Shown here: one piece after another, positions 1 through 51,148 of the stretch
How positions within the stretch are numbered: the stretch's first letter is position 1
Layout: each line of letters opens with the position of its first letter
Source: a bacterium
GTDB lineage: Bacteria > Zixibacteria > MSB-5A5 > WJJR01
Assembly: GCA_035559435.1 (NCBI GenBank)
Contig: DATMBC010000077.1
Span: 1 to 51,148 of the forward strand
Direction: 5' to 3'
Length of the DNA stretch: 51,148 nt
The notes under the pieces: model-generated
Told to the model about the DNA's origin: nothing
The model's database searches: none
Seen by the model: the letters and a program-made list of their open reading frames with translations, nothing else
Translations under genes and position numbers: made by a program

Positions 1-2292
1 GGTGCCGTAGCCGCCGTAGGCATAATTCGGATTGGCGCCGCGCACATAGCGATAGGCCTTCTGCGTTGCCGTCGGCGAAAACCGCAGTTCGACATTCACC
101 AGTTGCATCGGGTCGCAGATGGAGGAACCAAAGAAGTAGCACCCCTCGTCCAGTCCGCCTCCGAAGTAGTAGCCGCCCCAATTGACGCCGGTAATCCACG
201 CCGGTCCGCCCGACCATTCCACCGTCTTGACGCCCGGCGGCTGGCCTTCCACCTGCACCATGATGCCGTCCACCATCGGATCGGGACGAATGCCGTCGCT
301 CAGAGTTTGGCCGCTCAACACGCGCGTGGCGGACGTGAGGTCATCGAGGTTCCATGTCTGATCCTCGTTGAACGTCACTTCGTATTGGTGGCCGGTGACC
401 ATTCCCGGCTCCAGCACCCGGACAGTGACTGCGCCGTCGCTGTTGCCAAGCACATGCAGCGCCGTGTCGGTCAAGGACAGCGCTACCGAATTGGGCACCA
501 CCGTGACCGGCTCGATGCGGCTTTCGAGCACTTCGGCCAGATGACCGATGACAGAGGAGCCGACAACATACTCCTGCAGATTCAGTTCATCGCAGGAGTA
601 GGCGGTGACGGCATAGTAGTAAGGCCGGTGATTGATCAGTCCCTGGCCGGTCAGTTTGTCGGTCGACAGCGAGAGCCGGTTGGTCAGTCCGCCGTCGGTG
701 CCGTTTTGCACCAACACGCGCTCGACCGCGCCGATTTCGGTGTTAAACAGGTCGTTGTAGATGCGGGTGATGCCGTTGTTCACATCGTAGGTGGCGATCT
801 TCTTCCAGGGTCCGACGGCCGATTCGCCTTGATAGACGTTGTAGCCCTCCATCACAAACCGCTGCCCGAGCACATCCGACTCCTGCACATCCCCTTCGGC
901 GCGAGCGTCCCAGATGAGGTCCACCTTGTTGGCATGCGGCTGCGCCCAGACCTGCGGCTGCGGCGGCGGGTAGGGAATGTTAAAGCCGAGCTCGAACACC
1001 GACTGCACCTGCTGGTCGACGGACTTCAGCGTCGTGATCGACGAGAGCGGATCGGCGCCCTGGCCGACCAACACCGCGACAACCACCCGCTGCGTATCGC
1101 CCGGTGCCATGGCAAACGGCCCCGAGGACATCATGAAGCGCCGGTCGCCCGCGTTCACATCGAGCCACCCCTCCCCCGCGACCGGGTCGCCCGAAACGCT
1201 GTAGAGGGTCGGCTCGCCGGTAACCGGGTTGATCACCGGGTCGCCCGACGCCTCCAGCCCCATCATGTAGTTGTAAGTCTCAAAGGCATTCTGCGGATCG
1301 CCAACGTTGTTCGAGTACATATTAAACGAGGTCATCGGCAAGTTGCGATAGCCATGCCGCCACTCGAATCCGAAGAGCGCCGAATCGCCCGGCGAGGGAA
1401 CCACCGGCCCGTTCAGGAAGTCGAACCCGACCGCCGGCGCGGCATCACCGTACACCGGGTCGGGGCCTTCATTGTAGGCAAAGCCCAACGAGAGAGCCGT
1501 GTCGCAGCCGACGAAGTCATCGCTGGCTTCGCCGACGTCGGGATCGCACCAGATCGACACATAGGCGTCATCCAATTGGTTCTCGCCTTTATTGATGACT
1601 TCAAACGTCAGATAGATTGTGTTGCCCAGCGCGCCGCCGCGTCCATAGGCAAACACATACTGGCGCACCTCCACACCCAACGGCAATGTTGAACCGGCGT
1701 TGTTGGTGTGGGCGGCGGGATTGGCATCGTTGTAGACGGAAAAGAGCGCCTGATCGCCGAAGATCACGGGGATCCGGTAGCCATCGGCATCGAGCGAGTC
1801 CTCGCCGTTGGACGCCTTCAACACCGGCGCGCCGTCTTCATACGGCCAATTGGCATAGTCCGGATTGGTCGCCGCGTTGTCGCCCCGGTTGACCTTGTAC
1901 ACGCGGAAGCGCGACTCATCGGGAGTGTAGGTACCGTTGCTCATCGTGCCAGGGCTGTACTCCGAAGAGTATTCCGCGATCGCCGTGCGCGGCGCGCCGT
2001 TGACGCGCGCGCCCAACCACAGCCCGGAGGCAAAGACCACCGAGCGGTCTGTCCCGCGGGGGAAGTAGAGTCCGTCGTTCTTGCCAAAGAGCCCCGATGG
2101 ATCGAAGGCGAACGAGCCGATGTTGGAGACCACCATCTGCAGGTTGTTCACCCCGATGTACGAACGCACATCGGTGGCGGCCATCTCCGGACGCACGGTC
2201 GCGCCTTTGGTCCATTGGCCGGCCCACGCGGTCGCGGTGACGCTCAGCAGCCCCGCGGCCAGGGCCAGAATGATCAGTTTCTTCCTCATCAT
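1..2292 (-). CDS. Secreted protein with fibronectin type III-like region, 3' end cut by window edge
   Basis: The frame is open from an ATG-ATG pair at 2292/2289 to base 1 without a stop, so 764 residues are visible and the C-terminus is missing. The start lies 26 nt after the stop of the TonB-dependent receptor gene and follows a GGGGGGTG purine stretch. Residues 1-25 form a signal peptide (MMRKK, a hydrophobic run, then AWA-G). The middle is rich in Gly, Asn and aromatics, and a fibronectin-III-like segment with the phrase EGYNVYQGES sits near residues 450-550. I know similar proteins (SGLWLGARVNG-type openings) from uncultured FCB-related phyla, usually paired with a TonB receptor and often ending in a secretion/sorting domain. 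That end is outside the window. The role is unknown; an extracellular or surface protein working with the receptor is an inference. A long plus-strand open frame over the same bases is a shadow. Confidence 0.8.
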   Translation of the reverse strand, partial: MMRKKLIILALAAGLLSVTATAWAGQWTKGATVRPEMAATDVRSYIGVNNLQMVVSNIGSFAFDPSGLFGKNDGLYFPRGTDRSVVFASGLWLGARVNGAPRTAIAEYSSEYSPGTMSNGTYTPDESRFRVYKVNRGDNAATNPDYANWPYEDGAPVLKASNGEDSLDADGYRIPVIFGDQALFSVYNDANPAAHTNNAGSTLPLGVEVRQYVFAYGRGGALGNTIYLTFEVINKGENQLDDAYVSIWCDPDVGEASDDFVGCDTALSLGFAYNEGPDPVYGDAAPAVGFDFLNGPVVPSPGDSALFGFEWRHGYRNLPMTSFNMYSNNVGDPQNAFETYNYMMGLEASGDPVINPVTGEPTLYSVSGDPVAGEGWLDVNAGDRRFMMSSGPFAMAPGDTQRVVVAVLVGQGADPLSSITTLKSVDQQVQSVFELGFNIPYPPPQPQVWAQPHANKVDLIWDARAEGDVQESDVLGQRFVMEGYNVYQGESAVGPWKKIATYDVNNGITRIYNDLFNTEIGAVERVLVQNGTDGGLTNRLSLSTDKLTGQGLINHRPYYYAVTAYSCDELNLQEYVVGSSVIGHLAEVLESRIEPVTVVPNSVALSLTDTALHVLGNSDGAVTVRVLEPGMVTGHQYEVTFNEDQTWNLDDLTSATRVLSGQTLSDGIRPDPMVDGIMVQVEGQPPGVKTVEWSGGPAWITGVNWGGYYFGGGLDEGCYFFGSSICDPMQLVNVELRFSPTATQKAYRYVRGANPNYAYGGYGT

Positions 2293-2318
2293 GCACACCC
2301 CCCGTTGGGGTCGAGACA

Positions 2319-5216
2319 TCAGAATGACACCTTCAGTCCGGCGCGGACTTGGCGCGGGACATCGTAGTTATTGGGGTCGTTCTCACGGAGCCGGTATTTC
2401 TGCTCCCCGGTCAGGCCGGAACTGTCGTGCGCTTCATCGTAGGCGTCGCGGAAGGCCTGCCCCTCGGCGGTCTCCAGCCAGCCGGTCGAATTGGCCCGGC
2501 CGGTGGATTGGAACACGCCGATGATGTTTTCGGTGTTGAACAGGTTGATGATCCACAGCGAGAATTCCATCCGCGTGCCGGCCACCCAGAACGACTTGGT
2601 CGCCTTCAGATCGGTCTGCATCCGCCAATCCGAATAACGGGAGTTGACCGCCCCCTCCAGCGGGCCGCGAGTGCTGGCCAGCGTGACTTCATTCCAGACT
2701 GCGGTCGGCGTGTACGGGAACCCCGAGCTGGCCTGGAAGGTCACATTTAATCCGGAGTTGGCAAAGGGATGCCAGTCGCCCATCGCCGGCCCCTCATCCG
2801 CCCCGAACTGCAGATCTAAGATGCCGACGAATTTGTGGCGTTGGTCGTGATCCAGCGGGCTGGGTGTCAGTGGCGCTTCGCCCGCCATCCAGGCAATGTT
2901 GCTCTGCGAGTTGGCGTCCGAACCGGTCCCGGTTGCCGACGAGAGCGCATAGGAAGCCTGCAGCCCGACATTGCGCTTGCGGTGCATGTCAAACCGCAGC
3001 TCCACGCCCTTGATGGTGCCGTAGTCGGCGTTGCGGTAGGTCGAGAACGAAAACGGCGTCGCCGGCTGGTTGACCACTTGCGTGAGGTCCTTCACATCCT
3101 TGTAATAGGCGGTCACGTCAAACGACGTGCTGGGCCCCAACTGGCGGGTCCAGCCAACTTCGTAGGCGATGGTGCGCTCGGGGCGCAGGTTCGGGTTGCC
3201 GAACGGGAAAAAGTAGCCGCCGTTTTTGATCTTGTACTCGAGGAAGTCGTAGGACACGTACAGATTCTGTAAATCGGGGCGTTGCATGAAGCGGCCATAG
3301 GCGGCATGGAACACCGACCCGTCGGTCACCGGGAACGCCAGGCCCAGCCGCGGCGAGAGCGCGGTCTCGGGGCGGCTGTCCTCCAAATCGTTGTCGTCGA
3401 GTTCCTGCGCAAGCTGCTTCTGCTCGGGGGTCGCGGCGGGATTGTCGCCGTAGCCGTCCGGGTCCAGCGGGTTCTCTTCGCTGCGCAGGCGCTTGGTGTT
3501 GACGTCGAAGTAGTCAAGGCGCAACCCGGCATTGATCACCAAGCCTTTCAACTCGAACTTGTCCTGCAGATAGGCCGCCATCGTGATCGGATGCTTGGCG
3601 CCCTGCAGTCCGCCGTTTTCCTCAGCCTGCCCGGTTTCGTCGTAGCCGTAACGGTCGACATCGACGAAGCCGCCGTTGTCCTCCATCCACACACGCGTCG
3701 GCCACAGGTGCTGGTAGCGACGCAGCGTGTGGCGCTCGAATTCCACGCCAGACTTCAGTTCGTGATATTGCGTCACCTGACTCGTGACGTCGAATTTGGC
3801 GCCGACGTACGACGAGCGACGATGTAGATAGTTGTTCCAGACCGCCGCCTCATCGCCACGGACGGTGTAGGTCCGGCCATTGATGACCGTGTCCTCGGTC
3901 GGAGTCGCGCCGTTGATGTCATCCCAGGAATAAAACAGATCGGTCTCGTCGTACGACGAGGACACACCGGGACGGCCGTAGGCCCAGATGTTGTCGAAGT
4001 AGACGCCATCACCGCGCTCGCGCTCGGTCATGAAGTAGTTGCCCGAGAGCGTGTAGAAGGTCTTGGGCGAGAGGACGCGCTCGAATGTGGCGTAAAAGGA
4101 CAGATTCTTGTCTTCCAGACGCGGGGCATGCTCAGGGTTGAACCGCCAGGCATTGAGGAAGACATCCCAACGGTCGATCGAGGTCAATCCACCCAGGCGC
4201 AGCTCGCTGGTCGATGACAGCCGCCAGTTGGTCTTTCCGCGGAACGTCCAGCCCGCTTCGTGATCGTCGGGGACATCGCCACCGACCGTCGACGGGGTGC
4301 GATCGCCGCGGTAGCGCCGCTCCGCGGACACGATGAACTTGATGTCGTCGCTGATGCCCGACAGCGGCCCGGCGAGACTGCCGTTGTATACATTATAGTC
4401 GTAATTGGCGCCGTGGAAGTTGTCGGTCACCGCTTCGAAAGTCCCGCTGAGTCGATCGGTCCCGCCCTTGGTCGTCACATTGACCGCTCCCGAGGCAATC
4501 CAGCCGTATTCGGCGTTGAAACCGCCGGTCACCACCGAGACCTCTTCAAGATCGTTGTTGTTGATCTGCGTCGTGGAGACGCCGGTCAACGGATCCTGTT
4601 GCGAGAACCCGTCGACGAAGTACGCCACCTCCGACGTGCGGCCGCCGCGGACGTTGAGCAGATTGCCCGTGCGCACCACCACACCCGGCTGCAGCGCCAC
4701 GATGTCGCGATAGCCGCGGGTCGGCAGCGATTGGATCTGCTCCGACTCGACGATGCGCAGCGACGCGGTGCGGTCGCGAATGACCACCGGACGCTCCGCG
4801 ATCACCACGACCGTGCCCATCTCCACCGGCTTCGACGAAAGCGTGATGTCGCTCTGGGTGTCCAGATCCACCGACACTTTCAAATCCTGCACTTCGATTG
4901 CCTGGAAGAGCAAAAGCTCCGTCTCGGCCGGGCTCCCTTCCTCGCCCAACATCGAGGCCACGAGGGTGTGCCTGCCCACCGGCACATTCAGGATCGTGTA
5001 TCGTCCCTCCGCGTCGGTCACCGCCGAGAGCGGTGTGCCCGCCACGCGCACCACGGCGCCGGCGATCGGTTGACCGGTTGCGTCGTCGGTCACCACGCCG
5101 GAGATCTTGCCGGTCGTGCCGCCGAGCGCGAGCGGTCCAAGGGTCAGGACACAGGCGACCACCGCCAGCAAACCGGCGAAGTAAGGTCGCAAGCCATGTA
5201 GAAGGCCGAAAACCAT
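2319..5216 (-). CDS. TonB-dependent outer-membrane receptor with carboxypeptidase-regulatory-like N-terminal domain
   Basis: 965 residues. The ATG at 5216 was chosen because AAGGAGAAG precedes it by 4 nt and a signal peptide follows (MVFGLLHGLRPYF, hydrophobic run to about residue 33). The frame extends 40 codons further upstream but without signal or Shine-Dalgarno. Residues about 35-105 match a carboxypeptidase D regulatory-like beta-sandwich (GKISGVVTDDATGQPIAGA). A plug domain follows (about 125-250, with RGYRDIVALQPGV and VRGGRTSEVAYFVDG), then a long beta-barrel ending VRAGLKVSF with the C-terminal Phe typical of outer-membrane barrels. Such receptors take up large substrates using TonB energy. 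The substrate is not deducible. The next gene encodes a secreted protein and is probably co-transcribed. No TonB/ExbBD genes are in the window. Confidence 0.93.
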   Translation of the reverse strand: MVFGLLHGLRPYFAGLLAVVACVLTLGPLALGGTTGKISGVVTDDATGQPIAGAVVRVAGTPLSAVTDAEGRYTILNVPVGRHTLVASMLGEEGSPAETELLLFQAIEVQDLKVSVDLDTQSDITLSSKPVEMGTVVVIAERPVVIRDRTASLRIVESEQIQSLPTRGYRDIVALQPGVVVRTGNLLNVRGGRTSEVAYFVDGFSQQDPLTGVSTTQINNNDLEEVSVVTGGFNAEYGWIASGAVNVTTKGGTDRLSGTFEAVTDNFHGANYDYNVYNGSLAGPLSGISDDIKFIVSAERRYRGDRTPSTVGGDVPDDHEAGWTFRGKTNWRLSSTSELRLGGLTSIDRWDVFLNAWRFNPEHAPRLEDKNLSFYATFERVLSPKTFYTLSGNYFMTERERGDGVYFDNIWAYGRPGVSSSYDETDLFYSWDDINGATPTEDTVINGRTYTVRGDEAAVWNNYLHRRSSYVGAKFDVTSQVTQYHELKSGVEFERHTLRRYQHLWPTRVWMEDNGGFVDVDRYGYDETGQAEENGGLQGAKHPITMAAYLQDKFELKGLVINAGLRLDYFDVNTKRLRSEENPLDPDGYGDNPAATPEQKQLAQELDDNDLEDSRPETALSPRLGLAFPVTDGSVFHAAYGRFMQRPDLQNLYVSYDFLEYKIKNGGYFFPFGNPNLRPERTIAYEVGWTRQLGPSTSFDVTAYYKDVKDLTQVVNQPATPFSFSTYRNADYGTIKGVELRFDMHRKRNVGLQASYALSSATGTGSDANSQSNIAWMAGEAPLTPSPLDHDQRHKFVGILDLQFGADEGPAMGDWHPFANSGLNVTFQASSGFPYTPTAVWNEVTLASTRGPLEGAVNSRYSDWRMQTDLKATKSFWVAGTRMEFSLWIINLFNTENIIGVFQSTGRANSTGWLETAEGQAFRDAYDEAHDSSGLTGEQKYRLRENDPNNYDVPRQVRAGLKVSF

Positions 5217-5573
5217 GGCGCTTCTCCTTGTTGAGCGTTGAATGTACCGTGGAACCCCTGCATGCGCCCGGCGCGGATCGCAATCTCCCACTCCGCTCCC
5301 GGGAGGCACGTCCCGACTTTCGGCGCGACCGTTCACTGCGACGGCATCACTTGCCGCCTGCGGCTGCCACGGGCCCGTTATGGACTATGTCGGAGAGATT
5401 GACGGATTCTGAAGACGTCGTATGGCACCGGCGGAGAAGTGGAGTGAAATTCCCGCCACGGGCGCCGCGACGGCCCGGATGACGCGGCGAAAGGGTTCAA
5501 GCCGGAGGAAGAAAAGTCCGATAGTATGGGATGGGGCAGACGGCGCTGTGCAAACACTGCGCAACGGCCCCCA
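5217..5573. other. Intergenic region between ksgA end and TonB-receptor start
   Basis: 357 nt without a convincing gene. It must hold the leader and probably the promoter of the receptor gene (minus strand). I see the strong Shine-Dalgarno next to 5216 and small GC-rich palindromes (for example CTCCCGGGAG near 5297) but no clear -35/-10 pair. Short open frames here lack ribosome-binding sites and similarity. Confidence 0.6.
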
Positions 5574-6443
5574 TCAGGGCCTGGGCATTGCGCCCAGATC
5601 GAGGAGTCTGGCCAGGCGGGCGAAGTCATCCGCGCTTAACTGCTCCGCGCGCATCGAAAGCAACTCTGCGCACTCCGACTTCAGCAGGTCCCACTTCGCC
5701 TGTGAAATCTCCGGAATCTGCCGCAGGTTGTTGGCCAGCGTCTTGCGTTTTTGCGCGAACGCTTTTTGCACGATGTACTCGACGCCCGGGATCTCGCGCA
5801 GGCCCGGCGTGGTCGGCACAAACTCCACCCACATGACGGTCGACGTCACCCGCGGCGGCGGATGAAAAGCCCGAGGCGGAATGTCGAAGAGCGCCTGCCC
5901 GCGGGCGTGCGACTGAAACCAGACCGATGCCGCCGAACGGTCCGAATCCCCCGGTTTGGCCAACAGGCGGCGGACCACTTCCCGTTGGAGCGTCAGCACC
6001 GCGCCGGGGAACCGCTCGCCGCGCGCGATCGCCCAGGCCAGAATCGCGTGGCCGATGCCAAAGGGCAGATTGCCGATCAGCCAACAGCGTGTCGGCGGTT
6101 CGGCATCCGGCGGCAGATCGAGCACATCGGCAAAGATCACGCGCACCTTGCCGCCCGACGGGTATTTCTTCTTCAACATCCCCACCATGCGGCTGTCTTT
6201 CTCCACCACCCAGACCCGCTCGCGGCCGTCGACCAGATCGACCAGCCGCTCCGTGATGAAGCCCTTGCCCGGCCCGATTTCGTAAATGAGATCGTGGCGC
6301 TGGATCGGCAGCGCCACCGCGATGCGCTCGGCGATCGCCGGGTCGATAAGGAAATTCTGCGAAAGCGACTTGTGCGCGCGCAATTTCGGCTTGCCCGACC
6401 CGGCGCGCGGACGACGCGGATTCTTCGACTCATACTTGGCCAT
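5574..6443 (-). CDS. rsmA: 16S rRNA (adenine1518/1519-N6)-dimethyltransferase RsmA/KsgA
   Basis: 289 residues, close to the family norm. It dimethylates two adjacent adenines in the 3' hairpin of 16S rRNA using S-adenosylmethionine, a late step in 30S maturation. Visible signatures are SQNFLID (residues 28-34), the SAM-binding EIGPGKG (55-61) and the catalytic NLPFGIG motif near residue 125. The last is the NLP[YF] motif with Phe, an accepted variant. The basic N-terminal tail (KNPRRPRAGSGKPKLRAHKS) is slightly longer than usual. The ATG at 6443 lies inside the end of tatD (14-nt overlap), so the two are probably translationally coupled. tatD-ksgA adjacency is widespread. Confidence is high. 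Confidence 0.96.
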   Translation of the reverse strand: MAKYESKNPRRPRAGSGKPKLRAHKSLSQNFLIDPAIAERIAVALPIQRHDLIYEIGPGKGFITERLVDLVDGRERVWVVEKDSRMVGMLKKKYPSGGKVRVIFADVLDLPPDAEPPTRCWLIGNLPFGIGHAILAWAIARGERFPGAVLTLQREVVRRLLAKPGDSDRSAASVWFQSHARGQALFDIPPRAFHPPPRVTSTVMWVEFVPTTPGLREIPGVEYIVQKAFAQKRKTLANNLRQIPEISQAKWDLLKSECAELLSMRAEQLSADDFARLARLLDLGAMPRP

Positions 6444-7224
6444 GGGTGATCCTCGGCGCCGGCGGAAGCTGGAAGAGTCGTTGCGCGTTTTCGTCGGTGA
6501 TGCGGGACATCTGCTCGCGCGACATGCCGCGCAACTCCGACAGTTTCGCGGCCACCAGCGGAATGTGCGAAGGATCGTTGCGCTTGCCGCGATGCGGGTG
6601 CGGCGTCAGGAAGGGGCAATCGGTCTCCAGCAGGATGCGGTCCAGACGCGCCGCCCGCCCGACCTCGGCCATGGTCGCATTCTTGTAGGTCAGGATCCCA
6701 TTGACCGAGATGTGAAAACCCATCTCGATCGTCCGCTGCGCCTCGGCGACCGTGCCGGAAAAGCAGTGGAAGACTCCGCCCACCAGATAGGCGTCCTCGC
6801 GCACGATCAGATCGAAAATATCGCCGAAGGCGTCGCGGTTGTGGATGACAATTGGCAGTTTCAGCGACTTGGCCACCGCGATCTGCTCGACAAACGCGCG
6901 CATCTGGTCCTCGCGCGGCGAATGATTGCGAAAGTAATCGAGGCCAATTTCGCCGATGGCGACCACCTTCGGGTGACGCGCCAGTTCCTGCAGACGCGCC
7001 GCCGAGCGGTCGCCCTGCCAGGTGCGCGCATCATGCGGATGGACGCCCAGCACCGCGTACATGCGCGGATAGGTGTCCGCCAGCCTCAGCACCCGCTCAC
7101 AGGAGTCAAAGTCCGTGGCGATATTGATGATCGTGTGCACGCCGGCCTCGTGCGCACGGCGCACAACCTCATCGCGATCGGCATCGAAGGCCTTGAAATC
7201 CAGATGGGCGTGGGTGTCAATCAT
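6430..7224 (-). CDS. tatD: TatD family metal-dependent hydrolase (deoxyribonuclease)
   Basis: 264 residues from the ATG at 7224, which gives the canonical N-terminus MIDTHAHLDF with the metal-binding HxH. An upstream in-frame TTG at 7284 would add 20 unconserved residues. Further family motifs are GEIGLDYF (conserved metal-bridging Glu), the histidines of IVIHNRDA and VFHCFSG, and LLETDCPFL with the catalytic Asp. TatD proteins are TIM-barrel amidohydrolase-fold enzymes with 3'-5' exonuclease activity and proposed roles in DNA repair and quality control. No Shine-Dalgarno is obvious. The gene lies between metG and ksgA, its usual neighbours in many bacteria, and overlaps the ksgA start. Confidence 0.93.
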   Translation of the reverse strand: MIDTHAHLDFKAFDADRDEVVRRAHEAGVHTIINIATDFDSCERVLRLADTYPRMYAVLGVHPHDARTWQGDRSAARLQELARHPKVVAIGEIGLDYFRNHSPREDQMRAFVEQIAVAKSLKLPIVIHNRDAFGDIFDLIVREDAYLVGGVFHCFSGTVAEAQRTIEMGFHISVNGILTYKNATMAEVGRAARLDRILLETDCPFLTPHPHRGKRNDPSHIPLVAAKLSELRGMSREQMSRITDENAQRLFQLPPAPRITHGQV

Positions 7225-7291
7225 GGAGGGTCGATTGGTGGTCTGGAGCGCGCCGCGGACCTGCCTCACGTCCGTGGAGCTCAATTCCGGG

Positions 7292-7326
7292 GGCGGGTTC
7301 TGAGACCCGCCTCCTCACCCATTATA
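7292..7326 (-). promoter_or_regulatory. Possible -10 box and hairpin ahead of tatD
   Basis: On the minus strand a perfect TATAAT occupies 7321-7326. It is followed downstream by a hairpin with 7-bp arms, GGCGGGT (7292-7298) and ACCCGCC (7305-7311), with a 6-nt loop. No good -35 lies at 16-18 bp, so the promoter call is weak. The hairpin lacks a U-tract and may be a leader structure or a repeat rather than a metG terminator. Confidence 0.3.
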
Positions 7327-7335
7327 CACGAGCAA

Positions 7336-7365
7336 GGAGCAGGCTCGGCACAGCCTCGCCCTCCC
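7336..7365 (-). repeat. Dispersed GGGAGGGCGAGG...GCCGAGCC repeat, copy 1
   Basis: Read on the minus strand the segment starts GGGAGGGCGAGG, then CTGT, then GCCGAGCCTGCTCC. The same head and tail words recur on the plus strand at 9465 and 44631, always between genes. It can fold into an imperfect hairpin (AGGCT/AGCCT core). Its function is unknown. Confidence 0.6.
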
Positions 7366-7387
7366 GTTCGTCATGATGCGGAGGCAA

Positions 7388-9364
7388 CTATCCAATCGAA
7401 CTGCCCGACGCGATCGGACCGTCGGTGGTCAGGAGACGGAGTGTGCCGCCGTCGGAGGCCGCCAGGAGCATCCCCTGCGATTCGATGCCACGGATCTTGG
7501 TCGGCTGGAGATTGGCGACAATGATAATTGTCCGGCCCACCAGGTCCTCCGGTTTGTAGTGCAACGCGATGCCCGCCACGATCTGCCGCCGCTGGTCGCC
7601 GAGCGCCAGCTGCAACTTGAGCAGTTTGTCCGCCCCTTCCACCTTCTCTGCGGCGATGATCTCGGCAGTGCGCAATTGCGTCTGCCGGAACTGGTCGATG
7701 GTGATGACATTCTCAGCAACAGTGGCATTATCGGTCACGGGTTTCTTCTCCGTTTTGGCGTCCACCTTCTCAAGACGCGGGAATATCGGGGCATCGAGAT
7801 GGAACGGGCCCGGGCACAACGTCCGAGCCGGAGTGTTGAATTTCTCTGATCTGAGGCCGGACATCGTCAGCTCACGGTCCGGATCAGTGAATCCCAACGC
7901 ACGGAGGATCTGCAACGATTTGCCCGGAATGATTGGATTCAGCATGATCGCGGCGCGGCGTATCGCCTCCGCCGAGCGAGTCAGCACCGTTTTCAGTCGC
8001 TCGGTATCGCCGGCTTTGGCCAATGCCCACGGCTTGGTTACATCGAAGTATCGATTCGCCTCATGAACGATCCGCTTGGCGGCAGCAATGCCTCGGTTCG
8101 GATCGACTTCAATCGATCCATCGGCGGGATCGTCGAGCAGACAATCAAGAAACTCGGTGATCGCCGCATCGATCTGGGTCTCCAGGAACGCATCGGCCTG
8201 ATCCTCACGGCCAATCCCCGGCGCCTTTCCCCCGAAGTGCTTCTCGATCATTGCGACCGTTCGCGACACCAAGTTTCCCAAGTCATTCGCCAGGTCGGCG
8301 TTGAACTGCTGGGTGAACAAGTCCGCCTTGAGATCCCCATCCTGTCCGAACTGGAATTGCGTGAGCAACAGGTACCGCGCCCCGTCGGGGCCGAACTGAT
8401 CCACCATCGCGTGCGGATCGAGCGTGTTGCGCAGGGTCTTGCTCATCTTCTGGCCGTTGACGGTAAAGTAGCCGTGGATAAACAGCGTCTCCGGCGGCTT
8501 CTCGCCGATCGCCAGAAGCATCGCCGGCCAGTAGACGGCGTGGAACTTGAGGATGTCCTTGGCCATCAGATGCAGGACATGAGCACCCTTCCACCAGTGG
8601 GCGAATTCCTTCTCGTTGTCGCCATACCCGATGGCGGTGATGTAATTGGGCAGCGCGTCGACCCAGACATAGGCGTTCTGCGCCGGGTCCCACGGGATCG
8701 GGATGCCCCAATCGACCTTTTCGCGCGAGATCGAAAAATCCTCAAGCACATCCTGTTTGAGCAGGCCCAGGACCTCATTTTTGCGCTCGGCGGGGAGGAT
8801 GCGCACCTGGTCGGACTCGATCAGGCGCCGCACGTCATCCAGATAGGCGGTCAACCGAAAGAAGTAGTTTCTCTCCTTCAATTCCTGCGGCTTGGTGAGG
8901 TGGATCGGGCAGAGCCCATCGACCAGTTCCTTTTCGGTGATGAACTTCTCGCACCCGAGGCAGTAGAGCCCGGCGTACTCGCCCTCATAGACAACCGGCC
9001 GGCCATCCTTTGAGACGGTGCGGAGCTTCTCGAGCATCTTGCCCACACCCCGCTCGTGGCGGGCGTCGGTGGTGCGAATAAAGCTGTCGTAGCGGATGTC
9101 GAGCCGTCTCCACGCTTCCCGAAACAACGCGGCGTGCTTGTCGCACCACTCCCGCGGTGTCATGCCCGCCGCGCGCGCCGCCTCGGCAACCTTGGCGCCA
9201 TGTTCGTCGGTGCCGGTGAGGAAGTATGCCTCGCGTCCCAGCAAGCGGTACGCGCGCGCCAGATAGTCGGCGACAATCGTCGTGTACGCATGCCCGACAT
9301 GCGGCCGGTCGTTCACGTAGTAGATCGGGGTCGTGATGTAGATGGGACGAAGTTCACTTTCCAT
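7388..9364 (-). CDS. metG: Methionyl-tRNA synthetase with C-terminal tRNA-binding domain
   Basis: 658 residues. It charges tRNA-Met in the cytoplasm. The class I HIGH motif appears as HVGH (22-25) and the KMSKS loop as KMSKT near residue 304. A zinc knuckle is formed by YCLGCEKF and GLCPIHL around residues 125-150. The last ~110 residues (from DQFRQTQLRTAEII) form the EMAP/Trbp111-like OB-fold that binds tRNA and dimerises the enzyme. This long form with an appended Trbp111 domain is common. ATG at 9364 is the only sensible start; no strong Shine-Dalgarno precedes it. The gene follows ricT and precedes tatD-ksgA on the same strand. Confidence 0.97.
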   Translation of the reverse strand: MESELRPIYITTPIYYVNDRPHVGHAYTTIVADYLARAYRLLGREAYFLTGTDEHGAKVAEAARAAGMTPREWCDKHAALFREAWRRLDIRYDSFIRTTDARHERGVGKMLEKLRTVSKDGRPVVYEGEYAGLYCLGCEKFITEKELVDGLCPIHLTKPQELKERNYFFRLTAYLDDVRRLIESDQVRILPAERKNEVLGLLKQDVLEDFSISREKVDWGIPIPWDPAQNAYVWVDALPNYITAIGYGDNEKEFAHWWKGAHVLHLMAKDILKFHAVYWPAMLLAIGEKPPETLFIHGYFTVNGQKMSKTLRNTLDPHAMVDQFGPDGARYLLLTQFQFGQDGDLKADLFTQQFNADLANDLGNLVSRTVAMIEKHFGGKAPGIGREDQADAFLETQIDAAITEFLDCLLDDPADGSIEVDPNRGIAAAKRIVHEANRYFDVTKPWALAKAGDTERLKTVLTRSAEAIRRAAIMLNPIIPGKSLQILRALGFTDPDRELTMSGLRSEKFNTPARTLCPGPFHLDAPIFPRLEKVDAKTEKKPVTDNATVAENVITIDQFRQTQLRTAEIIAAEKVEGADKLLKLQLALGDQRRQIVAGIALHYKPEDLVGRTIIIVANLQPTKIRGIESQGMLLAASDGGTLRLLTTDGPIASGSSIG

Positions 9365-9464
9365 GCGCTTTAAGATACCACTTTTCCGGCGCCAGCAACA
9401 CGGCCCGACTCGTTCTCTTCGCTCAGGGAAGGCAGTCGCCGTCGCCTCCCGAAATCACCCTTGT

Positions 9465-9490
9465 GGGAGGGCGAGGATCCCGCCGAGCCG
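9465..9490 (+). repeat. Dispersed GGGAGGGCGAGG...GCCGAGCC repeat, copy 2
   Basis: Plus-strand copy in the 149-nt gap between ricT and metG: GGGAGGGCGAGG, then ATCCC, then GCCGAGCCG. It shares head and tail words with the copies at 7336-7365 and 44631-44662. The rest of the gap shows no gene. Confidence 0.6.
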
Positions 9491-9513
9491 TCTGCGATCG
9501 GGGCAATTCGCCC

Positions 9514-10461
9514 CTATTCATACCACGAAGTCTTCTTGCGTTCCTTGCGCTGGATCTCTTCGAGCGGAACTTTGGTCGTACGGCCGTCCGGCAGTCGCAC
9601 CGTGACCTGCTCGCGCAGGATGTGGATCGACTCGATCGTCCCCTGCCCGTCCTCGGTCTCCCATGGCATCCCGATGTTGGGGAACAGACGGGTGGCTTCC
9701 TTGTAGTAGCCGCTTTCGTAACGCAGACAGCAGAGCAGGCGTCCGCAGTTGCCGGAGATCTTGGCCGGATTGAGCGACAGACTCTGGTCGCGGGCCATCT
9801 GCGTCGTGATCGGCTCGAATTCCTTGAGGAAGAGCGTGCAGCATTGCTCGTAGCCGCAGATGCCGACCCCGCCGGTGCGACGTGCCTCGTCGCGCGCGCC
9901 GATCTGACGCAGTTCGATGCGGGTCTTGAACACTCCGGCCAGGTCCTTGACCAGCGCGCGAAAGTCGACCCGCTTGTCGGCGGTGAAATAGAAGGTCATC
10001 TTGTTGCGGTCAAACTGCCACTCGGCGTCGACCACCTTCATCTCCAGCCGGCGCTCCTCGACCATACGACGGCAGGTCTGGCGCGCCTCCCATTCGCTGG
10101 CGCGATTGTCGGCGTTGTGGGCGATATCGGCGGCCGTGGCCGCGCGGATGATGGGCAGCGGCTTGACCTTAAGGTCCTTGGCACGCTCGGGCGAGAACTT
10201 GAGGATCGCCTTGCCGAAATCCTCGCCGCGTTCGACCTGGACGATCACCGCGTCGCCGATGGCAATCGGCAGATTATACGGATCGCGGTAATACTCCTTG
10301 CGCGCCCCCTTGAACTCAACGAGGTAAACCGGCGCCGGCCCGGATGGAACCGGTGCCGTCGGTTCGACAGAGGGCTCCGGCGATTCCGAGTCGGACGATT
10401 CCGGATCGGGCTCAATCGGTGTATCTTTATGTAATTCTTCGTCTTCCACCAATGGCTCCAA
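9514..10461 (-). CDS. ricT: PSP1-domain protein, RicT (YaaT) family
   Basis: 315 residues. The PSP1 domain spans roughly residues 45-290. Its signature cysteines are visible as ICGYEQCC (C202, C207, C208) and NCGRLLCC (C239, C244, C245). In Bacillus the RicAFT complex carries Fe-S clusters and promotes RNA maturation through RNase Y; whether that holds here is unknown, since ricA/ricF are not in the window. An acidic, Pro/Ser-rich tail of about 45 residues precedes the domain. The start is uncertain: the frame opens with TTG at 10461 after an in-frame TAG, with only a weak CGGA upstream. TTG at 10452 and GTG at 10449 are alternatives. It lies directly downstream of holB, as in Firmicutes. Confidence 0.9.
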   Translation of the reverse strand: MEPLVEDEELHKDTPIEPDPESSDSESPEPSVEPTAPVPSGPAPVYLVEFKGARKEYYRDPYNLPIAIGDAVIVQVERGEDFGKAILKFSPERAKDLKVKPLPIIRAATAADIAHNADNRASEWEARQTCRRMVEERRLEMKVVDAEWQFDRNKMTFYFTADKRVDFRALVKDLAGVFKTRIELRQIGARDEARRTGGVGICGYEQCCTLFLKEFEPITTQMARDQSLSLNPAKISGNCGRLLCCLRYESGYYKEATRLFPNIGMPWETEDGQGTIESIHILREQVTVRLPDGRTTKVPLEEIQRKERKKTSWYE

Positions 10462-10518
10462 TCCGGCCGCGCTCGCTTGTAGCTACAACCTGCATGTGAA
10501 TAACCTGCCCGAAACTGG

Positions 10519-11646
10519 TCAAGTCAAGGGGTGGATCGGTCTCGAAAGTCTGAGTCGTCTGCGCATCGCCAGAAACGTTCCCGCGACCGCCAGTCGATCG
10601 ATCACGTTCACGTATAGTGAAGCGCGTCCGGTCTGCAGGATCCGCCAGCACGCCCAGGCGGATTCCAGATCGGCGAGCGGCGCGCCGGAGGGTTGGCCTC
10701 CCGCGGCCACCGCGCGGCAATCGCGCCAGAGACACCACGCCCAGACATCGTACGCCTGCATCATGAGATCGAAACCCGCGCCTTTCTTGCTCTGACGGAA
10801 TGTCGGATCGATCTGCGCCAGCAGTTGGTGCGGAGGGAACCGGAAGGCGCCATCCCAGAACTCGATCATCAGCCGCCGCCACTTCTGGTTGTCCTCGTCG
10901 GCCAGACGCAGCGCATTCCCCCAGCCGCCGCCGGAGAGACGGCTGATGATCTCCGCGTCAGCGGGCTCAACGCCATGCTCCGCCGTCAGACGCTCGGCAA
11001 TGACTTCGGGAGCCACGGGAACAAAACGCACCGTCTGGCACCGGGAATGGATCGTCGGCAAAAGCCGCTCGGGAGCGGCGCTGGTCAAAATGAAATGCGC
11101 CCCGGGCGGAGGTTCTTCGATGGTCTTAAGCAGGACCGACTGGCAGTCATCGTTGGCGGTCTGCTCCGCCGAGTGAATAATGACGACCTTGGCGCCGCCT
11201 TCCACCGCGGTCTTGTTCAATTCCCCGATCAGTTCGCGAATGTCTGCCAGCTTGAGCGTCGGCTTCCTCTCAGACTTGACCACACCGAACGGATCTGCGC
11301 GCTTCGCCTCCATAAACTTTTCGATGAATTCAGCCGCGGCGCTCGACTTTACACGGTCGGATTCGTCACTTTCGCTGTCCTTCTCCCGTGGCTTGCCCGG
11401 CACCGGGAGCAGAATGTGGAGATCGGGGTGAGCGAGTCCAGTCACCCGCGCGCAGTCGCGGCAACTCCCGCACGGCTCCCCGTCGTTGGATGCACGGCAG
11501 AGGAGCGCGCGCGCCACCCACAGCGCCGCCGCCCATTTGCCGACGCCTTCCGGACCGGCAAACAACAGCGACCGCGACAACCGTCCGGCAGACACCGCCT
11601 GCCGTAAGGTCCGCTCCGCCGCAGATTGGTGCCAGAATGAAGTCAC
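10519..11646 (-). CDS. holB: DNA polymerase III delta' subunit (clamp-loader)
   Basis: 375 residues. It is the delta' subunit of the AAA+ clamp loader that places the beta sliding clamp on DNA. The P-loop region is GPEGVGKW (31-38), with Trp where ATP-binding relatives have Thr/Ser, fitting a subunit that need not hydrolyse ATP. Four cysteines (C50, C59, C62, C65; CGSCRDC) make the family zinc site. LLKTIEEPPP and the sensor-1 phrase FILTSAAPERLLPTIHSRC are classic. A charged insert (KPREKDSESDESD) sits near residues 83-95. The start is GTG at 11646, with GAGGGGA about 9 nt upstream. It is followed by ricT. Confidence 0.93.
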   Translation of the reverse strand: MTSFWHQSAAERTLRQAVSAGRLSRSLLFAGPEGVGKWAAALWVARALLCRASNDGEPCGSCRDCARVTGLAHPDLHILLPVPGKPREKDSESDESDRVKSSAAAEFIEKFMEAKRADPFGVVKSERKPTLKLADIRELIGELNKTAVEGGAKVVIIHSAEQTANDDCQSVLLKTIEEPPPGAHFILTSAAPERLLPTIHSRCQTVRFVPVAPEVIAERLTAEHGVEPADAEIISRLSGGGWGNALRLADEDNQKWRRLMIEFWDGAFRFPPHQLLAQIDPTFRQSKKGAGFDLMMQAYDVWAWCLWRDCRAVAAGGQPSGAPLADLESAWACWRILQTGRASLYVNVIDRLAVAGTFLAMRRRLRLSRPIHPLT

Positions 11647-11910
11647 CTCAGCGTCCCCTCACCCGTCCAGTCTTCGACTGGACGACCTCTCCCTGAGGCA
11701 GAGGTGAACTACTATTGGAAACTCTGGCCAATAGATTCTCGATATCACGCATACGCGATAACATTCGCCTCTCCCTCAGGCAGAGGCAGGTCGCCGGATG
11801 CGGCCGGTGAGGGAGCCTTTACCCTCGTCATCCCCGCGGCTCCCAGCGGGGACCCAGACCTGCCGCGCCTGGGTTCCCCCGCTCCCGGGACGGACGGATC
11901 AAGATCACGA
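11647..11910. repeat. Repeat-rich intergenic island between rho and holB
   Basis: No gene. Elements seen: a hairpin CGTCCAGTC-TTC-GACTGGACG (11664-11684); a 19-nt near-palindrome CCTCTCCCTGAGGCAGAGG (11686-11704) and its near copy CCTCTCCCTCAGGCAGAGG (11768-11786, one mismatch); between them an AT-rich stretch with inverted repeat CTATTGG-N9-CCAATAG (11712-11734); then GTCATCCCCGC (11827-11837) forming CCCCGC-N8-GCGGGG (11832-11851) followed by CCCAG...CTGGG. The last part may terminate rho on the minus strand. The words resemble short palindromic repeats common in bacterial intergenic DNA. Confidence 0.65.
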
Positions 11911-13158
11911 CTACCGCTTCATCGAGTCGAGGAACCGCTCGTTGTTCTTCGTCTTCGACATGCGGTCAATCAGGAATTCCATCGCTTCCACCGGATTCAT
12001 ATCCGAGAGGAACTTGCGCAGGATCCAGACCTTGTTGAGCGTGTCCTCATCCAACAGCAGCTCTTCTTTCCGGGTCGAGGAACGATTCAGATCGATGGCC
12101 GGAAAGATGCGGCGGTTGGCCAGCCGGCGGTCGAGCACCAATTCCATGTTGCCGGTGCCTTTGAACTCCTCGAAGATGACCTCGTCCATGCGCGAGCCGG
12201 TCTCGATCAACGCGGTCGCCACGATCGTCAGCGAGCCCCCCTCTTCCACGTTGCGCGCGGCGCCGAAGAACCGCTTCGGCCGCTGCAGCGCGTTGGCGTC
12301 GACACCGCCCGAGAGAATCTTGCCCGAATGCGGCACGACCGCGTTGTGGGCGCGCGCCAGACGCGTGATCGAATCAAGCAGGATCACGACATCGTGCTTG
12401 TGCTCCACCAGCCGCTTGGCCTTTTCGATCACCATGTCGGCCACCTGTACATGGCGCTCCTGCGGCTCATCGAAGGTCGAGGAGATGACCTCGCCCTTGA
12501 CCGAGCGCTTCATGTCGGTGACTTCCTCGGGGCGCTCGTCGATCAGGAGCACCATCAACTTGACGTCGGGATGATTGGCGGTGATCGAGTTGGCGATCTT
12601 CTGCAGGATGATCGTCTTGCCCGCCTTCGGCGGCGAGGTGATGAGGCCGCGCTGCCCGCGTCCGATCGGCGTCAACAGGTCGATGATCCGCGTCGACATG
12701 TCCTTCGGATCGGTCTCCAGATTGAACTTGGTCTGCGGGTAGAGCGGCGTGAGGTTGTCGAAGAGAATCTTGTGCTTGGCGACATCGGGATTCTCGAAGT
12801 TGACCGCCTCGATCTTCAACAGCGCAAAGTAGCGCTCGGTCTCCTTCGGGGGGCGCACCTGGCCGGAGATCGTGTCGCCGGTGCGCAAATCGAAGCGCTT
12901 GATCTGCGACGGCGAGACATAGATGTCATCGGGACCGGGCAGATAGTTGTAGTCAGGCGACCGGAGGAATCCATACCCCTCCTCGAGGATCTCGAGGACG
13001 CCCTCCGCAAAGATGAGCCCGTCCTTCTCGGTGTTGGCTTCGAGGATCTTGAAGATCAGTTCCTGCTTGCGCAGGCCGGACACGCCGGGGATGTCGAGTT
13101 TTTCGGCGATCTCGAGCAGCTCGGCGATCGTTTTCGCTTTCAGTTCCAGAATATCCAA
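11911..13158 (-). CDS. rho: Transcription termination factor Rho
   Basis: 415 residues, the compact Rho length. It is a hexameric RNA-dependent ATPase/translocase that releases nascent RNA. The N-terminal helical domain (1-45) is followed by the cold-shock-like RNA-binding domain (about 47-120, [15 protein letters not shown]). The P-loop is [10 protein letters not shown] (173-182), Walker B is [10 protein letters not shown], and the Q/R-loop region follows ([21 protein letters not shown]). The start is TTG at 13158: GGAGGT lies 8 nt upstream and the protein begins with the usual short N-terminus. The Shine-Dalgarno sits in the loop of a 7-bp hairpin (see 13161-13203), a possible control point. 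It lies downstream of rsfS. Confidence 0.97.
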
Positions 13159-13160
13159 GG

Positions 13161-13203
13161 AAGACCACCTCCATGGTCTTGCGACCCGGATGTGCGCCGG
13201 GTC
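13161..13203 (-). promoter_or_regulatory. Two tandem hairpins in the rho leader, one presenting the Shine-Dalgarno
   Basis: On the minus strand the transcript would fold AAGACCA (13180-13174), loop TGGAGG, TGGTCTT (13167-13161). This puts the GGAGG core in a 6-nt loop two bases before the TTG start. Just upstream is a second hairpin with arms GACCCGG and CCGGGTC (13183-13203) and a 7-nt loop. Both stems are perfect 7-bp. This suggests control of rho translation; the mechanism is inference. Confidence 0.55.
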
Positions 13204-13296
13204 AGTTCACAATGAATTGTTGTCAGTGGACGGAGAGCCCGTTGCGGGCCGGATGAGAGGATTTCGGTGGCCGGAACGCGGCGCCGTGCCGTGCGC

Positions 13297-13641
13297 TCAA
13301 TCGGGCAGGTCGCGGGAGGGGGCATCCCCCCAGAGCTTCTCCAGTCCGTAGAACTCGCGGGTTTTCGGCAGGAAGATGTGCACGACCACATCGACGTAAT
13401 CGACGAGGACCCAGCCCGTGCCACGGTACCCCTCCGTGTGCCACGGCTCGATCTCCTTTTCTTTCAGCTTGTCAGAGATGTGGTCGGCCACGGCTCGTGC
13501 CTGGACTTCGGCATCGACCGAACAGATGACGAAGAAGTCCGCGACCGAAGAACGCTTGCGCAAGTCCAGGATGCGCACGGAGTATGCCTTCTTCTCGCGG
13601 GCCAGTTCGCCCGCGCGCAAGGCCAGCCGCGCTGGTGTTAT
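13297..13641 (-). CDS. rsfS: Ribosomal silencing factor RsfS (Iojap family), apparent ATA start
   Basis: 114 residues if started at 13641. It binds ribosomal protein L14 and blocks 30S/50S joining when nutrients are scarce. Family features are RAGELAREKKAYSVRILDLR, SSVADFFVICS, the GYRGTGWVLVDYVDVVVHIF core and the FYGLEKLWGDAP ending. An AAAGGAGG (13650-13657) lies exactly 8 nt before an in-frame ATA codon at 13641. The first conventional start, TTG at 13620, is 29 nt from that Shine-Dalgarno and gives only 107 residues. ATA would therefore be the start unless a base is wrong. It sits between a LytR_C gene and rho. Confidence 0.88.
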   Translation of the reverse strand: MTPARLALRAGELAREKKAYSVRILDLRKRSSVADFFVICSVDAEVQARAVADHISDKLKEKEIEPWHTEGYRGTGWVLVDYVDVVVHIFLPKTREFYGLEKLWGDAPSRDLPD

Positions 13642-13692
13642 GGTGTGGTCCTCCTTTGGGTCGTGAGGGTGGGACGAATCATGGATACCCGG

Positions 13693-14205
13693 TCAGGGTT
13701 TGGCTGGCGCGCCCGCCGCCGACAACAGGGCCGCATCGGCCACATTGGCGCCGAGCACGATCGTCAGATCGACTCCCAAGTCGTTGGTCCTTGCCGTGCC
13801 GTCCGACACATCGGCCTCGCCCAGTCCCCAGTGCTCGAGGATGCGCGCGACCGCCTCCGGGTCCAGGCGCCGGTTGATCACGAAGGTCCGTTTGATGTCG
13901 GCGCGGTCAAAGTTGCCGACATCGACGGCGTCAAAGCGCATCTTCCCCACCGCCAAGGCGGCCATGTGGTCGGCCACCTTGCGCGCCATCCCGGCCTGGC
14001 CGGAGCCGTTGAGGATCTGGATGCGGACTATCTCCGGCGCCTCGCGCACTTCGGGACGCGAGTACGACAGGCGTGTGGAGAAGGAAAACACAAACAGGCA
14101 GACGATTGCCGCCGCCGCCAGAATGGCTACGTCGACCAGCCGCGCCTTCCAGCGCGGAGGAGAGGCCGCGTGTGACCCGCGGCGCGAGCGTAACGATGTT
14201 CTCAT
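13693..14205 (-). CDS. Membrane-anchored LytR C-terminal-domain protein
   Basis: 170 residues. A basic N-terminus is followed by one membrane segment (about 24-42, VDVAILAAAAIVCLFVFSF), then a LytR_cpsA_psr C-terminal-type domain (about 58-165) with the hallmark IQILNGSG, FDAVDVGNFDRAD and ILGANV. This domain occurs at the end of LytR-CpsA-Psr wall enzymes and also alone, as here; the catalytic LCP domain is absent. The role is unknown, perhaps in the cell envelope. The ATG at 14205 has only a weak ribosome-binding site. rsfS starts about 50 nt after its stop, and this pairing is probably an operon. Confidence 0.8.
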   Translation of the reverse strand: MRTSLRSRRGSHAASPPRWKARLVDVAILAAAAIVCLFVFSFSTRLSYSRPEVREAPEIVRIQILNGSGQAGMARKVADHMAALAVGKMRFDAVDVGNFDRADIKRTFVINRRLDPEAVARILEHWGLGEADVSDGTARTNDLGVDLTIVLGANVADAALLSAAGAPAKP

Positions 14206-14257
14206 AAGGGTGTCAAATGCTACGGACTGTCAATGGCGGGGATGTCAGGACGGGCGA

Positions 14258-14788
14258 TCACCACGGATCGAACAGACTGTTGCGGTACGGTGTCCATCCA
14301 CCATACCCCCAGCGGCTGTACGGAACCGTGCCCGACGGGTACTGACGGAAATCCACCATGAACAGAAAGTTGTCGGATGGACGGTACTCCAAGCCGGCGC
14401 TGGGAATGAAAAACCCATCGTCGACAGCCAGCCCACCCGCGTTTGCCCCCCGCGACCCAAACGGCTGATGCAGATACCCCAGCCCCACCCGCAGGGTCAA
14501 TGGCTTGAACAACTGATACTCGATGTTATTCGTATACAGCCCGACCGAACCGGAACCGGCCGACCCGGACATGTAGCTGATCGAATACGACTGCCGCATC
14601 CGGAACCGCGATGGATCCAAAAGCCCCCAGCCCATCCCCGCCGGCGGATTGACCAGATCGGCGGCGCGCGGCGCGCCGCTAAACGATGTCGACGAAGGCG
14701 CCTCGGCCGACGGCGTCACCGGCGCTTGCGCCTGAACTGTGGTGAATGCCAGTGTGCAGAACAATATGGCCAGTGCCAAACGCTTCAT
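14258..14788 (-). CDS. Small exported envelope protein of unknown function
   Basis: 176 residues from the ATG at 14788, chosen because a clean signal peptide begins there (MKRLALAILFCTLAFTTVQA, cut near QA-QA). The frame runs 35 codons further upstream without a signal. The mature part is short, rich in Gly, Ser, Tyr and Phe, with alternating patterns (SYSISYMSGSAGSGSVGLY, LTLRVGLGYL, FLFMVDFRQYPSG) that look like strands of a small outer-membrane barrel. No recognised family. The C-terminus is NSLFDPW, not a typical terminal Phe barrel signal. A TTGACA lies upstream at 14882-14887. Confidence 0.65.
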   Translation of the reverse strand: MKRLALAILFCTLAFTTVQAQAPVTPSAEAPSSTSFSGAPRAADLVNPPAGMGWGLLDPSRFRMRQSYSISYMSGSAGSGSVGLYTNNIEYQLFKPLTLRVGLGYLHQPFGSRGANAGGLAVDDGFFIPSAGLEYRPSDNFLFMVDFRQYPSGTVPYSRWGYGGWTPYRNSLFDPW

Positions 14789-14858
14789 GCTATAGACCCA
14801 TACCGCCCGGTTACGTTGATCCGTGGAAATCTGAGATGAAACGCCCCGTCCCACTATC

Positions 14859-14887
14859 ATCATCATATGCAAGCCCCCGTCTGTCAA
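14859..14887 (-). promoter_or_regulatory. Possible sigma-70-type promoter for the small envelope protein
   Basis: Minus strand: perfect TTGACA at 14887-14882, then 17 nt, then GATGAT (14864-14859). A better -10 word TATGAT sits at only 14-nt spacing. The start codon is about 70 nt downstream. The surrounding 14894-15034 stretch is AT-rich for this genome and shows no gene. Confidence 0.35.
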
Positions 14888-15034
14888 GAGCATTCAGGAC
14901 CGCCCCCATCTCCCGAGGTCGACGGATTGACGATTCCTATAACTATACCCGTTGCGACCGCAGTTGTTCCTTCGCTAACATATTACTTATCAATGCGTTA
15001 AAAGTTCCGGCGCAGAGAACGCGGAAATCGACGC

Positions 15035-15790
15035 TCAGCGAGCCGGCAACTTGACCAACTCACGCCCGGGGATCGGTGGAAATCCATGGCCGCGCGTGTA
15101 ACCTTCTAATACATCACCAGTTACGACATTGACCACCGTCCAGTCGGCGTCACCACGCCCATCCCGGACAAGCCAAAGCCATGGGGTGTAATAAGTTGGG
15201 CGTGTGCGGATGTCAGCGATCACGGCCGTAGCTGGGTTTTCCATCGCCAGCCTGGTCGCGCGCACCTTGCCGGCGCCACGCGCCACGAACATCGCCAAAA
15301 AGATCGCCAGCCCCAGTTTGGCAGTGGTTGCCGAACTCAACCGCATCTTGCGATAAAGCAGCCAGAGGGCGAGCCACCCGGCGAAGATGTAAACATCGAA
15401 CAAGGGCATGATCCCCCACGCCCAGTTCTCCTCGGAAAACGGCCAGAGTAGATACCAGCGATAAGCCATGAAAACATCCAGCAACAGATGTGAACCCACC
15501 ACCACGAAGAACACCGCCCACATCTTCATCGGCCCGGCGACCTCACCAGTGGCGTTTCGCCCCCAGCGGCGCGCCGCCCACGCCCAACCCAGCGCTAAAA
15601 CCGGCCAGACATAGAGCGAGTGCGTGACTCCGCGATGGATGTCACCGAACCAGCGCGTCCCCCATTCCAGCCAGTCGGGGCTGACTGAGGCCGCCGCCCA
15701 CCACCAGCCGGCGCGCCGTGGACGATCCTTCTCCTTGACCAGAAGTTGACCGAGGAAGAACCCGGTGGTGGTGTGGCTGATCCATTCCAT
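15035..15790 (-). CDS. YdjM/LexA-regulated-type membrane protein, putative metal-dependent hydrolase
   Basis: 251 residues with several membrane segments (about 70-85, 90-110, 125-145, 155-172). The conserved polar motifs of the YdjM (PF04307-type) family are visible: HTTTGFFLGQ at the N-terminus, SPDWLE near residue 38, HRGVTHS near residue 53, and GSHLLLDVF near residue 98. The His/Asp pattern suggests a membrane-embedded metal site, and the family is annotated as putative hydrolases without a proven substrate. A soluble C-terminal tail of about 70 residues (TRPTYYTPWLWLV...) follows the last segment. The ATG at 15790 has no evident Shine-Dalgarno. It diverges from the saccharopine-dehydrogenase-family gene. 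Confidence 0.85.
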   Translation of the reverse strand: MEWISHTTTGFFLGQLLVKEKDRPRRAGWWWAAASVSPDWLEWGTRWFGDIHRGVTHSLYVWPVLALGWAWAARRWGRNATGEVAGPMKMWAVFFVVVGSHLLLDVFMAYRWYLLWPFSEENWAWGIMPLFDVYIFAGWLALWLLYRKMRLSSATTAKLGLAIFLAMFVARGAGKVRATRLAMENPATAVIADIRTRPTYYTPWLWLVRDGRGDADWTVVNVVTGDVLEGYTRGHGFPPIPGRELVKLPAR

Positions 15791-15983
15791 GACGCTGTAT
15801 ACGTCCCAACACTCTTTCTATCGAAATGGCACCCGAAAAAAATCGACCGTTTTCTGCGATCATCGGCCCGCCGCGCGGGCGTCAAAGAGCTGTGTGACCC
15901 CCGCGCATCACGCCACAACGGCTGGAATCCCCGTCCCATCGGGCTTACCTTCGGTCTTCCCCCATGACGACAGGAGCACACCG

Positions 15984-17123
15984 ATGAAACTCGTGATTCT
16001 GGGTGCCGGCCTGATGGCCCGCGGCGCCGCCTTCGATTTCCTGAAAAACGATCAAGTGACGGCGTTGACGGTCGCCGATTCCTCCGACGATGCCCTGCGC
16101 GCCTTCCGCGCCCGGTTTCCCGATCCGCGTGTTGCGACCACCCGGTTTGACGCTCAGGACAGCGCCGCGGTGCGCAGATTGTTGCAGGACGCCGACGGAG
16201 TCTTCTGTGCTGTCCATTACGGCTTCAACATCGAATTCGCCAGGGCCGCCATCGCCACCAAGACCCACATGGTTGATCTGGGCGGCAACAACGATATCGT
16301 GGCCGCGGAACTGGCCATGACCAGGGAGGCGGAGGCCGCCGGGATTACCATCATCCCCGATTGCGGATTGGCGCCGGGAATGGTCTCGATCTTCACCGCC
16401 TGGGGGCTGAACAAGTTTCCCTGGGCCGACACGGTGAAAATCCGTGTCGGCGGGCTGCCCGCCGAGCCGAAGTATCCCTTTGAATACGAGCGCCTCTTCT
16501 CGGTCGAAGGACTCATCAACGAGTATGTCGAGCCGCCGGTCGCGCTACGCGATGGACGGATCGTGGTCGGCGAACCGTTGGGTGACGTCGAGGACGTCAT
16601 CTTCGACCGTCCGCTGGGACAATTGGAGGCCTTCAACACCTCCGGCGGCACCTCCACCCTGCCGACCACTTACGCCAAGCGCGTGAAGAACCTCGACTAC
16701 AAGACCTTGCGCTATCCCGGCCACGCCAAGGCGATGCAGTGGCTTTTGCATCTGGGCTTGTTCTCTTCGGAACCGGTCGTAATCGACGGCCATCCGGTCA
16801 TCCCACGCCGGCTGACCGCCAATCGCATCCTGGCAAAGGTGCCGCTGGGCATGAACGACCTGACCGTGGTGCGCGTGCAGTTCGAGGGAGTCGAAAACGG
16901 CCAGCGGCGACTTCATCAGGTGGACATCATCGACCGCTATGACGCAACCAACAATCTTACTTCGATGATGCGCACCACCGCCTTCCCCGCCGCCATCATC
17001 CTGCAGATGGCCTGTGATGGGCGCATCGCCAAACGCGGCGTCCTGCCGCAGGAGATCGCGGTCGATCCGGATGTCTTCATTCCGGAGTTGATGAAGCGCG
17101 GCATACCGGTCAAGGGTGTGTGA
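15984..17123 (+). CDS. Saccharopine dehydrogenase family oxidoreductase
   Basis: 379 residues. ATG 15984 is preceded by CAGGAG at 7-nt spacing and starts directly with the Rossmann fold (MKLVILGAGLMARG); an upstream extension of the frame is not coding. Other features are LGGNND and IIPDCGLAPGM, the latter conserved in saccharopine reductases and lysine 6-dehydrogenases, and a C-terminal catalytic/dimerisation domain. Likely an NAD(P)-dependent enzyme of amino-acid metabolism (lysine 6-dehydrogenase or a saccharopine/carboxynorspermidine-type enzyme); the substrate cannot be fixed from sequence. It stands alone on the plus strand between minus-strand operons. Confidence 0.9.
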   Translation: MKLVILGAGLMARGAAFDFLKNDQVTALTVADSSDDALRAFRARFPDPRVATTRFDAQDSAAVRRLLQDADGVFCAVHYGFNIEFARAAIATKTHMVDLGGNNDIVAAELAMTREAEAAGITIIPDCGLAPGMVSIFTAWGLNKFPWADTVKIRVGGLPAEPKYPFEYERLFSVEGLINEYVEPPVALRDGRIVVGEPLGDVEDVIFDRPLGQLEAFNTSGGTSTLPTTYAKRVKNLDYKTLRYPGHAKAMQWLLHLGLFSSEPVVIDGHPVIPRRLTANRILAKVPLGMNDLTVVRVQFEGVENGQRRLHQVDIIDRYDATNNLTSMMRTTAFPAAIILQMACDGRIAKRGVLPQEIAVDPDVFIPELMKRGIPVKGV

Positions 17124-17239
17124 TCCCACGGGACGCGGCACAGACGCGACAGACCTGATGGACAGTCGGGGGGCGAGGCGCCGGCACTCATTGTCGCCGA
17201 TGTGATCCCTCCGCGCGCCGTGGCCCGCGGATAATCTGA

Positions 17240-17959
17240 TCACTTTGGATGACAGCAGCTGTCGACCGCCTGCGTCGCCGCGTGCACCTTCGGACTGATG
17301 TAGGGAATCCCCAGCGACAGGCCGCGGAGCAGAAGCAGAAGTCCGAGCGCCGCGGCCCCCACCGGCAGAATGCGCACCAGCCGCCGGCGCAAGTTCGGAG
17401 CCAAAAACGGCCCGAACAGCGACGTCGCCAGAATCGACGGCACCGTGCCCAGACCGAAAGCCCCCATGTAGGCCGCCGCCTGCCAGGGCGAGCCGCTGAC
17501 CGCCGATGCGCCCAGCGCCATGTAGAGGAATCCGCACGGCAAGAAACCGTTGAGCAGGCCGATCGACAGCATCGCAGTCAGCGAGCCATGGGCAAAGAGC
17601 CGCCGCCACAGGCCGCCGAGCCGCGTCACGAACCCGCCGGTCGCCGTCTCCGGCAGAATCGCGCGCACCCACCGGCGCGGCACCAACACGGCCACGAGAA
17701 TCCCCGCACCGGCCACAATCGATACCGCCTGCTGCCAACCGGCCAGCGCCATCGCCCGGCCGATCGTCCCCACCGCCGCGCCCAGAAGCATGTAGGTGGT
17801 GACCCGCCCGGCGTTGTAGACCAGCCGGCCAATCAGCACCCGCCCGCGTGAGCCGCCCCCCGCGGGCAACGCGAGCGCAATTGGCCCGCACATGCCGATG
17901 CAGTGCAGACTGCCGAGGACACCGACCAGGAAGGCGGCGCTCATCCACTCAATGCTCAT
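17240..17959 (-). CDS. Cytochrome-oxidase-associated sulfite-exporter/DsbD-like membrane protein
   Basis: 239 residues with about six membrane segments in two halves, each holding a Cys-Pro/Cys-Gly element: LGSLHCIGMCGPIA (residues 16-29) and GFLPCGFLYMAL. The protein ends CCHPK, which could bind copper. It belongs to the SafE/DsbD_2-type family that is regularly the last gene of cbb3 oxidase clusters (CcoH/CcoA-like position) and is thought to help copper or thiol supply to the oxidase. AGGTGA lies just before the ATG at 17959, 7 nt after the fixH stop, so it is in the cco operon. The downstream 116 nt before the convergent gene shows nothing else. Confidence 0.85.
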   Translation of the reverse strand: MSIEWMSAAFLVGVLGSLHCIGMCGPIALALPAGGGSRGRVLIGRLVYNAGRVTTYMLLGAAVGTIGRAMALAGWQQAVSIVAGAGILVAVLVPRRWVRAILPETATGGFVTRLGGLWRRLFAHGSLTAMLSIGLLNGFLPCGFLYMALGASAVSGSPWQAAAYMGAFGLGTVPSILATSLFGPFLAPNLRRRLVRILPVGAAALGLLLLLRGLSLGIPYISPKVHAATQAVDSCCHPK

Positions 17960-17966
17960 CGTTCAC

Positions 17967-18428
17967 CTATGGAATGTACAGCGCATGTTCGGCGTAATGC
18001 GCGCCGCCGGCATCCTGCCATTCACATTTGAGTTTCCAGTATCCCCGTTCCAGACGCGAATCAACAATATCCAGGCAGGCGTTGGAATCCAGCGCGAACG
18101 GCACGCGGAAGTCGCGCAACGAACTCGACGGCCGGAAGAAGAGCATCGATCCGGCCAACGGACGCGGCGTGCCGTCAGGAAAACAGAGGGTCACCGTGTT
18201 CCCCTCGGCGACATAGCGGAATGTCGGCTGACGCGCGGGGTCGGCCGCGCGCGCGATTGCGTCGATGCGCTCCTGATAGGCCAGCCCGCGCTCATAGTAA
18301 TCCGATTCGACCAGATCGACCTCGTGCATGGCGGCCACCACCACCAGGGCCAGGACAAAGAGCGCAAACCCGCCGAACAGCGCCCACATGCCCGCGCCCC
18401 AGCGGCTTTTTCCGGACGGCGCGCTCAT
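17967..18428 (-). CDS. FixH family cytochrome oxidase accessory protein
   Basis: 153 residues. One N-terminal membrane segment (about 13-35) is followed by the diagnostic MHEVDLVESDYYERGLAYQE (a FixH [VL]x..DYY motif). A periplasmic beta-sandwich comes after it, ending in LKCEWQDAGGAHYAEHALYIP. FixH works with FixGIS in assembling cbb3 oxidase, probably in copper delivery. The ATG overlaps the ccoG stop (ATGA, 4 nt), indicating coupled translation. Confidence rests on both sequence and context. Confidence 0.88.
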   Translation of the reverse strand: MSAPSGKSRWGAGMWALFGGFALFVLALVVVAAMHEVDLVESDYYERGLAYQERIDAIARAADPARQPTFRYVAEGNTVTLCFPDGTPRPLAGSMLFFRPSSSLRDFRVPFALDSNACLDIVDSRLERGYWKLKCEWQDAGGAHYAEHALYIP

Positions 18429-19834
18429 TGTCTCCCCCGCGGCGACGGCCCGGCAAACGAGGTCCGCACCGTCGCGATCTCCTCGTTGTTCGAAAACACC
18501 CCGATCGTCACCAGCGCATTGCCCGCCGGCACCCGGCTCCCGGGAATCTGAATCGCGAACACCGATTCATCCTGCCCCTGTGGCGGCGCTTCCAGCGGCG
18601 GGCCCAAGAGCGCCAGTTCTCCCGCGGGGCTTTGCAGCCGCAGCTCGATCGGCAGATCGCGCGCGGTCTTATTGGTGACCTTGATCGTGTACAGGTTGCG
18701 GATGGTGCCATCCGGGAGTTCCTCGATCAACGATCCTGCCGTGCGCAAGACGGTGGCCTCGACGCTGGAACGGGTCGCCAGCAGCGTGACGAGGGTGGCG
18801 ACCAGGATGGTCAGGATGGCCGAATACAGCTTCATGCGCGGGGTGAATCGCAAACGGTTCCCCGTGGCGATGCCCTCATGGGAGGCATAGCGAATCAACC
18901 CGGGCGGCAGATTGACGCCGGCCATGATGTCGTCGCAGGCGTCGATGCAGGCGGCGCAATTGACACACTCCAGTTGCGTGCCGTTGCGAATATCGATCCC
19001 GGTCGGGCAGACGCGCACGCACGCGCCGCAGACGATACAGTCCCCCTTGCCGTCGCGGCTGTCCTTGCTGGAAAACGGCGCCCGCGGTTCGCCGCGGCGG
19101 AAGTCATAGGCCACCACGATCGAATTAGCGTCGAGCAGCACCGACTGCAACCGCCCATACGGGCAGACCAGCGTGCAGGCCTGCTCGCGAAACCACGCGA
19201 ACACCCCGAAGAAAACCAGCGAGAAGAGCAGCATGAACGCAAACCCGGTCAGATGCTCGGTCGGTGGCGAGGTGACGATGTCCAGAAGGGCGTCGGCGCC
19301 GATGAAGTACGCAAGGAAAGTGTTGCCGATCAGAAACGAGATCGCAAAGAAGATGCCGAGCTTGAGCGCGCGCCGCGCAATCTTGGCCGCCGTCCACGGC
19401 GCATTGGCCAACCGACGCTGCCGCGGCCCGTCGCCGTCGATCCAATATTCGAGCTTACGGAACACCATCTCCATGAACACCGTCTGGGGACAGATCCACC
19501 CGCAGAACAGCCGTCCGAACGCCGCGGTAAACAGGATGACGAAGACCGCCAGCGCGATCGTGGCCAGCACAAACAGGTAGATGTCCTGCGGCCAGAAGAT
19601 GAGGCCGAAGATGAAAAACTGCCGGTGGACGATGTCGAAAAGCAGGAGTGGATTGCCATTCACCCGGATCCACGGCGCGGCGAACAGAAATGCCAGCAAC
19701 GCCAGCGCCACCGCCACCCGCTGGCGATGCAACCGCCCGGAGGGTTTGGTCGGGTAGACCCAGAGGCGGTTGCCGCGTTTGTCGATGGTGGCAAGCGAAT
19801 CGCGGAAGGAGCCGTCGGTGTGTTCAATACTCAC
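18425..19834 (-). CDS. ccoG: Cytochrome c oxidase accessory protein CcoG (FixG), 4Fe-4S
   Basis: 469 residues from GTG 19834, four bases after the ccoP stop. An in-frame ATG at 19894 lies inside ccoP and adds 20 basic residues, so it was not chosen. It has membrane segments near 41-53, 75-105, 160-180 and 200-215, redox cysteines CGWICP (111-116) and CTLVCPYG (220-224), then a two-cluster ferredoxin domain (C266, C269, C272, C276; C290, C293, C296, C300). A further membrane segment and a C-terminal immunoglobulin-like domain follow. CcoG is a cupric reductase/electron carrier needed for cbb3 copper-centre assembly in studied species. Confidence 0.95.
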   Translation of the reverse strand: MSIEHTDGSFRDSLATIDKRGNRLWVYPTKPSGRLHRQRVAVALALLAFLFAAPWIRVNGNPLLLFDIVHRQFFIFGLIFWPQDIYLFVLATIALAVFVILFTAAFGRLFCGWICPQTVFMEMVFRKLEYWIDGDGPRQRRLANAPWTAAKIARRALKLGIFFAISFLIGNTFLAYFIGADALLDIVTSPPTEHLTGFAFMLLFSLVFFGVFAWFREQACTLVCPYGRLQSVLLDANSIVVAYDFRRGEPRAPFSSKDSRDGKGDCIVCGACVRVCPTGIDIRNGTQLECVNCAACIDACDDIMAGVNLPPGLIRYASHEGIATGNRLRFTPRMKLYSAILTILVATLVTLLATRSSVEATVLRTAGSLIEELPDGTIRNLYTIKVTNKTARDLPIELRLQSPAGELALLGPPLEAPPQGQDESVFAIQIPGSRVPAGNALVTIGVFSNNEEIATVRTSFAGPSPRGRQ

Positions 19835-19838
19835 GGCG

Positions 19839-20507
19839 TCACGGCGTGACCAAATCCCCCTGCGGCGCCTTGGCGTTCGGCGGGTTGCTGCCATGGAGGG
19901 TTAAAACGTAACTGGCGACCTGCTGCAACTGGTCCGGCTGCAAGTCCATCCACCACGCCAGCATCCCCTTGGCAGGGACGCCGTACTTGATCGTCTTGTA
20001 AACATTGGAGATGCCGGCGCCATGCAGCCAGTAATCATCGGTGAGATTGGGCCCGATGCCGCCCTCGCCGAAACGTCCATGGCAGGAGGCGCACTTGGCC
20101 TGATACAGTTTCTGCCCCGACGCGATCGCCGCCGGGTCGGTCAGCGCCACATACCGGGCCGTGTCTTTCTCTCGCGACATCTCCACAAACGCCGCGGCCT
20201 TCGGACGGGCCAGCGCGCCGGCCAACACATCACGCTCCGGCGCGAAGTAGACGGAGTGGTAGCGCGGCAGGACACCGAGGAACCGGTCATCACGGGTCTG
20301 GACCCGCACATACGCCGGGTCCAGCTCGCGCAGGTACTCATCACGGCTCAGGTAGCCGATGCCGAAGACATGGTAATAGAGGAAGTACAGCACCGCCCAG
20401 GCGATGGTGATAATGAACAGCCACACCCACCAGCGCGGGAGATCGTTGTCCAGTTCGCGGATGCCATCGGCATCGTGGTCGAGCATGCGCTCGGTGGTCT
20501 CGGTCAT
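19839..20507 (-). CDS. ccoP: cbb3 oxidase subunit III CcoP, single-heme form
   Basis: 222 residues. The FixP-type N-terminus (DGIRELDNDLPRWWVWLF) leads into a membrane anchor (27-47). Only one heme-c motif is present, CASCH at 139-143, with KGM (M182) a likely axial methionine. Textbook proteobacterial CcoP has two CxxCH domains in about 290-310 residues; here the second domain's place (about 65-125) has no cysteine. The subunit passes electrons from soluble cytochrome c to CcoO. The start ATG overlaps the ccoQ stop (ATGA), with GGGAGCG upstream. Confidence 0.93.
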   Translation of the reverse strand: MTETTERMLDHDADGIRELDNDLPRWWVWLFIITIAWAVLYFLYYHVFGIGYLSRDEYLRELDPAYVRVQTRDDRFLGVLPRYHSVYFAPERDVLAGALARPKAAAFVEMSREKDTARYVALTDPAAIASGQKLYQAKCASCHGRFGEGGIGPNLTDDYWLHGAGISNVYKTIKYGVPAKGMLAWWMDLQPDQLQQVASYVLTLHGSNPPNAKAPQGDLVTP

Positions 20508-20698
20508 CGGTCGCTCCCGTCCACGGTGTTGCCGCAGGAATCGGGCTCCAGCGGCATGCGGCTCATGCGCTCGACATGGCGCCGGTCGATGCGGTAGGTC
20601 CAGATGATGATGGCGACAAAGGCGGCCAACAGGACCAACAGCGCGACCAGTCCGAACCCGTCGCCCCCCCCCACCTGATCCATGAGTCCCTTGAGCAT
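20504..20698 (-). CDS. ccoQ: CcoQ/FixQ-like small membrane subunit of cbb3 oxidase
   Basis: 64 residues. A single membrane segment (about 15-33, GLVALLVLLAAFVAIIIWTY) is followed by a short basic and polar tail (RIDRRHVERMSRMPLEPDS). Size, topology and position between ccoNO and ccoP fit CcoQ, which stabilises the oxidase. Sequence conservation in this family is low, so the call leans on context. TAGGGACC precedes the ATG, and its stop overlaps the ccoP start. Confidence 0.82.
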   Translation of the reverse strand: MLKGLMDQVGGGDGFGLVALLVLLAAFVAIIIWTYRIDRRHVERMSRMPLEPDSCGNTVDGSDR

Positions 20699-20703
20699 GG
20701 TCC

Positions 20704-22839
20704 CTACCTTTGTGCCGACGCGCCGCCCGCCGGTGTCACCTTGATGTCGGTCCCCAGTCGCTGCAGATAGGCGATGAGCGCGATCATCTCACGGTCGGGC
20801 GCGCAGTCCACTCCGGCTTCCTTGAGTCCGACGGAGACTCTTGCGGCCTGCGCCGTCAGCACGACATTGGCCGAATCTTCATAGCCGGGCGCATACGGCA
20901 CGCCCAGCGATCGCATTGCCGCGATCTTGGCGGCGGTGGTTGAGGTGTCGAGCGCATCTTCGGCCAGCCACGAATACCGCGGCATGATCGAACCCGGCGA
21001 CATCGCGCGCGGATCCATCATATGATGATAGTGCCAGGCGTCGGGGTACTTCCCGCCCTCGCGCATCAGGTCCGGACCGGTACGTTTCGAGCCCCACAGG
21101 AAGGGATGCTCGTAGACATACTCGCCGGCCTTCGAGTATTCGCCGTAGCGCTCGGTCTCCGAACGGAACGGCCGTATCAATTGTGAATGGCAGTTGTTGC
21201 ACCCCTCGCGGATGTAGAGGTCGCGGCCCTGCAGTTCCAGCGGCGTGTAGGGACGCACCGCCGCGATCGTGGGCACGTTCGACTTGATCACCAGCGACGG
21301 CACAATTTCCACGATACCGCCAATGGCCACCGCCACCGTCGCCAGAAGCAGAAACGGCACCGGTTTGCCCTCCAGCCAGCGGTGCGAGAGCCGTCCGGGG
21401 ACCGCGTGCCCGGCGGCGCGCGCCGGCACCTCGACATGCTCGTCGGCCGCGCAGGACCCGGCGCGCATCGTGCGCGCCAGGTTGTAGATCATGAGGACAA
21501 ATCCGGTCAAGAAGAGCGCGCCGCCGATCGAGCGGATGATGTACATCGGGACAATCTGCAGCACCGTCTCCAGGAAGTTCGGGTAGCGCAGCACGCCCTC
21601 GGGCGTGAACTCCTTCCACATCAACCCCTGCGTGACGCCGGCGAAGTACAGCGGCAGCGCGTAGATCACAATCCCCAGAAAACCGATCCAGAAGTGCAGG
21701 TTGGCCAGTTTCTCCGAGTAGAGGGTGGTACGGAACAGTCGCGGGATGATCCAGTAGAGAATGCCAAAGGTGAGAAATCCGTTCCACCCCAGCGCGCCGA
21801 CGTGGACATGCGCCACGGTCCAGTCGGTGAAGTGCGAAAGCGCATTGACGTTCTTGATTGACAACAGCGGTCCCTCGAACGTGGCCATGCCATAGGCGGT
21901 CACCGCCACCACCATGAACTTCAGCACCGCGCTCTCGCGCACCTTGTCCCACGCCCCGCGCAGCGTCAACAGGCCGTTGAGCATGCCACCCCACGACGGC
22001 GCCAACAACATGATCGAAAAGACCGTGCCGAGCGACTGCGCCCAGTCGGGCAGAGCCGAATAGAGCAGATGATGCGGACCCGCCCAGATGTAGAGAAAGA
22101 TCAGCGACCAGAAATGCACGATCGACAAGCGGTACGAGAACACCGGACGGTCCGCCGCCTTGGGCAGGAAGTAATACATCATGCCCAGGAAGGGCGTCGT
22201 CAGGAAGAAAGCCACCGCGTTGTGCCCGTACCACCACTGCACCAGCGCGTCCTGCACGCCGGCAAAAACCGAGTAGCTCTTCCACAACGTGACCGGCAGC
22301 TCGAAGGAGTTCACCACATGCAGCAGCGTGACGGTGACCCAGGTGGCGATGTAAAACCAGATCGCCACGTACATATGCTCCTCGCGCCGCCGCAGGATCG
22401 TCCCGAACATGTTGACGCCGAAGATCACCCACACCACGGCGATGAGCAGATCGATCGGCCATTCCAGCTCGGCGTATTCCTTGCTGGTGGTGAACCCGGC
22501 AAGCAGCGTGGCCGCCGCCAGCACGATGACCAGTTGCCAGCCCCAGAAGTGCAGTCGGCTCAGCAGGTCGCTGTACATGCGCGCCTTGCAAAGACGCTGC
22601 AGCGAATAGTAGACCGACATGAAGATGGCGTTGCCGACAAACGCGAAGATGACCGCGTTGGTGTGCACCGGGCGCAGCCGCGAAAACGTCAGATACGGCA
22701 GGTTGAGATTGAGCACCGGCCAGTACAGCTGGACCGCGGCGATCAGCCCCGCCAGCAGGCCGACCGCGCCCCAGACGATCGTGGCCAGGCCGAAATCCCG
22801 CGCAATCCTGTTGTCGTAGGCGATCCTGTCGACGGCCAT
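20704..22839 (-). CDS. ccoNO: Fused cbb3-type cytochrome oxidase subunits I and II (CcoN-CcoO)
   Basis: 711 residues. Residues 1-455 are CcoN: 12-helix heme-copper oxidase with heme ligands H59, H344 and H346, copper ligands H206 (in WWYGHNAV), H256 and H257 (AGPHHLLY). Residues about 490-700 are CcoO: one anchor helix (495-515) and heme-c motif CNNCH (547-551). A hydrophilic linker (about 456-490) joins them. CcoN and CcoO are usually separate genes; fusions are known in Bacteroidetes and other lineages. It is the catalytic core of a high-affinity oxygen reductase, adapted to low oxygen. Start ATG 22839, three bases after the ccoS stop. Confidence 0.96.
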   Translation of the reverse strand: MAVDRIAYDNRIARDFGLATIVWGAVGLLAGLIAAVQLYWPVLNLNLPYLTFSRLRPVHTNAVIFAFVGNAIFMSVYYSLQRLCKARMYSDLLSRLHFWGWQLVIVLAAATLLAGFTTSKEYAELEWPIDLLIAVVWVIFGVNMFGTILRRREEHMYVAIWFYIATWVTVTLLHVVNSFELPVTLWKSYSVFAGVQDALVQWWYGHNAVAFFLTTPFLGMMYYFLPKAADRPVFSYRLSIVHFWSLIFLYIWAGPHHLLYSALPDWAQSLGTVFSIMLLAPSWGGMLNGLLTLRGAWDKVRESAVLKFMVVAVTAYGMATFEGPLLSIKNVNALSHFTDWTVAHVHVGALGWNGFLTFGILYWIIPRLFRTTLYSEKLANLHFWIGFLGIVIYALPLYFAGVTQGLMWKEFTPEGVLRYPNFLETVLQIVPMYIIRSIGGALFLTGFVLMIYNLARTMRAGSCAADEHVEVPARAAGHAVPGRLSHRWLEGKPVPFLLLATVAVAIGGIVEIVPSLVIKSNVPTIAAVRPYTPLELQGRDLYIREGCNNCHSQLIRPFRSETERYGEYSKAGEYVYEHPFLWGSKRTGPDLMREGGKYPDAWHYHHMMDPRAMSPGSIMPRYSWLAEDALDTSTTAAKIAAMRSLGVPYAPGYEDSANVVLTAQAARVSVGLKEAGVDCAPDREMIALIAYLQRLGTDIKVTPAGGASAQR

Positions 22840-22842
22840 TGC

Positions 22843-23031
22843 TTACGACTCCCCTGTGGGCCGCGGCGGCTCCTGCGCGGCCTGGTGTGTGTGCGTGTCG
22901 TCGAAGAGAATGCGAACCGACGGCGTGGTCAGATCATCGTACTGCCCCCGGCGCACCGCCCACAGAAACGCCACCAGAAAGCCGGCGGCCACCAACACCG
23001 AGGCAAAAAGCAGCAGAATGACCACGCTCAT
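22843..23031 (-). CDS. ccoS: cbb3 oxidase maturation protein CcoS
   Basis: 62 residues. An N-terminal membrane helix (MSVVILLLFASVLVAAGFLV) is followed by the family-typical FLWAVRRGQYDDLTTPSVRI with the conserved GQYDD, then a histidine-containing tail. CcoS is required for cofactor insertion into cbb3 oxidase in Rhodobacter. It sits between ccoI (3-nt gap) and ccoNO (3-nt gap). Confidence 0.92.
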   Translation of the reverse strand: MSVVILLLFASVLVAAGFLVAFLWAVRRGQYDDLTTPSVRILFDDTHTHQAAQEPPRPTGES

Positions 23032-23034
23032 CGA

Positions 23035-25461
23035 CTAAGCCAATCCTTCCCGCCGGGCCACCCAGCGTGTGGCCACCGTGGCCAACATCACCACCGTGAC
23101 CGAGCTGACCGGCATCAGGATCGCCGACACCAGCGGCGACAGATGTCCGCTGGCAGCGAACGACAGTCCGATCACGTTGTAGACCAGCGACACGACAAAG
23201 CTCAGATAGACGACGCCGCGCGCCCGCTGGGCCATCCGCAGGAACCGCGGCAGGCGCATCAGTGCGCCGGCCTCAAGCACGCCGTCGCTGGCCGGAGCGA
23301 AGGCAGCGCTGTCCTCGCTGACCGCGATCCCCACACGCGCCGCGCGCAGCGCGCCCGCGTCGTTGAGCCCGTCCCCCACCATCATCACCTGATGCCCCGC
23401 CTGCTGCCGCACGGTGACATAGTCCAACTTGTCGTGCGGCGATTGATGGCTGCGCAGGGCCACCTCGTCGCCGAACAGAGCCCGCAACCGCTCGTCCTCG
23501 GCGCGCGTATCGCCGGTCAACACCGCCAATTGATACCGCCCGCGCAACTCCGCAAGGACGCCATCGAGTCCTTCGCGATAGGCGGCCGAGAAAACATACA
23601 CGCCGCGCCGTCGGTGGTCAAAACCGACATGCACAACCTGACCACTTGCGTCAGAATTGGCTTCACGTCCCTCGCGCATCGCATTGCCAAAAGATGCCCA
23701 GTCGCGCGTGCCAAGACGCACCGTGTGGCCGTCGACTTCGCCGCTGATTCCGTGTCCGGGCACTTCTTCAAAATGCGTGACCGGCGTGAGCGCGCCGACC
23801 GCGGCGGTCGCCGCCACGCGACGGCTGAGCGGATGCGTCGATTGACGCGCCACCGCCGCCACCAATTCGCGCTCCTTGTCGGTCAGTGCTTCGCCCTCGT
23901 AGGCAACTCGCTGCCCCTGTGCCTGGGTGAGTGTTCCGGTCTTGTCGAAGATGATCTCGTCGACCTCGGCCATCGCCTCGACCACGTCCGCCGCGCGCAC
24001 AAACAAACGCTGGTCGCCCCAGATCCGCACGGCCGTGCCGAAGACAAACGGCCGCGCCAGCGCCAACGCGCACGGACAGGCGACCACCAACACCGATGTG
24101 ACCGCGTGCGGCAGGCGGTCCGGATCGATCATCGCCCACGCCGCCGCCGTGCCCGCGGCGATCAGGAGAACGGCGAAGGTGAAGTATTGACCGATCCGAT
24201 CGGCGATGGAGCGCCGCGCGCCGGCGCGCGCCTGCACGAATTGGTCCGAACTCCACAGCGAAACCAGATTGCTCTGCGCCACCGGACGGATGACCTCCAA
24301 CTCGATCGCCCCGCCGGTCTGCCGTCCGCCGGCATACACGCGTTGCCCGGCCGCGACCTGGCGCGGAACCGATTCGCCGGTGACGAAGCTGTAATCGATG
24401 TGCGCCTCGCCGAACACGAGAATCGAGTCGGCCGGAATCAATTCCTGATGGCGCACCACAATCCGGTCGCCACTGCGCAGCCCCGCGATCGACACGGTCG
24501 TATCACAGGCGCCATCGCGACGCAGGCAGGAGATCGGAAAGTACGACCGATAGTCCCGGTCAAACGACAGATGCGCGAAGGTTTTCTGCTGAAAGACCCG
24601 CCCGGCCAGGAGAAAGAAAACCAAGCCGGTGAGCGAGTCGAAGTAGCCGGGACCGACGTCGAAAAGCACATCAAAGGCGCTGCGCGCAAACAGCATCCCG
24701 ATCCCCAACGCAAGCGGCACATCGAGATTGATCATGCGTTGACGCAGACTCGCCCATGCCGAGCGGAAATAATCCTGCGCCGCATACAAAAGCACCGGAA
24801 TCGCCAGGACCAGACTGGCGAACCGAAAGGTCGTCGACAGGCCACCCTCGCTGATCTGTCCGGCAGAGAAGTACTCCGGCAGACTGAACAGCATCACATT
24901 GGCGAAGCCAAATCCCGCCACGCCCAGCCTGGCGTAGAGTTTCCACGCCGGCGACCGCCCCGCCTTCTGCCCGAGCGCCGCCAGTCGGATATCGGGTTCA
25001 TAGCCGATGCGCGCCAACAGCTCAACCACGCCCCGCAGCGTGATGCGGCGGTGATCGAACAGGATCGTCAGGTGTCGCGTCGCCAGGTTGGCGGTCGAGC
25101 GCACGATCCCCGCATCGAGGCGATACAGATTCTCCAGCAGCCAGACACACGAGGCGCAGTGGATGCCCGGCACCGAAAGCGTGACGCGCGCCTGCCGCTC
25201 ATCCTGATATTCCAACAGCGCGGCGACGGTCTCGGGTAGATCCAGGTAGGCGAATCGGCTCCGATCGGTCAGCGTCGGTCGCGCTCCGGGCGCCGCATCG
25301 CGCGCGTAGTAGGAACCCAGCCGCGCATCCTGCAGCAGCCGGTACACCGTGCGGCAACCTTCGCAACAGAACCGCTTCTCATCGATGGCCGGCGCATCCT
25401 CCGCGCACGACAGACCGCAGTGGAAGCAGGAAATCGCCGGATGGGGACCCGTCGTTGACAT
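23035..25461 (-). CDS. ccoI: Copper-transporting P1B-type ATPase CcoI (FixI)
   Basis: 808 residues. A cysteine-rich N-terminal segment (CFHCGL 12-17, CCEGC 32-36) typical of FixI is followed by a heavy-metal-associated domain with HCASC (101-105). The pump domains show TGES (361-364), the metal-path CPC at 462-464, the phosphorylated Asp in DKTGT (D506) and MVGDGLND near the C-terminus. It exports copper from the cytoplasm for delivery to the oxidase. The ATG at 25461 lacks a Shine-Dalgarno and lies 9 nt after the stop of a candidate 37-codon gene, so coupling is possible. Confidence 0.96.
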   Translation of the reverse strand: MSTTGPHPAISCFHCGLSCAEDAPAIDEKRFCCEGCRTVYRLLQDARLGSYYARDAAPGARPTLTDRSRFAYLDLPETVAALLEYQDERQARVTLSVPGIHCASCVWLLENLYRLDAGIVRSTANLATRHLTILFDHRRITLRGVVELLARIGYEPDIRLAALGQKAGRSPAWKLYARLGVAGFGFANVMLFSLPEYFSAGQISEGGLSTTFRFASLVLAIPVLLYAAQDYFRSAWASLRQRMINLDVPLALGIGMLFARSAFDVLFDVGPGYFDSLTGLVFFLLAGRVFQQKTFAHLSFDRDYRSYFPISCLRRDGACDTTVSIAGLRSGDRIVVRHQELIPADSILVFGEAHIDYSFVTGESVPRQVAAGQRVYAGGRQTGGAIELEVIRPVAQSNLVSLWSSDQFVQARAGARRSIADRIGQYFTFAVLLIAAGTAAAWAMIDPDRLPHAVTSVLVVACPCALALARPFVFGTAVRIWGDQRLFVRAADVVEAMAEVDEIIFDKTGTLTQAQGQRVAYEGEALTDKERELVAAVARQSTHPLSRRVAATAAVGALTPVTHFEEVPGHGISGEVDGHTVRLGTRDWASFGNAMREGREANSDASGQVVHVGFDHRRRGVYVFSAAYREGLDGVLAELRGRYQLAVLTGDTRAEDERLRALFGDEVALRSHQSPHDKLDYVTVRQQAGHQVMMVGDGLNDAGALRAARVGIAVSEDSAAFAPASDGVLEAGALMRLPRFLRMAQRARGVVYLSFVVSLVYNVIGLSFAASGHLSPLVSAILMPVSSVTVVMLATVATRWVARREGLA

Positions 25462-25470
25462 ACCGCGAAG

Positions 25471-25584
25471 TCAACATACGCATCCGCAAATCGGCTTTTC
25501 AAAGGAGACTGTAGTTGTGGGATTATCGCGTGGGTCGTCGGCGCAGATTTTGACAATTTCACCACGGGTGAATCCGGGCGTCAC
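25471..25584 (-). CDS. Candidate 37-residue cysteine-tailed peptide ahead of ccoI
   Basis: An open frame fills the gap between the DUF3857 gene and ccoI. GTG at 25584 overlaps the upstream TGA (GTGA), and the TGA at 25471-25473 leaves 9 nt before the ccoI ATG. The product has cysteines at 14, 33, 35 and 37, ending KPICGCVC. A C-x-C-x-C end could bind copper, which would fit its place before a copper ATPase. No Shine-Dalgarno or known family supports it, and the frame also continues open upstream inside the neighbouring gene. The arrangement is suggestive only; it may be plain leader sequence. Confidence 0.3.
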   Translation of the reverse strand: MTPGFTRGEIVKICADDPRDNPTTTVSFEKPICGCVC

Positions 25585-27452
25585 TGCCCGCGCGGTTGGA
25601 GGCGCCGCAACACCCATTCGGCGCCGCCCGCCTGACGGTAGGCCTCGCGCAGCCGCAGCGACATCCGCCGCTCGGCGATGTCGCGTCCGGGCGAATCCCA
25701 CCGAAGATGGCGAACCAGCATAAACTCGGATCCGTCCAATGTGCGCTCTTCGGTGAGAGACCCGTGCTCGAACTGCCGCGGCGGCGGCTCGGGCCAGAAT
25801 TCCATCGCCCACCCCTCCGGCCAGCGGACCAGCAACGTATCCTGGACATCCTGCGCGAAATCGACGCGCGCCGGATCGGGGCGTCCGCCGATCGTATCGG
25901 CGGCGGCCCAGCCGGATACGCGCGGATGCACGACGATCTGCCGCGTGCCGGCCAGCGCCCAACCGCGAATCACACCATGCAGATGCGCATAGATGGCGTC
26001 GCCGGAGACCACCGAAATTGAATCCAGCCAGGCCTCGCCCGCGGTGGGCGAGACGCCGAGAATCACCGCGGCGGCCGTCTGCGGATTCAGCCGTCCCTGC
26101 AGCGGCAACAGCCGCGCGAAATGCCCGCGCGCGAACACGCCCGCGGTGAATGCCAAGTCGCCATTCAGCGAGAGCGTCCCCTCCAGACGTGTCGTCAGAC
26201 GGTTGTCATCCGCGCCACGGTCGGGCGTGCGCAAAAGCTGTCCGCCGAACTCCCCCACCACCAGCGCCCAGCGCGATTCGCATGGCCGCGGCAACGTTCC
26301 CAGCGGGTAGCGCGAGTCCGACAGATCCGCCCACAACGTGTCGCCGTTGATCACGGTCATCGCGATCACATGGTCGAACCAGTCCTTGGGGAAATCGGGA
26401 TCGATCGGCAACGGGTTGCGCGCGCGCACCAATGCCGGCCAGGCATCCAGGCCGATGGAACGCATCATCGCGATCCAAAGGAAGACCGCGTCCTTGCAGT
26501 CACCGTAGCGATTGTCGAAGACGTCGCTGGCGCGATTGGGACGCCAGCCGCCCAGCCCGATCTCGATGGCGACATACCGCCACTGATCGGAGATCCAGTC
26601 CTTCAATGCGGCGGCGCGCGCCCGGTCGCCGACCTTCTCGCGGATGTGGCGTTCGATCTGGTATTCCTGATCGTCGCGCAGACGCATCTGTCCCTTGGCC
26701 AGGGCCCAATACCAGCGGCCGAGCGCGTCCCACGAATCGGTGCGTCCCTTCAGACGGCCGATTTTGAATTCCTCCGCGGTCACATGCAGCAGTGGATAGG
26801 CGCCCAACACCGCCAGATCGGTGTCGGGCGGGGTCCAATCGGCCAGACTCCAGCGCGTGATGTCGCGACGCGCCTCTTTGCGCTGTTCGCGTGAAAGACC
26901 GGGAGCGGCTTCGCGCCAACGCACCTGCCGATCGGGCGGCGCATGCACCTCGTAGCTGGCCATCCGCCGCGGCCAGGAATCCTCGAAGGTCCAGTCGGGC
27001 CAGAAGAACGCGTTGTCGATTTCCACCGTCCAGCGCGCCTCCACCACAAACGGCGTTGCCGCCGCCACCAGGTCAACGGCGCGCACGATGTCACCGGAAA
27101 ACAGGCGGAACTCGCTGAAGGGGGCCACCGCGCGCACATCCGGCAGGCCGACCGTGAACAGGACACGGCCGGTCGTGTCGCGCACTTCGCCGGTAAACGA
27201 CTTCAGTTTCTGAAAGAAGGTGTCCCAGATACGGATGCGCCCCGCCTCGATGCCGGCCGCGCGGTGGACCCGGATGATGCGATGCTGCTCGACCGTCAGG
27301 CCCTTGACCGGCGACCAGTCGACCTGGCGCTCGTCCAGTTCGTAAACGGCGGCGGCCGACTCGATGCCCTCCTGCGCCCGCGCCGGGGTCGCGCAGAGCG
27401 CGCCGACGACGGCGGTCAGAATCCAGGGAAGCGCAGTCGGCAAGGGTCGCAT
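25581..27452 (-). CDS. Exported DUF3857/transglutaminase-like protein with intact catalytic triad
   Basis: 623 residues from the ATG at 27452, which opens a signal peptide (MRPLPTALPWILTAVVGALC...ARA-Q); a 14-codon upstream extension has none. A DUF3857 beta-sandwich (about 35-200) is followed by a transglutaminase-like core with Cys319 in YGDCKD, His361 in WFDHVI and Asp376 in LWADLSD, and then a C-terminal beta-rich part with the RPDPAR and LLVRWPEGW region. Such proteins act outside the inner membrane, perhaps in peptide or crosslink chemistry, but no substrate is established. It is the second of two tandem paralogues; its stop overlaps the GTG of the small peptide before ccoI. Confidence 0.87.
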   Translation of the reverse strand: MRPLPTALPWILTAVVGALCATPARAQEGIESAAAVYELDERQVDWSPVKGLTVEQHRIIRVHRAAGIEAGRIRIWDTFFQKLKSFTGEVRDTTGRVLFTVGLPDVRAVAPFSEFRLFSGDIVRAVDLVAAATPFVVEARWTVEIDNAFFWPDWTFEDSWPRRMASYEVHAPPDRQVRWREAAPGLSREQRKEARRDITRWSLADWTPPDTDLAVLGAYPLLHVTAEEFKIGRLKGRTDSWDALGRWYWALAKGQMRLRDDQEYQIERHIREKVGDRARAAALKDWISDQWRYVAIEIGLGGWRPNRASDVFDNRYGDCKDAVFLWIAMMRSIGLDAWPALVRARNPLPIDPDFPKDWFDHVIAMTVINGDTLWADLSDSRYPLGTLPRPCESRWALVVGEFGGQLLRTPDRGADDNRLTTRLEGTLSLNGDLAFTAGVFARGHFARLLPLQGRLNPQTAAAVILGVSPTAGEAWLDSISVVSGDAIYAHLHGVIRGWALAGTRQIVVHPRVSGWAAADTIGGRPDPARVDFAQDVQDTLLVRWPEGWAMEFWPEPPPRQFEHGSLTEERTLDGSEFMLVRHLRWDSPGRDIAERRMSLRLREAYRQAGGAEWVLRRLQPRGQ

Positions 27453-27499
27453 CGTATGCCTATGATACAACGCAACCCAGGCGGGGTCGCACAACGAAA

Positions 27500-27524
27500 C
27501 AAGGGGCCGAACAACGGCCCCTTG
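27500..27524 (-). terminator. Hairpin terminator between the two DUF3857 genes
   Basis: Perfect 10-bp stem CAAGGGGCCG / CGGCCCCTTG with a 5-nt loop, followed on the minus strand by TTTCGTTG. It lies 35 nt after the stop of the upstream paralogue and about 50 nt before the next start. Being symmetrical, it may work in both directions, though the plus strand has no gene nearby. Confidence 0.65.
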
Positions 27525-27559
27525 CTTGTGTCACACAGAAGGAGGAACCACGAACCGGG

Positions 27560-29530
27560 CTAATCGCGGTAGAGCATCAACGGGCCATGCTGGGCGAGCT
27601 TCACCGTGTTGAACAACTCGCGCATTTCCTCGAAGCGCGGCACGCCGAAATCGCGCTGCGCCACCCGCCAGAACCGGGTGGCGATGATGGCGTTGTCCTG
27701 CGCCACCACCGACGAACGGAATTCATACCCGTCGCCCAACACCTCGCGGCCCATCGGCAGGTCGCCCAAACGGAACCCTGTCGGGATGCGCCAGACCATG
27801 CGGCAATCCTCGCTCCAGGGCGTGTCGAAGGAAATCGGGTAACGCCGGTGCGACGTCAGGAAGGGATTGGACTCCAACGCGTGGATGAGCGCGGGCCGCA
27901 GCAGGATGCGGTCGCCGTCGACGTCAGCGGCGCCCGGCCAGACAAAGTCGACCGACATCTTGATCGGCGCCCAGTCGTTCTCGCTGTCACGTTCGACCGC
28001 CACCCGCTCGGTCCGCAACCCGGGCATCCAGTTCTCGTGCAGGTAGCCGGCGGTGTCCTGATCGGCCAGAGCGCAGAGCAGCTCATACGCCGCCTGCCCG
28101 CCCAGCCAGAGCGTCAGATTGCCGCGCGCCGTGCCATCGGGCAGAATCTCGGCGGAACCATCGGACATCACGTCACGGTCCACCGGCGGCGCCGGCAGAT
28201 CGATCACAACGTCGCGGATATCCTCGCGGCCGATGACGACGCCGGCATCGACCTGGTCATCGGGCGGGAGATAGCCCATCCAGGCGTTCGGCGCGCCGGT
28301 CTCGCAATAGATCTCCTCGTCGCCCAGATCGACGGCGACGATGGCGTGGTCGAACTGCTCGAGACGATGGTCGCGGCGGTCAAAGCGGTAATGGCTGCGG
28401 CGCGATATCAGCACCGGCCAGGCGTCGATGCCATGGTGACGCAGAAGCGCAACGAACAGCAGGTTTTTTTCGAGCGGATTGCCCCGGCGCTGCTGCAACA
28501 CCACACGCGCCGGCTTCAGATCGGAATCATAGACCGACACCGCCACACCGGAGAGCGCGATCGAATCGCGCACGAAGCCGTAGAGGCGTCGCGCCAATTC
28601 GCGCTTGTGCCGCTTGAGATCGGCGGGACGCAGATCACCGGAGATAGTGCCCCACAGCGGCCAGGACTCATCGGTGCGCAGAAGCGGCGAGTAGACCTTG
28701 CGCACCTGATCGGCCACGTCCTCCCACGAGTCCACGAACTCCCGGACGTTGTTGCCGTCCCGGTAACGCACGATTTGGAAGTCAAGCAGGACCCGGTGGT
28801 TGAGAATCGAAGCCATGTATGGCTCGGGTGTGAGCGGCGGCAGACTCTGCGCCCGCCAGGTAAACAGCCGAATCTTGCCCGCCTCGTGGCTGACCGAGGC
28901 GATCTCCACCGTGTCGGGACCGGTCACGAAGTCGGAGTTGTTGACGACCGCGGCGTACTCGAAGTTCTCCGGCAGCTTCACCGACAACTCGGAGCGCTCG
29001 GTGGGAATCTCGCTTTGGAATACCCATGGCCGCAGGTAGTAAAAGTTGTGCGACCGCACCTTATAGCGGTATTCGACCACGCAACCGGGCTGCACATCGG
29101 GAAACGCGAAGACCATCTTGCGCCATTCGCCGGTGCGCGCCTCGTGCATCGCGGAGGGCGTAACCGGCACCTTCTGGCCGTCCTTGGTCAGCGTGTGCGC
29201 TTCGACGAACTCGAGCTGTTCGGAGGAGTGGTAGGGGATTTCGACGTTGGCGAAACGATAGGCGTCGGTGCGGAAAATTTGAACCCTGCGGTGCCGTTCG
29301 AACGTAAACCGAAATCCAGGGCCGACCGTGATCAGACCGCGGTCAAAGACGACAGAGGCCCCCGCGCTCGGATCAAAGGCGAGCGCATCGCGATCAACCT
29401 CGGTGGGGATCATGTGCCCCCAGGGAAGTCCCCAGCCGTTCTGGGCATGGACTTCGCCGACGGCGCAAAGAACCGCCACGGTCACTGCACAGGTGACCAA
29501 CCACCGCTTGTAGGTTATCGATCCTACCAT
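27560..29530 (-). CDS. Exported DUF3857/transglutaminase-like protein, catalytic cysteine lost
   Basis: 656 residues from the ATG at 29530 (MVGSITYKRW, signal peptide to about residue 29, VHA-Q). GTG at 29548 is an alternative. The DUF3857 part spans about 40-240 and the transglutaminase-like fold about 265-420. Where the paralogue reads YGDCKD this one reads RGNPLEKN, with Pro352 replacing Cys. The His survives (FDHAIV, H395), while the Asp position reads YCET (E410). It is therefore predicted not to be a cysteine transglutaminase or protease and may be a binding or scaffolding partner of the active paralogue downstream. A hairpin terminator follows at 27500-27524. Confidence 0.85.
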   Translation of the reverse strand: MVGSITYKRWLVTCAVTVAVLCAVGEVHAQNGWGLPWGHMIPTEVDRDALAFDPSAGASVVFDRGLITVGPGFRFTFERHRRVQIFRTDAYRFANVEIPYHSSEQLEFVEAHTLTKDGQKVPVTPSAMHEARTGEWRKMVFAFPDVQPGCVVEYRYKVRSHNFYYLRPWVFQSEIPTERSELSVKLPENFEYAAVVNNSDFVTGPDTVEIASVSHEAGKIRLFTWRAQSLPPLTPEPYMASILNHRVLLDFQIVRYRDGNNVREFVDSWEDVADQVRKVYSPLLRTDESWPLWGTISGDLRPADLKRHKRELARRLYGFVRDSIALSGVAVSVYDSDLKPARVVLQQRRGNPLEKNLLFVALLRHHGIDAWPVLISRRSHYRFDRRDHRLEQFDHAIVAVDLGDEEIYCETGAPNAWMGYLPPDDQVDAGVVIGREDIRDVVIDLPAPPVDRDVMSDGSAEILPDGTARGNLTLWLGGQAAYELLCALADQDTAGYLHENWMPGLRTERVAVERDSENDWAPIKMSVDFVWPGAADVDGDRILLRPALIHALESNPFLTSHRRYPISFDTPWSEDCRMVWRIPTGFRLGDLPMGREVLGDGYEFRSSVVAQDNAIIATRFWRVAQRDFGVPRFEEMRELFNTVKLAQHGPLMLYRD

Positions 29531-29829
29531 GGCTTTCACGGCCGACACGGCAATGCCGTAATCCGAAAGCCTATCTCTTCATTTGTCTTATGCGACGACG
29601 AGTGAGGGTCGCCGCGTACTCCGTCAGGTGAGGGGCAGGCCTCAATCGAGACCTTTCTTACCTGATGCCAATATGCAAGTTGGCCCGGTATTACGGCAAG
29701 CGGAATGTGGGATTTCCCCCACAGGGAGTCCGGATTGTGGCAAGTCGCCTGGACAACTCAAGGAGGATTTCGTGTGCCATCTCTTTGAATATCAAAGAAA
29801 TGCGATAGGTGGAGGCGGATTGATAAGAC
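29531..29829. other. Structured intergenic stretch between groEL and the DUF3857 gene
   Basis: No established gene. From about 29640 the plus strand holds several potential stems: TCAGGT...ACCTGA, TGTGGG-N6-CCCACA, and GAGTCC...GGACAACTC. They are followed by a strong AAGGAGG at 29760-29766 and a GTG at 29772 opening a 36-codon frame that runs through the groEL terminator to 29882. The small frame has no recognised similarity. The minus-strand DUF3857 promoter should also lie here, but I see no clear -35/-10. Confidence 0.4.
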
Positions 29830-29857
29830 AAGGGGCGGGTCGCATGACCCGCCCCTT
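29830..29857 (-). terminator. groEL terminator hairpin
   Basis: Perfect 12-bp stem with arms AAGGGGCGGGTC and GACCCGCCCCTT and a 4-nt loop, 33 nt past the groEL stop on the minus strand. It is followed by TGTCTTATC rather than a pure U-tract. The symmetrical stem could also stop plus-strand transcripts. Confidence 0.65.
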
Positions 29858-29890
29858 ATTGACAGTCAACAACTTGGCCTAAGTTGCGGC

Positions 29891-31543
<1,653 letters not shown>

Positions 31544-31681
31544 AGGACCATTTCCTCCGTTTATCTGTTTGCTTCGTCGTTGCCGATTCGCGCAACTGTC
31601 CGCGGGCCAAGCCCGCCCGACGCTCGATTCGTCTTTCTGATTCGCAGCGCTCTCTGCTGTGAGTCAGGACCCTTGTCGTGC

Positions 31682-31990
31682 TTAGTGCTTGCCGTTGGCG
31701 ACCACCGCGAGGATATCGGCCTCGCGCATGATCAGATACTCCTGGTCGTCGATGGTGACCTCGGTGCCGGAGTACTTCCCGTAGAGGACCCGGTCGCCCT
31801 TCTTCACCTCCAGGGGAATCAGTTTCCCGTCTTCGTTCTTGCGGCCGGGGCCCACTTCCACCACTTCGCCCTCCTGTGGCTTCTCCTTGGCGGTGTCGGG
31901 GATAATGATCCCGCCCTTCTTGACTTCCTTCTCGACGTCGAGTGCCTTGATGACCACACGGTCGGCAAGCGGCTTGACATTGATCGACAT
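31682..31990 (-). CDS. groES: Co-chaperonin GroES (Hsp10)
   Basis: 102 residues. It caps GroEL. The N-terminus [14 protein letters not shown], the mobile loop [19 protein letters not shown] and the ending [13 protein letters not shown] are all typical. GGGAGGAAG precedes the ATG at 31990. It is the first gene of the groESL operon, with the CIRCE operator and a TATAAT promoter upstream. Confidence 0.98.
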
Positions 31991-32109
31991 TGCTTCTTCC
32001 TCCCTGCGTTTGGCCCACCGTCACCGTTAGTGATGGGCCTGCCATTTATTTGTTGGTGATGACGTTAGACAGATTCTCCACTTCGTAAAGCCAATGGGTG
32101 CCGACGGTA

Positions 32110-32136
32110 TTAGCACTCGACGCCAGTGAGTGCTAA
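32110..32136 (-). promoter_or_regulatory. CIRCE operator (HrcA binding site)
   Basis: Perfect inverted repeat TTAGCACTC-N9-GAGTGCTAA, the consensus CIRCE element. It lies about 14 bp downstream of the -10 box and about 120 bp before groES, so HrcA would block initiation until heat or misfolded protein inactivates it. hrcA is not in the window. Confidence 0.95.
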
Positions 32137-32149
32137 CAATCGACGACCG

Positions 32150-32179
32150 ATTATACGCAAGTGCGGTCTTCGGATGCAA
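32150..32179 (-). promoter_or_regulatory. groESL promoter
   Basis: Minus strand: TTGCAT (32179-32174), 18 nt, perfect TATAAT (32155-32150). The CIRCE operator follows immediately downstream, as expected for HrcA-controlled chaperonin promoters. The predicted transcript starts near 32143. Confidence 0.7.
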
Positions 32180-32247
32180 ATTTTTCGTGCGGAATGCCGG
32201 AAGAATTGACTCTATTGGGCCAAAAACGACAATTCTTTGTGTGGCAA

Positions 32248-33018
32248 TCAGTTACTTGACCGGAAGATCGAGAGCAGCCCCTTCAGCGTCAAGACCTCGT
32301 CAATTGCCTTGATGGTTTTGGAGCCCTGAGCGATCAGCGGCGCCAGTCCCCCCGTGGCAATCACCTTGGGTGTGCCCCCCATTGCGGTGGCGATCCGGCG
32401 CACTGTCTCATCGACCGCGCCAATCGCTCCATAGTATAGACCGGATCGCAACGCCTCTTCCGTGTTCTTGCCGATCGGGGACGCCGGCTCGGCCAGGGCC
32501 ACCTTAAACAACTGCGCCCCTTTCAGTGAGAGCCGTTCCGCCGAGGTCTCGATCCCGGGGGCAATCGCGCCCCCCTGATAGGCGCCATCGGCCGAGATCA
32601 CATCGAAGGTGGTCGCGGTGCCGAAATCGACCACGATACCGGCGCAACGATGCTCGACCCAGAACCCCTCGGCGTTGGCGATACGGTCGGCGCCGACCTG
32701 CTCGGGAGTATGGACATCGAGACGGACATGCAGACGGGAGCGGTGGGTCACCAGGAGCGGCGTCTTGCCGGCAATCTTCTCGACCGCCGCGGCCACCACC
32801 GGCGTCAGCACCGGCACCACCGAACAAATGACCGCCCCGTCCAACTGCCCCGCCGCGATCCCGGCATCGGCCAACACCTGCTTGAGCAGCAGCGCCGCCT
32901 CATCGGGAGTGCGGGTGTGGGTCGAGGCGAATCGGAAGGAGAAGACCAGCCGGTCGCCGTCGAAGCCGCCCACATGGGCGGTGGTGTTGCCGATGTCGAT
33001 GGTCAGGAGTTTGGGCAT
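32248..33018 (-). CDS. coaX: Type III pantothenate kinase
   Basis: 256 residues. It phosphorylates pantothenate in the first step of coenzyme A synthesis; the type III enzyme belongs to the ASKHA fold and is not feedback-inhibited by CoA. Visible motifs are DIGNTT at the N-terminus (D8), PEQVGADRIANA, VDFGTATTFDVI and GGAIAPGI, and the C-terminal IATGGLAPLI. The ATG at 33018 begins the protein exactly at the family start. It lies upstream of groES on the same strand but has about 110 nt of promoter DNA between, so it is a separate unit. Confidence 0.95.
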   Translation of the reverse strand: MPKLLTIDIGNTTAHVGGFDGDRLVFSFRFASTHTRTPDEAALLLKQVLADAGIAAGQLDGAVICSVVPVLTPVVAAAVEKIAGKTPLLVTHRSRLHVRLDVHTPEQVGADRIANAEGFWVEHRCAGIVVDFGTATTFDVISADGAYQGGAIAPGIETSAERLSLKGAQLFKVALAEPASPIGKNTEEALRSGLYYGAIGAVDETVRRIATAMGGTPKVIATGGLAPLIAQGSKTIKAIDEVLTLKGLLSIFRSSN

Positions 33019-33064
33019 GGGAGAAGTATACTCCTTCCGGACAGACGGTTCCAGCCGCGCGCCC

Positions 33065-33790
33065 TCACTTCGTCAGAAACAACACCCCGATCACCACCAG
33101 CATCGCCTCGACCGCATACATGAACACCTTTGCATTAATTCGCTTCAGCATCGCGGTGCCGGCATAGGTGCCCACGATCATCAGCGCTCCCATCAGCAGG
33201 CCATAGATCACCGTGGCTCTGGTGACGATGTCGAAGAACGTCCAGGTGGTCACGCCGGTGATGTGCATCAGAAGCGCGCCGATCGCCATGGTACCGACAA
33301 AGGCCTCCTTGCGGATGCCAGTGGCCAGGAAAAACGGCACCGCCATCGGCCCGACCACTCCCAGCATGTTCGAGAAGAACCCGACCATCGCTCCCAACGG
33401 ATAGAAGATCCCCCAGCGGGTGAGCGGCGGACGCTCTTCCTTCTGCGCCAACAGGAAGACAACCGAGGCGATCAGGAAGGCGCCGATCCCTTTGGTGATC
33501 CAGTCGGCCGGCAGCTTGACAAAGACCACCGCCCCCGCCGCCGCACCGGGGATGGCGCCGATGATGTAGCGCGCCGCCAGCGGCCAGACGATGCTTTTCC
33601 AGTGAATCGAAACCCGGGTCAGATTGGAGAAGACCAGCCCGAAGGTCACCAGCGGCACCGCATCACGCGGCCCCACCAACGCAACCACCAACGGCAGATA
33701 GAGTATTCCACCACCGAACCCCGCCACCGCCGAGATCACACCCGCGACAAAAGCGCCCCCCATTAGAAGTGCGAGGTCTATCGGCGTCAT
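33065..33790 (-). CDS. TauE/SafE-family membrane exporter
   Basis: 242 residues from the ATG at 33790 (MTPIDLALLMGG), chosen because the membrane fold begins there. The frame extends upstream through the regulator's promoter region, which is not coding. About seven to eight membrane segments; typical family phrases are FVAGVISAVAGFGGGILYLPL, FSNLTR and MVGFFSNMLGVVGP. The family exports sulfite, sulfoacetate and related anions, and the substrate here is unknown. It is transcribed away from the HTH/DUF2087 regulator gene, so the two may be functionally linked. No strong Shine-Dalgarno is seen. Confidence 0.88.
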   Translation of the reverse strand: MTPIDLALLMGGAFVAGVISAVAGFGGGILYLPLVVALVGPRDAVPLVTFGLVFSNLTRVSIHWKSIVWPLAARYIIGAIPGAAAGAVVFVKLPADWITKGIGAFLIASVVFLLAQKEERPPLTRWGIFYPLGAMVGFFSNMLGVVGPMAVPFFLATGIRKEAFVGTMAIGALLMHITGVTTWTFFDIVTRATVIYGLLMGALMIVGTYAGTAMLKRINAKVFMYAVEAMLVVIGVLFLTK

Positions 33791-33892
33791 AAGGCCGCGA
33801 AGGTAACCACACATCATCCGACGGCACAGCCAAACTGCGTCGAGACTTATCTTATTGTCTTCGAAGGTGTTACTTTCTTCATGGCTGTCTTG

Positions 33893-33922
33893 CTGTATTT
33901 TGTTATACTTTTCTGTATTTTG
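33893..33922 (+). repeat. 10-bp direct repeat at 20-bp pitch in a divergent promoter region
   Basis: CTGTATTTTG occurs at 33893-33902 and again at 33913-33922, exactly 20 bp apart (two helical turns), in an AT-rich patch that stands out from the GC-rich surroundings. It lies 30-59 bp before the HTH/DUF2087 start and about 100 bp before the exporter start on the other strand. This looks like a tandem operator, perhaps bound by the adjacent regulator. Confidence 0.6.
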
Positions 33923-33951
33923 ACGTATATTGGCCGAGGGAGGATGCCAGC

Positions 33952-34425
33952 GTGACCCAGTTGCCAACCAGCGTCAGCGATACCGTCTTCTTCACCTCGG
34001 CCGAGGTGGCCGATAAACTCAAGCTCAATCAGCAGGTGGTGGTCCGCAAACTGCAGACCGGCGAGATCCCCGGCTACAAGATCGGCAAGGATTGGCGCAT
34101 CTCCGATCGGCAGCTGGCTGCCTGGCTTGAGTCCCGCTCCAATCAGAACCGTCTCGACGAACGCGCCAAGGTGGAACGCTCGTTTTTCAAGGATGGCCGT
34201 TTGGTGGAAATCCCCGCCCAGCGCAAGAAGCGTGTCTACGTCCTCGAACGGCTTCTGGCCGAATTTGATCCGGTCAAGGTCTACACCGAGGCGGAAGTCA
34301 ACGAGGTGTTGCGACGGTTCCACGACGATGTCTGCACCCTGCGCCGCGAGTTCATCATGGAAAAGATGATGGTGCGTTCGGGGGGGAAATACCGCCGCGC
34401 GCAATTCTACGCGCGCAAGGCGTGA
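33952..34425 (+). CDS. HTH (excisionase-type) plus DUF2087 transcriptional regulator
   Basis: 157 residues. Residues 11-62 match a MerR/excisionase-like winged helix (FFTSAEVADKLKLNQQVVVRK...GYKIGKDWRISDRQLAAWLE). Residues about 74-150 match DUF2087 (VYTEAEVNEVLRRFHDDVCTLRREF...GGKYRR), a domain often fused to DNA-binding domains. The start is GTG at 33952, with GGGAGGAT upstream; the nearer ATG at 33944 reads into a stop after three codons. It is probably a local regulator of itself and the divergent TauE-like gene through the direct repeats at 33893. It converges with the next minus-strand gene at 7-nt distance. Confidence 0.85.
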   Translation: MTQLPTSVSDTVFFTSAEVADKLKLNQQVVVRKLQTGEIPGYKIGKDWRISDRQLAAWLESRSNQNRLDERAKVERSFFKDGRLVEIPAQRKKRVYVLERLLAEFDPVKVYTEAEVNEVLRRFHDDVCTLRREFIMEKMMVRSGGKYRRAQFYARKA

Positions 34426-34432
34426 GGCCCGG

Positions 34433-34936
34433 CTACGAGCGCGCGCGCCGTTGTTCCATCACCGTCAGGAAGACGCCCAGAAGGGTGAGCAGCGGCAATT
34501 CAGGCAGGGCCGAGTACTCACGCGCAATGACAATCTCGCCGGCAGGGCGAAAGGTGAGCCGCCGGGGCTGGAAGCGCACGATGGCAAACTCCGACGCGGT
34601 GACGAAGGCCCGCTCGCCGCTCCAGAATCCCAGACGGTTGAAGTCGTAGACGGTGCCGTCGACCAACGTCAACCGGGAGCGCGCAATCCCCGAACTGACC
34701 CGTCCGACCGGCTTGTCTCCCGGCATGGCCACGATGCCGGCATGGCGCCAGAGAAACCCCTCACGACGGAAGCTCCACATTCCCTCGGCGGCGGTGGCGT
34801 CGCACTGACGCCCCATCCCATGGAAGCGAAGGATGCCGGCCAGCCCCCCGGCGCCGGTGAGTTCAATGGCGCGCGCCAGCAGACTGGCCTGATGCCAGGC
34901 CAGTCCGTCGGCGTCGCGCAGCGAAATGAACGCCAT
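34433..34936 (-). CDS. Protein of unknown function, partner of S9 peptidase gene
   Basis: 167 residues. I do not recognise the family. The central part alternates short strands with Trp/Arg-rich phrases (GMWSFRREGFLWRHAGI, DGTVYDFNRLGFWSGERAF, FAIVRFQPRRLTFRPAGEIVI), a beta-rich pattern reminiscent of LURP/scramblase-like folds; that is only an impression. A hydrophobic stretch near the C-terminus (ELPLLTLLGVFLTVM) could be a membrane anchor, followed by a basic end. The ATG at 34936 begins two bases after the S9 peptidase stop, so the two are almost certainly co-translated. Confidence 0.75.
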   Translation of the reverse strand: MAFISLRDADGLAWHQASLLARAIELTGAGGLAGILRFHGMGRQCDATAAEGMWSFRREGFLWRHAGIVAMPGDKPVGRVSSGIARSRLTLVDGTVYDFNRLGFWSGERAFVTASEFAIVRFQPRRLTFRPAGEIVIAREYSALPELPLLTLLGVFLTVMEQRRARS

Positions 34937-34938
34937 CC

Positions 34939-36987
34939 TCAGCGTCCCTTCAGGTACTTATCGAACCAGCGGGCGATGTGCCGCAAACGCGCCACCCGGC
35001 GGTCGGGACGGCCATGTCGCGACAGGCCATGCGGCTCCTCGGGGAAGCGCACAAACTCAACGGTCTTGCGCAGCACCTTCAGCCGCGTGAACAACTGCTC
35101 GGCCTGCTCGATGCTGCAGCGCATGTCGAACTCGTTGTGGATGATCAGAAGCGGCGTGCGGATGTTCTTGGCGTAGGTCAAGGGCGACATCCATTCGTAT
35201 CCCTTCTCGTTCTGCCAGGGGTACCCGCCGAACTCGCGATTGAAGTCCCAGCCGACATCGGTGGTCCCGAAAAACGATTTCAACTCGACGACCGAGCGTC
35301 CGGTCACCGCGGCGCGGAAGCGGTTGGTGTGGCCGACAATCCAGTTGGTCATGTAACCGCCGTAGGAGCCGCCGGTCACGCCCAGCCGTTTGGGGTCGAT
35401 GTAGGATTGCTTGACCAGCCAGTCGGCGCCGGCCATGACATCCTCGTAGTCGACCGTGCCCCAGCCGTTGACGATCGCGGCCGACCAATCGGCGCCGCGC
35501 CCCTGCGAGCCGCGCGGATTGGTGTAGAAGACCACATATCCCCTGGCCGCCAGCATCTGGAATTCATGGAAGAACGAGTAGCCGTACTGCGTGCGCGGCC
35601 CGCCATGGACCTGGACAATCGCCGGATAGCGGCGTCTTGGACTGAACCCCGGCGGCTTGAGCATCCACCCCTGCACCCTGACCTTGTTCGTCGATGGGAA
35701 CCAGACCTCCTGCGGACGGCTCACCTGCACCGAACGCAGCCAGTCGCCGTTCATCCGCGTGATGAACCGCGGCGTGGCGGTCTTTTTCGTCAAATCGATG
35801 ATGGCGATTTCGCCCGGCGCCGTCGGCGTTGAGACCAAGGCCGCGGCGCGTTTGCCCTGGCGGCCGAAGGCGACGTTCTGCACATGGTACTGGCCGCGGA
35901 TGATCGGCGTCGGACGGCCGTCGCGGATCGCGACACGACCGATCAGGGTCGCGCCGGTGTCGCTGATCAGGTGCGTAAACGAGCGCCCGTCGGCCGACCA
36001 ATGCGGACGGATGGCGTTGAATCCCTCGCCGGTGTCGGCGATGGTCATGTCGTACATCTCGCGGTCATACTTCGGGGTGACATCGCGCGCGGCCGGACGT
36101 CCGTTGACTCCCACCACCCACAGATGCGACGGAGTCACGCCCCAAGGGCCGTCCGGATCGGTGTGGCCATAGTAGGCGATCTTCGTGCCGTCGGGCGAAA
36201 ACGACGGCAGATCGACCGGCCCCTCGGGAGTCGGCACGCGGCGCGGCTTGCCGCCCCGGATGGACACCACAAACAGATCCTGACGCATCGGGTCATGGTC
36301 GGGATCGGGACGCACGTTCGTCACATAGGCCACCCACTTCCCGTCGGGCGAGATCGTCGGGCAGAGTTCGTCGTACTTCCCCTTGGTCAGTTGCGTCCCC
36401 TTGCCGGTGGCCACATCGAAGGCCCAGACATGCCAGCGGTCCTCCGGCAGGAAGCCCTCGCCGTCGTAGCGGTACCACAGCCGGGTGATGTGCCGATAGA
36501 TCGGCGCTTCCTTCTTGGGCGGCGTCTTGTCCCCAGCGGCCGCCTCGGGCTTCGGCTTGCCGTCCAGTGTCTGCGGCGGATCGCTGGCGCGGAATGTGCA
36601 GACAATCGTCTTCCCATCCGGCGTGAACTGCACCGAACCGAAGGAGCCATCCTTCTCCACCAGCGAACGCGCCTCGCCGCCGTCGGTCGGCATGATGTGC
36701 AGTCCGGGCAGATCGCCGCGCTTGGCGGTGAAGACCAGCCAGCGGCCATCCGGCGAAAACACCGGCGCGGTGTCATTGCGCTCGCCGAACGTCAATTGGC
36801 GCAGATCGGAGCCGTCGGCGCGACACCGCCACAGATGGGTGTGATACTTCTTTTTGTCCTCGCGCACTGTCTCAACGACGAAGACCACGGTCTCTTCATC
36901 GGGAGACAGGGCGGGCGAGCGGACAAAATGAAGCCGCGTGATATCCAGATCGTCGATCAACCGTCGACGGGGGCGTTTCGGTGGCAC
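34939..36987 (-). CDS. S9 family serine peptidase, cytoplasmic (acylaminoacyl-peptidase/DPP-like)
   Basis: 682 residues. The N-terminal part is a WD40-like/TolB-like beta-propeller with repeated SPDG blades (LSPDEETVVFVV, FSPDGRWLVF, ISPDGKWVAYV, FSPDGTKIAYYG). The C-terminal alpha/beta hydrolase carries the triad Ser541 (GGSYGGY), Asp621 (HNEFDMRC) and His653 (EEPHGLSRHG). It cleaves short or acylated peptides. The start is GTG at 36987, with GGAGGG 6 nt upstream. No signal peptide, so it is cytoplasmic, unlike the second S9 peptidase at 40955. Followed by an unknown gene in the same operon. Confidence 0.95.
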   Translation of the reverse strand: MPPKRPRRRLIDDLDITRLHFVRSPALSPDEETVVFVVETVREDKKKYHTHLWRCRADGSDLRQLTFGERNDTAPVFSPDGRWLVFTAKRGDLPGLHIMPTDGGEARSLVEKDGSFGSVQFTPDGKTIVCTFRASDPPQTLDGKPKPEAAAGDKTPPKKEAPIYRHITRLWYRYDGEGFLPEDRWHVWAFDVATGKGTQLTKGKYDELCPTISPDGKWVAYVTNVRPDPDHDPMRQDLFVVSIRGGKPRRVPTPEGPVDLPSFSPDGTKIAYYGHTDPDGPWGVTPSHLWVVGVNGRPAARDVTPKYDREMYDMTIADTGEGFNAIRPHWSADGRSFTHLISDTGATLIGRVAIRDGRPTPIIRGQYHVQNVAFGRQGKRAAALVSTPTAPGEIAIIDLTKKTATPRFITRMNGDWLRSVQVSRPQEVWFPSTNKVRVQGWMLKPPGFSPRRRYPAIVQVHGGPRTQYGYSFFHEFQMLAARGYVVFYTNPRGSQGRGADWSAAIVNGWGTVDYEDVMAGADWLVKQSYIDPKRLGVTGGSYGGYMTNWIVGHTNRFRAAVTGRSVVELKSFFGTTDVGWDFNREFGGYPWQNEKGYEWMSPLTYAKNIRTPLLIIHNEFDMRCSIEQAEQLFTRLKVLRKTVEFVRFPEEPHGLSRHGRPDRRVARLRHIARWFDKYLKGR

Positions 36988-37390
36988 AGTTCCCTCCAGG
37001 GTCGGACGTTAGCGGAGTGATAGCCATCACCAGGCATCGCGGGTTGGCAAGGACCGCTATCATAGCGTCCCAGCCCGGTCGACAACAGCCCAAAAACGGA
37101 CGCCCCCGTCCGCGAATTCGCTGGAACCGCTTGGATGGCGGCGTGTTGGAGGGTATGTTAGCGGCTCGGCCACGGAGAGCCGGCGCCTGCCTCACAGGCG
37201 CGTCAGCAAGCAACGAGCAGGATGCCGCCACACGCCGATGTGGGATCCCGGACAAGAATCATCACACCAAATGCCGTCGCAAGAGACCGGCGCATTCCGC
37301 CGATAAGATGATCATGATCGCTCCGCCGCTGGGGTGAACCCGGGCGCGGGGGGGACACCGAAGACGCACGCCTTCATGGGGAGACCAACA
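36988..37390. other. Divergent intergenic region between S9 and S8 peptidase genes
   Basis: 403 nt without a supported gene. It holds an odd 13-bp palindrome CGCTAT-C-ATAGCG (37055-37067), a hairpin GCGCCTG-N5-CAGGCGC (37183-37201) with no U-tract, and a 10-bp palindrome GATCATGATC (37310-37319). Promoters for both flanking genes should be here, but no convincing -35/-10 pair stands out. Confidence 0.55.
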
Positions 37391-40300
37391 ATGTTCAATC
37401 GCACGATCGTTCGCTGGACACTGGCACTGGGGGCGCTGGCCGCGCTGTGGCCGGCCGCATCGGCGTGCGCCGGACAGATCGATCCGGGCCTGCAGGCGCG
37501 CATGAACGCCGCCGGCGCCGACGAATTAATCCAGGTCGTCATCCGGCCCGTCGGGACGCTTTCGGGCGCGGCGCTGAAAAAGCAGGTCGCCTCGCAGTAT
37601 GCCACGTTGGCCGAACAACACGCCGCCGCGGTCAACGCCCTGCGCGCCACCGCCGACGCGGTCCAGCCGGCGATCCTGCGCGCGATGAACGCGCCCGAGT
37701 TCGACGGACGCGTCTACGACGCGCAGGGATTCTGGATTGACAACGTCATTACCGCCCGCATGACCGCTTCGGCAATCGCCGAACTGGCGCAACGACCCGA
37801 CATCGAGGAAGTGGTGGAAATGCCGCTTGTTCGGCTCGTCACTCCCGTGCCGGCCGACGCCACCGATGTCACCGACAATCAATCGGTCACCCATGGGTTG
37901 CGGGCGATCAAGGCCGACTCGGTCTGGGCCATGGGTTACACCGGGTCGGGGCGGCTGATCGCGTCGATGGACACCGGCGTCGACGGCGACCACTTTGTGC
38001 TCGCGTCCAAATGGCGCGGCAACAACGGCTACAGTGTGCGTGAAAGCTGGTTCGATCCGGTCTACAACGACCCGAAGCCGCGTGTCTATTCCGGTTCCGG
38101 CCTCACGCATGGGACGCTGGTAATGGGGTTGCTGGTGGGCGTCATCTCGCAGATCAACGACACGATCGGCGTTTGCCCCGATTGTCAGTGGATTTCCGCG
38201 GCGGCCATCGACATCCCCTGCCCGACCAACATCAACATCGGCTGCGGCAACCTCTTCGAGGCGATGCAATGGCTGGCCGACCCCGACGGCAATCCCCTGA
38301 CCACCGATGATGTTCCCGATGCCGTGGCCAATCCCTGGGGCGCCTTCACCAAGGACCCCGGCGATGGCTGCGTGCCCACCGGCATCGGGTGCTCCAACAT
38401 CTTCTGGAACGCCATCGACAACATCGAGGCGGCGGGCCCGGTCATGGTCTTCGCCGCCGGCAACGAGGGATCGTGCGGCGCCTCGACCATCCGCAATCCC
38501 GGAAACCGCAACACCTCATCGACAAACTCGTTCTCCGTCGGCATGGTGGACTCGCGCACCGACATCATCAACCCGCCCGTCGACCCGCTCTCCTCGAAGG
38601 GGCCGTCCGATTGCGACAACTCGACGATCAAGCCGGAGCTGGTTGCCCCGGGCGTCTCGCTGCGCAGCACCACACCCGGCGGCAATTTCTCCAACACCGC
38701 CGCTTATGGAACTTCATTCTCCACGCCGCTGGTCGCCGGCGCGGTCGCGCTGTTGCGTGAATACAATCCCAATGCCACCGCCGAGCAGATCAAGCAGGCG
38801 CTGTTGGCCGGCGCCAAGGATCTCGGACCGGCCGGTCCGGACAATTCCTACGGCAACGGGCTGCTGGACATCGCCGCCGCGTTGCGCGCCTTGCCGGCCA
38901 ACGCGCAACCGAACATCTCGGTGCAGAAGGACTACTACATTCGTCCCGCCGCCGGACAGAGCGCGCAGGTCGTCCTGCGGCTGAAGAATGCCGGCGCCGC
39001 CGCCACCGGCGTCAATGTGACGATCACCAGCAACGATTCGCGCCTGACCATCCAGGATCGCGCCGCCGCCTTCGCCAACATGCCGAATGCCGGCGACACC
39101 GCCGCCAACCACGACGATCCGTTCGATGTGACCGTGTCGCTGGCCGATGTCGTCTCGGGCGAACGTCTGCCCATCACCGTCAACATCACCGCCGCCGGCG
39201 GTTATGCGCGGACCTATCAGGCCGCCATCCAGACCGGACCGGTGCGGGCGCTGGATCTCTACACGCACGACGCCGGCAACGTGCAGATGACCATCTCCTC
39301 GTTCGGCGGCTTCGGTCTGCAGGCCGACAATCTCAATCCGCGGAAGGGCGAAACCGACTACGGCGTTGGATTCCTCTACGGCGGCGATGCGACCCAGTCG
39401 TTGTTTGAGGGCGGATTCCTCGTTGCCACCGGCCCCACCAAAGTCTCCGACGCGGTCCGCAACTCCTCCGGCTCACCGGACATCGACTTCATGGTCGATC
39501 CGGGCGGACGCGTAGCGGTCAGCGAGCCCGGCGAAACATATGCGGAGGAAACCCGTGCCGGGTTCTCCGATGCCTACGCCGAAAACCCGATCGGCGTGTT
39601 CGTCGAGCAGCGCACCTGGGCATCCGACAATCCGGATGAAGACGACTACATCGTGTGCGAGTACACGATCTGGAACCGGTCCGGGCAGACGCTCAACAAC
39701 CTCCGCGCCGGCCTGTATTTTGACTGGGATTTCCCCTTCAGCGGACAGACGGTGGCCACCCGCGACGGCGGCGGCTTCAACGCGCAACTGGGACTGGGAT
39801 GGATGCGCCACCGCGATGAAAACCGTTTCCGCGGCCTGTGTGTCATCAGTCCGACCGGGACATCCTCATACCACTACTTCGACAACCTGACCGAGATATT
39901 CGACTTCGACGGCCTCTCGGAGAACGACAAATGGCTGGCCATGTCGGGTGGATTTGGCCAGACAGTGCCGCCGGCTGAGGGCGATGGCTCGCATCTGATC
40001 GCCGCCGGTCCGTTCACCATTCCCGCCGATTCCGCGGTGCGTGTGGCCTTTGCCGTCATCGGCGCCACCAGCGAGCAGGCGCTTCTGGCCTCCGCTCAGG
40101 CGGCCAAGGATGGCTACAGCGCCGGCACCGTCTCGGTCTCGCCGGTCGTTCTGCAATTCAGCGCGCCGGTCGGCGGGCCCGACCCCAATCCCCAGACGGT
40201 GACGATCACCAACAACACCGACCAGTCCGTGACCTTCGGAGTTTTGGAAGTGCCCGCTTTTGCCATCGTCGATCCCAGCGTCGGCGAAATCGCCGCCGGC

Positions 40301-40729
40301 GAGGATGTCCAGTTGACCGTGCGTCCCAGCGTCGGCGACCGTACCGCCGGCGTCTATCGCGACACACTGGCCATCACCACCTCCGATCCACTGCTGCCCC
40401 TCGTGCGCATCCAGGTTACCCTCAGCGTCGGCAGCGGCGGTGTCAGCGTCAACCCGAATCCCTTCAGCCCGGCGGCCAACGGCTCGGTCACGCTGACCCT
40501 GGCCAAACCGGCCACCGGCAAGACCACCGCGGCCATCTATGATCTGGGCGGGCGCCTCGTTCACGACTTCGGTGCCGTCAGCGCCGGTAACACCGTGCTC
40601 ATCTGGGACGGCAAATCGGAGGACGGTGATGAAGTCGCCGATGGCGTCTACTTCTGCTACGTCGAGGCGGGGGGCGAAGGCGGGTTCAAGCAAACCCTCA
40701 AGATCGCGGTGAAAAAGAAGATCGATTAG
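37391..40729 (+). CDS. Secreted subtilisin-like (S8) protease with C-terminal FlgD-Ig-like domain
   Basis: 1,112 residues from the ATG at 37391 (GGGGAG 7 nt upstream; signal peptide to about residue 27, ACA-G). Residues about 28-150 look like an inhibitor-I9-type propeptide. The S8 domain has Asp194 (SMDTGVDG), His240 (LTHGTLVMG), the oxyanion Asn358 (FAAGNEG) and Ser442 (YGTSFSTPLVAG). Downstream are beta-rich segments, an ASH/choice-of-anchor-like domain (about 930-1020) and a final FlgD-Ig-like domain (NPNPFSPAANGSV, AIYDLGGRLVHDF, DGKSEDGDEVADGVYF), the type used as a sorting or stabilising end in FCB bacteria. Likely an extracellular or surface protease. A strong terminator follows. Confidence 0.94.
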   Translation: MFNRTIVRWTLALGALAALWPAASACAGQIDPGLQARMNAAGADELIQVVIRPVGTLSGAALKKQVASQYATLAEQHAAAVNALRATADAVQPAILRAMNAPEFDGRVYDAQGFWIDNVITARMTASAIAELAQRPDIEEVVEMPLVRLVTPVPADATDVTDNQSVTHGLRAIKADSVWAMGYTGSGRLIASMDTGVDGDHFVLASKWRGNNGYSVRESWFDPVYNDPKPRVYSGSGLTHGTLVMGLLVGVISQINDTIGVCPDCQWISAAAIDIPCPTNINIGCGNLFEAMQWLADPDGNPLTTDDVPDAVANPWGAFTKDPGDGCVPTGIGCSNIFWNAIDNIEAAGPVMVFAAGNEGSCGASTIRNPGNRNTSSTNSFSVGMVDSRTDIINPPVDPLSSKGPSDCDNSTIKPELVAPGVSLRSTTPGGNFSNTAAYGTSFSTPLVAGAVALLREYNPNATAEQIKQALLAGAKDLGPAGPDNSYGNGLLDIAAALRALPANAQPNISVQKDYYIRPAAGQSAQVVLRLKNAGAAATGVNVTITSNDSRLTIQDRAAAFANMPNAGDTAANHDDPFDVTVSLADVVSGERLPITVNITAAGGYARTYQAAIQTGPVRALDLYTHDAGNVQMTISSFGGFGLQADNLNPRKGETDYGVGFLYGGDATQSLFEGGFLVATGPTKVSDAVRNSSGSPDIDFMVDPGGRVAVSEPGETYAEETRAGFSDAYAENPIGVFVEQRTWASDNPDEDDYIVCEYTIWNRSGQTLNNLRAGLYFDWDFPFSGQTVATRDGGGFNAQLGLGWMRHRDENRFRGLCVISPTGTSSYHYFDNLTEIFDFDGLSENDKWLAMSGGFGQTVPPAEGDGSHLIAAGPFTIPADSAVRVAFAVIGATSEQALLASAQAAKDGYSAGTVSVSPVVLQFSAPVGGPDPNPQTVTITNNTDQSVTFGVLEVPAFAIVDPSVGEIAAGEDVQLTVRPSVGDRTAGVYRDTLAITTSDPLLPLVRIQVTLSVGSGGVSVNPNPFSPAANGSVTLTLAKPATGKTTAAIYDLGGRLVHDFGAVSAGNTVLIWDGKSEDGDEVADGVYFCYVEAGGEGGFKQTLKIAVKKKID

Positions 40730-40750
40730 TTCGCCCGAACACCGGGCTGT

Positions 40751-40789
40751 CGCCGAAGGCGGGTCCTGTGACCCGCCTTCGGCGTTTTT
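40751..40789 (+). terminator. Rho-independent terminator after the S8 protease
   Basis: Perfect 15-bp stem with arms CGCCGAAGGCGGGTC and GACCCGCCTTCGGCG, 4-nt loop, then TTTTT at 40785-40789. It starts 21 nt past the stop codon. This is the clearest intrinsic terminator in the window. Confidence 0.92.
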
Positions 40790-40816
40790 GCCCTGTGCGC
40801 GCTTTCGATTTGCGGG

Positions 40817-40845
40817 TTGAATGCACGCGGCGATTGGTCTATCAT
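40817..40845 (+). promoter_or_regulatory. Promoter for the exported S9 peptidase
   Basis: TTGAAT (40817-40822), 17-nt spacer, TATCAT (40840-40845). Predicted transcription start near 40852 leaves a leader of about 100 nt to the ATG at 40955. Good fit to a sigma-70-type promoter, placed just after the preceding terminator. Confidence 0.6.
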
Positions 40846-40954
40846 CGGCGGCTCAAGCCGGAAGAATCGGGCAGATTGTGACAACCTTTCGGCGCCGACT
40901 GCGTTAAATGGAGAGTTCGCATGTCAGAGTCAGCCAACCATCAAGGAGGAGTTC

Positions 40955-42865
40955 ATGAGACAATTCTGCCTCGGCCGGCGTTGGACGGGCGTGTGGGCCG
41001 TGGCCCTCACATTGGGAGTGACCGCTAACGCCATGGCCGCGCTTCCACCGCTCATCCCGAAGGATCTGCTGTTCGGCAACCCCGAACGGGCGCAGGCGCG
41101 CATCTCCCCGGATGCCACCCGTATGTCGTACCTGGCGCCGCACAACGGCGTCCTCAATGTCTGGGTCAAGACAATCGGCCAAAACGACGACCGGGTCGTG
41201 ACCGCCGACTCCCTGCGCGGCATCCGCATGCACATGTGGGCCGAGGACAATCAGCACATCATGTTCCTGCAGGACAGCGGCGGCGACGAAAACTGGCACA
41301 TCTACTCGGTCGATCTGGCCTCCGGCGCCATCAAGGACCTCACGCCCTATCCGGGCGTCCAGGCCCAGCCGGCCGCCACCGACCCGAAGTTCCCCAATGA
41401 GATTCTCGTGCAGATGAACAAGCGCGACCCGCGTCTGATGGATCTCTACCGCGTCAACATCGCCACCGGCGACGCGGTCTTAATCGGCGAGAACCCCGGC
41501 AACATCGTCGGCTGGCTCCCCGACAACGAATTCAAGGCGCGCGCGGCCCAGGCGGCGCGGCCCGACGGCGGCTTCGACCTGCTGGTCCGCGACAGCGACA
41601 CCGAGCCCTTCCGCACCCTGATCACCTGGGGCCCCGAGGAAGATGGCCAGCCGTATGGCTTCACCCCCGACAACAAGGCGCTCTATGTCGGCGACTCGCG
41701 TGAGTCGAACGTGACCCGGCTGAAGATCGTCGACATCGCCACCGGTGCCGAACAGGTGATCGCCGAGGACCCGCGCGTCGATCTGGGCGGCATCATCGCC
41801 CACCCGACCAAGTACCATGTGCAGGCGGTCTCCTTCAACTACGACCGCAGCCGCTGGCAGGTGATCGACAAGGAGATCGAAGCCGACATCCAGGCGCTGG
41901 AAGCGCTCGGCGACGGCGAATTCTCGCTGGTCGCCCGCGACCGCGCCGACAACACCTGGCTCATCGCCTACGAGTCCGACATCGCGCCGACCAAGTACTA
42001 CACCTACAAGCGCGACACCCGCAAGGCCGAGTTCATGTTCTCGATTCAGCCGGCATTGGAGAACTACCAGTTTGCGCCGATGAAGTTCGTCGAAATCAAG
42101 ACCTCCGACGGCCTCACGCTTCCTTGCTATCTCACGCTCCCGGCCGGCGTCGAGCCGAAGAACCTGCCGCTGGTGCTGAATGTGCACGGCGGGCCGTGGG
42201 CGCGCGACGAGTGGGGCTTCAATCCCGAAGTGCAGTGGATGGCCAACCGCGGCTGGGCGGTCCTGCAGGTCAACTTCCGCGGCTCGACCGGCTTCGGCAA
42301 GGCCTTCGTCAACGCCGGCAACAACGAGTGGGGCGGCAAAATGCAGAATGACCTCACCGAGGCGGTGCAGTGGGCGGTGAAGCAGGGGTATGCCGATCCG
42401 GCCAAGGTGGCCATCTATGGCGGCTCGTATGGCGGCTACGCCACCCTCGCCGGCGCGGCCTTCACGCCCGACCTCTATGCCTGCGGCGTCGATATCGTTG
42501 GACCGTCAAACATCATGACCTTGATCGCCTCGATCCCGCCCTACTGGGAGCCGTTGGTGAAGTTATTCCACTACCGCGTGGGCGATCCGGCGGTTGATTC
42601 GGCGCGTCTGGCGGCGCAGTCGCCGCTGTTTTCCGCCGACAAAATCCGCATCCCGTTGCTGATCGGCCAGGGCGCCAATGATCCGCGGGTCAAGCAGGCC
42701 GAGTCGGAGCAGATCGTGGCGGCGCTCAAGGCCAACGAGCAGTATGTCGAGTATGTCGTCTATCCCGACGAGGGCCACGGGTTCGCCCGTCCGGAGAACC
42801 GGCTGGACTTCTACGGCAAGTCCGAGAAGTTCCTGAACAAGTACCTCGGCGGCCGCGTCGAATAG
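40955..42865 (+). CDS. Exported S9 family serine peptidase (dipeptidyl/acylaminoacyl peptidase)
   Basis: 636 residues. The ATG at 40955 is fixed by AAGGAGG 6 nt upstream and a signal peptide (MRQFCLGRRWTGVWAVALTL...AMA-A). A beta-propeller (about 35-370) precedes the alpha/beta hydrolase with Ser491 (GGSYGGY), Asp576 (GQGANDPRV) and His608 (PDEGHGFARPENR). Probably periplasmic or outer-membrane-associated, degrading peptides, possibly those released by the neighbouring secreted subtilase. A 46-codon upstream extension of the frame is leader. It is flanked by a promoter at 40817 and a terminator at 42959. Confidence 0.95.
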   Translation: MRQFCLGRRWTGVWAVALTLGVTANAMAALPPLIPKDLLFGNPERAQARISPDATRMSYLAPHNGVLNVWVKTIGQNDDRVVTADSLRGIRMHMWAEDNQHIMFLQDSGGDENWHIYSVDLASGAIKDLTPYPGVQAQPAATDPKFPNEILVQMNKRDPRLMDLYRVNIATGDAVLIGENPGNIVGWLPDNEFKARAAQAARPDGGFDLLVRDSDTEPFRTLITWGPEEDGQPYGFTPDNKALYVGDSRESNVTRLKIVDIATGAEQVIAEDPRVDLGGIIAHPTKYHVQAVSFNYDRSRWQVIDKEIEADIQALEALGDGEFSLVARDRADNTWLIAYESDIAPTKYYTYKRDTRKAEFMFSIQPALENYQFAPMKFVEIKTSDGLTLPCYLTLPAGVEPKNLPLVLNVHGGPWARDEWGFNPEVQWMANRGWAVLQVNFRGSTGFGKAFVNAGNNEWGGKMQNDLTEAVQWAVKQGYADPAKVAIYGGSYGGYATLAGAAFTPDLYACGVDIVGPSNIMTLIASIPPYWEPLVKLFHYRVGDPAVDSARLAAQSPLFSADKIRIPLLIGQGANDPRVKQAESEQIVAALKANEQYVEYVVYPDEGHGFARPENRLDFYGKSEKFLNKYLGGRVE

Positions 42866-42885
42866 CATCTTGAAGCGGGTCCGCG

Positions 42886-42975
42886 GATCGTCATTCCAAG
42901 CCCCGCCGCAGACATCGTCCGATCGCCGTTCCACCGCCGCTGTCATCCTGCGATCGTCATTCCAAACCCCGCCGC
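42886..42975 (+). repeat. Pair of 24-bp direct repeats, GATCGTCATTCCAA(G/A)CCCC type
   Basis: Copies at 42886-42909 and 42952-42975 differ at one base. Both begin GATCGTCATTCCAA and end CCCCGCCGC. The second copy forms the left arm of the terminator at 42959-43003. The first has lost its partner arm. It looks like a duplicated or eroded palindromic repeat. Confidence 0.7.
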
Positions 42976-43003
42976 TCTTGGGCGGGGTTTGGAATCTTTT
43001 TTT
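42959..43003 (+). terminator. Rho-independent terminator after the exported S9 peptidase
   Basis: Perfect 15-bp stem with arms ATTCCAAACCCCGCC (42959-42973) and GGCGGGGTTTGGAAT (42981-42995), 7-nt loop, then C and a run of seven T (42997-43003). Strong intrinsic terminator immediately ahead of yggS. Confidence 0.88.
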
Positions 43004-43019
43004 GCTCCAGCCGTGCGCG

Positions 43020-43025
43020 TATACT
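43020..43025 (+). promoter_or_regulatory. -10 box of yggS, implying a leaderless transcript
   Basis: TATACT at 43020-43025 ends 6 bp before the GTG start codon at 43032, so a transcript begun at the usual distance would start at or next to the GTG. No Shine-Dalgarno is present between. The -35 position (about 42997-43002) is the terminator's T-run, a poor match, so support is modest. Confidence 0.4.
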
Positions 43026-43031
43026 GGCGCC

Positions 43032-43736
43032 GTGACCTCCGCGTCTGCCATCGCCGACAACGCCCGCCGCTTTCGCGACGACTTCGAGAGCGAATGCGCC
43101 CGTCTGGGACTCAACCCCAACGACATCACCATCGTCGCCGTCTCCAAGACATTCACGGCCGAGGCGATTGCCGCCGCCTTCGCCGCGGGCTTCACGAACT
43201 TCGGCGAAAACAAGGTGCAGGAAGCCAAAGAAAAGATTCCGGCCATCGCCCTCGCGCCAAAACCGACCTGGCACATGATTGGCCATCTGCAATCCAACAA
43301 GGCCAAGGACGCCGTCGCGCTCTTCGATCTCATCCAATCGGTCGATAGCTGGCATCTGGCCGATGAACTTAACCGCCGCGCCGCCGCCTTCGGCAAGCGG
43401 CAGGATGTCCTGATCCAGGTCAACACGTCCGGCGAAGAGCAGAAATCGGGATGCGATCCGTGGGATGTCGATGAATTGGTCGGCGATGTGGCCGCGCTCG
43501 AAAGTCTCCGCCTGCTGGGCGTGATGACCATCGGACCGCTCACCGATGACGAAGAGGAAATCGCGGCGGCTTTCCGCGATCTGCGCGGCATCTTCGATCG
43601 TCTGCGCGCGGCCGATCTGCGCGGCGGGCAAATGCGCTACTGCTCAATGGGGATGACCGACGACTGGACAATCGCGCTGGCCGAAGGGTCGAATATGCTG
43701 CGGATCGGCCGCGCGATTTTTGGGGAGCGCGCGTAG
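43032..43736 (+). CDS. YggS family pyridoxal-phosphate homeostasis protein
   Basis: 234 residues from GTG 43032. The frame is open further upstream through the terminator and repeats, so the start was placed where family similarity begins. Lys39 in VAVSKT is the PLP-binding lysine; NFGENKVQEAKEK, WHMIGHLQSNKAK, VNTSGEEQKSG and CSMGMTDDW with R-I-G-RAIFG are all conserved. A single-domain alanine-racemase-like barrel without known catalytic activity, involved in vitamin B6 balance. Possibly leaderless (see 43020). It is followed by the purine nucleoside phosphorylase gene after a 22-bp palindrome. Confidence 0.93.
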   Translation: MTSASAIADNARRFRDDFESECARLGLNPNDITIVAVSKTFTAEAIAAAFAAGFTNFGENKVQEAKEKIPAIALAPKPTWHMIGHLQSNKAKDAVALFDLIQSVDSWHLADELNRRAAAFGKRQDVLIQVNTSGEEQKSGCDPWDVDELVGDVAALESLRLLGVMTIGPLTDDEEEIAAAFRDLRGIFDRLRAADLRGGQMRYCSMGMTDDWTIALAEGSNMLRIGRAIFGERA

Positions 43737-43757
43737 GGGCGTATTGCAATACGCCCC
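43736..43757. repeat. Perfect 22-bp palindrome between yggS and punA
   Basis: Half-sites GGGGCGTATTG and CAATACGCCCC abut with no spacer; the first G is the last base of the yggS TAG. As RNA it would make a tight hairpin 38 nt before the punA start. It has the look of a dispersed palindromic repeat, but no second copy is in the window. Confidence 0.7.
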
Positions 43758-43795
43758 TGCAATTGCTACACTATTCGCCCAGGATTGGAGACTCC

Positions 43796-44623
43796 ATGAC
43801 CGACTACCGCACGCAGATCAACGAAGCCACCGCCGCCATCCGCCAGTTCACCAAGGCGACGCCGTCGGTGGGCATCATCCTTGGCACCGGGTTGGGCCAG
43901 CTGGGCAAGGGCATCCACGTCGAAACCGAGGTCGACTACAAGAGGATCACCCACTTCCCGCATTCAACCGTCGAGTCGCACGCCGGCCAGCTGCTGTTCG
44001 GGCAGCTGGGTGGCAAGTCGGTGGTCGCGATGCAGGGACGCTTCCACTACTACGAGGGCTACACCTTTCAGCAGATCACGCTGCCGGTGCGGGTGATGAA
44101 GCTGCTGGGCGTGAAGGTGCTGATCGTTTCCAACGCCTGCGGCGGGATGAACCCCCTGTTCACCGCCGGCGACATCATGGCGATCACCGACCACATCAAC
44201 ATGCTCGGCGGCAATCCGCTCATCGGCCCCAACCTCGATGATTTCGGCGCGCGGTTCCCCGACATGTATCAATGCTACGATCCCGAACTGATCGCGCTGG
44301 CCGAGGAATGCGCGCTGGACCTGAAAATCCCGCTGAAGAAGGGCGTCTACGTCGGCGTCGCCGGCCCAAACCTCGAGACCGCCGCCGAGTACCGCATGCT
44401 GCGCATCATGGGCGCCGACGTGGTCGGCATGTCCACGGTGCCGGAGGTGATCGCGGCGCGCCAGCAGGGAACCCGTGTCTCCGGCTTCTCCATCATTACC
44501 GACATGGGCCTGCCCGACAACCTGCACCCGATGAACCATGAGATCATCGTCGGCGTCGCCGGCCGCGCCGAACCGAAGCTGTCGGCGTTGATCGGGGAGC
44601 TGGTCAAGCGAATGAAGGTTTGA
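43796..44623 (+). CDS. punA: Purine-nucleoside phosphorylase (PNP, trimeric type)
   Basis: 275 residues. It splits purine nucleosides with phosphate into base and ribose-1-phosphate for salvage. The ATG at 43796 follows GGAG at 5-nt spacing. Family marks are GIILGTGLGQLG, FPHSTVESHAGQLL, GRFHYYEGY, VSNACGGMNP, GVYVGVAGPNLETAAEYRML and VGMSTVPEVIAARQ. This is the NP-II/PunA-type (trimeric, guanine/hypoxanthine-preferring) rather than the hexameric DeoD type. It lies 60 nt after yggS and may share its transcript. Confidence 0.95.
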   Translation: MTDYRTQINEATAAIRQFTKATPSVGIILGTGLGQLGKGIHVETEVDYKRITHFPHSTVESHAGQLLFGQLGGKSVVAMQGRFHYYEGYTFQQITLPVRVMKLLGVKVLIVSNACGGMNPLFTAGDIMAITDHINMLGGNPLIGPNLDDFGARFPDMYQCYDPELIALAEECALDLKIPLKKGVYVGVAGPNLETAAEYRMLRIMGADVVGMSTVPEVIAARQQGTRVSGFSIITDMGLPDNLHPMNHEIIVGVAGRAEPKLSALIGELVKRMKV

Positions 44624-44630
44624 CGTTTGG

Positions 44631-44668
44631 GGGAGGGCGAGGTCCGAAGGCGCCGAGCCCGCTTTTTT
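44631..44668 (+). repeat. Dispersed GGGAGGGCGAGG...GCCGAGCC repeat, copy 3, with T-run
   Basis: GGGAGGGCGAGG, then TCCGAAGGC, then GCCGAGCCCGC, and a run of six T at 44663-44668. It begins 7 nt after the punA stop, so this copy may serve as its terminator (GGGC...GCCC outer pair, imperfect inside). Shares head and tail with the copies at 7336 and 9465. Confidence 0.6.
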
Positions 44669-44729
44669 CAAACGCCGCCGGCCAAACGCATGTTCGGCGG
44701 AAGCGTCGCCTTCCACAAGAACCTGCAGA

Positions 44730-44912
44730 TCAGGTTGTCTCTCGACTTGAGTCATCCGGCTTGAGCTTCGCCCGCTTCGCCTCCTTCAACGCCCGGCGCA
44801 GCAGAAACTCGATCTGCGCATTGAGACTGCGCAGATCATCGTTGGCCCAGCGCTGCACCGCCTCCAGAACCTGGGGGTCGATGCGCAGAAGGAATGGTTT
44901 GCGTTCGCTCAC
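44730..44912 (-). CDS. Arc-type ribbon-helix-helix protein
   Basis: 60 residues from GTG 44912 (GAGG about 8 nt upstream). A beta-strand FLLRIDP is followed by two helices (QVLEAVQRWANDDLRSLNAQ and IEFLLRRALKEAKR), the ribbon-helix-helix DNA-binding fold. Very similar small proteins (FLLRIDP...SLNAQIEFLLR) are found next to SPFH-domain genes in many bacteria, as here. It is probably a repressor of the SPFH gene or itself; no toxin gene is beside it, so I do not call a toxin-antitoxin pair. A palindromic repeat lies directly upstream. Confidence 0.85.
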   Translation of the reverse strand: MSERKPFLLRIDPQVLEAVQRWANDDLRSLNAQIEFLLRRALKEAKRAKLKPDDSSRETT

Positions 44913-44932
44913 TCAATTCGCCTCGAGCATCT

Positions 44933-45010
44933 GTCATCCCGAGCGCAGCGAGGGATCTGCTTTTCGGTGGCTGCGGGCAAAAGCAGATTCCTCGCTGCGC
45001 TCGGAATGAC
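44933..45010. repeat. 78-bp inverted-repeat element with 32-bp arms (MITE/REP-like)
   Basis: Left arm 44933-44964 starts GTCATCCCGAGCGCAGCGAG and ends ATCTGCTTTT; right arm 44979-45010 is its reverse complement except for two positions (30 of 32 match). The 14-nt centre is CGGTGGCTGCGGGC. No coding capacity. It sits 20 bp upstream of the ribbon-helix-helix start and separates it from the SPFH gene. The GTCAT(C/T)CCGAGCG wording is familiar from repeats in many bacterial genomes. Confidence 0.85.
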
Positions 45011-45058
45011 CGTGCTGCTCCAAGTGACAGTCCGGTTTCATGGGACACCGCACACAAG

Positions 45059-45086
45059 TGGACACGGGCCCGAAGGCCCGTGTCCA
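45059..45086 (-). terminator. Terminator-like hairpin after the SPFH gene
   Basis: 12-bp perfect stem TGGACACGGGCC / GGCCCGTGTCCA. On the minus strand the loop is TTCG closed by C-G, an especially stable tetraloop. It lies 8 nt after the SPFH stop. The following bases are only mildly T-rich. Confidence 0.6.
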
Positions 45087-45093
45087 TTTGCCG

Positions 45094-45951
45094 CTATTGA
45101 TAAATCGACCCGGCGTTGACCACCGGCTGCGCGCCGCGGTCGCCGCAGAGCACCACCAGCATGTTCGAGACCATCTGCGCCTTGCGTTCCTCGTCGAGAT
45201 TGACGATCGCATGCTCCGACAGACGCTTGAGCGCCATCTCGACCATGCCGACCGCGCCTTCGACGATCTTCTGGCGCGCCGCGACGATCGCGCCCGCCTG
45301 CTGACGGCGCAGCATCACTTCGGCAATCTCGGGGGCATAGGCCAGGTGGCTGATGCGCGCCTCGATCACTTCGACCCCCGCCTGCGCCAGTCGGTCCTGG
45401 ATCTCCTTTTTCAGATGCTCGGAGATCTGCGCGGTGTTGCCGCGCAGCGAGACCACCCCGTCCTCGTGCGAGTCGTAGGGGTAATTGGTCGCCATGTTAC
45501 GCACCGCCGACTCGCTTTGCACCTCGACAAAGCGCTCGTAGTTGTCGACATGGAAACTCGCCTCGGCGGTGTCGACCACCTTCCAGACCACAATCGCGGC
45601 GATCTCAACCGGATTGCCGTCGGTGTCGTTGACCTTCATCCGCGCGGTCTCGAAGTTGCGCACGCGCAGACTGATCCGCCTTTTGGTGTAGAACGGATTC
45701 GCCCAGCGCAGCCCCTCCTCTTTGGCGGTGCCGACATACTTGCCGAACAACTGCATTACCCGGCCCTCATTGGGATTGACCATGAACAGACCGGTCAGGA
45801 AGATGAAGTCCAACAGGGCGACCACCGCCCCGGTGATCTTCAGCGACACCGGACCGGTAATGATCAGATAGATGCAGTAAGCCATGACGGCCAGCCCGAC
45901 CACCAGGGGCAGCCAACCCGACATGACCTTGCGATGATTCTCGCGATACAT
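45094..45951 (-). CDS. SPFH/Band 7 domain membrane protein
   Basis: 285 residues from the ATG at 45951 (AAGGAGG 4 nt upstream). Two N-terminal hydrophobic segments (about 13-32 and 38-57) are followed by the SPFH domain ([26 protein letters not shown]...) and helical C-terminal region ([25 protein letters not shown]). SPFH proteins form oligomeric rings or microdomains in the membrane. Found with a small Arc-type protein downstream, a recurring pair. A perfect 14-bp palindrome lies upstream at 45987. Confidence 0.92.
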
Positions 45952-45986
45952 TCCGCCTCCTTTGCCCACAGCCTTGTGTGGTATCG

Positions 45987-46000
45987 AAGTGATATCACTT
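45987..46000. promoter_or_regulatory. Perfect 14-bp palindrome upstream of the SPFH gene, operator-like
   Basis: AAGTGATATCACTT, centred 43 bp before the SPFH start codon in an AT-rich patch. Size and position suit a dimeric repressor site; the ribbon-helix-helix protein encoded downstream is one candidate binder (inference). Confidence 0.45.
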
Positions 46001-46147
46001 AGATTTCATAATACGACGAAAAGTCAGTGCTGTTGCAGAAAAACTGCGGGCGTGGCACGATTTCGCATAACCTATTGTAATGCAATAGCATTGCTGTGGC
46101 GGCGTCGTTCCTCGGGAGGCCAACGCGGACGAACGAAGTATTTCAGG

Positions 46148-46218
46148 AGGTCGGACATTCCTGTCTGACCTGCCGTCCCCGATAGCGGGGCGCTCTTGGC
46201 CCCGCGATCGGGGACGGC
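46148..46218. repeat. Two adjacent strong hairpins in the SPFH-kor intergenic region
   Basis: First: AGGTCGGACA-TTCC-TGTCTGACCT (46148-46171). Second: outer arms GCCGTCCCCGAT and ATCGGGGACGGC (46172-46183 / 46207-46218) with inner arms GCGGGGC/GCCCCGC and a 7-nt loop. They abut directly. The rest of the 392-nt gap (45952-46343) holds no gene. It may be a composite palindromic repeat or a structured RNA. Confidence 0.6.
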
Positions 46219-46298
46219 ATCACACGGGAGGGCAGCCCTGTCGTGACTATCGCATCGTTCGACGGGTCCCAGGACCGGACCCAGCTCACCCAACACAA

Positions 46299-46320
46299 AC
46301 AAGGGGCCTAAGCCCCTTGT
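46299..46320 (-). terminator. Terminator of the kor operon
   Basis: 9-bp stem ACAAGGGGC / GCCCCTTGT with a 4-nt loop, 24 nt after the korC stop on the minus strand and followed by TTGTGTTGG. Symmetrical, so possibly bidirectional. Confidence 0.65.
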
Positions 46321-46343
46321 CGACAAAACGAGTGACTTCGGAA

Positions 46344-46903
46344 TCAGCGAACGGGTACGGCGTCGACCAGCTCCCGCGCGAAAGTGTAGCCGCGCTGAAG
46401 CGCCTTCATATTGAGTTCCTCGGTGCCGCGGGGGATCGAGTCGCGCACGGCCTTCTCGACCGCGTCGAAGGACATCAGGTCAACAATGCCGGCGAAGGCG
46501 CCAACCATCACGATGTTCTGCACCAGCTTGCGGCCGATCTCCTCGGCGATGCGGGTGGCGGGAATGCCATAGGTCTTCGCGGTCGGGGGATGCAGATGGC
46601 CCAGACGGACAATGTCCTGCTCGTAGATCAGGATTGAGTTTGGCGCCAATTGATGCGCAAACAGATTGTAGGCATCCTGGTTGAACGCCACCAGGATCGT
46701 GGGATGCTTGATGTAGGGATAGGCGATCTCATCGACGTCGATCATCACCTGCGCGGCGCAGGCCGAGCCGCGCGCCTCGGGCCCGAACGACTGGATCAGC
46801 GTGGCATGGAAGCGGTCGTAGATCGATGCCGCCTTGCCGAGGATGATGCCGGCGAGAATCACGCCCTGCCCGCCGAAGCCCGCAATCTTGATTTCCGCCC
46901 GGT

Positions 46904-46907
<4 letters not shown>
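46344..46907 (-). CDS. korC: 2-oxoacid:ferredoxin oxidoreductase gamma subunit (KorC-type)
   Basis: 187 residues. The gamma domain of the POR/KOR family: IKIAGFGGQGVILAGIILGKAA at the N-terminus, FGPEARGSACAAQVMI (conserved [SG]xGPE.RGG-type motif) and ILVAFNQDAY. It works with the alpha, beta and delta subunits to convert a 2-oxoacid, CoA and oxidised ferredoxin into acyl-CoA, CO2 and reduced ferredoxin. ATG 46907 overlaps the korB stop by 4 nt. Last gene of the four-gene operon. Confidence 0.93.
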
Positions 46908-47829
<922 letters not shown>

Positions 47830-47833
<4 letters not shown>

Positions 47834-49002
47834 TTCGCCACCTCGATGATCGCGCGGTAGATGACTTCGGGATCGTGGACTTCGCCGCCGGCGTTGGGCA
47901 CCAGCCGGACCGGCGCCCGGCCCGCCACCGCCCGCTCCACCTCACGCACCATCTGCCCCATGTTCATTTCCGGCACGACAAACCCCTTCACCCGCGCCGC
48001 CAGTTCGGCGATGCGCTTGCCGGCGAAGGGCCAGACGGTGATCAGACGCAGAAGACCGACCCTGCGTCCCTCGCGCCGCGCCCGAGCGATCGCCGGATGG
48101 CAGACGCGCGCGGTGATGCCATAGGAGACGACGATGATGTCGGCGTCTTCGACGCCATCCTCTTCCAACTCGATGATCTCATCGCGGTGGTCGCGGATCT
48201 TGGCGATCAGCCGCTCGACCAGTTTGGTCTGCGCGGCGGCGTTCATCGCCGGATAGCCGCGCTCGTCGTGGGTGAGTCCGGTCACATGCGGGAAGTGCCC
48301 CAACCCGACTTTGGTCATCGGTGGCACCAGCGAACCGTTGCTGGACTCGTCCAACTCATACGCCCAGAATTCCTCGCCCGGCTTCTTGCTCGTCATGCGC
48401 CGTGGCTCGAGTTCGATCTGATCGGCCGGCGGGATGACCACGCGCTCGAGCATATGCCCGACGCACTCATCCATCATCAACAGCACCGGCGTGCGGTATT
48501 TCTCCGAGAGATTGAAGGCGCGGATGGTCAGATCGAAGCATTCCTGCGGTGAGGAGGGGGCCAGCGCGATGATCTCGTAGTCGCCGTGGCTGCCCCAGCG
48601 CGCCTGCATCATGTCCGACTGCGCCGGCAAAGTCGGCAGCCCGGTCGAAGGTCCGCCGCGCTGGACATCGACCAGCACAAACGGCGTCTCGGTCATAATG
48701 CCGTAACCGAGATGCTCCATCATGAGCGAAAAGCCGGGACCGGAGGTCACGGTGATCGCCTTGGCGCCGCCCCAGACCGCGCCCTGAATCGCGATCGATG
48801 CGGCCAGTTCATCCTCCATTTGGATGAATGTGCCGCCGGTGCGCGGGAAGCGCTGCGCCAGCCGTTCGACCACTTCGGTCGACGGCGTGATCGGATAGCC
48901 GGCGGAGAAATCGGCGCCCGCGGCCAGCGCGCCTTCGGCCGCCGCATGGTCTCCGTCAAGAAAATGCATGCCTTCCAGCACGCTGCGTGGATTGGCTTTC
49001 AT
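47830..49002 (-). CDS. korA: 2-oxoacid:ferredoxin oxidoreductase alpha subunit (KorA-type)
   Basis: 390 residues. The pyrimidine-binding domain of the enzyme: GADFSAGYPITPSTEV, QMEDELAASIAIQGAVWGGAKA, TSGPGFSLMMEHLGYG, DVQRGGPSTGLPT, then the C-terminal domain (VSYGITARVCHPAIARAR, GLLRLITVWPF, VVPEMNMGQMV). Without a fused gamma domain, which is a separate gene here. Begins 9 nt after the ferredoxin gene. Direction in vivo (oxidative or reductive TCA) cannot be told from sequence. Confidence 0.95.
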
Positions 49003-49011
49003 TCTTGTATC

Positions 49012-49263
49012 CTACTTCTTGACCAACTTGACGCCATAAATGGCGAAGTCGGGACAGTACATGCCGCAAAGGTCGCAGCCGGAGCACTTCTCCGGATGCG
49101 CGGCCACCGGTGGGTGGTACCCCTTGCGGTTGAACGCAGTGCCCATTTCGAGCACGCCGGTCGGGCAGTATTCGGCGCAGAATCCGCACCCCTTGCAGCG
49201 CTCGATGTTGATGACCACTTTCCCTTTGGGACCTGTTGCTCTCGGCTTGGCATCGACTGCCAT
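49012..49263 (-). CDS. korD: 2-oxoacid:ferredoxin oxidoreductase delta subunit, 2[4Fe-4S] ferredoxin
   Basis: 83 residues from the ATG at 49263 (GGGAGAG about 6-8 nt upstream). Two cluster motifs: C23, C26, C29, C33 (CKGCGFCAEYCP) and C60, C63, C66, C70 (CSGCDLCGMYCP). First gene of the kor operon, passing electrons between the enzyme and soluble ferredoxin. A 15-codon upstream extension of the frame has no start signal. Confidence 0.94.
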   Translation of the reverse strand: MAVDAKPRATGPKGKVVINIERCKGCGFCAEYCPTGVLEMGTAFNRKGYHPPVAAHPEKCSGCDLCGMYCPDFAIYGVKLVKK

Positions 49264-49312
49264 GTTGTCTCTCCCGCATTGGAGGCCGTCACCGGCGACG
49301 AACTCCACTGAA

Positions 49313-49341
49313 ACTATACGGATTGACGGGAGTCAACCCAA
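49313..49341 (-). promoter_or_regulatory. kor promoter with embedded FNR/CRP-like palindrome
   Basis: Minus strand: TTGGGT (49341-49336), 17 nt, TATAGT (49318-49313), about 50 nt before korD. Inside the spacer lies TTGAC-GGGA-GTCAA (49323-49336), a perfect 5-bp inverted repeat with N4 spacing, like FNR/FixK-family sites (consensus TTGAT-N4-ATCAA). Placed between -35 and -10 it would act as a repressor site. Confidence 0.5.
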
Positions 49342-49378
49342 TGGCCGGGGGGATCGAATTGACAGCGCCCCTTTGGTT

Positions 49379-49409
49379 TTGACATTCTGGACTGATTCTA
49401 CGGTATTTG
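49379..49409 (+). promoter_or_regulatory. Possible promoter of the CPXCG protein gene
   Basis: Perfect TTGACA (49379-49384) followed, at 17-19 nt, by GGTATTTG, which offers only weak -10 words. The ATG is at 49419, so the leader would be very short and no Shine-Dalgarno is seen. Confidence 0.35.
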
Positions 49410-49418
49410 CGCTCCGCG

Positions 49419-49604
49419 ATGGAGACCACCTACTTCTGTGCCTACTGCGGCGAGGAAAATGATCTTGCTGTTGATCCGACAGCGGGAACACGTCAGGAAT
49501 ACGTCGAAGACTGCCAGGTCTGCTGCCACCCCAACCGGTTGCTCATCACGTTCGGCGGCGAAGATGATGATGTTGTCGTTCAAGCCGATAGGGAATCTGA
49601 CTGA
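49419..49604 (+). CDS. CPXCG-type cysteine-rich small protein
   Basis: 61 residues. Two metal-binding knuckles, C7-x2-C10-G (FCAYCGEE) and C32-x2-C35-C36-H (EDCQVCCHP), match the CPXCG family of zinc-ribbon proteins (here CAYCG). An acidic C-terminus follows (GGEDDDVVVQADRESD). Function unknown in all members I know. ATG 49419 lacks a ribosome-binding site, perhaps a near-leaderless message. It diverges from the kor operon and is followed by the permease gene. Confidence 0.85.
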   Translation: METTYFCAYCGEENDLAVDPTAGTRQEYVEDCQVCCHPNRLLITFGGEDDDVVVQADRESD

Positions 49605-49648
49605 TCTTCGCGGTCCGTGCGTCTCGGATTAATCGCCATTAACTCGAC

Positions 49649-49677
49649 TTGACGCTCCCGCCGAAACTGACTATTCT
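49649..49677 (+). promoter_or_regulatory. Promoter of the KimA-like permease gene
   Basis: TTGACG (49649-49654), 17-nt spacer, TATTCT (49672-49677). The transcript would start near 49684, giving a leader of about 90 nt that contains GC-rich stems (for example GCCC-GT-GGGC). I looked for the conserved words of a c-di-AMP (ydaO-type) riboswitch and did not find them. Confidence 0.6.
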
Positions 49678-49774
49678 CCGCGCCCACACACCCGGCTTCC
49701 GTCGCCCGTGGGCGGCCTCATCGCCGGGCCTGACCCCTGACATCAATCCAGAGGCTGAACACCGAGTCCGCCCC

Positions 49775-51148
49775 ATGCCGTTTGCCACTCTCCGCCGTGT
49801 CCTGCTGGGAAATCCGATCCCCACCGCACGCGAGTCGCAAGAGCGCCTCTCGAAGGTCAAGGGGCTGGCGGTGTTCTCGTCGGATGCGCTCTCGTCGGTG
49901 GCCTACGCGACCGAGGAGATTCTGCGCGTGCTGGTGCTGGCGGGAACCGCCGCGCTGGCGCTCTCGGTGCCGATCGCCATCTCAATCGCCGTGGTGCTGG
50001 TGCTGGTGGCGATGTCCTACTTCCAGACGATCCATGCCTATCCGCGCGGCGGCGGTTCCTACATCGTCGCCCACGAAAACCTCGGCGAGCTGCCGGGGCT
50101 GGTGGCGGCCTCGTCGTTGCTGATCGACTACACGCTGACGGTGGCGGTGAGCGTGACCGCCGGCATGGAGGCGATCACCTCGGCAGTGCCGGCGCTCATC
50201 CCGCTGCGCATCGAGCTCTGCCTGGCGGCGGTCGCGCTGATCGCCTGGGCGAATTTGCGCGGCGTGCGCGAGTCGGGCACGATCTTCGCCATTCCCACGT
50301 ACGCGTTCATCGCCATCACCCTGACGCTCATCGTCGCCGGCTTCCTCAAGGTCGCGGCGACCGGCGCCGTGCCGCCGCCGGCCCACCTCGACGGGGGCGG
50401 AACGCAGGCGCTCACGCTCTTTCTCATCCTGCGCGCCTTCGCCTCCGGCTGCACCGCGCTCACCGGGATCGAGGCGATCTCCGACGGCATCCCGGCGTTC
50501 AAACCGCCGGAGTCGCGCAACGCCGGACGCACGCTGGTGGCGATGGCGGCGCTGCTGGTGGTGATGTTCCTGGGGATTACGTTTCTGGCGCGCGATTTCG
50601 GCATCGTCATTGATCCGCACGAGACGGTTGTATCGCAGATCGGACGCGCGGTCTTCGGCACCGGCGCGCTCTACTACATCCTTCAGGCCGCCACCGCGAT
50701 GATCCTGCTTTTGGCCGGCAACACCGCCTTCGCCGATTTCCCGCGCCTCGGATTCTTCCTCGCGCGCGACCGCTATCTGCCGCGCCAACTGGCCAACCGC
50801 GGCGACCGTCTGGTCTTCACCAATGGCATCCTCACGCTGGCGATTCTGGCCGGCGCGCTGATCGTCGCCTTCGGCGGCACCACCCATGCCCTCATCCCGT
50901 TGTATGCGGTCGGCGTCTTTATCTCCTTCTCGTTGTCGCAGGCGGGGATGGTGCGTCACTGGATGGTCCGCAAGACACGCGGATGGCGGTGGAAGATGGC
51001 GCTCAACGCGATCGGCCTGTCCGCCACCGCGGTGGTCGCCCTCGTCATCATCGCCACCAAATTCCTGCACGGCGCCTGGATTGTGCTGGCGCTCATCCCG
51101 CTGGCGGTCGCCTCATTCAAGGCGATCAGCCGCCACTACGACGACGCG
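49775..51148 (+). CDS. APC-superfamily permease, KimA (YdaO)-like, 3' end cut by window edge
   Basis: 458 residues visible from the ATG at 49775; the frame is open to the last base. The N-terminus KVKGLAVFSSDALSSVAYATEEIL is the signature of the KimA/YdaO potassium-uptake group within the APC superfamily. It is followed by many membrane helices, YPRGGGSYIVA, a substrate-site region with GCTALTGIEAISDGIPAFKPP, and FPRLGFFLARDRYLPRQL. Family members are about 600 residues with a cytoplasmic C-terminal domain, so about 140 residues are missing. Potassium/proton import is inferred; amino-acid transport is the alternative. A promoter lies at 49649. Confidence 0.88.
   Translation, partial: MPFATLRRVLLGNPIPTARESQERLSKVKGLAVFSSDALSSVAYATEEILRVLVLAGTAALALSVPIAISIAVVLVLVAMSYFQTIHAYPRGGGSYIVAHENLGELPGLVAASSLLIDYTLTVAVSVTAGMEAITSAVPALIPLRIELCLAAVALIAWANLRGVRESGTIFAIPTYAFIAITLTLIVAGFLKVAATGAVPPPAHLDGGGTQALTLFLILRAFASGCTALTGIEAISDGIPAFKPPESRNAGRTLVAMAALLVVMFLGITFLARDFGIVIDPHETVVSQIGRAVFGTGALYYILQAATAMILLLAGNTAFADFPRLGFFLARDRYLPRQLANRGDRLVFTNGILTLAILAGALIVAFGGTTHALIPLYAVGVFISFSLSQAGMVRHWMVRKTRGWRWKMALNAIGLSATAVVALVIIATKFLHGAWIVLALIPLAVASFKAISRHYDDA

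Follow-up and report, generated by a model that had tools for sequence, protein, structure and literature searches.

Within a 51,148-nucleotide stretch of DNA from a bacterium of the Zixibacteria lineage (hereafter the window), the 10-mer CTGTATTTTG occurs twice in the gap between two divergent genes, which raises the question of which protein reads this repeat and which gene it controls. The original prediction had placed the two copies 20 bp apart between an HTH/DUF2087 gene and a TauE gene, and had taken them as sites for one dimeric regulator on a single face of the DNA, controlling an anion-export module. The repeat itself was confirmed: exact copies lie at positions 33893-33902 and 33913-33922, with a start-to-start distance of 20 bp. 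The genes and signals around them are as follows.

33065..33790, minus strand: TauE/SafE-family permease gene (Pfam), divergent neighbour of the regulator gene
33892..33931, minus strand: candidate operator array of four in-register 10-bp units, reading AATATACGTC AAAATACAGA AAAGTATAAC AAAATACAGC on the minus strand (held-out model 14.3; 0 of 1000 shuffles as high)
33893..33902, plus strand: first copy of CTGTATTTTG, one base out of register with unit 4
33901..33909, plus strand: extended -10-like sequence TGTTATACT within the array, a possible regulator promoter (by eye; without a -35 match)
33913..33922, plus strand: second copy of CTGTATTTTG, one base out of register with unit 2
33938..33943, plus strand: Shine-Dalgarno-like GGGAGG ahead of the GTG start (by eye)
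33952..34425, plus strand: regulator gene, 157 aa, with HTH_17 (residues 13-63) and DUF2087 (residues 83-149) (Pfam; structure model of mean pLDDT 87.1)
33988..34140, plus strand: HTH_17/excisionase-family winged HTH (domain matches; closest folds BldC and RdfS)
34198..34398, plus strand: DUF2087 domain with Cys128 (Cys in 52 of 82 homologues)

A consensus scan for a sigma-70 -35/-10 pair in the array region of the window gave none. On the minus strand, the TauE frame could be extended upstream, without a stop, as far as a TTG at 33967 and would then span the whole array; the ATG at 33790 is the likelier start. In the regulator, Pfam at E<=1 recognized HTH_17 (44.1 bits) and DUF2087 (82.6 bits) and nothing else; the HTH also matches TIGR01764, an excisionase family.

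We analyzed the repeat in the window and in its own 3.0-Mb genome. With at most one mismatch, CTGTATTTTG matched four times in the window against 0.82 expected, and four or more matches appeared in 0 of 100 shuffles. A pair of copies with a gap of 8-12 occurred once in the genome and not at all in the reversed control. A third exact copy, solitary, lies at 39713; the window also holds a 1131-aa ORF at 37334-40729, which we take to resemble a secreted protease of the subtilisin type whose C-terminal end is FlgD-like. The pair proved to be part of a larger array, in which RTAY cores start at 33895, 33905, 33915 and 33925, a pitch of exactly 10 bp. Four such cores at this pitch were found at a single place in the genome and nowhere in the reversed control. 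Under a matrix built from the family, four in-register units at 33892-33931 on the minus strand scored 5.0, 4.3, 1.9 and 4.7 nats, and the in-register units flanking them scored negative. The unit reads A-w-A-R-T-A-C/T-n-n-n, on the minus strand in the window. The four-unit score was 15.9, under a matrix whose training set of 79 regions included the window's own, against best scores of 7.0-9.7 in six simulated 3-Mb genomes of window composition. Chance or AT-richness as the source of the array was ruled out by shuffles, simulated genomes and the upstream regions of other genes.

The regulator provided a wide basis for comparison. The window protein was matched in 30 of 58 genomes, its own included, and the 24 near-full-length homologues among these were the set used first. 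A scan of genome contigs gave 59 loci, 34 of them titled Candidatus Zixiibacteriota or Zixibacteria and the remainder including the titles Bdellovibrionales, Alphaproteobacteria, Elusimicrobia and Eisenbacteria; in the host class, the gene was found in 77 of 132 genomes (profile at E<=1e-20), with one copy in each. Homologues with identical domain stretches were merged and matches starting past model position 20 were excluded, and 79 of the 82 homologues had at least 70 bp of upstream sequence free of N, giving a set of 79 regions. An earlier set of 70 regions derived from 73 merged homologues, of which 71 remained after removal of two truncated ones and 70 had enough upstream sequence. Three partial relatives without the HTH_17 part (L179-L181) were excluded; coding sequence, not an array, lies upstream of their match.

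The 10-bp period was recovered across these homologues. Among these 70 regions, RTAY pairs spaced 10, 20 and 30 bp apart numbered 70, 55 and 37, versus 7.9, 7.6 and 6.9 in dinucleotide shuffles, and pairs at 9 and 11 bp were not in excess (2 and 5 versus 7.7 and 8.0); spacings of 5, 15 and 25 bp were likewise enriched. Unsupervised expectation-maximization of a periodic motif on the 79 regions gave 14.7 nats for period 10, compared with 5.0-7.1 for periods 7-9 and 11-13, with the consensus unit AAAATACTTT; period 10 on three shuffled sets reached 4.7-5.0 nats. An array was detected at P<=0.01 in 70 of the 79 regions, with a matrix trained on those same regions and with P-values that are not independent across these related sequences; all nine regions without one fall in one half of the protein tree. 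Among 59 arrays scoring at least 12, 34 had four good units, 16 had five, six had six and three had three. Control upstream regions scoring at least 8 numbered 16 of 471 with the all-trained matrix, or 17 of 471, and all 11 that scored at least 12 with the all-trained matrix proved to be these intergenic arrays seen from the divergent side. These comparisons support the array as a conserved, helically phased candidate operator that goes with the HTH_17-DUF2087 regulator.

A held-out model gave a similar picture. It was trained on nine sequences, six from Bdellovibrionales and one each from MAGs titled Alphaproteobacteria, Elusimicrobia and Eisenbacteria, and again period 10 was best (19.8, versus 7.3-10.4 for periods 8, 9, 11 and 12 and 6.9-7.4 for shuffled sets). 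This model detected arrays in 58 of the 70 other regions at P<=0.01 and in 63 at P<=0.05, and it scored the window array at 14.3, with 0 of 1000 shuffles as high. Divided by the DUF2087 cysteine, held-out arrays at P<=0.01 were present in 41 of 41 homologues with Cys versus 17 of 29 without. The well-conserved DUF2087 residues among the homologues are Tyr111, Glu113, Asn117 and Asp126, with Cys128 in 52 of 82; the codons for Asp126 to Cys128 lie at 34327-34335 of the window.

On a tree of 79 proteins, arrays scoring at least 12 were found in 39 of 40 members of one half and were missing in 19 of 39 members of the other, and Cys128 has been lost in a sub-clade that is often without the array. 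The single exception in the array-rich half is the window's same-genus relative, which scored 8.0 with the all-trained matrix and 11.4 with the held-out model, the latter with 0 of 1000 shuffles as high. Presence and absence of the array require about 10 changes on this tree. Eight of the nine homologues from outside the class form one clade within it; lateral transfer is therefore probable, and the phyla do not count as independent evidence.

To describe specificity genome-wide, we searched 58 genomes with a sequence-only model built from 45 arrays, a short model with strict filters by which weak sites would be missed. In the window's own genome, the one match at E<=1 was the window array (E 0.038). 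The 14 best matches over all 58 genomes (E<0.004) comprised 12 sites upstream of the regulator, one site elsewhere (contig C22 of genome G014) and one at a contig break in genome G021, where the last bases of the contig encode the regulator N-terminus. Weaker matches were scattered, and 43 of the 58 genomes had any at E<=1, about as the E-values predict. Four RTAY cores at 10-bp pitch occurred at 14 sites in the 58 genomes, of which four lie before the regulator (in G000, G004 and G032) and the other 10 equal the number in the reversed control (10). By sequence, the array thus appears nearly private to the regulator gene. Some other occurrences were seen. In three genomes of one family (L196, L198 and L200), a second array-like site lies near position 1500, near genes that by the look of their sequence resemble those of dockerin-repeat secreted proteins. 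A very similar 34-base stretch fitting four RTAY cores is shared by L076 (352-385) and L082 (1501-1534), from genomes G046 and G057; it is not before the regulator and is perhaps coding.

We further examined the regulator protein. Its AlphaFold2 model, based on 25 sequences, had a mean pLDDT of 87.1 and a pTM of 0.54. The top three structural matches of the HTH were two BldC entries, 6ama_P (Z 7.5, rmsd 2.4, 55 aligned) and 6amk_A (Z 7.4, 1.5, 51), and RdfS 8dgl_A (Z 7.1, 2.8, 61), all at Z<8 and middling by the tool's own note; the Pukovnik Xis protein followed (4j2n_C, Z 6.4, 2.1, 52). Foldseek gave no match at E<=0.001 with this model; its first rows were SelB winged helices with poor superposition, followed by BldC and RdfS chains at probability 1.00. 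PDB sequence searches with the regulator returned none at E<=0.1, or, with the single sequence, none at E<=10. The DUF2087 domain aligned with winged-helix chains, MarR-type ones among them, at Z 5.4-6.8. These DUF2087 matches are in line with a proposal, cited in PMC7113386, that DUF2087 binds nucleic acid.

Among the closest known systems is BldC of Streptomyces. As described in PMC5859096, BldC is a lone 68-aa winged HTH with a pleiotropic role, which binds variable numbers of direct repeats head-to-tail, about one helical turn apart and in either orientation, with 9-bp AATTnnnnC units. The regulator likewise has an HTH_17/MerR-like winged HTH, and its arrays likewise vary in repeat number, from three to six units. 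In a profile alignment that is itself weak (E 0.52, ranked below two DivIVA entries), E18, L23, K24, M/L25, R32, I44 and G45 stand opposite Glu16, Phe21, Arg22, Val23, Arg30, Leu43 and Gly44, which in BldC serve the head-tail interface or DNA reading (PMC5859096). Among the 82 homologues, R32 and G45 never vary, I44 is always I, L or V, Glu occupies position 18 in 79, and position 24 carries K or R in 78. By this alignment, seven of nine BldC interface or DNA-contact positions, Arg30 among them, have similar counterparts, unlike Trp31 and His46. The Trp31 position is an invariant Lys33. The His46 position (47) is Asp or Glu in 82 of 82, in a wing alignment made uncertain by a one-residue gap; in BldC, His46 makes a minor-groove contact, and its change to glutamate abolished binding (PMC5859096). 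Since this position is acidic in all 82, the wing must bind differently if the binding mode is that of BldC, and the invariant W48 and R49 beside it are candidate wing contacts.

Other features also separate the two. The regulator bears a DUF2087 domain, unlike BldC, and its 10-bp units have the form A-w-A-R-T-A-C, with period 9 scoring 5.7 versus 14.7 for period 10. Unlike the pleiotropic BldC, almost the only strong site found for the regulator is the one before its own gene. The best reading by analogy is that the regulator would work like BldC and yet not be a member of the BldC family, since the fused domain and the 10-bp unit depart from two of its defining features. RdfS and Xis, recombination directionality factors with a winged HTH of the HTH_17 group, also form head-to-tail oligomers, with about 10 bp of DNA per protomer for RdfS. 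They take part in excision together with a tyrosine recombinase, and RdfS yielded no consensus motif (PMC11963761). The regulator differs from RdfS and Xis (PDB 8dgl and 4j2n) in the strong periodic consensus upstream of its gene. BtmL of the bottromycin cluster is a putative transcription regulator that, like the window regulator, has DUF2087 at its C-terminus, whereas the likeness predicted for its N-terminus is to SmtB-ArsR repressors and not to HTH_17; the available text of PMC7113386 makes no mention of EMSA, gel shift, surface plasmon or "BtmL binds". Among the papers listed by a literature search with the motif strings, all matched only the 10-mer CTGTATTTTG and were unrelated by title, and searches for EamA with a divergent excisionase-family regulator, for excisionase-family autoregulation and for Zixibacteria operators gave nothing.

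In relatives, the array overlaps promoter-like sequence. A TTGACA-like and a TATAAT-like hexamer were paired within 30 of 54 sense arrays scoring at least 12, in a scan that covered spacers of 16-18 bp. Of these pairs, 28 start at unit position 8, 27 have a 16-bp spacer and ten are perfect in both hexamers. In 60-bp arrays simulated from the matrix, such a pair occurred in 12.9%, mostly in the same phase and with the same spacer; thus, the phase of the hexamers follows from the unit itself, and only their frequency exceeds expectation. The array is sense to the regulator in 64 of the 70 regions with P<=0.01 and antisense in the window. Because of this orientation and the absence of a consensus -35/-10 pair, the promoter overlap is weakest in the window. 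We infer repression because the array overlaps promoter-like sequence in relatives.

A shared operator is one alternative: the regulator would use the array to control its divergent transporter, TauE in the window and EamA in relatives, and the two would form an export module. This may coexist with autoregulation, and we regard it as possible though doubtful. The window array sits in the gap between the regulator and TauE genes, with its units oriented towards TauE. In relatives, the divergent gene is most often that of an EamA-type transporter, which adjoins the regulator in 27 of 79 regions (a hand count from tblastn and ORF calling, with some contigs too short to tell), and an MFS gene takes this place in two closely related Bdellovibrionales. 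Pfam over 52 divergent neighbour candidates, the window TauE included, identified EamA in 21, radical SAM in eight, MFS_1 in one and TauE only in the window. However, held-out arrays at P<=0.01 were as common beside neighbours of kinds other than EamA and KamA-like (29 of 32) as beside EamA (23 of 27), with 6 of 11 beside KamA-like genes; among Cys-bearing homologues, they were present in 14 of 14 beside EamA, 4 of 4 beside KamA-like genes and 23 of 23 beside others. Three relatives from the window's family have EamA 1.6-4.2 kb upstream, with the array still beside the regulator, and the loci fetched for the own genome's EamA homologues, on other contigs, contain no array. TauE homologues were detected in 7 of 58 genomes, own included, and none of the six outside the window has the array within 300 bp upstream (best score 2.9 versus 15.9 in the window); two genomes (G001 and G004) carry the regulator as well as TauE, either on separate contigs or some 40 kb from each other. 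A TauE-specific operator was ruled out, as the array is absent at these six homologues and TauE stands next to the regulator only in the window among the regions examined. The proposed anion-export module is thus left without support: the refuting condition named in the original prediction, loss of the repeat in relatives having both genes, speaks against the pairing with TauE and not against the regulator, and what stands is a phased candidate operator conserved with the DUF2087 protein's gene. Control of TauE by the array in this species is possible, without comparative support. As to the neighbours themselves, EamA/DMT-type genes are found, for example, at L050, L131, L144, L146 and L025, and a gene that we call KamA-like by the look of its sequence (radical SAM in Pfam) follows EamA or replaces it elsewhere. 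The EamA and KamA-like neighbours may hint at amino-acid export or metabolism.

The mode of binding and the identity of the binder can also be read differently. The regulator could act as symmetric MerR-type dimers on palindromic RTAY cores, activating by twisting a long-spacer promoter. RTAY is indeed palindromic, the 5-, 15- and 25-bp spacings are enriched, the MerR-type winged HTH folds of MtaN (1r8d) and HiNmlR (5d90) match the HTH at Z 5.6, and the His46 and Trp31 positions of BldC are not conserved. We nevertheless judge this unlikely: the unit has a direction, being A-rich on its left and mostly placed sense to the regulator (64 of 70); the promoter-like pairs mostly have a 16-bp spacer (16-18 bp tried), against 19-20 bp in MerR promoters (PMC5859096); the Leu43 position is I, L or V in 82 of 82, against a charged or polar residue in the classical MerR proteins named in PMC5859096; and HTH_17 and DUF2087 are the only domains that Pfam recognized at E<=1 in the 157-aa protein. 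Assignment of the array to the regulator rests on co-occurrence, and another DNA-binding protein might occupy it, but this seems quite improbable given that the array is unique in its own genome and adjacent to the regulator gene, that its loss is concentrated in homologues lacking the DUF2087 cysteine, and that it accompanies the gene in MAGs of the four other titles named above. Least credible of all is that a mobile element uses the array as its attachment or excision (Xis/RDF) site. The TIGR01764 match and the RdfS and Pukovnik Xis fold matches would suit such a site, whereas no integrase or recombinase appeared among the 21 Pfam families in the 52 divergent neighbour candidates, and the gene is single-copy in every class genome having it.

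The array is probably an autoregulatory operator of the adjacent HTH_17-DUF2087 gene. In this reading, four 10-bp direct repeats over the regulator promoter region form the predicted operator, and the winged HTH domains would bind it cooperatively, one protomer per 10-bp unit and probably head-to-tail on one face of the helix, by analogy with BldC and Xis-type proteins. The helical phasing seen in the original prediction is thereby retained, and its two sites for one dimeric regulator at 20-bp pitch give way to four sites at 10 bp, with head-to-tail oligomers of HTH_17 proteins as the closest parallel. The bound regulator would exclude RNA polymerase and so set its own level by negative autoregulation, repression being the probable outcome, and DUF2087 is likely to serve for input or control.

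More tentatively, the HTH_17-DUF2087 proteins may represent an undescribed family of self-limiting nucleoprotein-filament regulators, in which a cooperative head-to-tail filament on four to six 10-bp units would lock its own promoter and DUF2087, with its conserved Tyr-Glu-Asn-Asp-Cys residues, would act as a sensor, perhaps of redox state or a ligand, by which the filament is opened or closed. With this short, strongly conserved candidate operator, a role for DUF2087, so far a domain of unknown function, can be put directly to the test. The array further suggests that the head-to-tail mode described for BldC and Xis-type proteins on tandem repeats of one helical turn is shared by a group of regulators, present in several phyla, that carry a fused control domain.
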